A stretch of DNA of 64,000 nucleotides from Lachnospiraceae bacterium. GTDB taxonomy: Bacteria > Bacillota > Clostridia > Lachnospirales > Lachnospiraceae. Each line of letters opens with the position of its first letter. Positions within the stretch are counted from its first letter, which is position 1. A program made the translations under genes and the position numbers. A model generated the notes under the pieces. That model had not been told where the DNA came from and made no database searches. It saw only the letters and a list, made by a program, of their open reading frames with translations. The DNA lies in assembly GCA_014239155.1 (NCBI GenBank), contig JAAZZQ010000088.1, forward strand, positions 1 to 64,000. Direction: 5' to 3'. This document shows, one piece after another, positions 1-64,000 of the stretch.

Positions 1-100
1 CTAAGATTGTCTTATAGCTCAATATCTTCTTTGCCTGTTCATCATATTGCATAGCCAGTTGTATTGTTTCTTCTTCCCTACTTACATTTGGGATTATCAT
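1..100 (-). CDS. Partial Rpn-like (PD-(D/E)XK) nuclease/transposase-family protein, N-terminus
   Basis: Thirty-three codons are visible from an ATG at 98-100, with AGGGAG about 11 bases upstream; the frame then runs off the left edge. The peptide begins MIIPNVSREEE and continues LAMQYDEQAKKILSYKTIL. This resembles the opening residues (YD..AKKIL..K.IL) of the Rpn family of recombination-promoting nucleases/putative transposases that are abundant in Lachnospiraceae. The nuclease core is outside the window, so the assignment rests on a short N-terminal match and could be wrong. Confidence 0.5.
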   Translation of the reverse strand, partial: MIIPNVSREEETIQLAMQYDEQAKKILSYKTIL

Positions 101-162
101 ATCTTTTGTTTCTCCCTTTTTCAATGAATCTTGTTGTAGATCACATATTTCTTTTAGACCGA

Positions 163-227
163 TGGCATTCTTACTGCAATGTGTGAGTCAGCTTTGCTGA
201 CAGATTACAAATTTGCACACCTGCAAT
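163..227. repeat. Dispersed repeat family A, copy 1
   Basis: This ~65-bp segment, beginning TGGCATTCTTACTGCAAT and ending TTTGCACACCTGCAAT, is a diverged copy of segments at 4581-4657 and 27621-27697. It contains an inner hairpin (TCAGCTTTGCTGA) nested between GTGTG and CACAC arms. It lies between two minus-strand genes. It lacks the AAGARTRCC left arm seen in copies 2 and 3. Confidence 0.7.
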
Positions 228-248
228 CCTATCGGATGCTTATCTACA

Positions 249-944
249 TTAATGATTATGCCAATCGCAAGAAGTAAAGTTTTCATCAAACTCATCATAT
301 GCACAATCCAGCAATTTTGCCCCCCAGCCATCCGAAAATTGAAAGCTAATAAATCTTCCGTTTAGATACATGCCTTCCTGCTCTATAGATTTATATAAAC
401 CGTCAAAATGAAACATTGGATATTGTTTTCTAAGCCAACCCTCCAAATCTGGTTTCTCAATTGTTCCATTGTTCGGTTTCCTATCAAACGCATCAAAAAC
501 CCGTGTGGGAATCCTTTCTTTTGTATGATAAATTTCTTTCTCCAAATTATTTATATCATAGCCATCTAACGCACCTGGAAGCACTGCCTGCTCAATTTCC
601 CAAAATGGATAACAGCACGCCTCAAGGCTTGAAAACAAATGATAAAGAATACAATCATTAATCTGCTTTACATTCTTACTAATTTCTATCTCCTTCTGAT
701 TATAATAGTCCTCCAACCCTTTTGCAATTGCAGTGCCACTCTCTCCTTTATCTTTTAAATAGGGGCGCAAAGGCGCAAACTCAAAAGAATTTTCCTTTTG
801 CATCTCCTCTATTATAGCCTCCAACTCAATATCAATTATAATGTTCTCTTCCTCAAAATTCTTATTCTCATATACCCCTGCAATTCCCATCGAAAAAGTT
901 CCCTTTGCAAGAAACACTCCATCTTTATAAATAATCTGTATCAT
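249..944 (-). CDS. Hypothetical protein, 231 aa
   Basis: A complete frame starting at an ATG with AGGAGG nine bases upstream. I do not recognise a family. The protein is acidic, has no signal peptide or membrane segment, and is rich in aromatic residues in its second half (e.g. EACCYPFWEIE, QFSDGWGAKLLDCAYDEFDE). It is divergently oriented to the MocR-type regulator that starts 108 bp away, so the two genes share an upstream region and this gene could be a target of that regulator; this is inference only. Confidence 0.75.
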   Translation of the reverse strand: MIQIIYKDGVFLAKGTFSMGIAGVYENKNFEEENIIIDIELEAIIEEMQKENSFEFAPLRPYLKDKGESGTAIAKGLEDYYNQKEIEISKNVKQINDCILYHLFSSLEACCYPFWEIEQAVLPGALDGYDINNLEKEIYHTKERIPTRVFDAFDRKPNNGTIEKPDLEGWLRKQYPMFHFDGLYKSIEQEGMYLNGRFISFQFSDGWGAKLLDCAYDEFDENFTSCDWHNH

Positions 945-989
945 TCCATTTTGCCTCCTAATATAAAATTCTATTTATATTATCGCAAC

Positions 990-1018
990 TTGCATCCGCC
1001 GCCTTGTCATGTTACTAT
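990..1018 (+). promoter_or_regulatory. Candidate promoter for the MocR-type gene
   Basis: TTGCAT at 990-995 and TACTAT at 1013-1018 are separated by 17 bases, giving a plausible sigma-A promoter 35 bases before the regulator's start codon. It lies inside the short divergent intergenic region, where autoregulation would be expected for this family. Confidence 0.4.
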
Positions 1019-1052
1019 TTATCATAGCACAAACAAGGGAGGCGGACAACCT

Positions 1053-2393
1053 ATGAATCTTGATTTCAATTCGACACAATCTACACGTTACCTACAGGTG
1101 TATGACTACTATAAGAACTTGATTGTTACAGGGCGTCTAATGCCGGGAACAAAAATGCCTTCTATCCGCCGCGGCGCAATACAGTTAGGTCTAAGTCGCA
1201 CCACGATTGAAACTGCATATCTATGTCTTGCAGCAGACGGCTATATTATTTCTCGACCGCAAAGTGGATACTATGTCACAGACAGATCTGTAAATTTATT
1301 TACGAAACAAAATACGCACAATACCAAAAATGATGCAGCACACCAAAATAAAATCCTATACAACTTTACCTCTAATAATGTAGATGCAGAAAGTTTTGAC
1401 TTTAATCTGTGGAGACGCTATATTAAAAGCACACTGCGACAAGACGGGCGCATGTTAACCTACGGCGAGCCACAAGGCGAATACGAACTGCGCGAAGTTC
1501 TTTGTCGCTATGTGGTAAACAAGCGAAACGCTATCTGTCGCCCTGAAAACATTATAATTGGCGCTGGCTCTCAAGCGCTGCTCAATATCCTTTGCCCGCT
1601 CATAAAAACACGCCACACAGTCTGTTTCCATGACACGCGCTTTGCACAAGGTATGGTTATTTTTGAGGATTATGGTTTTGATATTAAAAAAGACAAAGAA
1701 AATGCAAGTGTACTCTATATGACACCTTCTCATATGACCTCGCTTGGTGATGTGATGAGTGTCGAAAAACGCCTTGCACTTTTAAAGGAATGTGCAGTTT
1801 ACAATCGACTGATTCTCGAAGATGACTACGATAACGAATTTCGATATTTTAGTAAGCCAATACCTTGTTTGCAGGGGCTTGCAGGAGGTGAGAATGTTGT
1901 TTATCTAAGCACCTTCTCTAAACTTTTATTGCCTTCTATTCGTCTAAGTTTCATGATTCTGCCCGACTCGTTACTGCCTTTGTACGAGAAAAAAAAGGCA
2001 CTCTACAATCAGACTGCCTCCAAATCAGAGCAACTTGCCCTCTGTCAATTTCTGCGCGACGGGCATCTGGAAAGTCAAATTCGGAAATTAAAGCGCCTGT
2101 ATTCCAGCAAAGCAAAGACACTATCCGCACTTTTGGAAAAAACTTTTGGCTCTTGCGCAGAAGTCTATATGGGTGAGTCTGTCTTTCTCGTACACCTAAA
2201 AATAAAGTGCACACTCACCACCGATGAATTGTACAATAGAGCTACCGCAAATGGAATTTTGGTTTTTCCTTTCCACAAAGACAGAAAAAAAAACGATGGT
2301 TTTGCACATATTGCACTCTCATGCTGTGAAGTTCCTGTGGAAAAGTTTCCTGATGCAGTAAAACTGTTATATAAAATTAGTTATGAAGATTAG
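1053..2393 (+). CDS. MocR/PdxR-type GntR-family regulator with aminotransferase-like domain
   Basis: The 446-aa protein has an N-terminal GntR winged helix (about residues 10-75, including the segment LGLSRTTIETAYLCL and the wing GYYVTD) joined to a fold-type I PLP-binding domain. Signature positions are visible: YGEPQGEYELRE, EDDYDNEFRY and TFSKLLLPSIR, in which Lys290 is the expected PLP-linking lysine. In this family the aminotransferase-like part usually senses PLP or an amino compound rather than acting as an enzyme. The start was set at 1053 because GGGAGG lies just upstream; the frame is open further upstream but without support. The divergent neighbour is of unknown function and no PLP-synthesis gene is adjacent, so the regulon is unknown. 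Confidence 0.88.
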   Translation: MNLDFNSTQSTRYLQVYDYYKNLIVTGRLMPGTKMPSIRRGAIQLGLSRTTIETAYLCLAADGYIISRPQSGYYVTDRSVNLFTKQNTHNTKNDAAHQNKILYNFTSNNVDAESFDFNLWRRYIKSTLRQDGRMLTYGEPQGEYELREVLCRYVVNKRNAICRPENIIIGAGSQALLNILCPLIKTRHTVCFHDTRFAQGMVIFEDYGFDIKKDKENASVLYMTPSHMTSLGDVMSVEKRLALLKECAVYNRLILEDDYDNEFRYFSKPIPCLQGLAGGENVVYLSTFSKLLLPSIRLSFMILPDSLLPLYEKKKALYNQTASKSEQLALCQFLRDGHLESQIRKLKRLYSSKAKTLSALLEKTFGSCAEVYMGESVFLVHLKIKCTLTTDELYNRATANGILVFPFHKDRKKNDGFAHIALSCCEVPVEKFPDAVKLLYKISYED

Positions 2394-2409
2394 AATTATA
2401 TAGGTATTT

Positions 2410-2478
2410 TTTATTCCCGCAGGCAATGAGCGAAACAACTGCCAAGTAGACGTTTCGTTCATTACTCACAGGAATAAA
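2410..2478. repeat. Long imperfect palindrome downstream of the MocR-type gene
   Basis: TTTATTCC (2410-2417) pairs with GGAATAAA (2471-2478) and AATGAGCGAAAC (2425-2436) pairs, with one G-T, with GTTTCGTTCATT (2452-2463). There is no T-run after either side, so it is not a standard intrinsic terminator. It may be a small palindromic repeat or a 3' mRNA-protecting structure. The rest of 2479-2714 shows no gene or clear signal. Confidence 0.6.
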
Positions 2479-2714
2479 TAGATAGATTCAATTCCTCCAA
2501 TATTTCATAAATTTCACTTCAAACCTATATTCTGTTTCAGATTATTTTTTATAATTTCCAAAACCTGTTGAACACAAAAGATACGATTCGCTGAATTATC
2601 GACGGATCATGTCTCTGTTACGTTTATTTTGACTTATATTTTCCTTGTATTATAAATAGCATCTTTTTCAATCTTTTATTGATATTCATATAATTCCAAC
2701 ATTCGACCTAAATT

Positions 2715-3113
2715 CTAAAACGTATCTCCCTCATATGCTTCTAGTTCTCTGCACAGCGCCACAAAATCATCATACACAGTAATTGTCTGTAAATAACGAA
2801 AATCCAAAATCCACCCTGAACTGCGATGCCTTAAAAAATCTGCATCCCACAGTGGCACAACCACAAATCCCTTTTTGTAATCGTATTTTAACGGCTCATA
2901 CTGTGCAATATTTGCTCGAAAATATTTTACTTTTGCCATACATAATTTATTGATGCGAAACAATAAGCCAATTATATCTGTTCGCTCAAAAAAAGCATCT
3001 TTAAAAATTAAATGTTTATGTGCATTCTCTTTCTCAGAATACCAAGCACAGTTTTCATGCTTTAGTCCATATTTCTCCACAAGCAATTGTTTCTCATCTT
3101 TTTTCTCAATCAT
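2715..3113 (-). CDS. Hypothetical protein, 132 aa
   Basis: Start chosen at 3113 because GGGGG (3121-3125) lies seven bases upstream; the frame extends to 3149 but that start lacks a ribosome-binding site. No family is recognised. It is a soluble, charged protein with several aromatic residues (DFRYLQTITVYDDF near the C-terminus) and no membrane segment. It stands alone, facing away from the tandem structured repeats at 3296-3568, which occupy its upstream region. Confidence 0.7.
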   Translation of the reverse strand: MIEKKDEKQLLVEKYGLKHENCAWYSEKENAHKHLIFKDAFFERTDIIGLLFRINKLCMAKVKYFRANIAQYEPLKYDYKKGFVVVPLWDADFLRHRSSGWILDFRYLQTITVYDDFVALCRELEAYEGDTF

Positions 3114-3295
3114 CTCTTTTCCCCCTTTCAATAGCCTTTTAAAAAACAATAAAGAAATAACATATTATATAAGATTGTTCAGTTATCTCTTTGCTGTTTT
3201 TAATATTGTAGGATTCTTTTTGTCATCATACCCCACAGAGAAAAGTATTGTCAAGCGCTGCTTGAGTACGCCTTGCACAGAATTTGTTACAAATC

Positions 3296-3431
3296 GTAAC
3301 AGTTCAGATACCTTCACTGTTACAGGCAAAAATTCATGCAGAATCGCCTTTGGCGATGAATTTTTGCTTGCAACCACCACGTTTTCTTACGATATTTGCA
3401 GCGCAGTGCAAATACCTGTTTGAACTGTTAC
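3296..3431 (+). repeat. Structured repeat family B, copy 1 (sequence-diverged, structure-conserved)
   Basis: Outer arms GTAACAGTTCAG and TGAACTGTTAC enclose two hairpins. Arm 1 pairs CAAAAATTC (3327-3335) with GAATTTTTG (3358-3366), has a one-sided bulge ATGCAGA and an inner stem ATCGCC/GGCGAT. Arm 2 is GATATTTGCA/TGCAAATACC. Most stem bases differ from copy 2, yet pairing is kept. It abuts copy 2 directly. Together with copy 2 it fills most of the otherwise gene-free stretch 3114-3738. Confidence 0.85.
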
Positions 3432-3568
3432 GTAACAGTTCAGCCTTTGGCTTCCTGTTACAAGCATCAAGCCGTGCATAATCGCTTCGCGATGGCTTGA
3501 TGCATCTCAACTACTACGCTTTCCTACGGACTTTGCAGCGCAGTGCAAAGTCCTGTCTGAACTGTTAC
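3432..3568 (+). repeat. Structured repeat family B, copy 2
   Basis: Outer arms GTAACAGTTCAG...CTGAACTGTTAC, a left mini-stem option GTAACAG/CTGTTAC, arm 1 CATCAAGCC/GGCTTGATG with bulge GTGCATA and inner stem ATCGC-TTC-GCGAT, and arm 2 GGACTTTGCA/TGCAAAGTCC. It is almost identical to the copy at 55312-55448, 52 kb away. The remainder of the gap up to 3738 contains the ribosome-binding site and a TATAAT-containing A+T-rich stretch for the next gene. Confidence 0.9.
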
Positions 3569-3738
3569 ACTGTTACTACAAATCTTATATAACCCCCCTT
3601 GTTTATAATGAAAGGTTTTAAATGACAACGAACCATGACAAATTCAAGACATTCTTGCTGTATTTTTTGTTCCTTATGCGTTATAATTGAATTATAGTAA
3701 ACGCAAGCTGCAACAATGATACACAGGAGGAAGAAACA

Positions 3739-4563
3739 GTGATAGAGTTTTCTAAACGATTGGCAGACGCAAGAAAAGAGCAGGGTATGACACAGCGGGA
3801 AGTCGCAGAGCAATTAAATGTCTCTTTTCAGGCGGTCAGCTTATGGGAACGCGGAGAAACCTCACCAGATATTGACAAACTGGTGGAAATTGCATCTCTC
3901 TATCATGTAACGACTGACTGGCTGCTCTGTGGTATAAAAAAAGAAAATGTATTTATTGATTTTCAGGGCACACTTTCTGACAGACTATTTGATGAGGGAA
4001 AAATGTACACATACATTAAGACCTATGCCAGTGTAAAAAAATTGTATCAAACTTCCAAGGTTCTACCCTATGCGCGTGAACTTCACAAAGGACAAATTCG
4101 TAAAGGAAAGGATAGGGTTCCTTATATTTATCACCCACTTTTAATTTCTTGTCATGCACTTGCACTAGGATTAGATGATGACAATATAATCTCGACTGCC
4201 TTGCTTCATGATGTCTGTGAAGATTGTGGAGTTTCTTGCGAGGAATTGCCTGTCAATGAAGAAACACGAACAGCCGTTTCGCTTTTGACAAAAACAGATG
4301 ACGACGAAGACTATTACTTTACACAAATTTCTCAAAATGCCATTGCCACTATTGTCAAATTGTTGGACCGTTGTAACAATATTTCCAGCATGGCAGCAGG
4401 ATTCTCCAAAGAAAAAATGGTAGCGTACATCAAAGAAACAGAAAAATGGTTTTATCCGCTACTACAAAAAGCAAAATACGAATTCCCAATGTATTCAAAC
4501 CAAATTTTTTTAATAAAATATCATATGACAAGCGTGATTGAAGTGATCAAACATCAGACATAA
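3739..4563 (+). CDS. HTH (Xre) regulator fused to a SpoT/MESH1-like HD hydrolase domain
   Basis: Starts at a GTG eight bases after AGGAGG. Residues 1-65 form a Cro/C1-type helix-turn-helix (MTQREVAEQLNVSFQAVSLW). Residues about 110-215 carry the HD signature of RelA/SpoT hydrolases: ARELHKGQIRKG with H116, YIYHP with H132, LLHDVCED with H157-D158 and E161-D162, and KLLDRCNN with D210. There is no synthetase or TGS domain, so by family knowledge it would resemble small alarmone hydrolases that remove pyrophosphate from (p)ppGpp or related nucleotides. Coupling of that chemistry to a DNA-binding domain suggests an alarmone-responsive regulator; the substrate is not proven by sequence. It stands alone between repeat elements. 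Confidence 0.8.
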   Translation: MIEFSKRLADARKEQGMTQREVAEQLNVSFQAVSLWERGETSPDIDKLVEIASLYHVTTDWLLCGIKKENVFIDFQGTLSDRLFDEGKMYTYIKTYASVKKLYQTSKVLPYARELHKGQIRKGKDRVPYIYHPLLISCHALALGLDDDNIISTALLHDVCEDCGVSCEELPVNEETRTAVSLLTKTDDDEDYYFTQISQNAIATIVKLLDRCNNISSMAAGFSKEKMVAYIKETEKWFYPLLQKAKYEFPMYSNQIFLIKYHMTSVIEVIKHQT

Positions 4564-4580
4564 TCAAATCTCGCTAAATT

Positions 4581-4657
4581 CAAGAGTGCCACTGGCATTC
4601 TTGCTGCGACGTGCGGGGCAGCTCTGCTGACAGATTACAGATTCGCACGCCTGCAAT
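4581..4657. repeat. Dispersed repeat family A, copy 2
   Basis: A hairpin AAGAGTGCC-act-GGCATTCTT is followed by an imperfect arm pair GACGTGCG...CGCACGCC around an inner hairpin CAGCTCTGCTG. It matches 27621-27697 closely. It sits between two plus-strand genes, in the same plus orientation as the other copies. No T-run follows, so termination is not its obvious function. Confidence 0.75.
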
Positions 4658-4721
4658 AAAAAGAATAGAAGCAAAAAACCATTGATTTTAGGCAATGGAC
4701 AGTTCATTAGATTGGAGCACT

Positions 4722-5714
4722 ATGAAATTTTATTTAGCCCCTATGGAGGGAATTACTACTTATATCTACCGCAATGCATATCAACGTTACTTTGGTGATA
4801 TTGACAAATATTTTACACCGTTTATTGCTAGCAAAAAAATGAACCGACGCGAACTAAATGAAATTCTGCCAGAACACAATAAAACCTTACAAGTTATACC
4901 ACAAATTCTAACAAACCGCGCAGAAGAATTTCTACAAATTGCCGAAAAAATTGCAGCGTATGACTACAAGACAGTAAATCTTAATCTCGGCTGTCCATCT
5001 GGCACGGTCACTGCCAGAAAACGCGGCGCAGGTTTTCTGAGTGTTCCAGATGCGTTGGACCAATTCTTGTATGAAATTTATGAGAAATCGCCACTTAATA
5101 TTTCGATAAAGACAAGAATTGGCATTGCATCTGTTGCAGAATGGTCTCAAATTCTTAAAATATATCAAAAATATCCTATTGCTGAGTTGATTATCCATCC
5201 ACGGCTGCAAAAAGAATTTTATCAGTTTCCGCCACACAAAGACGCATTTGCAACTGCCACAACAATGATGCCAGATACGCCGCTGTGTTATAATGGAGAT
5301 ATTGCCACGCCAAGCGATTACAAAAAACTAATCTGTGCGCTTCCACAAACAAACTGTGTTATGATTGGACGTGGCATCTTAAGAAATCCCATGCTAATCA
5401 CACAAATCAACCAGACAACACACCAAGATCCCTCTGACAACCTAAAACCGCTCCCAACAGATGCCACCGCCTTTAAACAAGTTCTAAAAGCCTTCCATGA
5501 TGAAATTTTTGAGGGCTATGCAGAACAGATGGCAGGAGAAATGCCAACTCTTTTTAAAATGAAGGATTTATGGACTTATTTAAGTGAAAGTTTTGTGGCA
5601 TCTGACAAACATCTTAAAAAAATTCGCAAGGCATCAAACTACACAGAATACAAAATTGCTGTAAACAACCTTTTTCGAGCATGCGCACTTAACTTTTTGC
5701 CTTCCAGTCCTTAA
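4722..5714 (+). CDS. tRNA-dihydrouridine synthase family protein
   Basis: A flavin-dependent Dus enzyme reducing uridines in tRNA D-loops. The N-terminus MKFYLAPMEGIT is the family's FMN-barrel opening; NLGCPSGTVTARKRGAG contains the catalytic cysteine region; IKTRIG and MIGRGILRNP are the later FMN/phosphate-binding segments. Length (330 aa) is normal. The start at 4722 fits the family N-terminus and has GGAG four bases upstream; an in-frame ATG at 4695 would add nine residues. The last 26 bases overlap the 3' end of the convergent rarA gene. Which Dus subclass it is cannot be settled here. Confidence 0.9.
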   Translation: MKFYLAPMEGITTYIYRNAYQRYFGDIDKYFTPFIASKKMNRRELNEILPEHNKTLQVIPQILTNRAEEFLQIAEKIAAYDYKTVNLNLGCPSGTVTARKRGAGFLSVPDALDQFLYEIYEKSPLNISIKTRIGIASVAEWSQILKIYQKYPIAELIIHPRLQKEFYQFPPHKDAFATATTMMPDTPLCYNGDIATPSDYKKLICALPQTNCVMIGRGILRNPMLITQINQTTHQDPSDNLKPLPTDATAFKQVLKAFHDEIFEGYAEQMAGEMPTLFKMKDLWTYLSESFVASDKHLKKIRKASNYTEYKIAVNNLFRACALNFLPSSP

Positions 5715-7005
5715 TTTGTTCCAAACGCTCTTTAAAAGCGACTTCTTGTCCCTGTGTAGTCGGTTGATAATACTCCCTTCCTTGCAAGGAATCTGGAAGG
5801 CATTGCATACGCGCCATTTTTTCTTCGGTGTCATGCGCATATTGATAGCCCTTTCCGTAATCCAACGCTCCCATCAAGTCTGTAACTGCATTGCGTATCA
5901 CAAGCGGCACTGGCTCTGCAAGCTGATCTATGGCGTCTTGCTTTGCATGTTCATATGCCATATAAAGTGCGTTGGATTTGGGTGCAAGTGACAGATATAC
6001 CACCGCCTGCGTCAAATGCACGCTGCACTCTGGCATACCAATAAAATGACATGCCTGATATGCCGCCACAGCGATAGGAAGCGCCTGCGGATCTGCAAGT
6101 CCAACATCTTCGCTTGCAAAACGCGTGACCCGTCTTGCAACATAAAGTGGATCTTCGCCCGCTTCAAGCATTCTTGCAAGCCAGTACACTGCCGCATCTG
6201 GATCAGAATTGCGCATGGACTTGTGTAGAGCAGAGATTAAATTATAGTGCTCTTCGCCCTTTTTGTCATACAACAAAGACTTTTTTGAAATGCACTGTTC
6301 CAAGGTTTCTCTTGTGACTGTAATCGCTCCACTTTCATTAATCTCGCCATTTAAAACCACCATTTCCAGTGTGGACAGTGCGTTTCTTGCATCTCCATTG
6401 GCAAAATTAGCAATCGCTTCCAGCAAATCTTTCGAAATATGTACCTGCTGCATTCCAAATCCTCTGTTATCTTTTAATGCGCGCAACAAAAGTGCTGTCA
6501 GCTCTTCCACAGTCAATGCATGTAACACAAATACTTTGCACCGCGACAAAAGCGCACTGTTAATCTCAAACGACGGATTCTCTGTTGTGGCGCCAATTAA
6601 AATAATGCTGCCTTTCTCCACAAATGGCAAAAATGCATCTTGCTGCGCCTTATTAAAACGATGAATCTCATCCACAAAGACAATGGTTCGCTCTCCAAAG
6701 CGGCGGTTCTGCTCCGCCTGTTCCATCACAGTGCGAATTTCTTTAATACCACTTGTCACCGCTGAGAAATCAATAAAAGAAGATTTTGTCCTGCCTGCAA
6801 TAATTCGCGCAAGCGTTGTCTTGCCGACTCCCGGTGGTCCCCAGAAAATCATAGAGGACACTTGGTCATTCTCGATTAAACGGCGCAGGACTTTTCCCTT
6901 TCCAAGCAGATGTGTCTGTCCTGTATATTCGTCCAAGGACTGCGGCCGCAACCGCGCTGCAAGCGGTTGTGGCAGTTCTCTGTCAAAGAGTGTCATCTGT
7001 TCCAT
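5689..7005 (-). CDS. rarA: Replication-associated recombination protein A (AAA+ ATPase RarA/MgsA)
   Basis: A 438-aa clamp-loader-like AAA+ ATPase acting at stalled forks. Walker A GPPGVGKTT (about residue 50), Walker B IVFVDEIHRFNK, sensor 1 GATTENPSF and the arginine-finger segment LSRCKVF are all present, followed by the RarA C-terminal tetramerisation region ending near EREYYQPT. The start at 7005 has GGAAGGAG upstream; the frame stays open into structured repeat B copy 3 but that extension is not needed. It follows jetC on the same strand with about 100 bp between, mostly occupied by that repeat. Its 3' end overlaps the convergent dus gene by 26 bp. Confidence 0.95.
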   Translation of the reverse strand: MEQMTLFDRELPQPLAARLRPQSLDEYTGQTHLLGKGKVLRRLIENDQVSSMIFWGPPGVGKTTLARIIAGRTKSSFIDFSAVTSGIKEIRTVMEQAEQNRRFGERTIVFVDEIHRFNKAQQDAFLPFVEKGSIILIGATTENPSFEINSALLSRCKVFVLHALTVEELTALLLRALKDNRGFGMQQVHISKDLLEAIANFANGDARNALSTLEMVVLNGEINESGAITVTRETLEQCISKKSLLYDKKGEEHYNLISALHKSMRNSDPDAAVYWLARMLEAGEDPLYVARRVTRFASEDVGLADPQALPIAVAAYQACHFIGMPECSVHLTQAVVYLSLAPKSNALYMAYEHAKQDAIDQLAEPVPLVIRNAVTDLMGALDYGKGYQYAHDTEEKMARMQCLPDSLQGREYYQPTTQGQEVAFKERLEQIKDWKAKS

Positions 7006-7021
7006 ATTCCTTCTCTCCTTC

Positions 7022-7152
7022 CAACAGTTCAGCCTTTGGCTTCCTGTTACATGCATCAAGCCATGCATAATCGCTTCGCGATGGCTCGACGCGTCTCAAT
7101 CACTACATTATTTCACGGACTTTGCAGTAAATGCAACGTCCTGATTGGAACT
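7022..7152 (+). repeat. Structured repeat family B, copy 3, overlapping the 3' end of jetC
   Basis: Left part CAACAGTTCAGCC and mini-stem partner CTGTTAC are intact, arm 1 keeps CATCAAGCC, bulge ATGCATA and ATCGC/GCGAT, and arm 2 is GGACTTTGCA with TGCAACGTCC. The right outer arm is decayed (CTGATTGGAACT). The element separates jetC from rarA, and its right 45 bases encode the last 14 residues and stop codon of JetC. Confidence 0.85.
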
Positions 7153-10100
7153 ATTCCCTTCCAGCAGTTCAAGATAATTTCCCTTATCAATATGCATCAT
7201 CGAAATCCGATTTTGAAATCTCCGAAAACCATACACACAATCCACATTCCGAATCAGCGATTGTAATCGTTCATCTGGAACACAGACAATGAGCTGTAAA
7301 TCCATTTTGCGCGCATATTTTAGACAGACTGCACTGCGCTCCTGATCCATTTTGGAAAATGCTTCGTCAAGCAGCACCAACTTAATCTTGGAATCTCTGC
7401 TGCTCTGCGTGCTGTAAAGCATGGCAAAGCCAGCAAGCAATGCCACATACTTTGGATTTTGTCCCTCGCCTCCAGAGTCGCGCCCCGCCATTTCATCTAC
7501 ATAATTTTCTCGAATAACAATTCCATTTTCATCTGTCACCTGCTCATACATACTAAAAGAAAGATAGTTTCTGTAATCCGCATATGCCTCCATATCCCGA
7601 ATGCGCTGTTCTCGGATTCTTCCATCTTCCTCCCGCAGTGGCATAAACTTATCCGTCAATAGTTTTATTTTCTGTTCATATTTTTGATAGAAAGTATCTT
7701 CGCCAAGACTTATCTGTCCTTCTGTCAGTTCGGTATCAATATTTTTGCTGTCCAGTTCTGGCGCTGTCAACATCTCATAAAACTGTCCTTTTTCGTCTCT
7801 GGCTGGCTCAATTTTTATTTGATAGGTACTGTCCGCAAAGTTTGTTTCTCGCAACAACCTGTTGATTTCATGGGTATGCCGCTTTGCCGCATTAATATCC
7901 CCATGAATGGTTGCAATTACATTTTCCCGCAAACTTTTATATATTAGACTGCACTGTTTTTCAAATTCACTTTCATATTTTGGCTCATAATCCTTTTGAT
8001 AATCCTGTAACAGTCGGTCATACACTGTATTTTCCTTCTCTGCGCCATTAAAGCCAACCGATGGGTATTCCCTGTTAAAGCGGTTTCTGGCATTTTGAAG
8101 GGTCTCTATCTGTGCTTGTTCCTGCTCTTCCAAAGTGTTAATCTGTGTCAGTAATTTACTGCGTACCGTCTGGCTAGAACGCGTCTCTAACTGCTGCCGC
8201 ACTTCCTCCTCAATCTGCACATCTGCTTTGTACAGGGCACGTTTTTCTTCTAAATCGAGTTGCAGCGTCTTTAGCTCTCCTTCTCTATGGCTCTTTCTTC
8301 TGGTATACTCATTCATTAAATTCTGATTTTGACTTTGCTCCACCCGCTTGTTTTCTTTCTTTTCGGTTAGTCGGTCTTTACGCTCTTGAAGCTCCTTAAA
8401 CTCACCCTCTATAATCCGTGCAATCTCCTGCTGTAAGTCTGTGATTTGCCCTGTCACTTTATCCAGTTCTTTTCCTGCCTTTGACAGACGAATAAAATAT
8501 GCTGTGTCATTGTTTAAATCCTCAAATCCAGCCGCTGCCTTTAAACGGTCTGTCACACGCCGGACCTCTGCATATTCTTCCTCTCGTCTCTGCAACGTTT
8601 CGCAGTATCCTTCCAACTTTGCCTTTGATACCTTTGTGCCAATACACGCATAGCGCTCATAATCTGCCTTGCGCAAATGACGAAAAATAAAATTGCTGTA
8701 CGAGTAACAATCTGGTGTCACGCCATCCCGAACCCTTTCCAACTCCTCAGTTGTATAACATTTCTGTATTCTTCCTAAATATCTTTTTAGGCACGCATCC
8801 ATATAAGGAATTTCTGTTCTCACAGCCTCATACAAAGAATTATCCTCGACAGTTATTTTTTGTTTTAGAACTGCATTTGTATCAATCAGCTCAACTTCCT
8901 CATATTTTTTCATCTCGCGAAAAATTCTAGCCGCATCTTGTGCGTATTTTGGCTCTGTCACAAGAGAATGTTTCAATCGCCCTAATCTGCCCTCAATGGC
9001 GTTTTTCCACGCGGCATCATCCACATTAAACAAATCAGCAAAGATATTGACTTTAATCACACGCCCATAAGTGTCCGTCAACCTGCGCTCCAATGCCGCT
9101 CTTGCTTCTTTTAACACTGGCGAATAAGGTTTTCTATCATTTTGCATGTCGTCAATCAGACGAGTCAACTCTCGAATTTCTTTTTCCAAATCCCGCCGCT
9201 GTTCATTGTACTCCTCAAAAATCTCGTCAATCCCCTGCTTTGCATCCAGAATATTTTTCCTAAGATTTTGACACAATTCCTCATCCACTTTTCCTTTACA
9301 GAACAAAGCAATTTTATTGAGCATTGGATTGCTCACATAATCCGTGACAATCTCATCTTCCTCCCATTTGCGCAATCCATTTGTAATCTTGCGCCACTGT
9401 TCACTGTCCGCCGCATACATCTGCTGCAATTTGACAAGTTCTTTCAGCTGGTCCTGCTTTATCCCTACATCACTTGCTTTGAGTTCCGCCGATACCTGAA
9501 TTAATTCCCCGTCAATATCATTCATATCAACTTCAATTTTTTGAGCAATTTCTGCAAGGCGTGTCAACTCCTGTTCCGCATTTTGAATTTCCTCCTCATC
9601 TGCCGCAATCTTATTTTCAAGTTCTAAAACTTCCACACACTGTATCATTGCTTTAGACCGCAAAATATCTGTGCTGACCGCCGTCTTGCGTTTTCCTGCC
9701 TCCTGTACTTCACTCAAAAGTGTAATTCGCCTGCGCATATCTTTAATCTTTTCCTGAATATCGCGGTAAGCTCCAAGCTGTTCACTAATCTTTCCAATAA
9801 TGTCCCCATCATTTTTGGGAAACATATAGTCCTTGATAAACTGCCCTGTTCCATCTGTCATCTTGAGCGCAATCGCACTCTTTTCCATTACATGAAAACG
9901 CTTTCCGTCAATGTAGCCAAGCAAATTATCATAAAGTGCATTTGTGTACGCCTCCTTAGAAGGATAAATGCGATTTACATCACTGCGCCCTCGATTTTCA
10001 CTGCCTGAGGCGCGCTCGTCCACAAGTTTTCTAATCTCCTGATTGGTATACGGAAATCCTGCCTCTGTCAAATACCCCTGTTCGGGCATTCTGCCAGAAT

Positions 10101-10500
10101 GACTAAAATATAACATCTTCCGAATCTCTGTGTCGTTTTTTCTCACTTCAAAAGCCAGCCCCACACAACTTGCTGTATGGCTTCCTGTATCCTCAATCTC
10201 AAGCGCAATAATAGAACAAAAGTCCTTTCCTGCGCGGTTTGCTGTTCCGTCTTTTTGTTCTCCTCTTAAATAGCTCAAAACACTTCGTTTGTTTCTAGCA
10301 TCATCTGCTGCCTTATTTAAAAAACTTGATGAGATACTACCATACAAAATAACTTGTATTGCATCCATCACCGTTGACTTTCCAGAACCACTCATCCCAC
10401 TAAACAAATTGACATACTCATGAAACTCCAAAATTTGATGTGTAATTCCTCCCCAGTTGTTAAGGCACATTCTCTTAAATATCTTCTTCGCTTTCTTCAC
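7108..10500 (-). CDS. jetC: JetC/MksB-like SMC ATPase of a Wadjet-type complex
   Basis: A 1130-aa SMC-type ATPase. The N-terminal head has Walker A GMSGSGKST near residue 40; long charged heptad-rich stretches (about 210-480 and 580-880) form coiled coils around a short MukB-like hinge; the C-terminal head has a signature segment DSGGEGQNPKY and Walker B LVLLDEAFSKMD near residue 1035. This is the SbcC/MukB-like architecture of JetC. The start is set at a GTG (10498-10500) because GAGGAG lies seven bases upstream; an ATG five codons earlier lacks this spacing. It overlaps jetB by 26 bp. The last 14 codons lie inside a structured repeat, so the C-terminus may differ from relatives. Role: DNA loop extrusion, either plasmid defence or chromosome organisation. 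Confidence 0.88.
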   Translation of the reverse strand: MKKAKKIFKRMCLNNWGGITHQILEFHEYVNLFSGMSGSGKSTVMDAIQVILYGSISSSFLNKAADDARNKRSVLSYLRGEQKDGTANRAGKDFCSIIALEIEDTGSHTASCVGLAFEVRKNDTEIRKMLYFSHSGRMPEQGYLTEAGFPYTNQEIRKLVDERASGSENRGRSDVNRIYPSKEAYTNALYDNLLGYIDGKRFHVMEKSAIALKMTDGTGQFIKDYMFPKNDGDIIGKISEQLGAYRDIQEKIKDMRRRITLLSEVQEAGKRKTAVSTDILRSKAMIQCVEVLELENKIAADEEEIQNAEQELTRLAEIAQKIEVDMNDIDGELIQVSAELKASDVGIKQDQLKELVKLQQMYAADSEQWRKITNGLRKWEEDEIVTDYVSNPMLNKIALFCKGKVDEELCQNLRKNILDAKQGIDEIFEEYNEQRRDLEKEIRELTRLIDDMQNDRKPYSPVLKEARAALERRLTDTYGRVIKVNIFADLFNVDDAAWKNAIEGRLGRLKHSLVTEPKYAQDAARIFREMKKYEEVELIDTNAVLKQKITVEDNSLYEAVRTEIPYMDACLKRYLGRIQKCYTTEELERVRDGVTPDCYSYSNFIFRHLRKADYERYACIGTKVSKAKLEGYCETLQRREEEYAEVRRVTDRLKAAAGFEDLNNDTAYFIRLSKAGKELDKVTGQITDLQQEIARIIEGEFKELQERKDRLTEKKENKRVEQSQNQNLMNEYTRRKSHREGELKTLQLDLEEKRALYKADVQIEEEVRQQLETRSSQTVRSKLLTQINTLEEQEQAQIETLQNARNRFNREYPSVGFNGAEKENTVYDRLLQDYQKDYEPKYESEFEKQCSLIYKSLRENVIATIHGDINAAKRHTHEINRLLRETNFADSTYQIKIEPARDEKGQFYEMLTAPELDSKNIDTELTEGQISLGEDTFYQKYEQKIKLLTDKFMPLREEDGRIREQRIRDMEAYADYRNYLSFSMYEQVTDENGIVIRENYVDEMAGRDSGGEGQNPKYVALLAGFAMLYSTQSSRDSKIKLVLLDEAFSKMDQERSAVCLKYARKMDLQLIVCVPDERLQSLIRNVDCVYGFRRFQNRISMMHIDKGNYLELLEGNSSNQDVAFTAKSVK

Positions 10501-11086
10501 CTGTAGACTCCTCATACTTTTTAATTAGCTCATTGATTTCCACCGACGAACAAAAAATATTAATGGTGCTATAAATATAAATCGGTGTGTCATCCTCAAG
10601 ATTTCCAATTGCGCCTGGCAGCTCTATTATCTGGTGCATTTTGAGCGTAGATAGCGCATCCTGCCATTCCTGTGCAGTCAGCTTCCGCGTCAACAAATTG
10701 GTATTGCTCCCAATCTCTCTAATTTCCCGAAGACATGTCACCGTGGCATTTAGCCCTTCTCCCATAATCCTATCCCGATAAATCATTTTAAGTAACAGCA
10801 AAATTCGCGTTCCAGTAAGCGTAAGTTTATCAATAGGCATACTCTCTCCCTTAATGCGAAAAATATGTTCCTGTGGGTCATGCACAAGCTCACAGTCAAG
10901 CACTGACAGATAATCCGCAATAAATTCTCTGTGATTTGCGCAGACGCGATAGCGGGGATTATCCCGCTGTACCAATGTCACTGGGTCACATTTTACCTGC
11001 AAAATACAGGTTTGTCGAAACAAATCCTGTATGGTCTTCTTAATTGCTGCCGCCTCACTCTGCGACAACTCATCCATATATTTCAT
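10475..11086 (-). CDS. jetB: JetB/MksE-like winged-helix partner protein
   Basis: A 203-aa soluble protein between JetA-like and JetC-like genes, the position of the dimeric winged-helix (KITE-type) subunit in JetABC/MksBEF complexes. Visible segments include an N-terminal helix pair and LTLTGTRILLLLKMIYRDR followed by a basic wing-like region. The identification rests on size, operon order and general character more than on a specific motif. The start at 11086 has GAGGAGG nine bases upstream, inside the end of jetA; an ATG three codons earlier sits directly on that site. It overlaps jetA by 17 bp and jetC by 26 bp, implying translational coupling and stoichiometric assembly. Confidence 0.75.
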   Translation of the reverse strand: MKYMDELSQSEAAAIKKTIQDLFRQTCILQVKCDPVTLVQRDNPRYRVCANHREFIADYLSVLDCELVHDPQEHIFRIKGESMPIDKLTLTGTRILLLLKMIYRDRIMGEGLNATVTCLREIREIGSNTNLLTRKLTAQEWQDALSTLKMHQIIELPGAIGNLEDDTPIYIYSTINIFCSSVEINELIKKYEESTGEESEEDI

Positions 11087-12500
11087 TGTCAGCATCCTCC
11101 TCTATCGCAATGCGAAGTTCTGAAAAAGTAAATCCTTCCCTGCTCTGAAGCTCTCCTCCAAGCTGCACTAAATCCTGTTTTGGCTGATTTCCAGTCACTT
11201 CCTGCCACAAAAATAGCAACTTTTCCAAATCCTCCACGGACTGAACTGTCTCTGTAGTTGCCTGAAATGTACCATCTTTTGTATTGCGCGCGCAAAACGC
11301 TTGTAGTTCTTTTTTTGTATAGCGTGGTTTTGGCACAAAATCAGTAATGCTTGTGTTCTCTTTCTCCTCTGTTGACTCCACTGCAAGCGGTTGAAAAAGC
11401 CTTTCATTGAGAGTATGCCGCTTGTAAATACTGTTGTCGTCAAACATCTTAAATGGCGCTGTCAACTGGATTGTTTCACGCAAATCATTTAATAGGTCCT
11501 CGGAATTGCCACTCTTTTCAATGAATCGAACCAGTCGGATTACACTGTCCTCTTCCACCGCGCCCTCCTGAAAAATATAATGGATTCTAGCAAGGGCACG
11601 CTTTGCAAAAACCGCTTTTTGTTCCACCAATTTGTTATATTTTCTTTCTATCAAATCAAACTGACGTTCTATTTTGTAAACAAGTGCAACTGCCTCATCA
11701 CTGTACTGTAACGCCTTCTCAATGCGGGTATGCTCTGGTGTTTCCTTCTTACATAGATACAATGCTCTTAAAAGATTTGATTTTTTCTGGTCATGCTGGC
11801 TTAAAATCTGACTAATCAATTCCTTGACAGACTCCTTATAGTGATAAAAGCTGTCTGTCGTTGTGAGAATGGCATACTTTTCGCTGTCACTATTATTAAT
11901 CTCATCTACAAGAATGCGTTGTATCTCAATAAAATTTTTGCTTCTCGAAAGCACATCAAAATACGTTCGCATTCCATTTTGCATATTGGAAAGCAGCGTT
12001 TCAAGATTTCTGGAGGTTATAAGTGCACTTTTTAGAATATCATTATTTTTTTCTTGGTCTGCCTGATAAGTAAAAAGCGCACTATAAATAGAAAGAATAC
12101 TTTCCCGCTCCCTGCTGTCATCCTCACAAATCAATTTTTTAAACAACTCCACATAGAGTTGGCTGTACTCGGGAAAAGACAAAATATAGGTGTTTAACTG
12201 CTCATCATAATCCCGTTTTATCCATCCCCAACGAATGAGCGTATTTAGAATTGTAGAGGGCGCACCCACCATATTTTCTGTTAATTCTGTCGTCTCCTCA
12301 TTATCCTCCATCCACTCAATCTGCATCTTGTTGATTGTTTCACCAATAATTGCCTGCCCGTCTTCTATGGTGAGTCCAAGCGCTGTGTAAACCTCGTTAT
12401 TTTCATCATAGATTGCAACCAGAACTGTCATATATGCTTCCATATTCTTTGTCCGGAATAATTTATAAAAATCTTTTGGTATACTCTTTTTTAATATCAT
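11070..12500 (-). CDS. jetA: JetA (DUF5716-type), kleisin-like subunit of a Wadjet complex
   Basis: A 476-aa soluble protein that I recognise as the DUF5716/JetA type found in Wadjet clusters. It starts MILKKSIPKDFYKLF, has a predicted winged-helix N-terminal half (about 1-120), a long helical middle and a C-terminal region ending in acidic residues. In the family it bridges the SMC heads and binds JetB. The start codon overlaps the upstream capA-like stop as ATGA, so the two are translationally coupled, which is unusual for a defence gene and a secreted enzyme. No jetD-like (DUF2220/Toprim) nuclease gene lies on either side in the window. Confidence 0.8.
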   Translation of the reverse strand: MILKKSIPKDFYKLFRTKNMEAYMTVLVAIYDENNEVYTALGLTIEDGQAIIGETINKMQIEWMEDNEETTELTENMVGAPSTILNTLIRWGWIKRDYDEQLNTYILSFPEYSQLYVELFKKLICEDDSRERESILSIYSALFTYQADQEKNNDILKSALITSRNLETLLSNMQNGMRTYFDVLSRSKNFIEIQRILVDEINNSDSEKYAILTTTDSFYHYKESVKELISQILSQHDQKKSNLLRALYLCKKETPEHTRIEKALQYSDEAVALVYKIERQFDLIERKYNKLVEQKAVFAKRALARIHYIFQEGAVEEDSVIRLVRFIEKSGNSEDLLNDLRETIQLTAPFKMFDDNSIYKRHTLNERLFQPLAVESTEEKENTSITDFVPKPRYTKKELQAFCARNTKDGTFQATTETVQSVEDLEKLLFLWQEVTGNQPKQDLVQLGGELQSREGFTFSELRIAIEEDADNEIYG

Positions 12501-13957
12501 TTTTCATTCCCTTTTTCTATCAAACATTCCACTGTGTATTTTCCACCTTCATGCAAAGTAATCGCGAGTGGTTGCAGTTCATATTCTGTAAGTTCATATC
12601 CCTTTGGCGTAAGTGCAATGGTAAATTTTGCTGCACCGCCCTTAATACAATATTTTTCAGGCTGAGCACTAATATAATTTCCAATGGAATAATAGACTAA
12701 CATTTGATGTCCATTATCGTTCATAAGCAACTCATATGGCTGCAAACAATGCGGGTGTGTCCCCACCACTACATCCACTTGACACTCCAAGAATATCTGA
12801 GTCCATCGTTTTTGAAACGCATCTGGCTCCTGTACATACTCTGTCCCCCAATGTGCAAAAACAATCACAAAATCCGCGTCAGACCTTGCCTGTGTCAATG
12901 CACTGCGCACTTCTTTCTCCGAAAAAAGATGCACCATATTTGGAAACCTTTCTGGAATAGAAATTCCATTCGTGCCATATGTAAAATTTAACAAGGCAAA
13001 CCGAACACCATTTCGACTAACAATAGTATATGGATTTCTTAATTTTTCCTTGGACGTCTGTATTCCAAGACACTTTATACCATTGCTGTCAAAAAAATCT
13101 TTTGTGAAGTCCACGCCTTCCACACCGCGGTCCAACGCATGATTTGTGGCGCAAGTAACCACATCAAAACCCGCGTCCGCAATTGCTTGTCCCACCTGCA
13201 CAGGTGTCCCAAATCGCGGAAAATCTCCATACATTGCCGGATTATCTGTCAGTGGTGTCTCCTGATTCATAACGGCAATATCACTGTCATCAATCATTTG
13301 TTGTACATTCTCAAATAAAAATGCAAAAGAGGGTTCCTTTTGTAAACCATAACGATAAATGGGTTCATGCACAAGCATATCTCCAAAAATGCAAAAGGAG
13401 ATGCTTTCCTTTTCCCGCTGAAATCCCCAGGAATCCCATACCCAACTACGCATCGCTCCATCTGGTTCCTGCATCCACAGACGAGTATATGGCGCCTCTT
13501 TTCCATTCGATTTCATATTCGCCACTTCCTGTCCCATATAGGAGGACATCCACTTAGGGCGAATCTGTTCTGCCTCATACTCATACACAAAAAGATGTTG
13601 TGACCAAGTGTCCTCGTCTTTCTCAACCCAAAAGGGTTTGTGTTTCCCATACCGACCAATCTTCCAACACAAAAGAATGAGTTCCTCTGTCCTATCATTG
13701 TCAATATCACAAGAAAGTACCTTTTGAACCTTTATCTCCTTTGGGGAACTCCAAATAACACTTGTGTCATATTTCACACAGACCACCTTATTATGCAATA
13801 TAATTTCATACGCACCTGTATTGTCCATAAAAGCAGTCTCTTCCCAACGAACCCACAAAGGAATCTTAGGAAAAAGCAATCCCGCTTCCCATAATATAAA
13901 AAGGACAGCGCTGACAGTAGCCAGCGCCATAAAAATTCTTTTATTCCCATGCATCAT
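12497..13957 (-). CDS. CapA/PgsA-like metallophosphatase-fold protein, membrane-anchored
   Basis: A 486-aa protein with one N-terminal membrane segment (about residues 8-28), then an integrin-like or propeller-like region mentioning DIDNDRTEELILL, then a CapA domain from about residue 190. The metal-site motifs of this calcineurin-like family are all present: IFGDMLVHEP, NQETPL, TNHALDRG, FAHWGTEY, GTHPHCLQPYE and SIGNYIS. The family is linked to poly-gamma-glutamate capsule export, but no pgsBC genes are near, so substrate is unknown. It overlaps the upstream DUF3160 gene by 17 bp and jetA by 4 bp, placing an extracellular enzyme in the same transcript as an SMC complex. Confidence 0.85.
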   Translation of the reverse strand: MMHGNKRIFMALATVSAVLFILWEAGLLFPKIPLWVRWEETAFMDNTGAYEIILHNKVVCVKYDTSVIWSSPKEIKVQKVLSCDIDNDRTEELILLCWKIGRYGKHKPFWVEKDEDTWSQHLFVYEYEAEQIRPKWMSSYMGQEVANMKSNGKEAPYTRLWMQEPDGAMRSWVWDSWGFQREKESISFCIFGDMLVHEPIYRYGLQKEPSFAFLFENVQQMIDDSDIAVMNQETPLTDNPAMYGDFPRFGTPVQVGQAIADAGFDVVTCATNHALDRGVEGVDFTKDFFDSNGIKCLGIQTSKEKLRNPYTIVSRNGVRFALLNFTYGTNGISIPERFPNMVHLFSEKEVRSALTQARSDADFVIVFAHWGTEYVQEPDAFQKRWTQIFLECQVDVVVGTHPHCLQPYELLMNDNGHQMLVYYSIGNYISAQPEKYCIKGGAAKFTIALTPKGYELTEYELQPLAITLHEGGKYTVECLIEKGNEK

Positions 13958-16166
13958 GATAACGATAACTTTCTGTCCAACTAGGTTTTACAATCGTTTT
14001 ATCCTGATTATAACGCCCCTCATCATTCATCTCAATTCCCATCATCTGACGCCATTTGGTATCGGTTAGCCTGTCATTCATAGGCCATGAAAACTGATAG
14101 AAAGAATAGACACTCCCCCTTGCAATCTTAATTGTACCATCCACTCTAACCGCAACATAAATCTCTGAAGGATTGCCCGTTGCGACCTCAAGAACCTGCC
14201 CTCTATCTGGATCTGTCGCAATATCTGTCACAATCGCTGCCGGATATTTCAATGTATTGACAGTTTCATCATCACTCGCGCGCTTCGCTGCCTCATTCCA
14301 AAAATGTTCTATATAACCACCATATGCACGGATAAATTCAAACTCCTCATCTGTCAAAAGCTCCTCCTGAAGTTCTTTGTTAGAAATCACAAACAACTGT
14401 TTAGCAATTTCTTGAAGGCGCAATAAATTCTCCTCATCTGCTGCATCAAGCATCTTATACTTTTTCAATCCCTGTGCAGTCTGGCTGGCAAGTGCTGCAA
14501 AGCGTTCATACACAAGGGGTTCTGGTTCCACATAACCTCTGTCATCTGGCTCTTCTATCGTGCCACCACCGCCCATTTCCGCGTAGACTTGTTTTGCATA
14601 CAGCACTGTATCATGTTTTAATTCCGCATAACTTCCTGCAAAACATTCCAAATCTTTCTTGAGCCACTCCTCATTCTGCATAAACATAGGATACCCTTCC
14701 CCTTTGACGTTAAGAAGCGGCCGAAGGGTATGGAGCCACCCTGCATAGAGACTTGCAGACCACAGCGTCGTATTCTCCTGTGCAAATCCCGCACGAAGCT
14801 TCTCCATCGCCTCCAAATATCCTGCATAAGACGTGTCCCCCTGTTCCTCCAAAAGCTTTAGCGCCATATCGCTGCCAAATGCTGCCGGAACATCTAACGC
14901 ATCTGGAAGCATACGATTATCACCTGCACTGTTACTTCCAACATTCTTGTATATTAATCGCTGCATTACCGCAGCGTCAATGGTAAACCGCTGCCCCATA
15001 AAGCGGAATCCCGCAATTACATTTTCTTCCTCTTCCCAGATTGGAATTGAATTTATCTGTGGCGCGCGCAGCGCTGCTGTCCCACTGTGAAATTTTAGAA
15101 AAGCATCTGCATTTCCTGCCAGACTGCCAACTGTACAATTCATACCATACGCTTCCTGCAAAACTGTCGCATACTCACACACGCTAAGGTCATCACTCGC
15201 CCCAGCAAAAAAGGAGGTCACTGCATAGATAGATTCCCACAATCCATATGCCTGCGCGTCATCAGAAAGAGCCAAAGTCATTAGCAATGCGCTTCTGTCC
15301 ATATCCTCTTCCTTCTGGGTAAAATGCATTCTGCCATACCACATCATTGCCTTAAAATATTGCTCAAGCTGTTCATCTCCCTCATAATATCCACGTGGTA
15401 TATACTGTGAGTAATCCTCCATCTCCGATGAAATCTGTGATATATCAATTCCTTGTGCCTGACGAATATGATTTAATTCATAAGACACAATCTCTTCCAC
15501 ATCACTGTCAATTGCTGTGGTACTATCAAGCAACATACTGCCAACTGTAAAGAATGCGACATTGCGCTTTGCCGCACTTTCCCATTCGGTGCCTTTAAGC
15601 GCCTTATATTGTGTTTGACTATTTTCAAGCATTCTTTTAGAGAGTCCAATAAGCGCATCTGACAAGTATTCTTTCTCAATATTCTTTAATAAATATGCAA
15701 AATACAAATGATATGTGTGCATAAGAGAATCTACTGTCACAAAATTAGGAATCATTTCATAACGGTTTTCCTCATAAATTTCAAAAAACTCAGCACCTGC
15801 ATTTCCAGTCACAACAAATCCATTTTTTGCCAGTTTGTCAGCAATCTCACCACCTTGCTGTAAATTGTAAAACTGCCACAAATTGTCAATATTGCTCAAA
15901 TCCGACGACACAGTGTATGGCGATACCTTTGGTATTGTATTATCGTTTTCTGTCTTGATTGAAGTCTGTATTAACATTGGTCGGGCGCCGATTGCTGCTT
16001 TCTCCACAATCTCCACTGTCTTTTCTGGCTCCGTCGATGATGCATCTACAATATCTTCCACCTCTGTTGAAAATGGTATTTCCGCAGACTGCTCTGGTGC
16101 AGCACAGCCGCCCAGCATACTTATCATAGATACTACCGCTAAGAACTGTCTTACTTTTTGTTTCAT
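13941..16166 (-). CDS. DUF3160 family lipoprotein
   Basis: A 741-aa predicted lipoprotein. The start at 16166 has AGGAG nine bases upstream and gives a signal sequence ending in the lipobox LGGC (Cys21); an in-frame ATG at 16226 would bury the signal. The mature protein starts with a Thr/Glu-rich spacer and then a large helical domain typical of DUF3160 (YYEGDEQLEQYFKAMMWYGR is a characteristic stretch). Function of the family is not established. It is the first gene of the DUF3160-capA-jetABC run, overlapping capA by 17 bp, so it is likely coexpressed with it. Confidence 0.85.
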   Translation of the reverse strand: MKQKVRQFLAVVSMISMLGGCAAPEQSAEIPFSTEVEDIVDASSTEPEKTVEIVEKAAIGARPMLIQTSIKTENDNTIPKVSPYTVSSDLSNIDNLWQFYNLQQGGEIADKLAKNGFVVTGNAGAEFFEIYEENRYEMIPNFVTVDSLMHTYHLYFAYLLKNIEKEYLSDALIGLSKRMLENSQTQYKALKGTEWESAAKRNVAFFTVGSMLLDSTTAIDSDVEEIVSYELNHIRQAQGIDISQISSEMEDYSQYIPRGYYEGDEQLEQYFKAMMWYGRMHFTQKEEDMDRSALLMTLALSDDAQAYGLWESIYAVTSFFAGASDDLSVCEYATVLQEAYGMNCTVGSLAGNADAFLKFHSGTAALRAPQINSIPIWEEEENVIAGFRFMGQRFTIDAAVMQRLIYKNVGSNSAGDNRMLPDALDVPAAFGSDMALKLLEEQGDTSYAGYLEAMEKLRAGFAQENTTLWSASLYAGWLHTLRPLLNVKGEGYPMFMQNEEWLKKDLECFAGSYAELKHDTVLYAKQVYAEMGGGGTIEEPDDRGYVEPEPLVYERFAALASQTAQGLKKYKMLDAADEENLLRLQEIAKQLFVISNKELQEELLTDEEFEFIRAYGGYIEHFWNEAAKRASDDETVNTLKYPAAIVTDIATDPDRGQVLEVATGNPSEIYVAVRVDGTIKIARGSVYSFYQFSWPMNDRLTDTKWRQMMGIEMNDEGRYNQDKTIVKPSWTESYRYHDAWE

Positions 16167-16376
16167 AATCAAATTCTCCTTTTTAGAATCTATACGAAAA
16201 TAAATGTTACAGCCCCTTATAAACAATTGTCTATCTCATTTCTTCTGTCATTTTACCACAAATATTTATGCTTTACTAGACAGAACATTGTATTAATAAT
16301 TCATTAATATACACCTAATTTTACGCTCGTGTAAAGAATCATATAGTCCTTATATTGTCATTAATCAATACTGTCA

Positions 16377-16730
16377 TCAAATCCTGTCTCTACGTTTTTT
16401 TCTAAACACCCTAAAAATCAACATCGTTGCAACTCCCAAAATCAGATAAATCATCATATACTGAATAAACGCTATCTCTCCTATATCAAAGAAAATCCAT
16501 GTTCCCGCTAAAAATAACAGCGCGGATATTACTGGCAAACTTCCCAAATATCGAATATCCCTTCCTGCAAATGTACCAAGCATCACAGAATAAATTGGAT
16601 TGACCACATAAAATAAAAGAAAACATACCACCATTGCAGCATCACCCTTTATAAAAGTAACCGCTAACCACGGCAATACCAACATTACTATAACAGAAAC
16701 TGCCAACCAAAGGATAAAACTGTGTTTCAT
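16377..16730 (-). CDS. Small hypothetical membrane protein, 117 aa
   Basis: Starts with TGGAGG seven bases before the ATG. Four hydrophobic segments (about residues 5-27, 33-52, 61-80 and 87-108) and a very basic tail (RKKRRDRI) suggest a polytopic membrane protein with its C-terminus inside the cell. No family is recognised. It is separated by about 65 bp from the specificity-subunit gene upstream and by 210 bp from the DUF3160 gene, so its operon membership is unclear. Confidence 0.7.
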   Translation of the reverse strand: MKHSFILWLAVSVIVMLVLPWLAVTFIKGDAAMVVCFLLFYVVNPIYSVMLGTFAGRDIRYLGSLPVISALLFLAGTWIFFDIGEIAFIQYMMIYLILGVATMLIFRVFRKKRRDRI

Positions 16731-16796
16731 ACTATTCCTCCAAAATTTAATTGCTTTTTGTAACAGTAGACATAAGAACTATTTTAAGAAACTATT

Positions 16797-18191
16797 TTAT
16801 TCACACAATTTTAAAGCAATTTCCTCTCCCTCTTCAATAGCTGTTTCTACCATTAAAATCGCTTTATCTAATATTTTTTTAGAATCCCGTCCCATCTCTC
16901 TCGATTTGTTTATTATCTCTCTCAATTGTTCCTGAACTTCTATACCAATAAAAGGTACTAAAATATCCCGCAAAGTTTCTTGATTTAAACGTGGTTGCAC
17001 AGATCCCCTAATCAAACGAGTAATCAGTTCGTTGGTAAATGTCAAATTAAAATATAGCGCATAAACTTCTGGAATATAGTTCTCTGGCAGATGAAAACAT
17101 AAAATATTATCTGAACAGACTGCCCCATCCAAGTTTCTATCAATAAGACCAAAATTGCCTATTGTTCCAACTCTTCCTGTAACAAGATCCCCCACCTTCA
17201 CAAACTTGGAATAATGTTGCGGATTAATACAATATTTATTATTTATTTCAACAACCCCTTTGCAAACATCTGTTCCGCGTATGTAATATTTTCTTCCTTC
17301 TTTGTAATCAAAATATTCTTCTGCATATTGTCCAGTAAAAATATATTCTGCAATCTCATCTAACCGTTTTATATCTGTATCATAATTTCTCAATGCGCTC
17401 TCTATTAAATCATATTTTTTCTGATAAAATTCCGCATCCAATCTTCCCGTATCTGCAAAAGATTTTTTAAATGACTTAATTGAATACTGCTCAATTTGAG
17501 GATTAAAGTTCCTCAATCCCAATGTTTCTAGAAGTAATTCTTCTGCTTCTTTATAGATATTACCTGCCTCATCTATAAGTTTATATGTTTTATTTAATAA
17601 CTTTGCACATATATTCTGAAACTTATCAGAAAACAATGGTATATCCAACATTTTTAAATCATCCAGATTCAGCCCTTTTTGTATAGCCCCTCTCTCTTTT
17701 CTAAGTAATAGGTTTTTCCCATATTTTGAATTAAGGTAACAGGTCAGATAATAAGGACTTATTACTTTTGTTCTAATTACTGTACTTTTACAGCTAAAAA
17801 TAGCTGGAACATCTTTTTCTCTAACAATACATGCATTTCCCAGTGTTCCAACAACAGACACTAATATGTCTCCTGCTTTTAAGGCATATTTCGATAATCG
17901 ACGAAAATCTTCTTCTGTCATATATCTTGGCTCTGTATTCTTCAATACAAACGGCTTTACATCCTGCCCCCTTACATATCGAAATTTTGGTACATTCGTA
18001 TAATTGTCTGTATCATATGCCGAACCAAACGGACCTATTATAAAGTCTGCCAGATGAAACAGTTTATTATTTTTACATTTATGTACAATGCCTTCATATG
18101 TAAGATACGTTTTTTGATAATATTCCGCATCTATTCTGCCCGAAAATTCCAACTCTGAATATAGAATTTCCTGAACCTCTAACCCATCCAT
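16797..18191 (-). CDS. hsdS: Restriction-modification specificity (S) subunit with two target-recognition domains
   Basis: About 464 aa with two similar halves: each begins with a (G/D)R(I/L)DAE(F/Y)YQK motif (residues about 18 and 250), followed by a target-recognition domain and a conserved helix region (e.g. RGQDVKPFVL / RGTDVCKGVV; VGTLGNACIV / VGTIGNFGLI). Each half should read one half of a bipartite DNA site. Start is uncertain: ATG at 18191 is preceded by an in-frame TTG and the same frame stays open, without an ATG, back through the 3' end of the methylase gene. That open extension reads DDPSAAEFDKEYYEKLMDG and looks like real protein, see the T8 tract feature. Confidence 0.88.
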   Translation of the reverse strand: MDGLEVQEILYSELEFSGRIDAEYYQKTYLTYEGIVHKCKNNKLFHLADFIIGPFGSAYDTDNYTNVPKFRYVRGQDVKPFVLKNTEPRYMTEEDFRRLSKYALKAGDILVSVVGTLGNACIVREKDVPAIFSCKSTVIRTKVISPYYLTCYLNSKYGKNLLLRKERGAIQKGLNLDDLKMLDIPLFSDKFQNICAKLLNKTYKLIDEAGNIYKEAEELLLETLGLRNFNPQIEQYSIKSFKKSFADTGRLDAEFYQKKYDLIESALRNYDTDIKRLDEIAEYIFTGQYAEEYFDYKEGRKYYIRGTDVCKGVVEINNKYCINPQHYSKFVKVGDLVTGRVGTIGNFGLIDRNLDGAVCSDNILCFHLPENYIPEVYALYFNLTFTNELITRLIRGSVQPRLNQETLRDILVPFIGIEVQEQLREIINKSREMGRDSKKILDKAILMVETAIEEGEEIALKLCE

Positions 18192-18238
18192 CAACTTCTC
18201 ATAATACTCTTTATCAAACTCCGCCGCAGATGGGTCAT

Positions 18239-18248
18239 CTAAAAAAAA
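18239..18248 (-). other. T8 homopolymer at the methylase/S-subunit junction
   Basis: Eight A residues on the plus strand (18241-18248), read as T8 in the mRNA sense, end in the methylase stop codon TAG. A single extra T, or a -1 ribosomal frameshift on T TTT TTT, would continue the methylase directly into the S-subunit frame. Homopolymers at such positions are typical of phase-variable restriction systems. This is a structural observation plus inference. Confidence 0.6.
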
Positions 18249-20209
18249 CTTAAATGCTCTTTCTTTGCAAATTCTATAAACGCTTCGGCAATTCCATCTT
18301 CCGTCAATCCGTCATGATTATATAAATCATGCTTTACAATCAAACGATCGTTCATATCCAACATATGAGAACCATCTGGATTCATACGATAAATTTTATC
18401 CCCTGAATTATCCTTGCTTGGTTCCCGCATCGTTGCAAAGAAAATCGGATAATCATCTTTTTTCGGACATAGTTTATCGTCCCACTTTTGAACAAACATA
18501 ACTGAGGTCTTTGTTCCTGTATGTGGCTTGAAAACGTTTCCATGCAACCCGACAACCGCAAGTATTCGGCATCTTTCCGCAATAAAATCCCGAATATATT
18601 TATCAGAAGCATTATTAAATCTACCCTGCGGAAGAACAATCGCCATTCTTCCTCCATCTTTTAAAAATGACAAATTTCTCTCTATAAATAAAATATCCCT
18701 TCCAACTTTGGACTGATATTTTCCCTTTGCATTTTTGCCGAGTTCGTATTTTGAAATAATGCGACTCTCCTTAATATCTCCTGCAAATGGCGGATTTGCC
18801 ATAAGAATATCAAACATAAAATCTCTGTTTTGATTTTTCGTTTGACGCATCTTCTTAAGACCTTTCCAACCATCATAATAAATGTCTTCCCACTCTTCGT
18901 CTTTTGTAAAATCATCCCATCTGTCATAATCTAGCGTGTTCAAATGTATGACATTTGTTCTACCGTCGCCCGCAATCAAATTCAATGTTCTGCCAACCCG
19001 CACTGCTTTTGTGTCAAAGTCAATCGCAAAAACATGTTCCCTTACATAATCTTCGCATTCAGGGGGTTTCTTTTCCAGAGTAAAAAGATGACTTTGATGG
19101 ATTCCTTTTTCTGCAAGAATGCTTTTCCATACGTGGAAAATCGTATGTACAGGAAAACCACAGCTTCCTGCAGCAGTATCAATCATTTTTTCATGCTTTT
19201 TAGGATTGAGCATTTTCACGCACATATCAATTACATATCTCGGCGTAAAATATTGCCCTTTCTCACCCTTTTGTGATTTGCTCATCAAATATTCAAACGC
19301 ATCATCTATAACATCAAGATTGGAATTGAATAGTTTTACATCTTGCAGACTAGCTACACACACTGCCAAATGAGAAGATGTCAATGTAATTTTTTCATCA
19401 TCATTAAATACACCTGGCCATTTTTTCTTCGCCTTGTTAAAAAGTTCCTGTATACTGCTTTTCAAATCTTCGTCTGTATCTCCATAATTACGAAACTCAA
19501 GCGTTCTTGTCTTGTCTCTGCCACTTTCCATTTCATCATAAAGCTTGGTAAATATCAGTTTGAATACTTCCTCAAATACATCAACGCCTGCATTTGCAAG
19601 AACCTCGTCTTCCATTTCTTCAATAAGACCTTTTAAAGACTTTTTCTCACTTACCAGTTTGTCCTTTGCAACCAAATCTTCAATCGTCCATCGCTCTGTC
19701 AAAATATCCTTTAATTTTTGATTTTCTTTGGGGATATCAGGTATGTCCTCAAAAAAATTTGGGTCTTTTCTATGATAATAGGAAATCTGATCGCCATTCG
19801 TCCATACACCAATAATTGCGCCTGTAGCATTACAATAGGATTTTAATTGCTCCTTACCATCTTTTAACTTCGGCTTTTTTAACTCAACAATAATTTCCTC
19901 CGATGTCGTATGGACTTTATTAAAAATAACAATATCCGCACGTTTCTTTTCTCGCCCAAATGTAATCGCCCTTTCAAGTTCCATTCGTTCTATCGGATAT
20001 CCGTACTCATGCACTAACTTATAAATATATAACTGCCTGACAATTTCTTCTGGTGTTAATTTCACATCTTTATTTCTAACCAAACACTTTATATACACTT
20101 GATTATTTTTAATCACAATATTCTGCTCAACAGCATCTATAATGCTGTCATTAAATTGTGTCAACCTATATTCGGATTTTTTAATAATTTCAGCTAAAAT
20201 CTTGCTCAT
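18239..20209 (-). CDS. Fused restriction nuclease-N6-adenine methylase (type IIB/IIG-like RM subunit)
   Basis: A 656-aa protein starting ten bases after AAGGAG. Residues about 55-140 look like an HsdR-N-type PD-(D/E)XK nuclease: D92 in ADIVIF and E109-x-K111 in VELKKP. Residues about 210-640 form an HsdM-like methylase with motif I DTAAGSCGF (343-352) and motif IV NPPF (472-475). No helicase motor and no separate hsdR gene are in the window, so it resembles the RM subunits of BcgI-type enzymes, which act with an S subunit, rather than a full type I system. It ends in the T8 tract that separates it from the S gene by 47 bp. Confidence 0.88.
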   Translation of the reverse strand: MSKILAEIIKKSEYRLTQFNDSIIDAVEQNIVIKNNQVYIKCLVRNKDVKLTPEEIVRQLYIYKLVHEYGYPIERMELERAITFGREKKRADIVIFNKVHTTSEEIIVELKKPKLKDGKEQLKSYCNATGAIIGVWTNGDQISYYHRKDPNFFEDIPDIPKENQKLKDILTERWTIEDLVAKDKLVSEKKSLKGLIEEMEDEVLANAGVDVFEEVFKLIFTKLYDEMESGRDKTRTLEFRNYGDTDEDLKSSIQELFNKAKKKWPGVFNDDEKITLTSSHLAVCVASLQDVKLFNSNLDVIDDAFEYLMSKSQKGEKGQYFTPRYVIDMCVKMLNPKKHEKMIDTAAGSCGFPVHTIFHVWKSILAEKGIHQSHLFTLEKKPPECEDYVREHVFAIDFDTKAVRVGRTLNLIAGDGRTNVIHLNTLDYDRWDDFTKDEEWEDIYYDGWKGLKKMRQTKNQNRDFMFDILMANPPFAGDIKESRIISKYELGKNAKGKYQSKVGRDILFIERNLSFLKDGGRMAIVLPQGRFNNASDKYIRDFIAERCRILAVVGLHGNVFKPHTGTKTSVMFVQKWDDKLCPKKDDYPIFFATMREPSKDNSGDKIYRMNPDGSHMLDMNDRLIVKHDLYNHDGLTEDGIAEAFIEFAKKEHLSFF

Positions 20210-20243
20210 TTGTTCTTTTCTCCTTCAAAATAGAATAGCTGTT

Positions 20244-20678
20244 TTATAATAAAAGTCTCTCTATTTGTTTGTCTGTAAACACTCCACTCATCTTCAGCAG
20301 TTTTTTCATACACTGTTTTATTGTTTCATTATGAACGCAACGCTTTGCCTCATAATCGTAAACAACACCAATTATCATTTTTAACTGTTGCTCAATTTCC
20401 GGCACAGTAACTTGGTTGTAAGAATCTATTCCAACATTACAAATGCACATCATATTTTTTGTATTTATAAAATCTTTGTACTTATGTAGGTATTCCTGAA
20501 GCGTATTCCACATAAATGCTTTATCTTTACTCTCTATTGCTTCCCTTAGTTTTTTACTCTTCATTTGTGATTTTGCCGCTACCTGATGCGTCATATCAAC
20601 CGCTTTCATGATTGCTTTAATATATTCCGTTACCTTTTCATCATCTGTGTACTGTAAATTTTGATAATTTGTTTCCAT
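20244..20678 (-). CDS. Hypothetical protein upstream of the RM genes, 144 aa
   Basis: Starts five bases after AAAGGAGC and ends 34 bp before the methylase gene, so it is probably the first gene of the RM operon. The sequence is helical and charged (METNYQNLQYTDDEKVTEYI...) with several cysteines in the second half and no recognised domain. A role as an accessory or control protein is possible by position, but no helix-turn-helix can be pointed to. Confidence 0.65.
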   Translation of the reverse strand: METNYQNLQYTDDEKVTEYIKAIMKAVDMTHQVAAKSQMKSKKLREAIESKDKAFMWNTLQEYLHKYKDFINTKNMMCICNVGIDSYNQVTVPEIEQQLKMIIGVVYDYEAKRCVHNETIKQCMKKLLKMSGVFTDKQIERLLL

Positions 20679-20823
20679 ATTGCTCCTTTAATCCAAAATA
20701 TAAAAATTACTCTAATATTATTACTGTCACAAAATGAACCTCTGTTTTCCTAATGCATTGTCTATCACTTTCAAGTATTTTATACTTTTTCCGATATAAT
20801 ACTTATAATGTGAGTCCCTTTTT

Positions 20824-21137
20824 CTAAATCATTCCAAAATGCCTTAACGCTTTCATAATCACTGCTTCTTTCTCCACCGGACAATTCGGGTGTCTGGGGT
20901 TTTCCATTTTGCCTTATTATAATTCTCCCTCTCAATAATACCGCACTTTCGCTTCACCTGTGCAATATAGAGATTACTAACCTACAATCCCTTATGCTCC
21001 AATACATAACCCTTGATTTCTTCATAGGTCGCTTTCTTCTCCGCCTTTGTCAAATCAAGCTCATCCATCTTAAGTTCCACTTCAACACGATGCTCGACAT
21101 TGAGTTTGGACAACAAACATACCGTTTCCACATGTGA
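20824..21137 (-). pseudogene. Decayed C-terminal extension of an RlmD/RumA-type rRNA methyltransferase
   Basis: Reading the minus strand from 21137 gives SHVETVCLLSKLNVEH, then MDELDLTKAEKKATYEEIKG, then after a TAG stop VSNLYIAQVKRKCGIIEREN, and after a frameshift CPVEKEAVIMKALRHFGMI and a stop at 20824-20826. This matches the C-terminal extension that I know from many Lachnospiraceae RlmD proteins. The opening HVETVCLLSK corresponds to HVECVVLMSR at the end of the intact rlmD 4 kb away. At least one stop and one frameshift show it is dead. The flanks 20679-20823 and 21138-21259 hold no other gene that I can see. Confidence 0.8.
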
Positions 21138-21259
21138 TAGTTAGGCTATTCCCAAACATATCCTTTACATCTTAAAATAACTATTTTCAATGGATTTTAA
21201 AACCATCTTATCAATCTTTTGTTTTTGATTAGGCTAATTTTCAGATAAAAAAAGTGCTT

Positions 21260-21958
21260 TTAAATTTTTTCTGTACTCCATCCTTTCTCTTGTGCCAGTT
21301 TTTTTAAAGATTCACTATCTTCTGCACCATTTTTATGAATTTCTTGGTGATTTTTCTTTTTAGTAACTATAATATTACTTATATCAGTAGCTTTTCTTGG
21401 ATTATCTGACTTTCGTTCTTTATGATGCCCTTCAGCATCATTATCAAACGTTTCTCCTGTTAGCTGATCATATTTTATATTTTCACATTTTATTTTTTTC
21501 TTAGTTAATTTAGGTAATTCCTTTTGTATTCTATCAGACTCAATACTCCGTTCCTTTTCTAATTTAGGCGAGTCAATAAATGCGTTTATACAGTTACGAC
21601 TATCTTTTAATCTTTCTCGCTCTAACTGTGGTCTTGGTTCTTGTATTCTTTTAGATAATTCCTTTATAATAGCAGATGTATCTGCATATTTAGAATTTCC
21701 ATCTTGAAATTTCTCATCATCATCTAAATCATTATAAACTTTATTCGCACCTTTCTTATCTGTACACAGCAAACTGGACATATTATTTTTATTAATAAAA
21801 GTTCGTCCATCATTTTTTACAATACCACCCCTATTTATAGCATTACGGGTAATTGCTTTTTCTTTATCTGACAGATATTCATTATCAGCAAAATCTATTG
21901 ATAAATCCTCTGCTTTATATTTTACAAGTGAAGTTTCCTTTTTCTCATCTTTCATCAT
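21260..21958 (-). CDS. Hypothetical protein with HNH-like C-terminal region
   Basis: About 232 aa from the ATG at 21958, chosen because AGG lies six bases upstream; earlier in-frame ATGs have no site. The first 150 residues are lysine/glutamate/aspartate-rich and look poorly structured. The last 75 carry a spacing reminiscent of HNH/ColE7-like nucleases: KCENIKYDQLTGE, EGHHKER, ATDISNIIV and KKNHQEIH, i.e. HH, a central Asn and a final His. That is a weak motif match, so nuclease activity is inference. It overlaps the J-domain gene by 14 bp and is the last gene of the ParA cluster. Base composition is visibly A+T-richer than the backbone. Confidence 0.6.
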   Translation of the reverse strand: MMKDEKKETSLVKYKAEDLSIDFADNEYLSDKEKAITRNAINRGGIVKNDGRTFINKNNMSSLLCTDKKGANKVYNDLDDDEKFQDGNSKYADTSAIIKELSKRIQEPRPQLERERLKDSRNCINAFIDSPKLEKERSIESDRIQKELPKLTKKKIKCENIKYDQLTGETFDNDAEGHHKERKSDNPRKATDISNIIVTKKKNHQEIHKNGAEDSESLKKLAQEKGWSTEKI

Positions 21959-22379
21959 TATCATCCTCATTATTATCCAACATCACTTCATATAATTGTT
22001 GAAGTACATTAAAAGCTTTATCGTTACTCGGTGCGATATCTGGATGAACCAACTTAACAATATTTCGATACCATTGCTTTGCTAATTCAGGCGAATCATA
22101 CATTTCATCAGTAATGCCTAACATTTTATTCCTTTGCTTACCTTCAAGCTTAGTTAAATAAAATGTATATTCAGCTCTTTTATCTACAAATGGTCCTTCC
22201 ATAAAGTCTCGCCACTTTTCCTTAAGACACAGGAATTCCTCATATAATGCCTCATACGTATCAGCTTCAATTACTAATGGTGTTACTATCTCGTTAAGCT
22301 TTTTTATAATATCCGATAAAGTTCCAAGCTCTTTGAAACTTTCTATATCTGTAACTGATTTAAACTCTCTAAGATTCAT
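21945..22379 (-). CDS. J-domain-like protein, 144 aa
   Basis: The C-terminal 50 residues resemble a DnaJ J-domain: helix II AKQWYRNIVKLV runs into the HPD tripeptide (residues 112-114), and KAFNVLQQLYEVM fits helix III. The N-terminal 90 residues are helical and unassigned; there is no Gly/Phe region or zinc finger, so it is not a general DnaJ. By family knowledge it could recruit an Hsp70. It sits between a small protein and an HNH-like protein downstream of ParA in a compact minus-strand cluster, which points to a role in the mobile element rather than in proteostasis. Confidence 0.65.
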   Translation of the reverse strand: MNLREFKSVTDIESFKELGTLSDIIKKLNEIVTPLVIEADTYEALYEEFLCLKEKWRDFMEGPFVDKRAEYTFYLTKLEGKQRNKMLGITDEMYDSPELAKQWYRNIVKLVHPDIAPSNDKAFNVLQQLYEVMLDNNEDDNDER

Positions 22380-22429
22380 AAATATCTCCTATTATATATT
22401 TTAGTTTTATAACTCATTTTTCTAAAAAG

Positions 22430-22813
22430 TTACCGTTTCAAATCTGTATTCAGTAAAGCATCAAATCTTAATTTTGAACCAACAACATTTTCAATAATTT
22501 TCTCTGCTATCTGATTATTAGTTTCCTTGCTTCCTATATGAATATCATATTTTTTTGCAACAGCCTTTAATTCCGCTTTTAGTAAAGATAAGCCCGTAAT
22601 ATATTCTAAAGCATCTTCTCTTGTAGAAAATCCTTCTATTTTTTCACATATTTTCTCAACACAAACGTGCATTGGCTTAGATTCTTCTGTTATTGTTTTT
22701 TCTATTTCTAGATTTAATCTAGCTTTTTTAGAAATAAGCAACTGTAACTCTTCTTCTGATAAATTGTCCAAAAAATCAAATACGATTTTAAATAATTGGA
22801 TCTGCTCTTTCAT
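22430..22813 (-). CDS. Hypothetical ParA-partner-position protein, 127 aa
   Basis: Starts two bases after the parA stop codon. The protein is helical and charged, beginning MKEQIQLFKIVFDFLDNL, with a LEU/LYS-rich middle and C-terminal segment SKETNNQIAEKIIENVVGSK that could form a SAP-like or helix-extended-loop DNA-binding end (inference). No family is recognised. Its position is where plasmid partition operons keep the centromere-binding protein, so it is a candidate ParB analogue. Confidence 0.6.
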   Translation of the reverse strand: MKEQIQLFKIVFDFLDNLSEEELQLLISKKARLNLEIEKTITEESKPMHVCVEKICEKIEGFSTREDALEYITGLSLLKAELKAVAKKYDIHIGSKETNNQIAEKIIENVVGSKLRFDALLNTDLKR

Positions 22814-22815
22814 TT

Positions 22816-23703
22816 TTATATACCAACCTTTCCCATAAATTCAGTAGTCAAATTTTTTAATTCTAATATTACCTGCTCATATGTACTACCTGAACTAACA
22901 TTTTGACAAACAACAGGTATGCCATATTCAGGAGCATCAGCATATAATGTTTTATTTTCTCGAATCATTGAATCAAATATATTTATTTTATTTCTTCTTA
23001 ATTGTTGAATATATGTTTGCTGTGCTGAAATAGGCTTATTATTTCTTACTGATACCATTGTAGCAACTACACCTAAAAATATAGGGGTTATATTTTTATT
23101 ATTATCTTTAAGATAGTTATTAAATTGCTTAACTAAACTATCAACATGATTTTTTAATTGATTTATTCCCAAAGTTGAAAGATAATCCATTTTTGCAGGA
23201 ACAATATAATAGTCACTTGCAATCAATGCATTTTTTGTAACTATACTAAAATTAGGAGGACAATCAAATAATACTATGTCATATTCTTGTTCAAGCTTTA
23301 CCAGTTCGTTTTTTATATAAGAATATGTTTTTATAAAATTATTTCTATGTTGTCTTTCAGTTCCGGCAGATAAACCAGCAGCCAACTCAATATCTACATC
23401 AATTAATCCTAAATGCGAACAAATTAAATCCACTCCGCTTTTTTTTACAATCAGTTCTCTAAAAGTAGGTATAGGTCTTGTACCATCAATAATTGAATCA
23501 AACCAATACTTTATTGTTCTATTTTTTTCATAATCAGAACTCCACTTTTCAACTTTAATATATGAAAAAGTCAAGTTAGTTTGCGGATCCAAATCAATTA
23601 CCAAAACTTTTTTCCCTCTATGAGCCATTTCTGATGCCAAATTAGCAGTTATGGTAGTTTTTCCCACGCCACCTTTGTAATTAATCACAGATACAACTTT
23701 CAT
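22816..23703 (-). CDS. ParA-family partition ATPase
   Basis: A 295-aa ParA/Soj-type ATPase with the deviant Walker A KGGVGKTT at residues 10-17, switch I DLDPQTNLTF and Walker B-like IVLFDCPPNF. The start has AGGAGG seven bases upstream. No HTH extension is present, so it is the short ParA type found on plasmids and integrative elements. It heads a run of four close genes (ParA, small protein, J-domain, HNH-like). It would be expected to position or maintain the element, or to work with the downstream proteins in an uncharacterised system. Confidence 0.9.
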   Translation of the reverse strand: MKVVSVINYKGGVGKTTITANLASEMAHRGKKVLVIDLDPQTNLTFSYIKVEKWSSDYEKNRTIKYWFDSIIDGTRPIPTFRELIVKKSGVDLICSHLGLIDVDIELAAGLSAGTERQHRNNFIKTYSYIKNELVKLEQEYDIVLFDCPPNFSIVTKNALIASDYYIVPAKMDYLSTLGINQLKNHVDSLVKQFNNYLKDNNKNITPIFLGVVATMVSVRNNKPISAQQTYIQQLRRNKINIFDSMIRENKTLYADAPEYGIPVVCQNVSSGSTYEQVILELKNLTTEFMGKVGI

Positions 23704-23732
23704 CTATATAACCTCCTGTACTTTACTTTGAA

Positions 23733-23875
23733 AGTTCACCGCTCTGTCGGTGAACTGCGTGAAAATGGGGCCGCGAAGCGGCATATTCCACTCCCGTTTT
23801 CTGTGCATCCCCCGGAGGGTTCAAAGGAACCCCCCTTTCATTTATGGTGGTGCCGAAAGCTCGGCATGGGGGGTT
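23733..23875. other. G+C-rich, highly structured segment between parA and the recombinase
   Basis: Four hairpins occur in 143 bp of an otherwise A+T-rich region: AGTTCACCG/CGGTGAACT (23733-23756), GCCGC-GAAG-CGGC (23770-23782), GGGTT/AACCC (23817-23832), and AACCCCCC/GGGGGGTT enclosing TGCCGA-AAGC-TCGGCA (23828-23875). It may be a transfer origin, replication origin, attachment site or leader RNA; the sequence alone does not say which. Confidence 0.55.
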
Positions 23876-23951
23876 ATTTTGCAATTTATCTACTTAATAA
23901 CTATCAAGAACCTATGCAAGTTATTTACCGATATTTCCTTTTTAGTTTTTG

Positions 23952-24881
23952 TCATCCACCATTTTGTTTAGAACTATATTTCTCACTTTTCCTCTTACTA
24001 CCATTCTCATCTATTACCACATTACTTCTCCTACTTTTCTCAATCTGCACAACCTCAAATGTGTCCTTTGAAATTATCGCAGGATTGTTTTCTGATGCTA
24101 AATAATGAACATCGCTTTTACCCGATTTTAAAAGCTTAACATCACCTGTATACTTTTCATTGCTCAGCATAACATCAATCGTCCTCTTACACCATTTCTC
24201 TTTTCCAGTCGGAGAGAGAATTTCTCGTTTTTGAAGTTCTTTGATGATACCTAAAACGCTTTTCCCACTAAGGTACAAATCAAATATCAGCCTAACATTT
24301 TCAGCCTGTTCTTCATCAATAACCAGTTTCCCGTCCGAATTATGTTTATAGCCATAACACTTTCTATCATAGAACTTTGAAGTCCCAAGTGCTGCTCGTT
24401 GCTTAATGCCCCATTTTATATTTTCACTTCTTGACTCGTTTTCAGCTTGTGCAAGTGTTTCCATAATTACTATCATGAAATCACTGTCAGTGTTTGCAGT
24501 ATCCAATTCTTCCTGCTCAAATATTACACGAATACCCAGAGTTTTTAATTGATTAAGAGCATCTAAAATTTCAACTGTATCTCTGCCAAATCTGCTGATA
24601 TTTTTCGTTATGACTATATCCAATTTTCTGGAACGACAATCGTCAAGCATACGATTGAACTCTTTTCTTGATGAACCCGTTTTACTTGTAGATATATCTA
24701 TATAGGCATCAACTAAAACCCATTGCAGTATTGAAGCTGTCAATCTGGTCAAATGGGATATCTGGGCAGTCAGACTCTGAAGCTGATCCATACTGTTTGT
24801 ACTGACACGACAATAAATTCCGACACGCTTCTCTCTTGTCGGTTTCGGAGGGATGTAATAAACATTTGGTTTGTTTGGCAT
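23952..24881 (-). CDS. Serine site-specific recombinase (resolvase/invertase N-terminal plus recombinase domain)
   Basis: A 309-aa serine recombinase. The catalytic region is GIYCRVSTNS with nucleophile Ser27, and the arginine-bearing helix is TKNISRFGRDT. A recombinase domain follows (CYGYKHNSDGKL..., about 170-265). The C-terminus ends KRKSEKYSSKQNGG and lacks the zinc-ribbon and coiled-coil found in larger serine integrases, so it is either a naturally short clade member or slightly truncated. It is the only recombinase between the intact rlmD core and the rlmD C-terminal remnant, and is therefore the likely integrase of the inserted segment. Confidence 0.88.
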   Translation of the reverse strand: MPNKPNVYYIPPKPTREKRVGIYCRVSTNSMDQLQSLTAQISHLTRLTASILQWVLVDAYIDISTSKTGSSRKEFNRMLDDCRSRKLDIVITKNISRFGRDTVEILDALNQLKTLGIRVIFEQEELDTANTDSDFMIVIMETLAQAENESRSENIKWGIKQRAALGTSKFYDRKCYGYKHNSDGKLVIDEEQAENVRLIFDLYLSGKSVLGIIKELQKREILSPTGKEKWCKRTIDVMLSNEKYTGDVKLLKSGKSDVHYLASENNPAIISKDTFEVVQIEKSRRSNVVIDENGSKRKSEKYSSKQNGG

Positions 24882-24963
24882 ATATTTTTCTCACCTATCT
24901 GTATTTGTCTAATCATCATATGATTAATATTTACCGATGGTGGTTAGCCTATTCATCAATCCC

Positions 24964-25099
24964 GTCAACTCAACTTTGTAATAATAATCTTGTCAACTCA
25001 ACCTACCCAATATCTATTTTATCAACTCAACCTTACGCATTGATATGTTCCCAAACCCTTGATTTTACGCCATTTGACAGAATTGTTGACATCGTCAAA
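24964..25099. repeat. Iteron-like direct repeats and an inverted repeat upstream of the recombinase
   Basis: The motif (G)TCAACTCAACYT occurs three times at 24964-24976, 24992-25004 and 25022-25034, spaced 28-30 bases, i.e. on roughly the same DNA face. An inverted repeat ATTTGAC...GTCAAAT lies at about 25072-25099. They sit between the recombinase start and the rlmD 3' end, where an attachment site or recombinase operator is expected. Confidence 0.6.
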
Positions 25100-25149
25100 T
25101 AGAACTCTGCATTCCACAAATACCTTGAAATCAAGGGGCTTTCACACTC

Positions 25150-26586
25150 TTACTTCTCAACCCTTGACATCAATACCACACACTCAACATGCACCGTATT
25201 ACAGAACATGTCCGCTCCGCGGACCCGACGCAGCGCATAACCATTCGCACATAAATATTTCAAATCCCTTGCAAGGGTGGCACTGTCACAACTAATATAG
25301 ACAATGCGCTTGGGTGCCATTTTTATAATCGTTTCTAAGCAGGCAGCATCACATCCCTTACGCGGCGGGTCCACACAAATTACATCTGCGTAGATTCCTT
25401 CCTCTCTGTAGAGTCTTGGCAATAGGTCTTCTGCCTTTCCTGTATAAAAACAAACATTATCAATATTATTGCGCTTTGCATTTGCGCGCGCGTCTTTGAC
25501 CGCCTGTTCTACAATCTCAATTCCATAGACCTGTTTTGCTCGCTTTGCCATAAACAGACTGATGGTTCCAATGCCACAATAGAGGTCCCACACTGTCTCG
25601 GCACCTGTTAATCCTGCATATTCTAACGCTAAACTGTAGAGCCTTTCTGTTTGAATTGGATTTACTTGATAAAAAGAAAGCGGTGAGATAGCAAATATTA
25701 TCCCGCTGTCATCTGCACAGTACAAATCTTTGCCAGAATCTATGCTTTCTGTGCTGCGCACATGCAACACATCTGTGATTGTATCACATCCCCATAAGGT
25801 ATGACACACTTTTCCCATAATCACATTTGTCTTTTCTGTATTAATATTGATAGAAATACTTGTCATGCCTTCTACCTTTGTCAGTTCTGCAATCAGCTTG
25901 TCCGCCTGCGGAAGCTTGTTCCCGTTTAAGACAAGGCAAACCATAAGCTCACCTGTTGCAAATCCCTTGCGGATTAGGACATGGCGAACAAGCCCTTTTT
26001 CATCTTTTTCCGAGTAGGCTGCTATATGATAGCGTTTCATATGGTCTAATATCATTTCCAATATAACTTTGTTCTCCTTGACACCAAGTATGCAGTCTGT
26101 ATTGGGTATAATTGTATGGGTTCTTTTGGCATAAAAACCAGCTACCACATTCCCGTTTCTATCGGTTCCAATTGGAAATTGGGCTTTGTTGCGATAGGAA
26201 AAAGGCTCCTCCATTCCCATAATCGGCTCTGTGACCTGCTCAATTAATTCCTGTGAGAAACCACCAATCCTGTTTAGATTGCTTTTTATCCTTTTTTCTT
26301 TAAACAATAGTTGTGTTTTATAATTTAGTCCCTGTATCTGACAGCCGCCACACTGTCTATGAAGAGCACATTTGGGGTCGATTCGGTCTGTGGAAGGCAC
26401 TAGAATCTTTGTCAGTCGGGCATATGCATAGCCTTTTTTCACTTTCATAACCTTTGCCTCAATCTGATCGCCAACCACAGCATCCTTTACAAAAAAAGTA
26501 AAACCATCACTTTTTCCAATGCCCTCCCCATCCATTCCCATGTCATCAATCTTTAAGGTTATAATATCATCTTTTTGAAATTCCAT
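25150..26586 (-). CDS. rlmD: 23S rRNA (uracil-C5)-methyltransferase, RlmD/RumA type
   Basis: A 478-aa SAM-dependent m5U methyltransferase. Order of parts: TRAM domain (1-60), iron-sulfur cysteines in CALHRQCGGC plus a later Cys in NTDCILG, SAM-binding WDLYCGIGTISLFMA, VDPPRKGCD, and the catalytic-cysteine motif SCDSATLARDL. The protein ends HVECVVLMSRVEK. Many Lachnospiraceae relatives continue past this point with an extension whose decayed remains lie at 20824-21137, so the gene seems to have been cut at this point by the inserted recombinase element, keeping a full catalytic core. It may have been named rumA in older annotation; which uridine is methylated is inferred from family. Confidence 0.93.
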   Translation of the reverse strand: MEFQKDDIITLKIDDMGMDGEGIGKSDGFTFFVKDAVVGDQIEAKVMKVKKGYAYARLTKILVPSTDRIDPKCALHRQCGGCQIQGLNYKTQLLFKEKRIKSNLNRIGGFSQELIEQVTEPIMGMEEPFSYRNKAQFPIGTDRNGNVVAGFYAKRTHTIIPNTDCILGVKENKVILEMILDHMKRYHIAAYSEKDEKGLVRHVLIRKGFATGELMVCLVLNGNKLPQADKLIAELTKVEGMTSISININTEKTNVIMGKVCHTLWGCDTITDVLHVRSTESIDSGKDLYCADDSGIIFAISPLSFYQVNPIQTERLYSLALEYAGLTGAETVWDLYCGIGTISLFMAKRAKQVYGIEIVEQAVKDARANAKRNNIDNVCFYTGKAEDLLPRLYREEGIYADVICVDPPRKGCDAACLETIIKMAPKRIVYISCDSATLARDLKYLCANGYALRRVRGADMFCNTVHVECVVLMSRVEK

Positions 26587-26646
26587 AGTTGTTACTCCTA
26601 TTTGTCACAACTCAACCATGCAAGATTAAAGTTTTAATTGTTCTTT

Positions 26647-27591
26647 CTACTTCATTCTACTAACCGCAAGATTTGACTCAAACAGCTTGTTGTATCCAAG
26701 CCAATTTGTTTCTTTTGTAGATTCTAGTAACTCCTTAAAAGTCTCCATTTTAGCGTCTGTATTATCGGCATAGCAAAGTGCAACTGCCTCAATAATTGCT
26801 GGCTTTTTGGGCGAGCCAAATTCATATTCTCCATGATGCGCTAAAATACAATGCTTTAGTTCCATTTCCAACAAGGGCGGAAAATCAGGAATCTCTCTAA
26901 TTTTTTCTCCAATCATCTCAGATCCAATTACAATATGCCCCAAAAACTGTCCTTCATCTGTGTAATCATTTGCTGGAAATGCGCTGATTTCTCTTGTCTT
27001 TCCCATATCATGGCAGATTGCTGCAGCTAGGAGCAGGTCTCTGTTTAATATTGGATACTGTTTGCAATAAAAGTCACAAAGCGTTGTAACACCAAGCGTA
27101 TGTTCCAATAGCCCGCCAATAAATCCATGATGCACCGTCTTTGCCGCAGAGGACTTGCGAAATCTTTGAACAAATGTTGTATCATCCACAAAAAACTTTT
27201 TCAATAATGTCTTGAGATATGTATTTTCAATACTTTCAATGTATGTCAGAAGTTGTGCATACATCTCATCATTGTCTTTTCTGCTAACTGGCATGTAATT
27301 GCGCTCGTCATACTCTTCGGCGCTGCATCTGCGAACACGCTTTACATTGACCTGCAATGCGCCATTAAAACTTGTGACATCTCCGTAAACCTCAATGTAA
27401 TCCATCGCTTCAAAATCTGCAATCCCTACATTATTGGGATCCCAAATTTTTGCGTCAAGTGTCCCTGTCTTGTCCTGCAAAATTACATTATCATAGTTCT
27501 TTCCATTTTTGGTCACTGCAGAACTCTTAAATTTGCAGAAATAAATATCAAAAACGCGATCCCCATCTTTATAATCCTTAATGTATTTCAT
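26647..27591 (-). CDS. yhaM: 3'-5' exoribonuclease YhaM family (OB fold plus HD domain)
   Basis: A 314-aa protein with an N-terminal OB-fold nucleic-acid-binding domain (ILQDKTGTLDAKIWD, residues about 10-90) and an HD domain (about 155-285) with HHGFIGGLLEHT, the HD pair in CHDMGK, and LAHHGEYEFGSPKKP. This is the YhaM architecture that degrades single-stranded RNA in low-G+C Gram-positives. The length is normal for the family. It precedes the degenerate HtrA-like gene on the same strand, with repeat A copy 3 between them, and follows rlmD's start by 60 bp, so an RNA-metabolism pairing with rlmD is likely. Confidence 0.93.
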   Translation of the reverse strand: MKYIKDYKDGDRVFDIYFCKFKSSAVTKNGKNYDNVILQDKTGTLDAKIWDPNNVGIADFEAMDYIEVYGDVTSFNGALQVNVKRVRRCSAEEYDERNYMPVSRKDNDEMYAQLLTYIESIENTYLKTLLKKFFVDDTTFVQRFRKSSAAKTVHHGFIGGLLEHTLGVTTLCDFYCKQYPILNRDLLLAAAICHDMGKTREISAFPANDYTDEGQFLGHIVIGSEMIGEKIREIPDFPPLLEMELKHCILAHHGEYEFGSPKKPAIIEAVALCYADNTDAKMETFKELLESTKETNWLGYNKLFESNLAVSRMK

Positions 27592-27620
27592 CTTTTCTCT
27601 ACTCCTATCCTTTCCTAATC

Positions 27621-27697
27621 CAAGAATACCGTCAGCATTCTTGCTGCGGCATGCGGGTCAGCTCTGCTGACATATTACAGATTCGCACACCTGCAAT
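27621..27697. repeat. Dispersed repeat family A, copy 3
   Basis: Closely matches 4581-4657, including AAGAAT...GCATTCTT at the left, GTCAGCTCTGCTGAC in the centre and TTCGCACACCTGCAAT at the right. Orientation is plus, like the other copies, although the flanking genes are both on the minus strand. It lies between the stop of the HtrA-like gene and the start of yhaM. Confidence 0.75.
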
Positions 27698-27703
27698 AAA
27701 AAT

Positions 27704-29296
27704 CTATTCCTGTTTCTCTGGCTGTACCACAAAATGCATCTCCTCAAAAGCATTGACACTCGCACGCTGTACTACTATATTTATGCCAGTTTCTGCCGGG
27801 GCATTCCGAAGCACATTCATATAGTCCGCCGCACTGCGGATTTCCTGTGAACCAACCCGGACTAAAATATCCCCCTTCTGAATTCCTTTTAACATTGCTG
27901 GAGAATCCATATCAATATCGACAATAAATGCTCCCTGCGGAAGTCCTGTTTCCTTCCTTGTCTGTTCTGAAATATCCTGTACATAGATTCCGAGATAATT
28001 AATTGCCTCCCCATTAGAAAGCTTTGTAATCAGTCCCTTCAATTCTGTAATCCCTACTGCGGAGAGCAAATTTTTGGTATCGTCATGATTGTGGCTATTG
28101 TTGATAATTCCTATCACTTCCCGCTGCATATTGACAAGAATTCCACTGGGATTGGTTCCGGCATAAATGTCTGTAGTCATCAATTTATACTCGCTGTCTG
28201 CCATAGTGACTGGATTTCCCTTGGAAGTAATCATTCCATAACAAACATTGTCTTTATAGCCAAACAGATTCCCAATTGCAATAACTGGGGTTCCTGTCAT
28301 ACCAGAAGAAATAGAACTTCCCAATGTTGCAACGGTTACCGATGCCAACGTATCCCCCTCGAGAAATTTCAAATCTACTGCCAAAACCACAAGATCTGTA
28401 TTTTTATCATATTGTTTAATCACTGCATCAGCCTCTGTTCCATTACAAAAACTAATACGAATTGTCTCCGCACCATTGAGTGAAGATTTCCTGCTGAGAA
28501 TCAAAAGTTCTCGATTATTGTTTGCAATAATAACGCCTGCTGTCGTCCCTTCGCTCTGATACGTGTTGTTAAACCAGTCCACATCCGAATGTACTGCTGT
28601 CACTGTCACCATACTGGATTCCATCTCACGATATACTTTGTACAGTTCTTCATACTGTGTCTGGTATGGTTTTAGCGGTTCTATTGGTATTGTCTCCTCC
28701 GTCATGGGTGCTTCCTGCTGCGCCTCGCTATGGCTTCCGCTAATATTTCCCTCCTGCATAGAAACTCCTTTTCCACTTTCTTCCTGTTCTGAACCTCCCT
28801 CCATAGTATTCTCTTCCACAAATTCATCTTCACCAGACAACTGTTCCCTGTTGCTTTCTTCCTTCACAGAGGATTCCAACATTTCAGAGACCGTGGTGCT
28901 CTGTCTCTCGTCTTTTCCTTCCAAAGTATTCGTCTGTATCTCTGTTTTCTGCTCCTTATTCTCCTCGTGACTTGCAGTTGTTCCCTCTGTCAGCATATCC
29001 TCTGGTCGCATCTCATCCTGCTCCTGTGGAAATGTCACAATTCCGGGTTTCTCTTCAGGATATAGCCAATTGTTAAGAATTGGTTCCAACAACAAAAAAG
29101 ATAGGCAAGCCAGCACGCCGAACAGCACTGCAAGAGAAGCGGTAATCAACATTCTTCTAAACAGTTTCTTTTTGTTGATTGGTCGTTCCTTTATCTTTTC
29201 CTGAAGAAACTCAAAGTCACTTGTGGTCTCAAGAAACACCTCTTTATTCTGCGAAACATACGTTTCACTCTTATCATTATATCTATTTTCATCCAT
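27704..29296 (-). CDS. HtrA/DegP-like membrane protein with degenerate catalytic triad and PDZ domain
   Basis: A 530-aa protein: cytoplasmic N-terminus, one membrane segment (about 47-72), a ~130-residue Glu/Ser/Thr-rich linker, a trypsin-like fold (about 215-400) and a PDZ domain (about 425-525, including LPQGAFIVDIDMDSPA). Compared with HtrA consensus, the TNNHVV histidine position reads ILSRKS, the aspartate is kept in NTDLVVLAVD, and the GNSGGPL serine loop reads TNPSGIL. His and the nucleophile Ser are therefore missing, so I infer a pseudoprotease, perhaps a peptide-binding or scaffold protein at the cell surface. It is a single-gene unit facing away from the SGNH operon. Confidence 0.82.
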   Translation of the reverse strand: MDENRYNDKSETYVSQNKEVFLETTSDFEFLQEKIKERPINKKKLFRRMLITASLAVLFGVLACLSFLLLEPILNNWLYPEEKPGIVTFPQEQDEMRPEDMLTEGTTASHEENKEQKTEIQTNTLEGKDERQSTTVSEMLESSVKEESNREQLSGEDEFVEENTMEGGSEQEESGKGVSMQEGNISGSHSEAQQEAPMTEETIPIEPLKPYQTQYEELYKVYREMESSMVTVTAVHSDVDWFNNTYQSEGTTAGVIIANNNRELLILSRKSSLNGAETIRISFCNGTEADAVIKQYDKNTDLVVLAVDLKFLEGDTLASVTVATLGSSISSGMTGTPVIAIGNLFGYKDNVCYGMITSKGNPVTMADSEYKLMTTDIYAGTNPSGILVNMQREVIGIINNSHNHDDTKNLLSAVGITELKGLITKLSNGEAINYLGIYVQDISEQTRKETGLPQGAFIVDIDMDSPAMLKGIQKGDILVRVGSQEIRSAADYMNVLRNAPAETGINIVVQRASVNAFEEMHFVVQPEKQE

Positions 29297-29414
29297 TTTG
29301 TCACTGCCTCACTGATTTGTTTGTTTACCTTTTCCTAGTATAACGGATAGTGTTCCTATGGTCAATCTGTTTCGTAATAGAAAGCCTTCGTCTGATATAA
29401 CTTCATTTCTATTA

Positions 29415-29539
29415 CTGTTCACTCGGTTCCAGTAACAGTTGAAAATCCGTGCAAAATTTGCTTCACAAATGGATTTTTACTTACTATATGCATGTTTTTG
29501 TACGAACTTTGTAATAAATGCTAAGTCCTGTGTGAACAG
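29415..29539 (+). repeat. Structured repeat family B, diverged copy (copy 4)
   Basis: Outer arms CTGTTCAC and GTGAACAG, arm 1 AAAATCC/GGATTTT with bulge GTGCAAA and inner stem ATTTG-CTTCA-CAAAT, arm 2 GAACTTTG with CTAAGTCC. Few stem bases are shared with other copies but the order, sizes and bulge are the same. It occupies the divergent gap 29297-29653 between the HtrA-like and SGNH genes, together with the next promoter. Confidence 0.75.
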
Positions 29540-29572
29540 CAGCCTATTTCTGTCCCGCACCAAAAAAATACC

Positions 29573-29601
29573 TTGTAGGAATAGAAAAATAGTGATAGAA
29601 T
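29573..29601 (+). promoter_or_regulatory. Promoter of the SGNH-DUF4358-MBOAT-DHHW operon
   Basis: TTGTAG (29573-29578), a 17-base spacer and TAGAAT (29596-29601) form a good sigma-A type promoter about 50 bases before the SGNH gene start. It begins about 34 bases after the structured repeat ends. Confidence 0.6.
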
Positions 29602-29653
29602 ATCTTTGTATAAACTCATTTTATGAATTCATATGATAAAAGAGGAAAATATT

Positions 29654-30652
29654 ATGAAAAAAACAAAGATGCTGTGCACCCTGCTTGCTGCAATGCTTCT
29701 CTTGAGTGAACATTCTTTGAAGTATGTCTGCGCAGCACAGGAGAGTGAATCTTCGGAAATTTCAGAATCTACTGATTCTCTGCCAGAAGAATCACAAACC
29801 ACCTTAAACTCTCTGCCCCAATCTACAGAGGAAGAGACACAGAGCAATGACACCAACACAATGACCGAAGAAGAACTTGCCGCCTACTATGGCAGCTCTG
29901 TTTTTGTGGGCGACTCTATTATGGTGGGTTTTCGGAATTACTGCGCAAAACAAAAAACTTTTGTGCATAATATCCAGTTTTTGGCAGCAGGAAATTACTC
30001 TGCATTTAACGCAATGAAGCCTGTTACAAACAACAATGTTCATCCGATGTACCGCGGAAAAAAATATCAAGTGTGGGATGCAATTCCCTTGATTGGTAGT
30101 CAGCGTGTTTTCCTTCTTCTCGGTATGAATGATCTTGGCATCCTTGGTCTGGAAGGTGCACGTGACCAGTACAAACTACTGATCGACAAAATCTTAGAGA
30201 CATCACCAAATGTTGAAATTCATCTGATTAGTGTAACTTATACTTTACCAGATTTAGGAAAAAAGATACTGAACAATGAAAATATTGCACAGTACAATAC
30301 CCTTCTACAAAAAATGGCTGAGGAAAATGATTGGGGATATATTGACCTTGCCACACCAATCTCCGACGGAAATGGAAACCTTGCTGCGGAATGTTGCAGT
30401 GATGGTTATGTACATCTGTCAAAAACTGCCTATACCTTATGGGAGACCACACTAAGCGACTACGCTTACGCACAGACAACCTCAAATCAGGAGGAGACAG
30501 AACCTGAGACCTCAGCAGAAAATACCACCGAAACTGACTTGACTTTGGAATCGGAGCCAGAAACAGAAATAAAATCGACCGATACCATGTCAATATCCGG
30601 CAACACAAAAAGCAAAATAGAATCGATTCTGGAAACTCCGGTCAAAAAGTAA
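29654..30652 (+). CDS. Secreted SGNH/GDSL-type hydrolase
   Basis: The start at 29654 has AGAGG eight bases upstream; an in-frame ATG seven codons earlier has no site. The 332-aa protein has a signal peptide (MKKTKMLCTLLAAMLLL...), a Ser/Glu/Thr-rich linker, an SGNH domain and a second acidic Thr-rich tail. Motifs are VFVGDSIMVGF (block I nucleophile Ser), LGMNDLG (block III Asn) and DGYVHLS (block V Asp-His). It is the first gene of a four-gene plus-strand run with MBOAT and DHHW proteins, so it probably removes or transfers acetyl groups on a surface polymer. Substrate is not shown. Confidence 0.87.
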   Translation: MKKTKMLCTLLAAMLLLSEHSLKYVCAAQESESSEISESTDSLPEESQTTLNSLPQSTEEETQSNDTNTMTEEELAAYYGSSVFVGDSIMVGFRNYCAKQKTFVHNIQFLAAGNYSAFNAMKPVTNNNVHPMYRGKKYQVWDAIPLIGSQRVFLLLGMNDLGILGLEGARDQYKLLIDKILETSPNVEIHLISVTYTLPDLGKKILNNENIAQYNTLLQKMAEENDWGYIDLATPISDGNGNLAAECCSDGYVHLSKTAYTLWETTLSDYAYAQTTSNQEETEPETSAENTTETDLTLESEPETEIKSTDTMSISGNTKSKIESILETPVKK

Positions 30653-30662
30653 GGAGAAAATA

Positions 30663-31175
30663 ATGATAACAAATATACGAAAAATAGTAGCAGCACTCAC
30701 CATTGCAGTTCTTCTTTGTAGTGGCTGCACTGACAAAACCAAAACCACTGCATCCGACGCAGTACAGACTTCCCAACCTGAGGCAACAGCAAAATCGATT
30801 GATGAAATCTATCAGGAAATCACACAATCCGTCACATTACAATCACCTGCATGTATGGATGAAGATTTTATCTCAAATTACTATGGCATTGATACAAAAG
30901 CGCTTTCCGAGTATGTCTTTAGCATGTCAGAAGACGCTGCACAAGCAGAGACTGTCATTATTATGAAGGCGCAAAAATCAGAGGATTTGGAAGGACTTTC
31001 TAATTGTCTGCAAACAGTAGTTGATGAAAAGAAAAACGAAATGGAAAATTATATACCTGAACAGTTTGCCATCGTGGAAGAAAGCAAAGTTCAGACAAAA
31101 GGTAATTATGTGTGGCTCGTAATCTCTGAGAATGCAAAGACAATTACAGATATTATTGAAAACAATCTGTCATAG
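30663..31175 (+). CDS. DUF4358 lipoprotein
   Basis: A 170-aa predicted lipoprotein whose signal ends in LLCSGC (Cys22). AAGGAG lies seven bases upstream of the ATG and the gene starts 10 bp after the SGNH stop. The mature part fits DUF4358: YYGIDTKALSEYVF and a central AETVIIMKA strand, then a helix with EMENYIPEQ. This family recurs beside MBOAT and DHHW genes in Lachnospiraceae, so a role in surface-polymer acylation is inferred from context; its biochemical activity is unknown. Confidence 0.85.
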   Translation: MITNIRKIVAALTIAVLLCSGCTDKTKTTASDAVQTSQPEATAKSIDEIYQEITQSVTLQSPACMDEDFISNYYGIDTKALSEYVFSMSEDAAQAETVIIMKAQKSEDLEGLSNCLQTVVDEKKNEMENYIPEQFAIVEESKVQTKGNYVWLVISENAKTITDIIENNLS

Positions 31176-31187
31176 TGGAGGAATAAC

Positions 31188-32603
31188 ATGGTTTTTAGCG
31201 GTATCCCTTTTCTCTTTTTCTTCCTCCCACTATGCCTGATTTTGTACTATGCAGTCCCATTTTCCTTGAAAAATGGGATTTTGCTTATTTTTAGCCTTAT
31301 TTTTTATGCGTGGGGAGAACCATTGTACATTCTTCTAATGTTGTTCTCCACACTGCTTGACTACACAAATGGACGACTTATGGAGCGGTTTGGCACAACA
31401 AAATGCAGAAAAACTTTTTTTCTGTGCTGTAGTATCTGTATCAACCTGCTGATTCTTGCCTTTTTTAAATATGCCGATTTTGTTGTATCTCTTGTAAACA
31501 GCATTCTAGGTACACAGATTGCACTGCCCGGAATCCATCTTCCCGTGGGAATCAGCTTCTACACATTTCAAACGATGAGTTACATTATTGACCTCTATCG
31601 AGGCGAAGTGAAAGCGGAGCACAGCTATGCGGCATATCTCACCTATGTATCTATGTTTCCACAACTGGTGGCAGGTCCTATTGTGCGTTTTGCGGACATA
31701 CAAGAACAGCTTCACAGCCGCAAAATTACTTTTGATGGCATGCAAGCAGGGCTTATGCGCTTTATGCTAGGGCTTTTTAAAAAGGTGCTGATTGCCAATC
31801 AGGCAGGTGCTTTGTGGGAGGAAATTCGCATGTTAGGCGCCACAAATACCAGCGTAGCCACCGCATGGCTTGGCGCACTCTGCTTCACTTTACAGCTTTA
31901 TTTTGATTTTAGTGCCTACAGTGATATGGCGATTGGCATGGGTCATATGCTTGGGTTTACGTACCATGAAAATTTCCGTTATCCGCTGGCTGCTGTTTCT
32001 GTGACAGATTTCTGGCGTCGCTGGCATATTTCACTGTCCACTTGGTTTCGTGATTATGTCTATATCCCGCTTGGCGGAAACCGCTGCAAGATTCCCCGCC
32101 ATCTATTTAATATTGCAGTTGTGTGGTTTCTAACAGGACTCTGGCATGGGGCGTCGTGGAACTTTATTTTATGGGGAATTTACTATGGCATCTTATTGAT
32201 ACTTGAAAAATATATCTGGGGAAATGCACTTGCAAAATTGCCAAAACTATTACAACACACCTATGCATTTTTAATTGTTGTCTTTGGATTTGTAATCTTT
32301 GCAATCACTGATGGAAACGCGTTAAGTTCCTATATTTGCCTACTTTTTTCTTTTACTTCAAACAGCCTTGCCGACACACGTTTTCTCTGGTATCTAGGCA
32401 ATTATGGTCTTGTGCTTCTTATAGCCTGCATTCTTGCCTGCCCAGTATATCCGTGGTTATGTCAGAAAATATCGGCATTTAGCAGGCCAAAGCGTTGTAT
32501 CTTGTCCACTGTTTCAGGAATCGGAATGATATTGTTGTTTGTGTTGTCCACAGCATATATGGTAAGTGACACTTATAATCCCTTTTTGTATTTTCGCTTT
32601 TAG
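31188..32603 (+). CDS. MBOAT family O-acyltransferase (AlgI/DltB-like)
   Basis: A 471-aa polytopic membrane protein with about 11 hydrophobic segments, starting six bases after GGAGG. It has the MBOAT signatures: FQTMSYIIDLYRGEV, FWRRWHISLSTWFRDYVYIPLGG-type region near residues 280-300 and LTGLWHGASWNF containing the conserved histidine. In the family it passes an acyl group across the membrane for transfer to an extracellular sugar. It sits between the DUF4358 lipoprotein and a DHHW partner, the usual pair for surface polysaccharide O-acetylation. Confidence 0.95.
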   Translation: MVFSGIPFLFFFLPLCLILYYAVPFSLKNGILLIFSLIFYAWGEPLYILLMLFSTLLDYTNGRLMERFGTTKCRKTFFLCCSICINLLILAFFKYADFVVSLVNSILGTQIALPGIHLPVGISFYTFQTMSYIIDLYRGEVKAEHSYAAYLTYVSMFPQLVAGPIVRFADIQEQLHSRKITFDGMQAGLMRFMLGLFKKVLIANQAGALWEEIRMLGATNTSVATAWLGALCFTLQLYFDFSAYSDMAIGMGHMLGFTYHENFRYPLAAVSVTDFWRRWHISLSTWFRDYVYIPLGGNRCKIPRHLFNIAVVWFLTGLWHGASWNFILWGIYYGILLILEKYIWGNALAKLPKLLQHTYAFLIVVFGFVIFAITDGNALSSYICLLFSFTSNSLADTRFLWYLGNYGLVLLIACILACPVYPWLCQKISAFSRPKRCILSTVSGIGMILLFVLSTAYMVSDTYNPFLYFRF

Positions 32604-32704
32604 AGCATATTTCAAACACGTTTTTGAATCGTTTTTTATTGATACTTTTTATTCATAGTTTTTAGTTTACAGTTTCTTAATGTTCGACAAAGGATTATTT
32701 ATAA

Positions 32705-33838
32705 ATGATAACAGAAAATAAAATTAGAAAAGTGGTAACTGTTCTTCTCTGTATAGGAATGTTATCCCTCTCTATATGGCTGCTCCTCTCTCCCAAAAAG
32801 GATTTTTCAGAAAATGAAAACAGATATCTGGCTAAGTTTCCAGCTCTGTCCGCAAAGAGTGTTCTTGACGGAACCTACACAGAATCCCTGAGTGATTGGC
32901 TTGCAGACCACTTTCCAAAAAGGGACTTTTTTGTAGGTTTAAAAAGTCAGACAGAGATTTTAGGCGGCAGAAAAGAAATCAATCATATTTATGTGGCAAA
33001 AGACGATTATCTGATAGAACAATATGCACAGCCGCAAAATACGCAACGCATTGCAGATACGTTATCCCGCTTTTATAAAAAGGTTTCTCAAGCCCAAGTA
33101 AATATAAATCTAATGCTAGTGCCAACAGCTGTAACCATTCACAAGGATTTGCTTCCCAAAAATGCACCTGTGTCCAATCAGCTAGAAACCGCCCGCAGCA
33201 TCTATGCTGCCACTGGAATTCCTGAGATTGACTGTACAAGTCATCTTTTTACTGGAATTTCGGAAGGTCAGCTTTACTATCGCACAGACCATCATTGGAC
33301 CACACTTGGCGCATATTATGGTTATCTCGCTTTCTGTGAAACTAAAAATTTGGAACCTGTGTCGCTTGATTCACTGCAAAAGCAGACAGTGACAGAAGAC
33401 TTTGCCGGAACTTTGTACTCTAAAGTAAACGACTACCACCACAAGAAGGATTCCATCACTGTGTACACCAACCCCGAAGACCATCTGACTGTCACTTACA
33501 CAGACACCAAAGAAGTGACAAATAGCCTCTATAATTTTGATTATTTGACAGAAAAGGATAAGTATTCTCTCTTCTTAAATAACATTCATTCTCTTGTTGA
33601 AATTGAGAATCAAACGTCGTCTTCTGAAGATGTACTTATGCTTATCAAAGACAGTTATGCCAATTCTATAGTGCCGTTCCTTGCACATCACTATCGGAAA
33701 ATCTATGTCTTTGACACGCGATATTACAAAGACGGACCCTCCTCATTTCTGTCAGAGCACAAAGAAATCAACGATATTTTACTATTATATAATATGAACA
33801 CACTCGATACGGACTCCGGCATTCGGGGGATTTATTGA
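32705..33838 (+). CDS. DHHW family (AlgJ/AlgX-like) protein
   Basis: A 377-aa protein with an N-terminal membrane anchor (about residues 10-30) and an extracellular SGNH-like domain. The family motif TDHHWTTLGAYYG is present (about residue 198), along with DWLADHFPKRD near the N-terminus and LMLIKDSYANSIVPF near the C-terminus, which provides the catalytic-type serine region. It is the standard partner of an upstream MBOAT protein. AAAGGA lies ten bases upstream of the ATG. It is 100 bp from the MBOAT gene, with a weak hairpin TTCAAA...TTTTTGAA before a T-rich stretch in between, which may attenuate readthrough. Confidence 0.92.
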   Translation: MITENKIRKVVTVLLCIGMLSLSIWLLLSPKKDFSENENRYLAKFPALSAKSVLDGTYTESLSDWLADHFPKRDFFVGLKSQTEILGGRKEINHIYVAKDDYLIEQYAQPQNTQRIADTLSRFYKKVSQAQVNINLMLVPTAVTIHKDLLPKNAPVSNQLETARSIYAATGIPEIDCTSHLFTGISEGQLYYRTDHHWTTLGAYYGYLAFCETKNLEPVSLDSLQKQTVTEDFAGTLYSKVNDYHHKKDSITVYTNPEDHLTVTYTDTKEVTNSLYNFDYLTEKDKYSLFLNNIHSLVEIENQTSSSEDVLMLIKDSYANSIVPFLAHHYRKIYVFDTRYYKDGPSSFLSEHKEINDILLLYNMNTLDTDSGIRGIY

Positions 33839-33876
33839 GTAAAGGACTTTAAAGTCTTTTGTACAAGGAGATTTTT

Positions 33877-36285
33877 ATGAACGAAAAAGCATTACGCATA
33901 CTTGAATACCACAAAATTATTAGTCTGCTCACAGAAAAGGCAAGTTCCGAACCGGGAAAGGAACTGTGCCAAAAACTGACACCGATGACAGACATTGCCC
34001 AGATAGAAGAAGCACAACAACAGACTGCGGACGCGTTTAACAGATTGGTAAAAGGCGGACGAATTCATTTTAGCGGAAATAAAGATATTCGTTTTAGCAT
34101 TCGTTCGCTGGAAATTGGAAGTGCGCTTTCCGCCAGCGAACTATTAAAAATTGCCGCCTCTCTTGCCTGTGCCGCAAGAGCAAAAGCCTTTGCGCGCTCA
34201 GAACGCGACGAGGAGACACAGGACAGTTTACAGGCATTCTTTGCAGATTTAGAGCCGCTGACACCGCTGCAAACGGAAATCAATCGCTGTATTCTCTCCG
34301 AGGAGGAAATTGCTGATGATGCAAGTTCTACGCTCAAACATATACGACGCAGTATCAATCTAACCAATGAGAAAATACACAGCCAACTAACAGGTATGGT
34401 AAACGGCAGTTACCGCACCTATCTGCAAGATGCTGTTATCACAATGCGAAACAATCGCTATTGTATTCCTGTCAAATTGGAACATAAAGGAAATGTTCCC
34501 GGAATGATTCACGATCAGTCCTCCACGGGTTCCACGCTTTTTATTGAACCAGCAGTTGTTGTCAATCTCAACAACCAGCTTAAAGAGCTTGCTTTGAAAG
34601 AACAGGAAGAAATTGAGCGCATTTTGGCAGAACTTAGCGCAAGCGTCGGCGAACACACAGCAGAACTTACAAACAATTTCCATCTTCTAACCCAGTTAGA
34701 CTTTATTTTCGCTAAAGCTGGGCTTGCGATTGATATGAATGCCTCCCGCCCGCTATTGAATCAGAACCGTTATATTCATATTCGTAAGGGAAGACATCCG
34801 CTGTTGGATAACAAAACAGTTGTTCCTATTGATATCCACCTTGGAAAAGATTTTGACCTTCTGGTGGTGACTGGTCCAAACACAGGCGGAAAAACTGTAT
34901 CGTTAAAAACAGTTGGGCTTTTTACGCTAATGGGACAAGCCGGATTGCACATACCGGCTCTTGACCGCTCGCAATTAGGCGTGTTTACTGAGGTATATGC
35001 TGATATTGGTGATGAGCAGAGTATTGAACAGAATCTGTCTACTTTTTCTGCCCATATGACAAATACAATTTCTATCTTAAAAAATGCCAATGAAAATTCG
35101 CTTTGTATTTTTGATGAGCTTGGCGCTGGGACTGATCCCGCAGAGGGCGCAGCACTTGCGATTGCAATCTTAAAACATCTGCACGACAAAGGCATTCGCA
35201 CAATGGCAACCACACACTACAGCGAACTAAAAGTGTTTGCGCTCACCACTTCCTATGTAGAAAATGCCTGCTGTGAATTTGATGTGGAGACTCTCCGTCC
35301 GACATACAAGCTTCTAATTGGTATTCCGGGAAAGAGCAATGCCTTTGCAATCTCCGCAAAACTTGGTCTTCCTGACGAGATTATTGTCTCCGCAAAGGAA
35401 CATATTAGCGAGGAGGAAGAGAGCTTTGAAGATCTTCTATCCAACTTAGAGTCCAGCCGGCGCACAATTGAACAAGAGCGCAGCGAAATTCAGCGTTACA
35501 AGGCAGAAATTGAGTCACTAAAAAAGAAGCTAGAACAGAAACATGAGCGCATTGACGCACAGAAAGATAAAATTCTGCGCCAGGCGAATGAAGAAGCGCG
35601 CAAAATCCTTCAGGAAGCAAAAGATATTGCGGATGAGACAATCCGCGATTTCCAGAATGTTCATGCCAATAAAACCTCTATACAGGAGTTGGAAAAATCT
35701 CGAACAAAAGTTCGTAATAAGATTTCTGAGAAAAATGCAAAGCTCTCCGTTGTTCCAGATAAACCAACGCACAAGATTTTAAAACCCAGTCAAATTAAAC
35801 CAGGAGATATGGTAAAAGTCGTTTCTATGGGCTTAAAGGGAACTGTCTCCTCCAAACCCGACACAAAGGGAGAGCTTTTCGTACAGTGCGGCATTATCCG
35901 CTCGAAAGTAAATATTAAAGATTTAGTGTTAATCAACGAAGATGTGCTTTCTAACACGACCGCCCACAAAAAGGGTTTTGGCAACAATAACAATCCCTCA
36001 AAAACAGGCGGTGGCAACATTGGTATGTCCAAAGCTGCAACCATTTCCTCCGAGATTAATCTGCTGGGAATGACGGTAGATGAAGCACTCTCAGAGCTTG
36101 ACAAATATCTTGATGACGCTTATCTGTCACACGCGCCAAGCGTGCGCATTGTCCACGGAAAAGGAACTGGTGCACTTCGGCAAGCCGTCCAGAAGCACTT
36201 AAAACGTGTCTCCTACGTAAAATCTTACCACCTTGGTGAGTACGGCGAGGGTGATTCTGGTGTGACAATTGTAGAATTTAAATAA
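33877..36285 (+). CDS. mutS2: MutS2 (Smr-domain endonuclease MutS2)
   Basis: An 802-aa MutS2. The start has AAGGAG six bases upstream. The order is helical lever/clamp region (1-300), ATPase domain with Walker A GPNTGGKTVSLKT (about 333) and Walker B LCIFDELGAGTDPAEG (about 410), a charged coiled coil (about 515-630), a KOW-like segment, and a C-terminal Smr domain with LLGMTVDEAL and RIVHGKGTGALR. No mismatch-recognition N-domain is present, as expected. MutS2 acts in recombination control or ribosome rescue in Firmicutes. It is preceded by a short palindrome (AAAGGACTTTAAAGTCTTTT) at 33841-33860 and followed by a two-component system on the same strand. Confidence 0.96.
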   Translation: MNEKALRILEYHKIISLLTEKASSEPGKELCQKLTPMTDIAQIEEAQQQTADAFNRLVKGGRIHFSGNKDIRFSIRSLEIGSALSASELLKIAASLACAARAKAFARSERDEETQDSLQAFFADLEPLTPLQTEINRCILSEEEIADDASSTLKHIRRSINLTNEKIHSQLTGMVNGSYRTYLQDAVITMRNNRYCIPVKLEHKGNVPGMIHDQSSTGSTLFIEPAVVVNLNNQLKELALKEQEEIERILAELSASVGEHTAELTNNFHLLTQLDFIFAKAGLAIDMNASRPLLNQNRYIHIRKGRHPLLDNKTVVPIDIHLGKDFDLLVVTGPNTGGKTVSLKTVGLFTLMGQAGLHIPALDRSQLGVFTEVYADIGDEQSIEQNLSTFSAHMTNTISILKNANENSLCIFDELGAGTDPAEGAALAIAILKHLHDKGIRTMATTHYSELKVFALTTSYVENACCEFDVETLRPTYKLLIGIPGKSNAFAISAKLGLPDEIIVSAKEHISEEEESFEDLLSNLESSRRTIEQERSEIQRYKAEIESLKKKLEQKHERIDAQKDKILRQANEEARKILQEAKDIADETIRDFQNVHANKTSIQELEKSRTKVRNKISEKNAKLSVVPDKPTHKILKPSQIKPGDMVKVVSMGLKGTVSSKPDTKGELFVQCGIIRSKVNIKDLVLINEDVLSNTTAHKKGFGNNNNPSKTGGGNIGMSKAATISSEINLLGMTVDEALSELDKYLDDAYLSHAPSVRIVHGKGTGALRQAVQKHLKRVSYVKSYHLGEYGEGDSGVTIVEFK

Positions 36286-36309
36286 AATGGCACTAGAAAG
36301 GAACAAAAA

Positions 36310-37020
36310 ATGGCAAACAAACAAAAAATTTTGATTGTTGATGATGATGAAAATATTGCACAACTAATTTCGTTGTATCTGACAAAGGAATGTTTTGAGA
36401 CCAGAATTGTATATGATGGAGAATCCGCGCTACAGGAAATGAATAGTTTCTCGCCAGACCTCATTCTGCTGGACTTAATGCTCCCGGGCATTGATGGTTA
36501 TCAGGTATGTCGTGAGGTGCGTCAGAAATCTCAAATCCCGATTATTATGCTGTCTGCCAAAGGCGAAGTGTTTGACAAAGTACTTGGCTTGGAACTTGGC
36601 GCTGACGACTATCTGGAAAAACCCTTTGACACCAAAGAGCTTGTCGCACGTGTGAAGGCTGTTCTTCGCCGCTACAAAGCCGCTCCTCCTGCAGCGCCTG
36701 CATCCGATTCCAAACAGGTCACATACCCCAACCTTACAATCAATCTTACCAATTACTCTGTGATATACAATGGCAACTCTGTGGAAATGCCGCCAAAAGA
36801 ACTTGAACTGCTGTACTTTCTCGCAGCATCGCCAAACCATGTATATACAAGAGAACAACTCCTTGACCAAATCTGGGGATATGAATATATTGGTGACACG
36901 CGCACTGTCGACGTGCATATCAAGAGACTTCGTGAGAAGATTAAAGACCACGAATCTTGGCGTATTGCGACTATTTGGGGTGTCGGATATAAATTTGAAG
37001 TAAAAAACCTATCATTTTAA
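36310..37020 (+). CDS. OmpR/PhoB-family response regulator
   Basis: A 236-aa regulator with a receiver domain (ILIVDDDENI acidic pocket, phospho-Asp in LILLDLMLPG near residue 54, switch Ser/Lys in MLSAKGE and EKPFDTKELVARV) and a C-terminal winged helix (MPPKELELLYFLAASPNHV..., recognition region TRTVDVHIKRLREKI). AAAGG lies upstream of the ATG. It is paired with the histidine kinase that starts 22 bp downstream. The signal and regulon are not visible from sequence. Confidence 0.95.
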   Translation: MANKQKILIVDDDENIAQLISLYLTKECFETRIVYDGESALQEMNSFSPDLILLDLMLPGIDGYQVCREVRQKSQIPIIMLSAKGEVFDKVLGLELGADDYLEKPFDTKELVARVKAVLRRYKAAPPAAPASDSKQVTYPNLTINLTNYSVIYNGNSVEMPPKELELLYFLAASPNHVYTREQLLDQIWGYEYIGDTRTVDVHIKRLREKIKDHESWRIATIWGVGYKFEVKNLSF

Positions 37021-37042
37021 ACGCAGAAGGAATGAACCTCCC

Positions 37043-38467
37043 TTGAAAAGAACACTCTATTTAAAATTTGTACTGGCTTATATTATCTTTGCATTTTTTG
37101 GTTTTATTGTTGTCGCAACCTTTACCTCCAGCATGACACTAGAGCATATGAAGCGCGAGCGTGCCGATTCTCTATATAAAGAAGCACTATTAATCTCTGA
37201 CTCCTACGCTGCGGACTTATACAACAACGAGATTACTCTCGAATCCGTATGGCGCCAGATTGAGGCAATCGGCACGTTTCTTGACGCCTCAATTTGGATT
37301 GTAAACCCGTCAGGGCTTATTGTGCTGGATTCCAGCTCACCGCTAGAGATTGAAAATCCTGCAACCATTCCAAATTTCAGTCCCACAATCACAGGAAATT
37401 CTTTTTATACTGTTGGAAATTTTTTTGGCATGTTTGAGAATGAAATGATTTCTGCATTTGCACCGATTACCACGCAATACAAAGTAAAAGGTTATGTGGT
37501 TGTCCACGCCTCTGTTGAGAAGCTGCAATATTCTTGCAACTCTCTTTTAAACATCTCTTATATTACACTGGTTATCCTGTTTTTATTATCGCTGATTATT
37601 TTGCTTTTCTTTACCGAAATTGTATATCTGCCACTTCGCAAAATTACGCACGCGACAGAACAGTATGCGATTGGCAATTTTCGATATGAATTTCAATTGG
37701 ATAGTGAAGATGAAATCGGATATCTTGCCGCCTCACTTGCCTATATGGCAAGTGAGGTTGCCAAAAGCGAGGACAATCAAAAACGGCTTGTGGCAAATAT
37801 CTCTCATGATTTTCGCTCTCCGCTCACCTCAATGCGCGGCTATCTCGAGGCAATGTTAGACGGCACAATCCCACCTGAAATGCATGAAAAGTATATTGGC
37901 GTTGTGTTAAATGAAACAGACCGCCTGACTAAATTGACAAACTCACTACTCACACTCAACAATCTTAGCACTAAGGGCATGATACTTGATCGAAGTAATT
38001 TTGACATCAATCAAGTAATCAAAAACACTGCTGTCTCTTTTGAAGGGACTTGCCGCGAAAGGCTAATATCCATTGAGTTGGTGCTCACAGGCACTGTCAT
38101 GTATGTAAATGCAGACATGGTTAAAATTCAACAGGTACTATATAATCTACTGGATAATGCCATTAAGTTTAGTCATAAAAATTCGTCTATTAAAATCGAG
38201 ACAGTAGAGAAATCAAACAAACTTTTGGTATCTGTTAAAGACAGTGGTATTGGAATTCCCAAGGATAGTATTCGGCTTATTTGGGACCGCTTCTATAAGA
38301 CTGATCTCTCCCGCGGAAAAGATAAAAAAGGTACAGGTCTTGGACTGTCCATCACCAAAGAAATTATACAATCCCACAATGAAAATATTAATGTTATTAG
38401 CACAGAGGGGGTTGGAACAGAGTTTATCTTTACATTGGAAAAAGCAGACGAAAAAAAAATCGAGTAG
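37043..38467 (+). CDS. Sensor histidine kinase (HAMP, HisKA, HATPase)
   Basis: A 474-aa membrane kinase starting at a TTG; no other in-frame start keeps the first membrane segment. Layout: TM1 (about 9-27), extracellular sensor of about 140 residues, TM2 (about 170-195), HAMP, HisKA with phospho-acceptor H in SHDFRSPLTSMRG, N box QQVLYNLLDNAIKFS, G1 DSGIGIP and G2 GTGLGLSITKE. AAGGA lies 11 bases before the TTG, so translation may be modest or coupled to the regulator. Its stop codon lies inside a palindrome that also contains the stop codon of the convergent dehydrogenase gene. Confidence 0.94.
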   Translation: MKRTLYLKFVLAYIIFAFFGFIVVATFTSSMTLEHMKRERADSLYKEALLISDSYAADLYNNEITLESVWRQIEAIGTFLDASIWIVNPSGLIVLDSSSPLEIENPATIPNFSPTITGNSFYTVGNFFGMFENEMISAFAPITTQYKVKGYVVVHASVEKLQYSCNSLLNISYITLVILFLLSLIILLFFTEIVYLPLRKITHATEQYAIGNFRYEFQLDSEDEIGYLAASLAYMASEVAKSEDNQKRLVANISHDFRSPLTSMRGYLEAMLDGTIPPEMHEKYIGVVLNETDRLTKLTNSLLTLNNLSTKGMILDRSNFDINQVIKNTAVSFEGTCRERLISIELVLTGTVMYVNADMVKIQQVLYNLLDNAIKFSHKNSSIKIETVEKSNKLLVSVKDSGIGIPKDSIRLIWDRFYKTDLSRGKDKKGTGLGLSITKEIIQSHNENINVISTEGVGTEFIFTLEKADEKKIE

Positions 38468-38493
38468 GAAAGTCTTTCCTCTTTCCCTACTCG
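38451..38493 (-). terminator. Intrinsic terminator for the zinc dehydrogenase, overlapping two stop codons
   Basis: CGAGTAGG (38461-38468) pairs with CCTACTCG (38486-38493), and AAAG with CTTT inside. In the minus direction it is followed by a run of nine T. The TAG of the kinase is in one arm and the TAG of the convergent dehydrogenase is in the other. Confidence 0.8.
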
Positions 38494-39548
38494 CTGCTCT
38501 TGTGCATAACTTTCATATACGCTTGTGTCTTATGCCGCATCACGAAAAATCCCTGCTCCAATGCATCTAACGCCAAATAATGAGTAATACAATGCTGTGG
38601 AGAAACTGCTTTGCACTCTAACCTATCAAGTACATAATGCCAATCATCATTGGCGCTGTGCGTAAAGGAAGAATTCCAGCTACCCTTTATGTTCAACTGA
38701 TTGCGAAGGATTTTCCAATATGTACTTTTTTCAAAATAAATGTCAGACGCTGGATTGCCCACAAGCTGTACCGTTCCATTTGGCGTTGTACAGCGCACAG
38801 CATCTGCTATTGTCTCATTTTTGCCGACACACTCAAAAAATACCTCTACTCCCGCTCCTTTTGTCTGTTTCATCAACCATTCATATGCACTTATTGTTTT
38901 GTCTGGATAAATCTGTTCTCTTTTCACTCCAATTTCTATTGCCATATCACGCTGGAAGTCCTTATTGCCCAACACATAAATATTACAATATCCCGCTTCT
39001 TTTAAAAACAAGACAAGCAACATTCCAATTGTTCCAAGACCGCAGACTGCAATGGATTTTGTCCTATCTGCATTTTGGGAAAGCGCGCTGCGCATAGCGT
39101 GAACCGCAACTGCCATTGGTTCCATCATTGCTGCCTGCTCATAAGTTACATTGTCGGGTAGTGCGATTAAATTCCACTCTGGCACTGACACAAACTCTGC
39201 AAATCCACCGTCCCTGCGCGAGCCAAGATAACTGTAACTGCGGCACAACTCATAGTGCTGTTCTTGACATTCTACACAGTTTGTACATGGTATCAGTGGG
39301 AAAATACCAACGCGCTGCCCCAACCATTTTTTATTCACAGTCCTGCCAAGTTCCACCACTTGCCCGGAAAATTCATGCCCTAGTACCAGCGGATGCACAT
39401 GTGCTCCTGTCTGATAAATTCGCGGAATATCCGACCCGCAGATGCCTGCTGCCTTCACCGCGACAATCACCTCATTGTCCGCTGGATTTGGTCTGTCTAT
39501 GTCCTCAAACCGAATATCATTCACGCCATGCAAAACCCATGCTTTCAT
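38487..39548 (-). CDS. Zinc-dependent alcohol dehydrogenase family protein (GatD/sorbitol-type)
   Basis: A 353-aa MDR dehydrogenase. The start at 39548 has GGAGGAG immediately upstream. Features are the catalytic-zinc site CGSDIPRIY and GHEFSG, the structural-zinc cluster around CTNCVECQEQHYELC, and the Rossmann segment VCGLGTIGMLLVLF. The segment RIYQTGAHVHPLVLGHEFSG resembles galactitol-1-phosphate 5-dehydrogenases, but there is no phosphotransferase system nearby, so the polyol substrate is uncertain. It is monocistronic and convergent with the kinase gene. Confidence 0.88.
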   Translation of the reverse strand: MKAWVLHGVNDIRFEDIDRPNPADNEVIVAVKAAGICGSDIPRIYQTGAHVHPLVLGHEFSGQVVELGRTVNKKWLGQRVGIFPLIPCTNCVECQEQHYELCRSYSYLGSRRDGGFAEFVSVPEWNLIALPDNVTYEQAAMMEPMAVAVHAMRSALSQNADRTKSIAVCGLGTIGMLLVLFLKEAGYCNIYVLGNKDFQRDMAIEIGVKREQIYPDKTISAYEWLMKQTKGAGVEVFFECVGKNETIADAVRCTTPNGTVQLVGNPASDIYFEKSTYWKILRNQLNIKGSWNSSFTHSANDDWHYVLDRLECKAVSPQHCITHYLALDALEQGFFVMRHKTQAYMKVMHKSSE

Positions 39549-39671
39549 AAAAACTCCTCCTTTTGTTTTCCTTATAATTGGTAAAAAGACGTAACATAAC
39601 TCGCTAAATACGCTTAATCCCACCCGGATAGACTCTCACTTTTATAAGTGGCGGGTAAAATACAATTACCT

Positions 39672-40034
39672 TTATTGCAGATCGGACATCCAATATACAT
39701 ATTCCTCACCACTTTTATAATTCTTTTTATGTTTTACCAATTTTATCAGCCATTTTACTTGCGGATACTGGTCCAAAAAATTTCTAATAATAATACCATC
39801 TGCCAAAAGGGCATCTGGCATATTTGACTTATCAAAATCTTCATCAAACACAGATACTTCCATGTCTTCATATATCATAATATCATTTCCATCAGAATCA
39901 TTTACAATATCTGCTTGTGAAAATAAATAGATAGGTGCTTTATCCTCTTTTCCAATGGCACAAAATTCATTAAAATCTAACCAGATTCTAGTTTTATCCA
40001 ATGGCATAGTGGTCGTACACTTATTCTGCTTCAT
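39672..40034 (-). CDS. Hypothetical protein, 120 aa
   Basis: Starts eight bases after AAGGAG and lies 12 bp after the MATE gene stop, so it is probably cotranscribed with that exporter. The sequence is acidic in the middle (EDMEVSVFDEDFDKSN) and has no membrane segment. No family recognised. Confidence 0.7.
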   Translation of the reverse strand: MKQNKCTTTMPLDKTRIWLDFNEFCAIGKEDKAPIYLFSQADIVNDSDGNDIMIYEDMEVSVFDEDFDKSNMPDALLADGIIIRNFLDQYPQVKWLIKLVKHKKNYKSGEEYVYWMSDLQ

Positions 40035-40046
40035 ATGCCATTCTCC

Positions 40047-41396
40047 TTAAACCAATCGATTCTTTTTCCAATTTCCTGTGCGATACCAACAATAGGAAAT
40101 CAAATAATTTGCTGCCCACCCCATTGGAACCGCATACCAAATAAATTGAATTCCCCATATTGGAGAACAAAACTGCGCCACCGCAACACGAATTGCCAAG
40201 TTAATTAGATTCGCAAGCATATACACTTTAATGTCTCCTGCACCTCTTAAAATCCCATCTGTTATTGCCTTAAATCCTAAAAAAGAAAAAAACAAACCAA
40301 TAAATCGAAAATAAGATATTCCTGTCTCAAATGCCACTATTGACTTTCCCTGTTCCACAAAAACTGATAGAATGGGACGATAAAAAAGTTGTGAAACCAA
40401 AATTAAAATCACTCCAAAACCAGCGATAATACCATATGCCGCATGATATCCCTGCCGCACACGCTCCGGCTTCCCCGCGCCAAGATTTTGCGCTGTAAAA
40501 GTCGACATTGCATTTCCGGTAGCAATCATTGGCACAATACAAAGCGACTCTAGACGCATTCCTGCCGAATATCCCGCAAGTGCAGATGAACCAAATTGAT
40601 TGACTGCGGACTGGGTTAACAACATACCAATACTTACAATAGACTGTTGCACAATTGACGGAATTGCAATTTTAATTCCAGTAGCAAACATATCCTGACG
40701 AAACCGCTTTACCCTACCTTCTACTGGATAAGTAGCGAGCAGTCGCATTAAAATCACAAAAGAAATAACTGCCGCAATGCCCTGTGCAATCACAGTTGCG
40801 ACCGCTGCGCCAGAAACACCCATATTTAAGCCGCCCACCATCCAGAAATCCAACACAATATTCAATATAGAAGAGAAAATTAACAGAAATAATGGTATTT
40901 TAGACCTGCCGAGCGCATTAAAATTGGCTGACAGAATATTATACATAAACATAAATGGCAGACCCACAAAATAAATCTGAAGGTACGCCACTGCATCTGG
41001 CATAATATTTTCTGGAGTCTTTAATAACCGCAGTACTGTTGGATTAATAAAAAATCCCACCACCGCCAACAGTGCACTAAACACCACAAATGTAATTAGA
41101 AACGTGTACACAGAACTTTTCATCTCCTTGTGATGCCCAGCGCCAAGATATTGACTGGTGAGCACAGACGCGCCAATGCCTCCTCCAATCGCAATCATAA
41201 TAAATACCGTTGTAAACGAATAAGATGCCCCCACTGCCGCAAGCGCATCCTCTCCTACCAGATTTCCAACAATAATAGAATCTGCCATATTATAAAATTG
41301 TTGAAATAAATTTCCAATAATCATTGGCAGCGCAAAAAAGAATAGACTGCGCGCTGGTGGTTGTGTAATTAAACCTTCTTTTGCATTTTGTGCCAT
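40047..41396 (-). CDS. MATE family efflux transporter
   Basis: A 449-aa protein with about 12 membrane segments and the internal MATE repeat. The start at 41396 has AAGGAG ten bases upstream; 14 extra in-frame codons upstream lack support. Typical MATE stretches are ALPMIIGNLFQQFYNMADSI near the N-terminus and the matching half FMYNILSANFNALGRSK. It would export cations or drugs coupled to Na+ or H+. It is upstream of a 120-aa unknown gene and is separated by 276 bp, with two hairpins, from the superoxide reductase gene. Confidence 0.93.
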   Translation of the reverse strand: MAQNAKEGLITQPPARSLFFFALPMIIGNLFQQFYNMADSIIVGNLVGEDALAAVGASYSFTTVFIMIAIGGGIGASVLTSQYLGAGHHKEMKSSVYTFLITFVVFSALLAVVGFFINPTVLRLLKTPENIMPDAVAYLQIYFVGLPFMFMYNILSANFNALGRSKIPLFLLIFSSILNIVLDFWMVGGLNMGVSGAAVATVIAQGIAAVISFVILMRLLATYPVEGRVKRFRQDMFATGIKIAIPSIVQQSIVSIGMLLTQSAVNQFGSSALAGYSAGMRLESLCIVPMIATGNAMSTFTAQNLGAGKPERVRQGYHAAYGIIAGFGVILILVSQLFYRPILSVFVEQGKSIVAFETGISYFRFIGLFFSFLGFKAITDGILRGAGDIKVYMLANLINLAIRVAVAQFCSPIWGIQFIWYAVPMGWAANYLISYCWYRTGNWKKNRLV

Positions 41397-41570
41397 GATT
41401 TTGTCTCTCCTTACGCTATCTTTTGTAAAAGCAGCCAAGACAGTGCCAAGCTGCCTCTTTGTATTTATTCATTGTTTATTAGAACATGTCTCTATAAAAT
41501 ATTACTACAATTGCGCCATAAAACACAAGCTGTAAATTTAATAGATTTCCTAGCTACTTTTTATGGAGCA

Positions 41571-41657
41571 GGAACGCGCATAAACTGCGCATTCCGTGAG
41601 AACATAATTTAGACATGAGGGGCGATTTTTGCGAAGCAAAACTTGAAATATCGCCCC
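41571..41657. promoter_or_regulatory. Two hairpins between the superoxide reductase and MATE genes
   Basis: GGAACGCGCA/TGCGCATTCC (41571-41595, one mismatch) and GGGGCGAT...ATCGCCCC (41619-41657, inner loop GCGAAGC). Neither is followed by a clear T-run, so they may be 3'-end protecting structures or operators for the MATE gene. Nothing else is seen in 41397-41672. Confidence 0.45.
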
Positions 41658-41672
41658 AAATCGTTGCTATAA

Positions 41673-42059
41673 TCAGTCTTTTAGATTGTGAATAGTACCG
41701 ATTTCTGCTTTCCAAAATCCATGAAGATTACAATATGCATATGCTGCACATGCCTCATCCTGCTCTGACAATACAAAATGCGCCACTGGCTCATCCTGCG
41801 GGGATAATTTTACAAACTGACCACCCTTCTTTGTCTCAAGGAAAATCCAGTCAATGCTGTGTTCCTCTGACATTGGATGCGCCACACTGCCAACCTTCAC
41901 AGTAATGTTTTTTCCATTGCACTCCACAACTGGAAGATGTTTTTCGCCTGCCCCCTCCGATGTCGTGCTGTCCAAGACTGGCAGATTGAGTCCATCCTTT
42001 TTACCAGATACCAAATACAATACTGCCTCATTACATTTTACAAATACGCTCTTATCCAT
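41673..42059 (-). CDS. Superoxide reductase (neelaredoxin-like desulfoferrodoxin, site I lost)
   Basis: From the ATG at 42059 the protein has 128 aa, the normal SOR length. The iron site II ligands are complete: H41 in GEKHLPVV, H61 and H67 in AHPMSEEH, and C110 and H113 in YCNLHG. The N-terminal desulforedoxin-like part, which in desulfoferrodoxin binds a second iron with four cysteines, keeps only C9 (VFVKCNEAV), so that site is absent. It reduces superoxide to peroxide in anaerobes. It follows the 2-oxoacid oxidoreductase genes with about 50 bp between, consistent with protection of an oxygen-sensitive enzyme. Upstream in-frame starts exist but add residues not found in the family. Confidence 0.88.
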   Translation of the reverse strand: MDKSVFVKCNEAVLYLVSGKKDGLNLPVLDSTTSEGAGEKHLPVVECNGKNITVKVGSVAHPMSEEHSIDWIFLETKKGGQFVKLSPQDEPVAHFVLSEQDEACAAYAYCNLHGFWKAEIGTIHNLKD

Positions 42060-42110
42060 TTCTATTTTCCCCATTTCTTCAAAATATTCTAAAAACTGTA
42101 ATAACAATCT

Positions 42111-44351
42111 CTAATTAAACTTTACCGATTCTAAGCCTGCCTCACTTCTAAGACGCTGATATCTTCTGTCCACCTCATTTTGCAAACTCTCTGTGACTTG
42201 CTTGTACTCCTCGTTACACAAATGTTTTGTGCGCCCCATCATTGCAAGCCAATCCTTGACAGGAATCTTCTTGCCTATCGCATCTGGCTCATAACTTAAC
42301 CTTGTTTTTCTCTGCTCTATCTCAAACAGTGGAAAATAGCAACAATTTACTCCTGCTTCAATCACTTTTCTCTCGGTTGACGGGTTGTCATTCCAATTGA
42401 GAGGACACGCTGAAAGTGCCTTGAGATATGCTGTTCCCTCCGTCTTAGCATAATATGCTGCCTTCGCCGCCTTTTTAATAAAATCTGTTGGATTTGATTC
42501 CGCAGCAGTTGCAATGTAGGGAATCCCTGTTGCTGCCATAATATGGGGCATATCCTTATGAAAAAAAGTCTTTCCATACTGCTTTGCACCCACATGAGAA
42601 GTAGAACTTCTTGCCCCTTTTGGTGTCGAGTATGATAATTGATAGCCCGTGTTCATATAACCGCCGTTATCATACTCAAAAAGTAGTAAACGATGCCCAC
42701 GAAGCGCAGTTCCCAGCGCAGACCCCATACCAATATCCATACCACCATCCCCGCTAACCATCACAAAAATAATATCTCCCTGAGGAATCTCCCCTTTTTT
42801 CTGTTTCCTATAGCAAATTTCTGCCAGACCGCTAAGTGTGGCTGCGCCATTTTGAAACAGATTATGGAGATATGGAACCTTAAAACTTGTGCGTGGATAG
42901 GGTGTTGTGACAATCATACCGCATCCTGTCTGAAAAAGAAAGACAATTGGATCCTCAATTGCCCTTGAGAGCAGATTGAGATTGACAGGTATCCCACAGC
43001 CGGGACATGCACCATGTCCCGGGGCCAAGCGCTTCGGCATTGCTGCGGTCGCATTCAAACTGCCTCCCTCCACCTGAATCTCACCTGCCATGTTCTTTTC
43101 TACCTGCGTCGCACCAATTGCTGTTCTCTCTGCTGTAATAGGTGCAAAGAAGGGACCTTTGTCCACCGTTTCCTGCACTGTTCCCGATATCACACCATAA
43201 TAATCAAAATCTGGCGCCTTTGAATCTAAAGCAATATCAAGTAACTTCTCCACATCCTCCGCAAAGAAATCTTTACCGCCAAGTCCATAGACCCGACTTT
43301 TGATTTTTGCTCTGCCGCTATATTTCTGCATCATAGCGCGCACTTCCAATGAGAGATTACCGCCCCCTGCACCATAACTGTCTTGTCTGTCCGCTATCAG
43401 CATGGTATCTGCCGACACACAAGCATCATACAAAGCTTTTTCAGGAAATGGACGAAGAACATTCAATGTCACAATGCCCGCTTTTCTTTGTTTTTGGCGC
43501 AGACTGTCCACACCCTCTTTTGCCGTCTCATAGGAGGACCCTAACAACACCAACAATTCCTGTGCATCTTCACAGCAATACCCTTCCACTTTGCCATACT
43601 CCCTGCCAGAGAGTGCGCCATACTCTGCAAAAAGTTTTGACAACAGCTCATCTGCCTGCTGCATAGCAAGATGAAGCTGGTAGCGATTGTTCATTAAATC
43701 CGGCTCATTCATATAAGAACCTACTGTAATTGGATTGGACAAATCCAGAAAAGGATATGCTTCTTTTTTGGGTCCAATAAACTGGCGCACAGTCTCATCC
43801 TTCTCAAACCGCAGGCACCGCCTTTTTTGATGGCTTGTAAAAAAGCCATCATATGCGACCACTACAGGAAGCCGCACTTGTTCTGCCAACCGCAGTGCAA
43901 TAATATTAAAATCATAGACTTGCTGTACTGTATGCGCAAACAAGATTGGCCAACCTGCATTTAACAGATACATAATGTCACTGTGGTCCCCTTTAATTGA
44001 CAAGGGACCAGAAACCGTCCTACATGCCACATTCATCACCATTGGATAACGAGTACCCGACTGAACAGGAAACTGCTCTAAGGCATACAACAGACCATTG
44101 GCACTTGTCGCGTTAATCACTCTGCCGCCGCCAACAGACGCGCCATAACAGATGCCTGCTGCACTGTGCTCCCCTTCCGCAGCAATCATAATTAGATCTG
44201 TCTCTCCCCTTGCACGCATATCATCAAGATTTTCTGCAATCTGTGTGGAGGGGGTGATTGGATAATATCCCATCAAGTCATATCCAATCTGTTTAATGGC
44301 AATCGCCGCAATCTCATTGCCTCCTGCATATTCGATAACCTGCCTTTCCAT
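42111..44351 (-). CDS. 2-oxoacid:ferredoxin oxidoreductase, fused alpha-beta subunits
   Basis: A 746-aa protein. Residues about 1-375 are the alpha part (GYYPITPSTQIAENL, AAEGEHSAAG, LSIKGDHSD, PFPEKALYDA) and residues about 440-700 the TPP-binding beta part (ACPGCGIPVNLNLL, VSGDGGMDIGMGSAL followed by YDNGGYMNTG). In most species alpha and beta are separate genes. It oxidises a 2-oxoacid to acyl-CoA with ferredoxin as acceptor; whether pyruvate, branched-chain or aryl oxoacid is not decided. The start codon overlaps the stop of the gamma-delta gene by one base. AAGGGGGAG is upstream. Confidence 0.9.
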   Translation of the reverse strand: MERQVIEYAGGNEIAAIAIKQIGYDLMGYYPITPSTQIAENLDDMRARGETDLIMIAAEGEHSAAGICYGASVGGGRVINATSANGLLYALEQFPVQSGTRYPMVMNVACRTVSGPLSIKGDHSDIMYLLNAGWPILFAHTVQQVYDFNIIALRLAEQVRLPVVVAYDGFFTSHQKRRCLRFEKDETVRQFIGPKKEAYPFLDLSNPITVGSYMNEPDLMNNRYQLHLAMQQADELLSKLFAEYGALSGREYGKVEGYCCEDAQELLVLLGSSYETAKEGVDSLRQKQRKAGIVTLNVLRPFPEKALYDACVSADTMLIADRQDSYGAGGGNLSLEVRAMMQKYSGRAKIKSRVYGLGGKDFFAEDVEKLLDIALDSKAPDFDYYGVISGTVQETVDKGPFFAPITAERTAIGATQVEKNMAGEIQVEGGSLNATAAMPKRLAPGHGACPGCGIPVNLNLLSRAIEDPIVFLFQTGCGMIVTTPYPRTSFKVPYLHNLFQNGAATLSGLAEICYRKQKKGEIPQGDIIFVMVSGDGGMDIGMGSALGTALRGHRLLLFEYDNGGYMNTGYQLSYSTPKGARSSTSHVGAKQYGKTFFHKDMPHIMAATGIPYIATAAESNPTDFIKKAAKAAYYAKTEGTAYLKALSACPLNWNDNPSTERKVIEAGVNCCYFPLFEIEQRKTRLSYEPDAIGKKIPVKDWLAMMGRTKHLCNEEYKQVTESLQNEVDRRYQRLRSEAGLESVKFN

Positions 44352-45463
44352 TAAACTTCTCCCCCTTCTATCCTTTTTTCTGTCAAATAAGACTCTGAAG
44401 TAATATACCCGTCTGGTCCAGTTTTTACATAGTAATCTGGCGCGCGCAGCATATCCTGATTCGGTAGAAAATACTGTTTATCTGCATGCTCTGCCTCAAC
44501 GCCGCGCACAAGTGCATTGACCGGGCACACATCCACACAGCGCATACATCCTTTGCAGTGATAGTAATCTAACCCTCTGTTTACCATCATTTTCCTGCCT
44601 TTAAATTCTCCCTCAGCAAACTGAAACACCATATCTGGGCATGTGGAATCACACAGCCCACAGTTGATACACCGCTCTTTGATAAACACTGGGACATATC
44701 CTTGTCTCGAAGGAGATAAATCCGCCGTCACAGTACTGCCAAACCGTGGGTTTACACCGCCTATTGGCGCTGTCACATACCCCCATTCCTGTCCGCCATC
44801 AGGCATATCAGAACTATTTTCTTTACCAGTTCTGCTCTTAAGAATAGCAATCTCTGCTTTTGAGAGCTGATGCACTTGCTCAAATCCTTGTTCAAGCCCC
44901 TTTAAATTGCTTTCAAGCGCGGCTGGATATTTTTTGCCAAGACTATCTTTACAAATCTGTCTTGCACTCTCCAGTTCAACAAATCCCATCACTTTTGCCA
45001 TCGCTCCCAGCATGACTACATTAATTCTCGATTTTGTTTCCATTGCAATCTGCCTAGCATTAACTACATAGCAATTTCCAATTGTCTCAGGCAGATTTCC
45101 CATCATTTCCTCCTGCCCGTAATCGAGCGCTATAATAACCTGTGTCTGAGCACCACACCCCTTCCACGTCTTTTCATCGCGCATTAGTGCCTGATGGAAA
45201 ATAACAAGTAAATCAGGATTGACAATCGGTGAATGTACTCGGATTTCCCTCTCTGGAAGGCAAAGACGAATATATCCCTTCACTGGTGTCCCTGTTTTTT
45301 CGGAACCATAGCTAGAGAATCCTGCACTGTTTAGATTCAGATATTTTACTGCCAGCTCTCCTACCATTTTTCCGCACAAATTTGCACCAAGCCCGCCGAT
45401 GCTTTCCAAGCGGATTTCATAATACTCTTTCTTCTGAAAGAACTCTTTGATACTGCCTGCCAT
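44351..45463 (-). CDS. 2-oxoacid:ferredoxin oxidoreductase, fused gamma-delta subunits
   Basis: A 370-aa protein. The N-terminal 190 residues are the gamma domain (IRLESIGGLGANLCGK, SYGSEKTGTPVKG), and the C-terminal part carries two 4Fe-4S clusters of the delta/ferredoxin type: CINCGLCDSTCPDMV and CKGCMRCVDVCPVNA. It supplies the electron exit for the alpha-beta protein encoded directly after it (TAATG overlap). GAGAGG lies six bases before the ATG. Together with superoxide reductase this forms a three-gene anaerobic metabolism operon. Confidence 0.92.
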   Translation of the reverse strand: MAGSIKEFFQKKEYYEIRLESIGGLGANLCGKMVGELAVKYLNLNSAGFSSYGSEKTGTPVKGYIRLCLPEREIRVHSPIVNPDLLVIFHQALMRDEKTWKGCGAQTQVIIALDYGQEEMMGNLPETIGNCYVVNARQIAMETKSRINVVMLGAMAKVMGFVELESARQICKDSLGKKYPAALESNLKGLEQGFEQVHQLSKAEIAILKSRTGKENSSDMPDGGQEWGYVTAPIGGVNPRFGSTVTADLSPSRQGYVPVFIKERCINCGLCDSTCPDMVFQFAEGEFKGRKMMVNRGLDYYHCKGCMRCVDVCPVNALVRGVEAEHADKQYFLPNQDMLRAPDYYVKTGPDGYITSESYLTEKRIEGGEV

Positions 45464-45526
45464 AGCTGTTCCTCTCTTCTTTCCTGTATTGATTCTATGC
45501 TCTAAAATTCAGTATGACAGTTTTGC

Positions 45527-45566
45527 AAAAAAATATGCGTGACGGAATACTTTTCACCGTCACGCA
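45527..45566 (-). terminator. Intrinsic terminator of the chromate-transporter genes
   Basis: In the minus direction TTGCGTGACGG pairs with CCGTCACGCA and is followed by ATATTTTTTT. It begins within the last codons of the second transporter gene and ends about 60 bases before the oxidoreductase gamma-delta start. Confidence 0.85.
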
Positions 45567-46135
45567 ACCGATCCCATCAAGGTATATACAATTGTTCCAA
45601 CAACACCACTTCCCAAAATAATTGTGATGGCACTCAGCTTAAATTTTCTAAGCAAAAATAATGCTACAATAAAAATTATAAGTTCTACATACTTGAGATT
45701 TCCCAAAACCACTGCTTCTAGTTCTGCCTGAAACAGTCCCAGCATCAAAATTGATGCACCGGCGGAAGCAATCAGCGCCACGACTGCAGGTCTCAAGGAA
45801 CCAAGCACCACTTGAACACCGCTCACCGTGCGATATTTGTAGTAAAAGTATGCCAGCGTTAAACAGATGGCAAACGACGGAATAATACAACCTATACTGC
45901 AGAGTAAAACACCAGGAATCCCTGCAATACGCATACCCACAAAAGTCGCAGAATTAATGGAAATCGGACCCGGCGTCATCTCTGCCACTGTAATTAAATC
46001 CGAAAATTCTTCCAGAGTCATCAGATGATGAATGTTCACAATTTGTTCCTGAATAAGCGGAATCGCCGCATATCCTCCACCCACACTGAACATTCCTACT
46101 TGGATAAAGGCAAAAAACAACTTTAACAGCAACAT
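45560..46135 (-). CDS. Chromate transporter family protein, half-size (second half)
   Basis: A 191-aa CHR-domain membrane protein with five or six hydrophobic segments; FSVGGGYAAIPLIQEQ and MTPGPISINSATFVG are the family motifs. Its ATG follows the stop codon of the other half-size gene with no gap. Short CHR proteins work as heterodimers. Actual substrate may be an anion other than chromate. Confidence 0.9.
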   Translation of the reverse strand: MLLLKLFFAFIQVGMFSVGGGYAAIPLIQEQIVNIHHLMTLEEFSDLITVAEMTPGPISINSATFVGMRIAGIPGVLLCSIGCIIPSFAICLTLAYFYYKYRTVSGVQVVLGSLRPAVVALIASAGASILMLGLFQAELEAVVLGNLKYVELIIFIVALFLLRKFKLSAITIILGSGVVGTIVYTLMGSVA

Positions 46136-46714
46136 TTATGATACCTTTCCCTTCTTTTTATTATTGAGTGTGACACCTAAATCGACAAGACCAATTCCAA
46201 GGCAGACAAAGATAATTATCATCGCACTTACATCAAACAGATATGTCGCCACAAATGCCACCACCATCATCGCAATATATAAGATCCGCTTTGTCTTTAT
46301 TACATTTCCAGCCAGATTGATTACCACATCAAAAATAACTGCCGCAACCCCCGCACGCATTACCTGAAGTGCTGTAGCAATATAAGGATTGGTGCGAAAC
46401 TGCTCATAAAATAAAGAAATAATTGAGATAATAACCATTGGTGGCAGTATTGTTCCCAATATCGCTGTCAGGGAACCAACAATGCCAGCTATTCGATACC
46501 CGATAATAACAGACGCATTCACTGGAAGCGGGCCCGGCGCAGACTGTGTGATTGCAGTCACATCCAACATTTCATCCTCTTCTAACCACTTAAGCTCCTC
46601 CACATACCTTTTTTTCATCAGGGAAACAATGACAAATCCTCCCCCAAAAGTACAGGCGCTCAAAACAAACATGGATCGAAATAAGATCCATAACTTATTG
46701 TAGCTCCTTTCCAT
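46136..46714 (-). CDS. Chromate transporter family protein, half-size (first half)
   Basis: A 192-aa CHR-domain membrane protein (from the ATG at 46714 after GGAGGGG; an ATG seven codons upstream is possible). Motifs SACTFGGGFVIVSLM and QSAPGPLPVNASVIIG mirror those of the next gene. The pair is the split form of ChrA, which is a single fused protein in many proteobacteria. The cluster is a two-gene transcript ending in the terminator at 45527-45566. Confidence 0.9.
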   Translation of the reverse strand: MERSYNKLWILFRSMFVLSACTFGGGFVIVSLMKKRYVEELKWLEEDEMLDVTAITQSAPGPLPVNASVIIGYRIAGIVGSLTAILGTILPPMVIISIISLFYEQFRTNPYIATALQVMRAGVAAVIFDVVINLAGNVIKTKRILYIAMMVVAFVATYLFDVSAMIIIFVCLGIGLVDLGVTLNNKKKGKVS

Positions 46715-46826
46715 ATCCCCTCCATCTTGTTTCACATTTCTATAAAGTATTTCAAAATTCCTTTACAGTTCGTTATTATGTGCAATCTTCCAAGATATAT
46801 GTATCGCTTCCTTGAATTTCCTGTTC

Positions 46827-47051
46827 TCAGTGATTATCTAATTTCCAACAAACTCTCACATTCCTTTTTATTGTATTTCCTACCCTCTCTGACAATTTCA
46901 ATTTGCGGCACTTCACCTCAAATATACTTCCATCCAATATTTCAACTGTAAACTTATCTTCTTTATCATTTGTGGTGATATTCTTAATCCTCATATTGTC
47001 TGCGTCATTTAGTAGCTCAAAGAGTTTATCCTTAAAATAATCTAGTTTCAT
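46827..47051 (-). CDS. Small hypothetical protein, 74 aa
   Basis: An ATG-ATG start has AAGGAG three and six bases upstream, so 47051 is the better start. The sequence contains a TVEILDGSIFEVKC beta segment and a basic end; no family recognised. It is oriented opposite to the small Xre-type gene and could share its upstream region. Confidence 0.6.
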   Translation of the reverse strand: MKLDYFKDKLFELLNDADNMRIKNITTNDKEDKFTVEILDGSIFEVKCRKLKLSERVGNTIKRNVRVCWKLDNH

Positions 47052-47289
47052 CATTCACTCCTTTTTGAATATAAGTTTGTATAGGTAACAATATACTACT
47101 AATAATCGTTTCTTACTACACTATATCAACTTTTTCGGGTTAAAACAAGAAAAATCGATTTACACATCTCGACACTTATCGACAATAAGTTACTGCTTAC
47201 ACTCTATACACAAAATTCTAAAACCTAGACTAAACTGTCACAAAGTGACCGCTTTGTGTGCGATTTTTAGTTGTTATTCGACAAAAAAT

Positions 47290-47319
47290 TTGTTAGAATA
47301 AAGGCGAGAATGTTATACT
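47290..47319 (+). promoter_or_regulatory. Promoter of the small Xre-type gene
   Basis: TTGTTA (47290-47295), an 18-base spacer and TATACT (47314-47319) fit a sigma-A promoter about 60 bases before the TTG start. In the otherwise gene-free stretch 47052-47380 there is also a hairpin CACAAAG-TGACCG-CTTTGTG at about 47238-47257. Confidence 0.55.
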
Positions 47320-47380
47320 AGGAACCATGTAGGCACATACTTGCGCTGTTTTTATAAACTGTTATTTTAGGAGAACTATT

Positions 47381-47620
47381 TTGGATAAGGAATTTGGACA
47401 TTTAGAAATAAAATTAAATGATTTGCTCAAAGAACGGGGACTAAACAAAAACAAGTTGTCCCACAAAGCGGAAATGAATTGGAAGCAAATTGACAATTAC
47501 TGTACAAATACTGTTACGCGGCTAGATGTATCTGTGCTGTGCAAACTCTGTACAGCCTTAGACTGCGAGATACAGGACTTGCTGGTATTTTATCCGCCAG
47601 ATGACAGCATAAAAAATTAA
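47381..47620 (+). CDS. Small Xre-family helix-turn-helix protein (HTH_26 type)
   Basis: A 79-aa protein that starts at a TTG with AGGAG seven bases upstream. It is essentially one helix-turn-helix: LNDLLKERGLNKNKLSHKAEM and VSVLCKLCTALDCEIQDLL are the family's opening and closing helices. It is a regulator of unknown targets. Promoter signals lie just upstream. It is followed by the nested inverted-repeat element at 47662. Confidence 0.85.
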   Translation: MDKEFGHLEIKLNDLLKERGLNKNKLSHKAEMNWKQIDNYCTNTVTRLDVSVLCKLCTALDCEIQDLLVFYPPDDSIKN

Positions 47621-47661
47621 GTGTTATGAATGACATCGTTTCTTTTATACCGACATGTGCA

Positions 47662-47813
47662 ACTAGTACAGCGTTTTTTAATTCCTCATATACTAAGCCC
47701 TCATTATTTGCGCCATTGCCGCGTTGTCGTCAGTCGTGCCTCCTTCCTCCGCCTTGCACTGATCCAAATATCAAGCACTTAGTATACAAGGATTAAGAAA
47801 ACGCTGTACTAGT
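47662..47813. repeat. Nested inverted-repeat element (family C), 152 bp
   Basis: ACTAGTACAGCG...TATACTAAG (47662-47697) faces CTTAGTATA...CGCTGTACTAGT (47778-47813) across an 80-bp G+C-richer centre. An outer pair CTTTTATACCG (47642-47652) and CGGTATAAAAG (47840-47850) encloses it. No coding sequence is present. It looks like a small non-autonomous mobile element; I believe similar sequences recur in Lachnospiraceae genomes, but that is memory, not a search. Confidence 0.65.
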
Positions 47814-47850
47814 CAGAGAAGCGTTATTGTTGCTATTCACGGTATAAAAG

Positions 47851-47909
47851 CGTTACAGTTGCGTTTAGGACTTTGCATTTACTGCAAAGTCCTAAACGCA
47901 ACTGTAACG
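47851..47909. repeat. Perfect 27-bp-arm palindrome related to repeat family B
   Basis: CGTTACAGTTGCGTTTAGGA... (47851-47877) is the exact reverse complement of 47883-47909, with a 5-base loop. The core GGACTTTGCA/TGCAAAGTCC is the same as arm 2 of the B elements, and the ends GTTACAGTT/AACTGTAAC resemble their outer arms. No T-run flanks it. It lies between convergent genes. Confidence 0.85.
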
Positions 47910-47962
47910 AAACAGATACAAAGTATTAAAATAACACTTTATATCTGTTTTCTTGTATTTCA

Positions 47963-50173
47963 TTATTGATGAATTGCCTTTCTTGTCCTATGGAGAAGAC
48001 CTCTTACTTTTGTTCGCTGCAAGAAAATGTCATAACTCTTTATAATTAACACAGAGCATGCCGCCTGCTCCATAATCTTATCTGTGCGAAATCCAGTCAC
48101 AACCTCCTGTATTCCCCAGTCAAGTGAGGCTCCCATAATAATCAAATCATATTTGTCAGAAAATTCTACCACCCGCTCAATTAAGTCACCGCTACAGACT
48201 CTAATCTCTGCGGGTTGGTCAAATTTTGCCGCGGACTTATCGAGATATGCCTTTGTACTCTCCACATCTTCCTCATGGTCCACCACATTTAAAAGCGTAA
48301 TCTTCGCATTGTACGCATTGGCAATTCGGTTTACAACCTTTGCTGTCATCTTGGAATACTTTCCGCCACCATAAGGAAACAAAATATTACGAAACGTCTG
48401 ATTTTGGTTGTGCATTCGCAATACGCCAACATCTGCCGGCGCCTCCTGCAACATTCGATATGTAATATTGCCATGCATATATTTTGCTAGACCCGATCCA
48501 TGCCATCCCATAATCACAAGCGGACTTTTTTCTTTTTTGACAACGGTCATAATCGCATGAAATGCATCTCTGGAATTAATAATCACTGGGCGCATGTATG
48601 GTTCTGATTCATATTCCTTTAGTTTTTGCACCACACTGTCCTGCGCACCCATTGACTGCATCATTACATCATAGTCTGCAATTGTGAGTAAATTGTCTGG
48701 AAAAACATTTACTTTCACTGGAACAACGGTTGTGCTTTCCTCCGATAAGGCAATTCTTCTGCCAAAATTCAACAGCCCATCCGCTGTATTTGGATTGGAA
48801 ACAGGAATAATAATCTCATTTTTGCGATTTTCTTTTTTCTGCTCCTTAATCTCTGGCACATCAACGATTGAAATTCCTTTGGCGGCATATTTTAGTTTTG
48901 GCATTACAAGATAATAATACAATATGCCAACACCAATTACAGAAACTGCAATCATTAACGCCGGGCGGTCTGAAATTGCCAGATTCAAAATTAGAAACAG
49001 ATTCATTCCAATGCCAAGTAATGGCGTAATCGGATAAAATGGCACGCGGAATTTCCGCTCAAGCTCTGGTTTTTTTTGTCGAAAAATAATAAGTGCCACA
49101 TTGACTAGACTATAACCTGTCAGGGAAAAAATACTTGTCACTGTCGAAATATGTTCTAAGTCCCTAATTGACACCGCGATAAAGACAATGATAGAGGACA
49201 CCACTATCGAAAAAACAGGAGTCTTTGTTGTTCTGTTGATTGCCTTAAACAAACTTGGCAGGCGCTGATCTCTTGCCATTGCAAATGAAGTGCGCGAAGA
49301 TGCCATAACTGCTGTGTTAATAGATGAGAGCGTCGCAAGGATTCCGGCAAAAGCAAACAAATATCCCCCTGCCACTCCACCAATTTTTACAGCAGTGTCT
49401 ATCATAGGGGTACTTGTGACCTCTGGCACAAGCTGTTGCCACGGCAGGATTCCACAGCCAATAAAGAAAACCGAAGTCTTTATCACAATAACTGCTGCAA
49501 TTGAAATTAAAATCGCCTTTGGAATTGTCTTTTCTGGCTCAATAACTTCCTCACTTGCAGTTGTAATCAATCCATAGCCAATATAGGTCATATACAGAAA
49601 TCCCATTGCATTAAACACGCCGGACATTCCCTGTGGGATAAATGGTCTCTGATTCTCCATATCTATATTAAAAATCCCAACCACAACATAAAGTGCAAGC
49701 AGCGCCACCAGCAATGTAGTAATCACATTTTGCAGTGTTCCAGAACTTTTTGTTCCTTTAATATTTGTAAACATAACGTATATCACAAGCAAATATGCTG
49801 CCGCCATCTGTGGAATAAACGGAAAAATATAATGGATAAAATTACCAAAACCAAGCGCAAACAAGCCACACGACATTGCGTAGCCAAGCCAAAATCCCCA
49901 TCCACAAATAAATCCAATAATATTGTTTCCTGTCGCTTCCTTCACATAGACGTAGCCACCGCCTGCCTTTGGAATAACGGTCACAAGCTCTGCAAAAGAC
50001 AACCCTGTAAACACCGCTGCAATCCCTGCCAGAAAAATCGCAAACGAAGCTCCCGGCCCTGCTGTTGCATAACTGGTTCCCGCCAAAACAAAAATGGCAG
50101 AGCCAATCATTGTCCCTATGCTAATCATCAGTGCGGAATACATTCCCAGTGTTCTATCTAGTTTTTGTTTCAT
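47963..50173 (-). CDS. APC-family amino acid permease with C-terminal universal-stress (Usp) domain
   Basis: A 736-aa protein. Residues about 1-425 form 12 membrane segments of an APC permease (SIGTMIGSAIFVLAG, GYGLITTASEEVIEPEKTIP). Residues about 450-725 are soluble and contain Usp-like segments (ILFPYGGGKYSKMTAKVV, YDLIIMGASLDWG), a known fusion type in which the Usp part senses nucleotides. Substrate is unknown. GAAGGGAT lies upstream of the ATG. The gene stands alone; an inverted repeat in its upstream region may be an operator. Confidence 0.9.
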   Translation of the reverse strand: MKQKLDRTLGMYSALMISIGTMIGSAIFVLAGTSYATAGPGASFAIFLAGIAAVFTGLSFAELVTVIPKAGGGYVYVKEATGNNIIGFICGWGFWLGYAMSCGLFALGFGNFIHYIFPFIPQMAAAYLLVIYVMFTNIKGTKSSGTLQNVITTLLVALLALYVVVGIFNIDMENQRPFIPQGMSGVFNAMGFLYMTYIGYGLITTASEEVIEPEKTIPKAILISIAAVIVIKTSVFFIGCGILPWQQLVPEVTSTPMIDTAVKIGGVAGGYLFAFAGILATLSSINTAVMASSRTSFAMARDQRLPSLFKAINRTTKTPVFSIVVSSIIVFIAVSIRDLEHISTVTSIFSLTGYSLVNVALIIFRQKKPELERKFRVPFYPITPLLGIGMNLFLILNLAISDRPALMIAVSVIGVGILYYYLVMPKLKYAAKGISIVDVPEIKEQKKENRKNEIIIPVSNPNTADGLLNFGRRIALSEESTTVVPVKVNVFPDNLLTIADYDVMMQSMGAQDSVVQKLKEYESEPYMRPVIINSRDAFHAIMTVVKKEKSPLVIMGWHGSGLAKYMHGNITYRMLQEAPADVGVLRMHNQNQTFRNILFPYGGGKYSKMTAKVVNRIANAYNAKITLLNVVDHEEDVESTKAYLDKSAAKFDQPAEIRVCSGDLIERVVEFSDKYDLIIMGASLDWGIQEVVTGFRTDKIMEQAACSVLIIKSYDIFLQRTKVRGLLHRTRKAIHQ

Positions 50174-50244
50174 ATATTATCCCTTCTCCACATTTATTTT
50201 CTATTTTTAGCGAAATCCTCTTTTTCGTACCTCGGAACCTTAGA

Positions 50245-50270
50245 AACTGTAAAATAATTACTTTACAGTT
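50245..50270. promoter_or_regulatory. Inverted repeat upstream of the APC permease
   Basis: AACTGTAAA (50245-50253) and TTTACAGTT (50262-50270) are perfect inverted copies with an 8-base A/T spacer, about 75 bases before the permease start. A repressor operator is likely by its form. A related half-sequence (TTTACAGTTC.TTATTA) occurs near 46762 upstream of the small unknown gene. Confidence 0.45.
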
Positions 50271-50330
50271 CCTTATTAAAATTATTATCGCCTTTTTATC
50301 ATATCAAAAAAATCTATCCTCGTAAACTCC

Positions 50331-50390
50331 AAAAAAACTGTTACGCAAATCAGCCTGTGACTTTGCAGAACTCTACAAAACCACAGGCTG
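50331..50390 (-). terminator. Possible terminator after the DUF1963 gene
   Basis: On the minus strand CAGCCTGTG pairs with CACAGGCTG (50351-50390) with a 22-base loop; a run of seven T begins about 13 bases later. It directly follows the DUF1963 stop codon at 50396. The long loop and distant T-run make it a weak terminator. Confidence 0.5.
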
Positions 50391-50395
50391 ACCGA

Positions 50396-51265
50396 TCAAG
50401 AACAGTCCCAATTGTACAATATATTACTAAAATCCCGTTTTATGAGCGCCTCTTTATTAATAAATAAATTGGCGATGCCACAGTCTCCCCACAGCACATA
50501 ATCCTCTCCATCCTCATCCATATCAGAATCAATCTGAAGCAAGAGTGTATCATAACATTTCATATCCTCATCGTCTCGTCTCGGATCAAACTGGATAAAT
50601 CCTGGATAGCCAAGCATCTTGTGCCCTAGTCCAGACAGTTCCTCACTCATATAGTTATCATCGTCTGTATCTTCCTCAAAATACGTATACCAATTTTCCT
50701 CGTCAATCTCCTCGCCAGTCACTGCCTTTACTGCCTGTGCAAACACTGTTGAAAAGCCTTCCACATCAGAACTCATATAATCTATCCCTGCGCGAAAAGA
50801 AAGTGCTGCTTGATGAAAAATTGGTGTACCATAGTCATCTACTTCCTCTGCCCGAACCAGCTCCAATGTCTGCACCTGTTCCACAGTGATTTTTGTGTCT
50901 ACCGTATTATGAAAAATAATGCGAAAATCTTTCTGCGAAACTGGATCGTCAAAGTCCATACCAAACACATCATCATCCACTGTGATAAAAAACTGTAACA
51001 TGCCTTCTTTGGGCAATTCTGTATCAAACGCACTCAAGTCCAAAAAATTAATCTGCGCAAGCAGCATCATCTTTCTGCCCTCGCTATCTGTAGGATATTC
51101 TTTCTGCATATCCCAATAAGGTAGCCCACCAAACTTGCTATCTGTCAATGATGGCTGTACCGTTTTTGGCTTTCTGTCGATAAAAATAGCCGGAATCCCT
51201 GTCATTTCCTTAATTTTCTCTACAATCTTGACTGCTTTCTCACTTGGGTTATATTCCTCTTCCAT
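50396..51265 (-). CDS. DUF1963 (YwqG-type) protein
   Basis: A 289-aa protein with start at 51265 placed seven bases after AGGAGG. It shows the YwqG/DUF1963 pattern: SLTDSKFGGLPYWDMQKEYP near residue 40, MMLLAQINFLDL, FITVDDDVFG, and the C-terminal GYPGFIQFDPR and YVLWGDCGIANLFI. Function of this family is unknown. It follows the GH3 gene by 37 bp and may be cotranscribed with it. Confidence 0.88.
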   Translation of the reverse strand: MEEEYNPSEKAVKIVEKIKEMTGIPAIFIDRKPKTVQPSLTDSKFGGLPYWDMQKEYPTDSEGRKMMLLAQINFLDLSAFDTELPKEGMLQFFITVDDDVFGMDFDDPVSQKDFRIIFHNTVDTKITVEQVQTLELVRAEEVDDYGTPIFHQAALSFRAGIDYMSSDVEGFSTVFAQAVKAVTGEEIDEENWYTYFEEDTDDDNYMSEELSGLGHKMLGYPGFIQFDPRRDDEDMKCYDTLLLQIDSDMDEDGEDYVLWGDCGIANLFINKEALIKRDFSNILYNWDCS

Positions 51266-51302
51266 CGCACGACCTCCTATAAACATCTGTCAAAATTTAT
51301 CC

Positions 51303-53726
51303 CTAATCAATTTTCAAGGTTAACTCCAGTAGTCTCCGCGCACAGATTTCCATATCCCCGCGTGTAAGCACGCCCTTGTCTAGTGCCTCCTGTAACCGCT
51401 CCGGAAAACCTGTCGCCATCTTAATATCATTTCCTGCCTGAACTTCCTTATAATGTTCCCCGTTTGTCCACCAGTCAGTCGTTACCACACCGTCAAATCC
51501 CCATTCGTCACGCAGAATATCGTTCAATAATTCTCTGTTCTCAGAAGCTCGATAGCCATTTACAATGTTGTAGGAGGACATAATTGCCCACGGCTTTGCC
51601 TCTTTTACAATCATTTCAAACGCCTTTAAATAAATTTCTCTCACAGCGCGCTCAGATGCGCGCGAATCGCTATTTTTGCGGTTTGTCTCTTTATTGTTCA
51701 GTGCAAAATGCTTTACTGTAGCGCCGACATGGTTGCTCTGAATACCACGCACCATCGCCGCCGCAAGCTTTCCTGTAAGAAATGGGTCTTCAGAATAATA
51801 TTCAAAATTGCGGCCACAGAGCGGGCTGCGATGGATATTAACCGCGGGGGTAAGCCACATGGCAATGTTATTTTCCTTGACCTCCGCGCCGCCAGCTTCG
51901 CCGACCTGCTCCACTAGCTCCTCATTCCAAGAACATGCAAGCTGTGTCGCGCAGGGCCATGCCGTCGTGTATACACTGCACTCTGGTGCAATACGCAAAC
52001 CTGCCGGACCATCTGCCGTCATAACATTTGGAATGCCATAGTCTGGCAAATTGCCCCAACCAAAGGTATTTGCAACCCCTGTGTTTGGTTGTCCCCCCAA
52101 CAAATGTGCAAGTTCTTCATCAGACAATTGCACCATAAACTCGTCTAGTGTAATTGTTCCTTCCGCCACTTCTTTTAGGAAATGATGCTGTTGTGCGGCG
52201 GTATTTACCCACAAATGATAGCGTTTTCCAGCTCTTGCTGCCGGAGAAAATCCATCTGTCTCCCCAATAGTAAGTGGTACAAGTGCATTTGCATCTGTCT
52301 CAATAGGCTCTGTAAGCGGCAATTCCTCAAAACTGCCGTCAGCCAGCATTCGTTTTTTCAGGCTTGTAGGTGCACACTTTCTGGATAGTTGCTGTGTTAT
52401 AGTATCCTCTTGTACTTCATAGTGATAGGATAGTTCCACAACATCACGCACAGATACACCAACAAAAAACCGATACGCTCCTTTTTCCAGAAGATAGGCA
52501 GATGCTTTTATCTTGCCAAGATCATCATAAGACGCCATATCATTCACATTCCATGACAGTACAATGCTCTGGCTTTCCCCAGTCTGTAAAAGTCGCGTTT
52601 TTTGAAATGCTATCAGTTGCTTTGCTGGTTTTCCAAGCGTTCCTTGTGGTGCGCTAAAATACGCCTGCACAACTTCCTTTCCAGCTCTTTTCCCAACGTT
52701 TGTTACCATAACTGGCACATAAATTCTGCCATTTTCCTCATATGCCGCCCCTGCTGTCAGTGTAAAATCCGTGTAGGACAAACCAAAACCAAATGGATAG
52801 TTGACCTTTTTATCTGCATTTGGAATGGTCTCAAAATAACGATACCCCACGTAAATGTCCTCTGTGTAGTCCACAAAACGCTCCGACTCATGGAAATGAT
52901 ATGTTGACGGGTAGTCATCTAATGTGCGCGCAAAAGTATCCACTAACTTTCCACTTGGATTGCCTTCCCCCATCAAAAGTTCTGCCGCAGCAAGTCCCCC
53001 TTCGATACCACCCTGCCAAGCCATTAGCACCGACTCAATTTTTGCATCATCATGAAACCAGCAAGAATCCACCATACCGCCCACATTCATAACAACAATG
53101 ACTTTCGCAAAGTTTTCTGTCACTGCATCCACCATTGCGCGCTCTGCATGGGTTAGACAAAAATCGCCGTTCTCAAAGATTTCTGCGGATTGTTTTGCCA
53201 TTGCGTCTTCCGTAATACATAGATTTTTATTTTCGGTATCCACAATGCTCTTTCTGTCCCAACCTTCACCAGAAAAACGGCAAATCGTAATAATTGCAGT
53301 ATCTGTGTATGCTCTTGCTTTCTTTAACAACTCCATTGGAACTTCTGGCTCAATTGTCATGCCCGGAACACGCCCTTGTTGATACTGTGTCTTCACATTG
53401 TCTCGATAGTATGCTGCAAGTTCTTCAAATACATGAACTTTATCCTTTAAAAGTGATAAGCCCTCATATAGATTTCTTGCATAGGAAACGGTCACTTCTC
53501 CACTTCCGCCGCCTCCGCGCACATAGTCAAAACTTGCCTTACCAAACAGAGCAATCTTACTGCCCTTGGCAAGTGGAAGCAAATCTTTGTCATTTTTTAA
53601 GAGAACCATGCCCTCTTTCGCCGCCTCTTTTGAGAGTGCAATATGTCTGCTACAAGCTGTCACCTTCTCACCATTCTTCCCTAGTGGAAGATTTGGTTGA
53701 TACATTACACGTGTCCATTTCTGCAT
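51303..53726 (-). CDS. Glycoside hydrolase family 3 beta-glucosidase with inverted domain order
   Basis: An 807-aa protein. The GH3 C-terminal alpha/beta sandwich comes first (GMVLLKNDKDLLPL near residue 40 to GEGNPSGKL and FGFGLSYT near 325), then a fibronectin-like region (about 335-425), and the catalytic TIM barrel last (from about 500: MTADGPAGLR, VKHFALNN, SSYNIVNG, GVVTTDWW with the nucleophile Asp). This permuted order is known from rumen and gut clostridial beta-glucosidases. No signal peptide, so it acts on imported cellodextrins. GGAGG is eight bases upstream. Confidence 0.92.
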   Translation of the reverse strand: MQKWTRVMYQPNLPLGKNGEKVTACSRHIALSKEAAKEGMVLLKNDKDLLPLAKGSKIALFGKASFDYVRGGGGSGEVTVSYARNLYEGLSLLKDKVHVFEELAAYYRDNVKTQYQQGRVPGMTIEPEVPMELLKKARAYTDTAIITICRFSGEGWDRKSIVDTENKNLCITEDAMAKQSAEIFENGDFCLTHAERAMVDAVTENFAKVIVVMNVGGMVDSCWFHDDAKIESVLMAWQGGIEGGLAAAELLMGEGNPSGKLVDTFARTLDDYPSTYHFHESERFVDYTEDIYVGYRYFETIPNADKKVNYPFGFGLSYTDFTLTAGAAYEENGRIYVPVMVTNVGKRAGKEVVQAYFSAPQGTLGKPAKQLIAFQKTRLLQTGESQSIVLSWNVNDMASYDDLGKIKASAYLLEKGAYRFFVGVSVRDVVELSYHYEVQEDTITQQLSRKCAPTSLKKRMLADGSFEELPLTEPIETDANALVPLTIGETDGFSPAARAGKRYHLWVNTAAQQHHFLKEVAEGTITLDEFMVQLSDEELAHLLGGQPNTGVANTFGWGNLPDYGIPNVMTADGPAGLRIAPECSVYTTAWPCATQLACSWNEELVEQVGEAGGAEVKENNIAMWLTPAVNIHRSPLCGRNFEYYSEDPFLTGKLAAAMVRGIQSNHVGATVKHFALNNKETNRKNSDSRASERAVREIYLKAFEMIVKEAKPWAIMSSYNIVNGYRASENRELLNDILRDEWGFDGVVTTDWWTNGEHYKEVQAGNDIKMATGFPERLQEALDKGVLTRGDMEICARRLLELTLKID

Positions 53727-53783
53727 TTATTTTTCCTCCAAATTCATTTTTATAGATTCCTTAAATCTATTAAGTCTAATTTT

Positions 53784-53812
53784 ATTTTAACATGTATAAT
53801 TGCTAATTCCAA
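53784..53812 (-). promoter_or_regulatory. Promoter of the GH3 gene
   Basis: Read on the minus strand, TTGGAA, a 17-base spacer and TAAAAT lie about 60 bases upstream of the GH3 ATG in the gap after the MATE gene. Confidence 0.5.
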
Positions 53813-53825
53813 TAGAAAATCCTTT

Positions 53826-55145
53826 TTATGCCACTTGTCGCTGGATAAATCCTTTTGTCTTCCATTTCCCTGATTGCCAGCGCAGGAACATAAACATAGC
53901 GCGCACGCACTCGTCTGTCGCAAGTCCTATATAAGCGCCCACCGACAACAAATTTAGGTGGATTCCAAAAAACCACGTACCGCCAACCATACACAAATAC
54001 ATAAACAGCACACCAATCACCGTGGTAAATACAGCGTCGCCACTGGTTTTTAGTGCCTGTCCAAACACCAAATTGGTCACACGCCCTATCTCAAGCACAA
54101 TATCAATTGCCAGCAGTGTTTTCACAAGTCGAATCATCTCCAAATCCTCTGTAAAAATCCGAATTAGCACATCTGCACTGACAAAAAACATGGTCTCCAA
54201 TCCTGCTGCCACAATGATTCCAATACATGCTGCCTTCTTTGTCCCCTTGTCGCAGGCTTCATAATCTCCCTCACCAATACGCCAGCCCGTCATAATAGCG
54301 TTTGCCTGTGCCAGCGCCGCCCCTGCACAGTAAGAAAAATTTGCAATCTGCGCAGCATACGCCCTTGCTGTCACATGAAATCCAGATTCGTCCATCTGAT
54401 TCAAAAAACGAATTGTCAAAGTCATTGCAACATTGTACAAGGCAGTTTCCAATGCAGAGGGAAGCCCAACTTTAATAATTTGGCGAAAAATTTCTATATT
54501 TTTTAATCGCTCTAAATCTTTGTTTGCTTTGACGAGCGCTTTTGATGCGACCATCACAATCACCAAATTTAAGATTCGAGAAAGGACAGTTGCCACCGCG
54601 ACACCTGCGACGCCCGCGTGCAATCCAAATAAAAAGATTGCATTTAAACCAAAATTGACTCCATTTGCCACAAGCGTTGCAATTAGTGGCTGTTTTGTAT
54701 AACCAAACGCGCGCAGATAACTAGAAAAAATTGGAATCAGCGCATTTAAAAAACAACATCCACCCACAATTTTTAAATACGTTTTGGCATAATCCATCAA
54801 AAGCGGTGCCACACCCACTACTTCCAATATTGTTCCTGAAAATACAAATAAAAAGATAGAGAGCACAATACCAATCACCGCGTTAAAAATCGCCCCTAAC
54901 TGTCTTGCCTGATAAGCGACGCCAATTCGCTTTGCCCCAATATACTGTGTCATCACAGCAATCATTCCCGACGACACTACATGAAACATAATAATAAACA
55001 CATTGATATATGTATTTGCCGTTCCAACCGCGCCGACTGCATTATCCCCTACCGTGGACAGCATAATTGTATCAATCATGCCTGCCAACATATAACACAA
55101 AGTTTCCAGCGCAATTGGTATATATAACTTTGTAAATGACTTCAT
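53826..55145 (-). CDS. MATE family transporter
   Basis: A 439-aa protein with about 12 membrane segments and MATE repeats (YMLAGMIDTIMLSTVGDNAVGAV; LIATLVANGVNFGLNAIFLF). It differs from the other MATE at 40047. Its start codon lies 20 bp from the left end of a structured repeat, and two such repeats in tandem occupy its upstream region, so any promoter must lie in or beyond them. Confidence 0.92.
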   Translation of the reverse strand: MKSFTKLYIPIALETLCYMLAGMIDTIMLSTVGDNAVGAVGTANTYINVFIIMFHVVSSGMIAVMTQYIGAKRIGVAYQARQLGAIFNAVIGIVLSIFLFVFSGTILEVVGVAPLLMDYAKTYLKIVGGCCFLNALIPIFSSYLRAFGYTKQPLIATLVANGVNFGLNAIFLFGLHAGVAGVAVATVLSRILNLVIVMVASKALVKANKDLERLKNIEIFRQIIKVGLPSALETALYNVAMTLTIRFLNQMDESGFHVTARAYAAQIANFSYCAGAALAQANAIMTGWRIGEGDYEACDKGTKKAACIGIIVAAGLETMFFVSADVLIRIFTEDLEMIRLVKTLLAIDIVLEIGRVTNLVFGQALKTSGDAVFTTVIGVLFMYLCMVGGTWFFGIHLNLLSVGAYIGLATDECVRAMFMFLRWQSGKWKTKGFIQRQVA

Positions 55146-55165
55146 TTATTTTCCCTGCCTTTGTG

Positions 55166-55302
55166 GTAACAGTTCAGCCCTTGGCTTCCTGTTACAGACA
55201 TCAAGCCATGCAAAACCACTTCGTGGTGGCTTGATGTATCTCTGCCACTACACAGTTTTACGGACTTTGCAGTAAATGCAAAGTCCTAGACTGAACTGTA
55301 AC
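55166..55302 (+). repeat. Structured repeat family B, copy 5
   Basis: Outer arms GTAACAGTTCAG/CTGAACTGTAAC; arm 1 CATCAAGCC/GGCTTGATG with bulge ATGCAAA and inner stem ACCAC-TTC-GTGGT, which differs from the ATCGC/GCGAT of other copies but still pairs; arm 2 GGACTTTGCA/TGCAAAGTCC. It is followed by CCTTTATGT and then the next copy. Confidence 0.9.
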
Positions 55303-55311
55303 CCTTTATGT

Positions 55312-55448
55312 GTAACAGTTCAGCCTTTGGCTTCCTGTTACAAGCATCAAGCCGTGCATAATCGCTTCGCGATGGCTTGATGCATCTCAACTACTACGCT
55401 TTCCCACGGACTTTGCAGCGCAGTGCAAAGTCCTGTCTGAACTGTAAC
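55312..55448 (+). repeat. Structured repeat family B, copy 6
   Basis: Nearly identical to 3432-3568, with only a few changed bases. It too is followed by CCTTTATGT, so the two units here form a tandem duplication of repeat plus 9-bp tail. With copy 5 it fills the 380-bp gap 55146-55525 between the MATE start and the GH13 stop. Confidence 0.9.
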
Positions 55449-55525
55449 CCTTTATGTTTCCTTGAAAGCATTTTTTGAAACATACTTTATTTCAAGCATA
55501 CTTTATTCAGAACTATATGTAGTTT

Positions 55526-57241
55526 CTACACAAGCACTACTGTTTCATAGGCTTCTAATGTCCCTGAAAATGGTTGTCCGCTCACAAGATTTTGTCTGCC
55601 TGCTAATTTCGCCAAATTTACCGTGTCTGCTTTTGTATGGAAAATTACAGTGATAGATTGATTGCCTAAATGTCTTGTAATGTAAAATAGCCCTTTCTTG
55701 TCATCTGTATACTGCTCTGTGATATTTCCTTTGGTTAGTGCTGGACAGGTGTGTCGAATGCGAATCAAAGTCTGATAATATTGCAATAAAGACTGATTCT
55801 GCCTGCTCTTATCCCAGAGCATACCGCGTCTGCAATCTGGGTCAGGTCCACCCTCAAGCCCCACCTCGTCACCATAATAAATCATTGGCATTCCCGGTAA
55901 CAGTAACTGCAAGGAAGCCGCTAGCATCTGCTTTCTAAAATCCTTTTGCGCACAGTTTATAAACCGTTCCGTATCATGTGTATCAATAAGGTTCCACAAA
56001 TATCCTTCCAGTTTTGTATGCAAATTTCCTTTCATAAAATTTAAGTTTCCCACAAAGGCAGAGATAGACATCTTTTGCGTCACAACCAAATCCATCACAG
56101 AACGAGAGAACTGATAATTCATAACACTATCCCACTCATCACCCTCCAAAAAATCTTCTGCAAAGTGCCAGATTTCACCGACAATTAACGCCTCTTTTTT
56201 TACTGCCTTTATCTCTCGTCGAAAGCGCTTCCAAAATGTGTGACTTACTTCATCTGCCACATCAAGGCGCCAACCATCTATATCGCACTCCCGAATCCAA
56301 TAAGACGCAACATCAATCACAAAATCTGCCGTCTCTTTATTTTGAAGATTTAGCTTTGGCATCTGTCCAGCATAGCTAAACGTCTTATAATTAGGCTTCT
56401 TACCCCACTCCATTATAAGCGGAAAGTCCTTGATATAATACCAATCCAGATAGGCGGATTGCTCTTTCTTCTCCAGAATATCCCGAAACGCAAAAAAATC
56501 CACTCCTGTATGGTTAAACACGCCATCTAAAATCACATACATGCCAAGCTTATGTGCCCTGTCAACCAGCTCTTTTAAGTCCTCTTTGTCGCCAAAAGAT
56601 GGGTCAATGTTATAATAATCGTCAATGTTGTACTTATGGCTGGAATTAGAACAAAAAACGGGTGTCATATAGAGAATATCTACTCCTAGCTCTTTTAGAT
56701 AATCCAGATGATTTATAATTCCTCGAAGGGAACCCTTCAAGTCTGCCTCGTGACCAATGGGGGCTTGATACCATATGTCTTCAGACACCTGTTTCTCTGT
56801 GGCAAATCGAGATGGAAAAATCTGATATAAGACCTTATTCTCCGCCCATTCTGGAAGTTCAAACAACTCTTCCTCTCTTAGAGTTTGTGGGCAGTCATAC
56901 ATCTTCTCAAGATCTGTAATACAAGTATCATAAAAGGCATGATTTCCGTAAAATGTCCTGCTTCCCGCTGTATCCTTAATCTCAAAGAAATACCGCATAC
57001 AGACCATATCAATTGTGACAACTGTCTCATAGTAGGTAATATAATTGTCAGAATAGGCAAGAGTCATCTCTTGTTCTTGTCTTGTATCCATTATTTTTAA
57101 AGGCAGGTACTTATCTTGTGTGTGAAGAATCACTTGTGCCACATCTCCCTTTTTCGTTTCCAGTCGAATTAAAAAATGTCCTTTCTCCACTGCATAACAA
57201 TATCTTTTATCCGCAAAATGTCTAATTGCCGCACACTCCAT
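55526..57241 (-). CDS. Glycoside hydrolase family 13 (cyclomaltodextrinase/neopullulanase type)
   Basis: A 571-aa alpha-amylase-family enzyme. Start at 57241 has GGAGG seven bases upstream. An N-terminal beta domain like CBM34 (about 1-110) precedes the barrel. Catalytic segments are WRLDVADEVSH (nucleophile Asp), ALIVGEIW (acid/base Glu) and DTHDTERF (third Asp), with GVFNHTGVDFFAF as the first conserved region. No signal peptide, so it cleaves imported maltooligosaccharides or cyclodextrins. It is divergent from an AraC-type regulator and two inverted repeats lie in between. Confidence 0.92.
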   Translation of the reverse strand: MECAAIRHFADKRYCYAVEKGHFLIRLETKKGDVAQVILHTQDKYLPLKIMDTRQEQEMTLAYSDNYITYYETVVTIDMVCMRYFFEIKDTAGSRTFYGNHAFYDTCITDLEKMYDCPQTLREEELFELPEWAENKVLYQIFPSRFATEKQVSEDIWYQAPIGHEADLKGSLRGIINHLDYLKELGVDILYMTPVFCSNSSHKYNIDDYYNIDPSFGDKEDLKELVDRAHKLGMYVILDGVFNHTGVDFFAFRDILEKKEQSAYLDWYYIKDFPLIMEWGKKPNYKTFSYAGQMPKLNLQNKETADFVIDVASYWIRECDIDGWRLDVADEVSHTFWKRFRREIKAVKKEALIVGEIWHFAEDFLEGDEWDSVMNYQFSRSVMDLVVTQKMSISAFVGNLNFMKGNLHTKLEGYLWNLIDTHDTERFINCAQKDFRKQMLAASLQLLLPGMPMIYYGDEVGLEGGPDPDCRRGMLWDKSRQNQSLLQYYQTLIRIRHTCPALTKGNITEQYTDDKKGLFYITRHLGNQSITVIFHTKADTVNLAKLAGRQNLVSGQPFSGTLEAYETVVLV

Positions 57242-57275
57242 TTTCATTCCTCCATCAATCCAAAATCTTATAGCG

Positions 57276-57365
57276 CTGCTGCAATCACACACAAGTGCAA
57301 CAAAAATTCCTGATTGCAGCAGTATATTAGACCGTTTATGAAAAAGCGAAAGGATTTACGGTCTA
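57276..57365. promoter_or_regulatory. Two inverted repeats in the GH13/AraC divergent region
   Basis: CTGCTGCAATCA (57276-57287) and TGATTGCAGCAG (57311-57322) are perfect 12-bp inverted copies in the GH13 leader; TAGACCGT (57328-57335) and ACGGTCTA (57358-57365) are a second pair. They are candidate operators or leader stem-loops for GH13 and the divergent AraC-type gene. Confidence 0.5.
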
Positions 57366-57368
57366 TAC

Positions 57369-57397
57369 TTGTATTGTACTCTTATACATGCTATAAT
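57369..57397 (+). promoter_or_regulatory. Promoter of the AraC-type gene
   Basis: TTGTAT (57369-57374), a 17-base spacer and TATAAT (57392-57397) lie 51 bases before the ATG. The second inverted repeat of the region ends just before the -35 box, a plausible operator position. Confidence 0.65.
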
Positions 57398-57448
57398 TCT
57401 TGCAATATTATCCTAATTTTTTAACACAATCCTATGATGAGGTAAAAA

Positions 57449-58354
57449 ATGACTCCTACACCTTTACATGAGACAAAAATACATGGCATTATCCCTTTTC
57501 CTTACAGTGTCTATCACGGGCGCATTCCTGAGTGGATTCCTTCTTTTCCACTGCACTGGCATGATGACTTTGAGCTAATTTACTGTGCCGATGGACAAAT
57601 ACAAGTCACCGTTTGGGGAAAAGCTTATGTACTCTGCGCTGGAGATATGGTACTAATTCTCCCCCATGCAGTACATTCTATTGAACAAGGGACTTTAGAC
57701 GGTGGGGAATACTTTAACATTATGTTCCACCCGTCACTTTTTAAGGGTGCAGAAAGCGATTTGTGTTATGACAAGTATGTTCTGCCCTTTTTAAATAATG
57801 AAAAAATACTGGACTGTTTTTATCCGGCAAACTCCAACTTTAACCAGACAATTCTTCCCTGTGTTCAATCTATGCTTGCACACCGTCGGGAAAGCTATAC
57901 CACACATGAATTAATGATTAAGTCAAACCTTTTTCTTCTGTTGCATTATATGATTCAACACAGCACCGTTGCCACCAGTGATAACAGCGCCTTACAGTTC
58001 TCCTACAGCCGATTAAAAAACGCATTGTATTATGTCCAGAAATTTTATGACTGTCATATTACAATCAAAGAAGCTGCCAGACAATGCGGCTTTTCCGAAA
58101 GCCATTTTATGAAACTTTTTAAGGAATTAACAGGCATGAGTTTTAATGCCTATCTAGTAAATTACCGTTTGGAACTGGCAGTAAAACAGCTTGCTGAGAC
58201 CAATCTCAAAGTGATTGACATTATGGAAAATTGTGGATTTCACAATCAATCTTACTTCACGCGCGCATTTCACAAAAAGTATCACACAACACCACTTATG
58301 TACCGCAAAAAATGCCGTCTAACTACGCAGACGGCAGAAAATAAGTCTATTTAA
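57449..58354 (+). CDS. AraC-family transcriptional regulator
   Basis: A 301-aa regulator with an N-terminal cupin sugar-sensing domain (LHWHDDFELIYCADGQ, about residues 35-110) and a C-terminal double helix-turn-helix (IKEAARQCGFSESHFMKLFK and the second helix pair around IMENCGFHNQSYFTRAFHKK). GAGG lies six bases before the ATG. It sits between GH13 and the ABC/GH5 locus and probably activates one or both in response to a glycan. Its 3' end contains the terminator of the convergent GH5 gene. Confidence 0.92.
   Translation: MTPTPLHETKIHGIIPFPYSVYHGRIPEWIPSFPLHWHDDFELIYCADGQIQVTVWGKAYVLCAGDMVLILPHAVHSIEQGTLDGGEYFNIMFHPSLFKGAESDLCYDKYVLPFLNNEKILDCFYPANSNFNQTILPCVQSMLAHRRESYTTHELMIKSNLFLLLHYMIQHSTVATSDNSALQFSYSRLKNALYYVQKFYDCHITIKEAARQCGFSESHFMKLFKELTGMSFNAYLVNYRLELAVKQLAETNLKVIDIMENCGFHNQSYFTRAFHKKYHTTPLMYRKKCRLTTQTAENKSI
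58307..58336 (-). terminator. Intrinsic terminator of the GH5 operon inside the AraC gene
   Basis: On the minus strand TGCCGTCT-gcgtagtt-AGACGGCA is followed by six T. It lies about 30 bases after the GH5 stop and within the last codons of the convergent AraC-type gene. Confidence 0.85.
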
Positions 58355-58364
58355 ACAAATATTT

Positions 58365-59648
58365 TTATCCGTTGTCTGATGATTTTATACCGCTCATTAG
58401 CGCCTCCAAAATCTTAGGATATTGACATATATATGTCTGTCTGTCAAAGAGTCCAAGGCGTTCGCCATCTCCCGCGAAAATGCCATTGTCCCACCAAATA
58501 CAAGGAACGCCAATCTCTTTGGCAGCATGTACATAATACGCTGCCCACTGTGCGCGCTCTGACTCATTATCCCGATTCATAGCCGCAAATTCTCCAATAA
58601 TAACGGGTGTCCCTTTGTCAATAAAAAGTGTTTTTAAATCGCTCATTAATTTGTCGATTGCTGTGGTATCATAATTCCATGTACTTCTGCCATTCGGTTT
58701 AAGTGCAAAATCATATGGCTCATACGCGTGAACCGAAATTATGACACGTGTGTCATTTTCCGGCACACTGATATGTTGAATACCAACGCTGCAGTTTGCA
58801 GCGTATCCCGGAATCATCAGCATTCGATATGGATTTAAACCTCCTGACGCACGCACTGTATCTACAAACACTTGATTGGTCTGGTTGACAACCTCCCAGC
58901 CCTCCGCATCACCGCCGTTCCACTCAAGAGAAGTCCCAATCTTTCTTGGTTCATTCTGCCCCTCAAAGATTAAGTGCTCATCATAATCCTGAAATACCGC
59001 TGCAATCTGCTGCCACACTGCCGCCATCTGTGCGGAAGCGCGCTCAAGATTATCATAATAAGGATAGTTCCAATCCTCATGATGCACGTTAATAATCACA
59101 TATGCACCTTTATTGTACGCATAGTCAACCACTTCTTTTACCCGTTCCATCCAACTCTCGGTAATCTGGTACTCCGGCGCTGGTCCAATATGGTTTGTCC
59201 ATGATACTGGAATCCGAATCACATTAAATCCAGCATTCAAAACCGCGTCAATTAGCTCTTGTGTCACTTTTGGATTGCCCCAAGCTGTCTCAAATTTATA
59301 GGGTGCATCCACTCTTGTAATATCTGTTCTAGTGGAATCAAGTGTATTTCCTAGATTCCATCCAATTTTCATATCTCTCACTACATCCATTGCAGTCATA
59401 TCCTCCATGTCTCGATTTTCATTTGCTGTAGTCACAATTTCTGTAGAGACATTCTCTGTTTCCTCTATACTGTCCGCCGATTGATTCTCTGTTATATTGG
59501 TTTTGTTTTCTGTGTCACTGTCTGAAATCCTTGTAACCGCACGCACATTGTTCCCTTTGCCACACCCTATCAAAGACACAACTACGCCTAACACAAATAT
59601 ATTACAGACTGCTTTTTGCCAAAATGTACCTGTTTTCTCTTTTCTCAT
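58365..59648 (-). CDS. Glycoside hydrolase family 5 endoglucanase, lipoprotein
   Basis: A 427-aa secreted GH5. The signal ends in LIGC, a lipobox giving a membrane-anchored enzyme, followed by a Thr/Asn/Glu linker to residue 85. GH5 motifs are GWNLGNTLDSTR, RIPVSWTNH, NVHHEDWNY, FEGQNEPR (acid/base Glu), SVHAYEPYDF and VIIGEFAAMN (nucleophile Glu). It likely cuts beta-glucan outside the cell for uptake by the ABC transporter encoded upstream. It is the last gene of the minus-strand operon, separated by the stem-loop at 59728 from the binding-protein gene. Confidence 0.92.
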   Translation of the reverse strand: MRKEKTGTFWQKAVCNIFVLGVVVSLIGCGKGNNVRAVTRISDSDTENKTNITENQSADSIEETENVSTEIVTTANENRDMEDMTAMDVVRDMKIGWNLGNTLDSTRTDITRVDAPYKFETAWGNPKVTQELIDAVLNAGFNVIRIPVSWTNHIGPAPEYQITESWMERVKEVVDYAYNKGAYVIINVHHEDWNYPYYDNLERASAQMAAVWQQIAAVFQDYDEHLIFEGQNEPRKIGTSLEWNGGDAEGWEVVNQTNQVFVDTVRASGGLNPYRMLMIPGYAANCSVGIQHISVPENDTRVIISVHAYEPYDFALKPNGRSTWNYDTTAIDKLMSDLKTLFIDKGTPVIIGEFAAMNRDNESERAQWAAYYVHAAKEIGVPCIWWDNGIFAGDGERLGLFDRQTYICQYPKILEALMSGIKSSDNG

Positions 59649-59727
59649 AATAGCTCACTCTCTTTACAATCCCATTATAACCATTATAACAACTATAACA
59701 TTGTTCTACCTATTGTTGTATTGTTGT

Positions 59728-59760
59728 GGCGTGTGCGTCAACTTTGCTGACACACACGCC
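59728..59760. promoter_or_regulatory. Intercistronic stem-loop after the solute-binding protein gene
   Basis: GGCGTGTGTGTCA pairs over 13 bases with TGACGCACACGCC (one G-T) and no T-run follows. Located just after the binding-protein stop, it probably protects that mRNA and lowers expression of GH5, as seen for other binding-protein operons. Its central part resembles family A repeats. Confidence 0.6.
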
Positions 59761-59771
59761 CATAATCAACC

Positions 59772-61235
59772 TTATTGATAGAATCCGTCTAGCGCATCCT
59801 GTACACTCTGCTTATACGTCTCTTGGAACTGTGCGGCTGTCATCTCGCCTGTCAAAAGTTTAGGAAAATCCCACTCAAGGCCCAATGCTTCCCAGACATC
59901 GACACAAGTTCTTGAGCCCATATACTCCATCACTGCATAGTTCTCCTCAGTGATCGCCGCATCCTCCCACCATGTAAGGTTGCTGTCACGAACATCTACA
60001 TCTCCCTGATACCAGTTTGCCCAATCCTCAAATACTGTATAGACAAATTCTGGGTCTTTCACACCTGCCGGAATCATCCATGCACTGCCCTTTGAAGCAC
60101 TTTTAAGTGCATTTGTATCTTGATTTCCACTCGGACCGATTGGCCACGGGCACCATGTTACATCAAAGCTCAACTCCGAATCCTTGTTCGCATCAGAAAT
60201 CCATGCCGCATCAATAAAGAATGCAACTTTGCCATCCATATATGCATTTTGGTTTGCATCCCAATCATCTGCATTCCACGGATATGCAACGTGGTCTACA
60301 TTGTACATATTATAGATAAAATCAAGCACTTCTGCAACCTCAGGACTTGAGAAAGACTCTGTTGGTCCCATTGCAACGCCTGTGCCATTGCTCATTAACA
60401 GATTGGAAAAAAGAGTTGTCCAGACAGCACCATATCCGTACACATCTGTCACACCGTCACCATCAGTATCTTGTGTTAGTGCCAGCATATACTCTCTCCA
60501 TTTATCCCAAGTCCACTCGCCTTTTTCATATAATGCATTAGGGTCCTCTAATCCTGCCTCGTCAAGCATCTGCTTATTATATGCAAGCATATTTGTATCT
60601 TGCAAAATCGAGTCTCCTGTCACAGAACGGAACAGATATGTCTCATCTCCTGCGCCAATATCCACCTTTGAGAAAATCATCTGGTCACTCACAACATCTG
60701 CATCCGCTGGAAGTGCTTCGTTTAGATTTGTCGCAAAACCATTGAGTGCTGCCGGAATGCCAAACTGCAAATCAACCTCATAAATATCACAGTCTGGTTG
60801 TCCTGCTAAGATAGATGTATTAATTGATTCTTTTACTCCATTAAAGGTCAAATTCACAAACTCAATCTCCACATCATATTTTTCCTCAACAGCCTTGAGG
60901 TTATCAAACTGCATCTGTGCCTCCTCTGGATCACTCATAGATGGATTTACATCAATGCTTGCGTGTGTGCTATCATAATAATGTGGATACCAACAGCCAA
61001 CTTTAATAACCCGGTGCCCATCTGAAGACGGCGTTGGAGAATCCTTGTCTGCTGATGCCTGTGCTTTGTCATTGCTAGAATCCGCAGCAGATGTCTGCGC
61101 CTCATTGTTTGTGTTTGCAGCGGGTGCCTGTGTCTGCGCGTTGTTGTCAGAACCACCTCCACAAGCTGTAAGCCCCATTACCATTGACAGACTTAATCCA
61201 AGTGCCATTAATTTGCGAATATTCTTTTTCATCAT
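59772..61235 (-). CDS. ABC transporter sugar-binding lipoprotein (family 1 extracellular solute-binding)
   Basis: A 487-aa lipoprotein with lipobox LTAC, a Gln/Asn/Ala-rich tether (about residues 25-70) and a periplasmic-type binding fold. Segments such as DIYEVDLQFGIPAALNGFA, LAYNKQMLDEAGLEDPNALY and KVAFFIDAAWISD are typical of family 1 oligosaccharide binders. AGGAGG is nine bases upstream of a double ATG. It is in an operon with a permease and GH5, so a beta-glucan oligosaccharide is the likely ligand. Confidence 0.92.
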   Translation of the reverse strand: MMKKNIRKLMALGLSLSMVMGLTACGGGSDNNAQTQAPAANTNNEAQTSAADSSNDKAQASADKDSPTPSSDGHRVIKVGCWYPHYYDSTHASIDVNPSMSDPEEAQMQFDNLKAVEEKYDVEIEFVNLTFNGVKESINTSILAGQPDCDIYEVDLQFGIPAALNGFATNLNEALPADADVVSDQMIFSKVDIGAGDETYLFRSVTGDSILQDTNMLAYNKQMLDEAGLEDPNALYEKGEWTWDKWREYMLALTQDTDGDGVTDVYGYGAVWTTLFSNLLMSNGTGVAMGPTESFSSPEVAEVLDFIYNMYNVDHVAYPWNADDWDANQNAYMDGKVAFFIDAAWISDANKDSELSFDVTWCPWPIGPSGNQDTNALKSASKGSAWMIPAGVKDPEFVYTVFEDWANWYQGDVDVRDSNLTWWEDAAITEENYAVMEYMGSRTCVDVWEALGLEWDFPKLLTGEMTAAQFQETYKQSVQDALDGFYQ

Positions 61236-61265
61236 TTTTTAATACCTCCTATTTTATTTTACGCA

Positions 61266-62789
61266 TCACTCTATCTCTGAATCCATACCAACCGCTACAC
61301 CAAACACTTCCCAAGCGCCAGACGCCTCACACTGCATTCTTGCCCCCCACTTGGACACATCATCACCGCAGTACTCTGCTATCATCTCATAGGGAATATA
61401 CGCCTTGCTGCCATCTGTAATCGCTTTGCCGTTGGTGCCGTCACCTACTCGCATCCAGCCTGCCTCCGCATCAGGAAGTACAAGCCACATATCACCACTT
61501 TCGCTTGTGTAAGTCACCTCGACAACAGAACCCGGCACAAGCGCTGTAAGAATATCCTCTGTCATATCCTTGCCATCCTGTGCCCAGCCGTCACCTTTTG
61601 TCGCAAATCCCTCAAATTCCACTGTGTCTGTAAGACTGTAACTCTTTGCAGCCTGACCAACTTTCACACTGAACACTTCCCAAGCGCCAGACGCCTCACA
61701 CTGCATTGTTGTGCCCCACTTAGAAACGTCATCACCGCAGTATTCCGCTAACATCTCAAATGGAATCTGTGCGGTTGTCTTGGAATCATTGACTGCGGAA
61801 CTTCCGTTGGTGCCATCGCCTACGCGCATCCAGCCAGCTTCCGCCTCATTCATAACAATCCACATATCACCGTTTTCGCTTGTGAAGGAAATCTCAACAA
61901 CAGAACCTGGTACAAGTGCAGCAAGAATATCCTCCGTCATAGCAAAACCGCTCTGTGCCCAGCCATCACCTTTTGTTGCAAAACCTTCAAATTCCACTGC
62001 GTCTGTTACATTTGCAAGATTGGATCGATCCTCCCCTGTTGCAGTTGACACATACTCTGCTGTAGTATCTGCTGCAATAACATTTCCAGAAGCATCTTTA
62101 AACGCAATATTGTCTATATACAAAATTGCAGGCGTAGCACCCGCATCCTTGCCATTGTCTGTCTCAAGGGATACAACCATATAATTGCCCTCTCCAAAAG
62201 ACATTTCATCAGGAACCGCATAGACTGCTGTCTTGGGATTTGCTGTTTCCAAATATACAGACCAATCCCCATCTTTGCGCTCATTCTCTGCTCCAAGAAA
62301 CGCATATATTTTTCCGGATACCGCGTTAAATTCACCGTCAGGATTTTCAATGCCAAGTGACATCTCTACTGTCTTTACATTCGCTGCTTTATCGCCTAAA
62401 AGTGCATCTACTTGGATTCCCACATAAGGTATCTTTCCATTAGACTCAACTTTCAATGCCTTAGACCCGCCAAAATCAGCTATGGAAAGCGTGGAATCGT
62501 CTCCTACTGGATTTACGCTCTTGTCAACGCCCACAAATCCATAGACACCATCTTCAAAGTCAATGCTTACCTCTCCCACAGGAGCTGCCGTCTGCGTATT
62601 CGCAACTGGTGTTGTCTTTGCAGATGTTGTCTCTGCTGTCGGTGTGCTCTCCGCAACAGATGTCTCTGTATTTGCCTGTACAGTTGCATTCGTATCTTTT
62701 GCATTGTCTGTACCTTTGCCGCCACATGCAACCACACTCATTGCCATAGCCGCTGCCAAAGATAAAGTGATTCGTTTTTTTGTTTTCAA
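61266..62789 (-). CDS. Lipoprotein with tandem carbohydrate-binding-like modules
   Basis: About 507 aa. AGGAGG abuts the ATG at 62798, so a TTG three codons later (62789) has the better spacing; both give a signal ending SVVAC. After an Ala/Thr linker there is a beta-rich module (about 75-230, EVSIDFEDGVYGFVG) and two ~110-residue repeats (about 258-375 and 385-505) that both begin VEFEGFATKGDGWAQ and end with a QCEASGAWEVF motif. The repeats are ~80% alike by eye. No catalytic residues are apparent. I infer a surface glycan-binding protein that presents glycan to the ABC transporter; family of the modules is not named. Confidence 0.75.
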   Translation of the reverse strand: MKTKKRITLSLAAAMAMSVVACGGKGTDNAKDTNATVQANTETSVAESTPTAETTSAKTTPVANTQTAAPVGEVSIDFEDGVYGFVGVDKSVNPVGDDSTLSIADFGGSKALKVESNGKIPYVGIQVDALLGDKAANVKTVEMSLGIENPDGEFNAVSGKIYAFLGAENERKDGDWSVYLETANPKTAVYAVPDEMSFGEGNYMVVSLETDNGKDAGATPAILYIDNIAFKDASGNVIAADTTAEYVSTATGEDRSNLANVTDAVEFEGFATKGDGWAQSGFAMTEDILAALVPGSVVEISFTSENGDMWIVMNEAEAGWMRVGDGTNGSSAVNDSKTTAQIPFEMLAEYCGDDVSKWGTTMQCEASGAWEVFSVKVGQAAKSYSLTDTVEFEGFATKGDGWAQDGKDMTEDILTALVPGSVVEVTYTSESGDMWLVLPDAEAGWMRVGDGTNGKAITDGSKAYIPYEMIAEYCGDDVSKWGARMQCEASGAWEVFGVAVGMDSEIE

Positions 62790-62846
62790 TTTTCTCATCC
62801 TCCTTTTGATTAAAACAGACTCTTAAAACCTATTGAAAATTAGTTT

Positions 62847-63830
62847 TTATCCCACAATACCGCTTCGCTCAACGCCTTCAATAAACTGCTTTTGCAACAA
62901 CACATAAATAATAACAATTGGTATCATGACAAGCACAATGCCTGCGTCAAGAAATAGCTGTAATATTGCCGGATCAAGAATCTTCTCTAATGTGGAAATC
63001 GTCGCTGTAATCGTAGAAATCTTTTTGCTGATAACAATGCTATCGCTGATTAAAAATAACTTTGCATAAAATGTATCATTGTACTGCCACACCATTGAAA
63101 AAATTGCAACTGTAACCGCAGATGGCAGTGCATTGACTAACATAATACGAAAATACGTATACAATGTGCCTGCGCCATCCACAAATGCTGCCTCCTCAAT
63201 CTCTTTGGGAAGTCCGCGGAAAAACTGATTAAAGATATAAATATATAATCCTGAGCGCAACCCGCAGCCAAACAGCGTCATAATATACATTGGTACAGGT
63301 GTCGATAATAAATTTACCGACGACCCTTTTATTAATTTAATAATGCCCAACACGTCAAATTTTGCAAAGGTCATATACAGTGGAAGCATAATTGTGTTCG
63401 TTGGAATTACAATCATAATAACTACACACGCAAACAGAATATTTTTTCCCGGAAACTTATAGCGTGCAAAGCCATATCCCACCATAGAACAAATAAACAC
63501 TTGAATTGCCATTAGCGATGCCGCGTAGATTAGCGAGCGAACCATTGACTTTGCATAATCAAGGTATTTCGAAGCCAGCTCATACCGATACAGTGTTGGG
63601 TCCTGTGGTATCATGTACACCATAGGATTGTAACTGTCCGCATCGGAGAAAAAAGAACTGCTAATAATACCAATGACAGGTCCTAAAATTACATAGCAGA
63701 TTCCGACAATAATGACTAGACGAAATAGGAATAGAATAAAGCCCTTAAAATTGGACACCCAGCGCATTCTGTCATTTGCAAACTGCCTGTCGTTTTTTGC
63801 ATCTTGAATAATGCTTTTGATAGTTGCCAT
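62847..63830 (-). CDS. ABC sugar transporter permease (MalG type)
   Basis: A 327-aa membrane protein with six main hydrophobic segments and the permease-ATPase contact loop (EEAAFVDGAGTLYTYFRIMLVNALP). The start at 63830 has GGAGG six bases upstream. Only the MalG-type permease is visible; the partner MalF-type permease and ATPase are not in the window. It begins the visible part of the operon with the two lipoproteins and GH5. Confidence 0.93.
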   Translation of the reverse strand: MATIKSIIQDAKNDRQFANDRMRWVSNFKGFILFLFRLVIIVGICYVILGPVIGIISSSFFSDADSYNPMVYMIPQDPTLYRYELASKYLDYAKSMVRSLIYAASLMAIQVFICSMVGYGFARYKFPGKNILFACVVIMIVIPTNTIMLPLYMTFAKFDVLGIIKLIKGSSVNLLSTPVPMYIMTLFGCGLRSGLYIYIFNQFFRGLPKEIEEAAFVDGAGTLYTYFRIMLVNALPSAVTVAIFSMVWQYNDTFYAKLFLISDSIVISKKISTITATISTLEKILDPAILQLFLDAGIVLVMIPIVIIYVLLQKQFIEGVERSGIVG

Positions 63831-63857
63831 ATAAAACCTCCCTCTATGCGTAATAAT

Positions 63858-63951
63858 CGAATCGGGAAGATTCCTTTCCCTACTCGCGCGACCTGTGCGC
63901 CACCTTAGCAGCTTATTTCCTCCGCACAGGTAAAACAACTTCTTAATTATA
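63858..63951 (-). promoter_or_regulatory. Leader hairpins and candidate -10 upstream of the permease
   Basis: On the minus strand TATAAT (63946-63951) precedes a hairpin ACCTGTGCG/CGCACAGGT (63891-63931) and a smaller one CGAGTAGGGAA...TTCCCGATTCG (63858-63886). The second shares GAGTAGGGAAAG with the terminator at 38461. The last 170 bases of the window carry no gene that I can see, so a promoter or an attenuator may split the permease from genes to its right. Confidence 0.4.
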
Positions 63952-64000
63952 GTAGAATGTCCGTTTTTGTATAAAGCCACACACAATTACCAATATCAGA

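Follow-up and report, generated by a model that had tools for sequence, protein, structure and literature searches.

A dispersed three-hairpin repeat of Lachnospiraceae is a gene-less MITE, probably mobilised by IS66-family transposases

Between positions 3,296 and 3,568 of the 64,000-nucleotide stretch of Lachnospiraceae DNA analysed here (the window), two similar hairpin-rich segments stand end to end, and four related segments lie elsewhere in the same stretch. The locus raises the questions of what kind of element this is, what spread it, and why its stems stay paired while their letters change. The original prediction, made from the sequence alone, left the first question between a non-autonomous mobile element, a substrate of a REP-type transposase and an RNA class.

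Repeat search and placement on a covariance model confirmed that the window holds six copies of an element of about 137 bp, at 3296-3431, 3432-3568, 7021-7157, 29411-29543, 55166-55302 and 55312-55448 on the model. All six lie on the plus strand, as had been observed at the outset, and both orientations occur genome-wide. The arms, one-sided bulge, inner stem and linker that had been described are present in each copy, most clearly in four and least clearly in the decayed copies at 7021 and 29411. The common plan consists of hairpin H1, hairpin H2, a linker, hairpin H3 and the right end. H1 is the left end itself (GTAACAG...CTGTTAC), and H2 has a long stem with a 5'-side bulge of 6-8 nt, an inner stem and usually a three-base loop. 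The features of the window are as follows; the TIR+TSD scan looked for terminal inverted repeats with target-site duplications.

3288..3295, no strand: left target-site duplication TACAAATC of the outer copy 3296-3431 (sequence; TIR+TSD scan)
3296..3431, plus strand: MITE copy, subfamily C, with stem CAAAAATTC/GAATTTTTG (repeat search, covariance model)
3424..3431, no strand: ACTGTTAC, the final 8 bp of the outer copy, used as target by the inner one (sequence)
3432..3568, plus strand: MITE copy, subfamily A, inserted into the end of the 3296 copy (BLAST, covariance model)
3432..3461, plus strand: hairpin H1, 3432-3438 with 3455-3461 (covariation, folding)
3432..3443, plus strand: left terminal inverted repeat, overlapping H1 (sequence)
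3464..3503, plus strand: hairpin H2, outer stem 3464-3473/3494-3503 (covariation, folding)
3474-3480, plus strand: H2 bulge GTGCATA (covariation, folding)
3481-3485/3489-3493, plus strand: H2 inner stem (covariation, folding)
3486-3488, plus strand: H2 loop TTC, GAA on the complement (covariation, folding)
3528..3553, plus strand: hairpin H3, stem 3528-3537/3544-3553 (covariation, folding)
3557..3568, plus strand: right terminal inverted repeat CTGAACTGTTAC (sequence)
3569..3576, no strand: second ACTGTTAC, the target duplication of the inner element (sequence)
3577..3584, no strand: right target-site duplication TACAAATC of the outer copy (sequence; TIR+TSD scan)
7021..7157, plus strand: decayed MITE copy, subfamily A, between two minus-strand ORFs, with no clear duplication
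29411..29543, plus strand: decayed MITE copy, subfamily F, with ends ATTACTGTTCAC/GTGTGAACAGCAGC and flanking 8-mers alike at 6 of 8 positions
47852..47908, no strand: inverted repeat whose 26-bp arms match perfectly and enclose a 5-bp centre, an H3-like hairpin between two MITE right ends
55166..55302, plus strand: MITE copy, subfamily A2, duplication CCTTTGTG/CCTTTATG (7 of 8)
55312..55448, plus strand: MITE copy, subfamily A, with CCTTTATGT on each flank

The home genome (G000; 4.57 Mb in 89 contigs, 98.4% complete) contains many more copies. Element 3432-3568 used as a query gave 44 BLAST matches there, and a covariance model made from 38 own-genome copies gave 144 matches (E <= 0.1) among 150 places scored; one place among the 144 (C82:37369) matched on both strands, and the lowest-scoring matches are incomplete or decayed. 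Sequence was in hand for 138 of the 144, which we used for the work on target duplications and context. The copies fall into at least seven subfamilies, split by eye and with alignments to consensus sequences written by hand. Searching relatives with the model, as had been proposed, did produce further copies: the element is present in 31 of 36 genus genomes (home genome counted) and in 40 of 299 family genomes from 298 genera, and model search of 24 genomes belonging to the order's other families found none. These searches scored at most 55 (genus, order) or 11 (family) places per genome, under stricter filters. The exact 21-mer of the left end occurs in at least 112 stretches of named records, whose titles are mostly Lachnospiraceae and include Mediterraneibacter agrestimuris and Hominisplanchenecus murintestinalis. 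Element 3432-3568 had no match in the phage and plasmid collections at E 1e-5. Separately, four IMG/VR contigs (L454, L455, L456, L457) carry the exact left-end 21-mer. Among the matches listed in the open-licence literature, judging by titles and abstract openings, there is no account of this repeat family.

The repeat is a gene-less MITE, a mobile double-stranded DNA, because it has terminal inverted repeats, 8-bp duplications, a nested insertion and a site that is empty in relatives; the first of the three original suggestions was thus the correct one. The 137-bp unit ends in GTAACAGTTCAG/CTGAACTGTTAC, carries no gene and is dispersed in many copies. The 8-mers flanking the 138 home copies match exactly in 46 cases, where mismatched flanks would give 0.03, and at 7 or more of 8 positions in 71 (expectation 0.39). 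An exact abutting repeat of at least 5 bp was found at 51 copies, and in 46 of these it is 8 long. Flanks also match at 7 or 8 of 8 positions in 55 of 72 copies from other genomes, a set from which 42 copies had been dropped (40 without a recognisable right end, one at an edge and one duplicate).

Two loci of the window show insertion directly. The copies at 3296 and 3432 are a nested pair, in which the inner copy duplicated ACTGTTAC and the outer copy retains TACAAATC on both sides. For the 55166/55312 site, we joined the flanks and searched 38 genus genomes, since empty sites in relatives had been named as a check. In G016 the joined flanks align through in one piece (79%, 653 bases), and in G022 and G023 they lie 14 and 8 bases apart, with no room for a copy; other matching genomes gave one flank only. 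Local alignment left the exact G016 junction unplaced, and the junction is too little conserved to show a single target copy.

A pair resembling the one at 55166/55312 was seen elsewhere in the home genome: at C8:177406-177538 and 177547-177679 (L307), consecutive subfamily E copies have one 8-bp unit between them and the same unit, or a near copy, on their outer sides. The inverted repeat at 47852-47908, around which no duplication was seen, is a possible end-to-end MITE derivative.

What moved the element? The ends GTWAC[AT]GTTCA and the 8-bp duplication pointed to IS66, a lead that we then tested. The MITE ends agree with those of IS66-family elements in relatives of the host; GTTAC[AT]GTTCAC/G ends were found in L240, L256, L380 and L387/L406. 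Elements L240, L252, L245 and L256 came from a search with PF03050 (IS66 transposase), and L380, L382, L385 and L387/L406 from a second search with the L240 protein, itself a PF03050 match at E 3.9e-25.

L240 (IS66): ends GTTACTGTTCAC, exact 8-bp target-site duplication GCTGCTTT
L252 (IS66): ends GTTACTTTTCAC, exact 8-bp target-site duplication TATCAATA
L380 (IS66): ends GTTACTGTTCAC/G, exact 8-bp target-site duplication GCCGGAAT
L387 and L406 (one IS66 element): ends GTTACAGTTCAC, exact 8-bp target-site duplication GTATTAGA
L245 (IS66), cut by the contig end: GTTACTATTCAC
L256 (IS66), a broken copy: GTTACAGTTCAC

The GTTACTGTTCAC and GTTACAGTTCAC ends of these elements are like those of the MITE. 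Subfamilies E and F end in GTTACTGTTCAC and subfamilies A to D in GTWACAGTTCAG, near the two IS66 end types. A published element points the same way: ISDge4, of the ISBst12 group of IS66, is described with ends GTGACTACTCAGCA and GTAACTGCTCAGCA and an 8-bp repeat (PMC12898284), and its GTAACTGCTCAGCA end and 8-bp duplication resemble the GTAACTGTTCAG end and duplication of the MITE. Within the genus, PF03050 matches occur in 16 of 35 genomes, namely 16 of the 30 that have the MITE versus none of the 5 that do not (Fisher p 0.049).

Several observations weigh against IS66 mobilisation. The home genome contains no PF03050 match. The MITE, which lacks a transposase gene, differs from the IS66 elements in that only the outer 11-15 bp are common to both, and in L382 and L385 (IS66) the ends match while the flanks are unlike. 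In the family sample of 299 genomes, the L240 protein was found in 26 and the MITE model in 40, with both in 2 (G084, G116), which is only the chance level (3.5). The co-occurrence evidence from genus and family together is mixed. No autonomous element emerged when 233 sequences were put through the TIR+TSD scan; the scan's hits longer than 220 bp were eight rows of 280-389 bp, which we read as probable nested or tandem MITEs from inspection of the window pair and the L033 locus. Because of the end sequence and the duplication length, we nevertheless assign the element to the IS66 type, and mobilisation by IS66-family transposases is the likely explanation of its spread.

Other candidates were tried and rejected. 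Two right ends without a model partner were considered as possible autonomous parents: at C11:52480 no transposase was seen by eye among the surrounding ORFs, and at C63:29370 the automatic scan gave none. For IS256 (PF00872), 30 loci yielded no end pair with an 8-bp duplication in a scan that demanded end matches at 12 of 16 bases together with exact duplications, and so may miss elements. A REP-associated (RAYT, Y1/HUH) or IS200/IS605 transposase, to which dispersed, mainly intergenic hairpins with bulges would be suited and which the original prediction had offered in its REP-type form, is very improbable given the 8-bp target duplications, the terminal inverted repeats and ends common to the DDE-type IS66 elements; HUH/Y1 transposition is, to our knowledge, not accompanied by target duplication.

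The interior of the element folds. When the plus strand was folded as DNA, five of the six window copies beat all 200 dinucleotide shuffles (z -3.8 to -6.8); the exception, copy 29411, is not unusually stable (z -1.6, with 13 of 200 shuffles equally good). Among the 38 own-genome copies, two-sided change occurs at 16 of 31 pairs versus 6.0 in shuffles, and none of 500 shuffles reaches the observed count. The shuffle control ignores relatedness, and a second control with slid partners, which preserves it, gave 2 to 6 such pairs. The claim that sequence shifts while pairing stays thus held up against both controls, and the second one opposes the objection that the covariation is no better than expected from similarity. 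In the other-genome set all four Watson-Crick pairs occur at some stem positions (for example, TA 44, AT 11, CG 10, GC 1). The unpaired AT..AAA bulge and the C-GNA-G loop of the complementary strand are largely fixed while the stem letters change.

It had also been proposed that the left GTAACAG can pair either nearby or with the distal arm. Both pairings can form, but their histories differ: the local H1 pairing covaries (at column 6: AU 28, UA 8, GU 2, broken 0), whereas at that column the long-range pairing of left end with right end is lost in 16 of 37 copies.

Why, then, is the fold kept? The sequence footprints show insertion with 8-bp duplications; under the mechanism that we propose, IS66-family transposases would bring it about by acting in trans on the MITE ends. 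The mobile lineage would retain H1, H2 and H3 through the use of a folded DNA strand in transposition. The folded form may be a hairpin or a cruciform, probably of the complementary strand, and could serve recognition by the transposase or a host factor, or the joining of the ends of a very short element. Resident copies would afterwards decay one side at a time, mostly uncorrected. We propose tentatively, at slightly short of an even chance, that the hairpins are kept for the role of a folded DNA strand in transposition. A more specific version is doubtful at present: a DDE-type (IS66) system whose shortest substrates are obliged to fold. In it the complement would make three hairpins, one of them with the C-GNA-G loop and a bulge of about 7 nt (AT..AAA on the other strand), and the transposase or a host factor would read shape rather than stem sequence; if true, this would be a shape-recognised cut-and-paste or copy-and-paste transposon.

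Three asymmetries, in the inner loop, the G-T mismatches and the gene orientation, point to the complement of the strand on which the original prediction had drawn its fold. For the loop and bulge we counted copies in which H2 with perfect stems was recognised (56 of the 138 own rows and 56 of the 71 from other genomes). A GNA inner loop stands on the complement in 49 of 56 copies from other genomes and in 36 of the 56 own copies; a C-G pair closes 48 of the former and 35 of the latter. The seven-base bulge opens with AT in all 44 cases (44 of 44) from other genomes and in 38 of the 48 from the home genome, 46 of these 48 having AT or GT. A GNA loop with at least two G-C pairs makes very stable DNA mini-hairpins (PMC4686876). 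Folding energies slightly favour the complement in 76 of 102 copies treated as DNA and in 73 of 102 treated as RNA. Some results count against a DNA-structure step: the loop is AAA, not GNA, in 14 of 56 own-genome copies, and energy parameters that may miss the special GNA loop put the isolated inner hairpin 0.3-0.5 kcal/mol lower in stability on the GNA strand for 5 of 5 tested.

Wobble pairs bear on whether the pairing is kept at the level of DNA or of RNA. They are scarce across genomes. The 68 distinct rows from other genomes (rows 1-71 of 81, the ten weakest or partial left out) have GU 15 and AC 29 among 2074 cells, and RNAalifold on a cross-genome re-alignment gave GU 1.0% and AC 0.7%. 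By the same procedure, a control of 20 TPP riboswitches from the same bacterial family gave GU 10.9% and AC 0.9%. Wobble is not absent everywhere, which is a further point against the DNA-structure step: the 38 own-genome copies show GU 4.8% and AC 1.9% on the plus strand and GU 5.8% and AC 1.4% on the complement (RNAalifold), and 31 divergent rows show GU 3.0% and AC 0.8% on the complement (GU 19 versus AC 5, p 0.007). G-T mismatches on the complement are somewhat commoner than A-C, within subfamilies significantly by cells and not by distinct events: one-sided changes read on the plus strand comprise 118 GU and 171 AC cells (p 0.002), or 70 versus 84 distinct events (p 0.29).

The main alternative is that the hairpins act as RNA, the complement lying in mRNA between tandem genes and altering mRNA stability or expression of the next gene, so that selection keeps the stems. 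Gene context lends it some substance. In the home genome the element stands antisense to tandem gene pairs at 52 sites versus sense at 26 (p 0.004, ORFs of at least 150 aa), with 61 versus 35 at a cut-off of 100 aa and 39 versus 19 at 200 aa; in other genomes the counts are 32 versus 11 (p 0.002). The complement is thus the mRNA-like strand at 52 of 78 home and 32 of 43 other-genome tandem sites. Of the home-genome tandem sites, 24 of 52 with the element antisense have a start codon within 60 bp of it, versus 1 of 26 with the element in sense (p 8e-5). The excess of G-U on the complement over the plus strand also favours the RNA reading (171 versus 118 cells within subfamilies, 29 versus 15 in other genomes with p 0.049, and 19 versus 5 in the divergent rows), but G-T is a comparatively stable mismatch in DNA as well, which counts against reading the strand asymmetry as RNA.

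For these counts genes were ORFs of at least 150 aa only, so individual cases may be wrong; the home-genome orientation counts were made with an artificial stop-rich string substituted for the element, and stop distances come from the real sequence. ORF calls on the real sequence place 4 of 138 copies inside an ORF. For genes whose 3' end points towards the element, the stop codon lies at most 15 bp before it in 30 of 101 cases and inside it in 23 of 101. Convergent sites are rare (2 versus 22 divergent in the home genome, 4 versus 7 in other genomes).

An RNA role is nonetheless unlikely. Wobble makes up just 1-3% in the cross-genus sets versus 11% in the TPP control; simple scans of the element found no conserved promoter or terminator; and the start-codon effect, though in the same direction in the second set (9 of 32 antisense versus 1 of 11 sense), is not significant there. 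Terminator-like sites numbered two in 3250-3760 on the plus strand, against 0.5 in shuffles, and none in 55100-55560. Rfam gave no match at the gathering score in the window and none at E <= 10 in 3200-3700. With few wobble pairs across genomes, no Rfam match in the window and asymmetries that favour the opposite strand, the RNA class of the original prediction was not borne out.

It is also conceivable, though we think it improbable, that the pairing is unselected, with perfect stems maintained by intrastrand template switching (quasipalindrome correction), in which one arm serves as template for the other. In one copy, C82:37369-37519 (L062), the inner part of H2 is inverted in place, as an arm-to-arm switch would give, and hence the model matches it on both strands; this suggests that such switching does occur. 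We counted changes within subfamilies for 124 of the 138 copies, those with identity of at least 0.68 to a hand-written subfamily consensus. Compensated changes are almost all Watson-Crick (81 versus 2 G-U), as correction would also produce. However, 434 cells changed on one side only, versus 81 two-sided Watson-Crick and 22 two-sided broken cells, so that resident copies carry many uncorrected changes. Switching alone also leaves the bulge position and its mostly constant AT (44 of 44, 38 of 48) unexplained.

Retention of the hairpins through a folded DNA strand has a parallel in integron attC sites, where the folded strand is recognised, unpaired bases are conserved and stem sequence is free. 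The analogy extends to possible shape recognition, and it stops at insertion, which for this element occurs with 8-bp duplications. REP and REPIN elements with RAYT are likewise high-copy intergenic hairpins; we know of no target duplication for them, unlike the present element with its 8-bp duplications and IS66-like inverted repeats. RUP is associated with IS630 and with duplication of TA. MITEs are usually regarded as deletion products with an unimportant interior. RUP, Correia/NEMIS, ERIC and YPAL (PMC2229807) are similarly small, dispersed, palindromic and often intergenic, and differ in ends and hosts. MITEAba12 (PMC6382973) and MITEPsy1 (PMC3189936) are also alike, being gene-less, about 100-140 bp long, and provided with IS terminal repeats and target duplications, which for MITEAba12 were reported at 40% of 90 copies (PMC6382973). 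MITEAba12, however, duplicates 9 bp, is predicted to be weakly structured and shows no preferred orientation (PMC6382973), and MITEPsy1 has a 4-nt duplication (PMC3189936). In contrast to both, this element has a three-hairpin plan that holds across genera, a nearly fixed bulge and loop, and a gene-orientation bias.

The novelty lies in a folded plan and unpaired parts that outlast much of the stem sequence. One interior plan persists despite many stem changes in 40 genomes of a sample covering 298 genera, so its shape may be what is read. The scarcity of wobble relative to a riboswitch control offers a simple test of DNA-level versus RNA-level pairing constraint in repeats put forward as candidate RNAs. 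With more than 100 copies in one genome, some near stop or start codons, the element may in addition contribute regulatory variation in a bacterial family common in the gut.

Two other kinds of repeat were seen in the window. A second dispersed repeat of about 85 bp lies at 147-232, 4577-4662 and 27617-27702; it has at least 40 matches in the home genome, and one of its copies sits inside a MITE copy at C57:6158-6237. At 61274-62006, within the ORF 61266-62798, there are two direct repeats of 203 and 124 nt, 81-82% alike and 375 and 369 nt apart.
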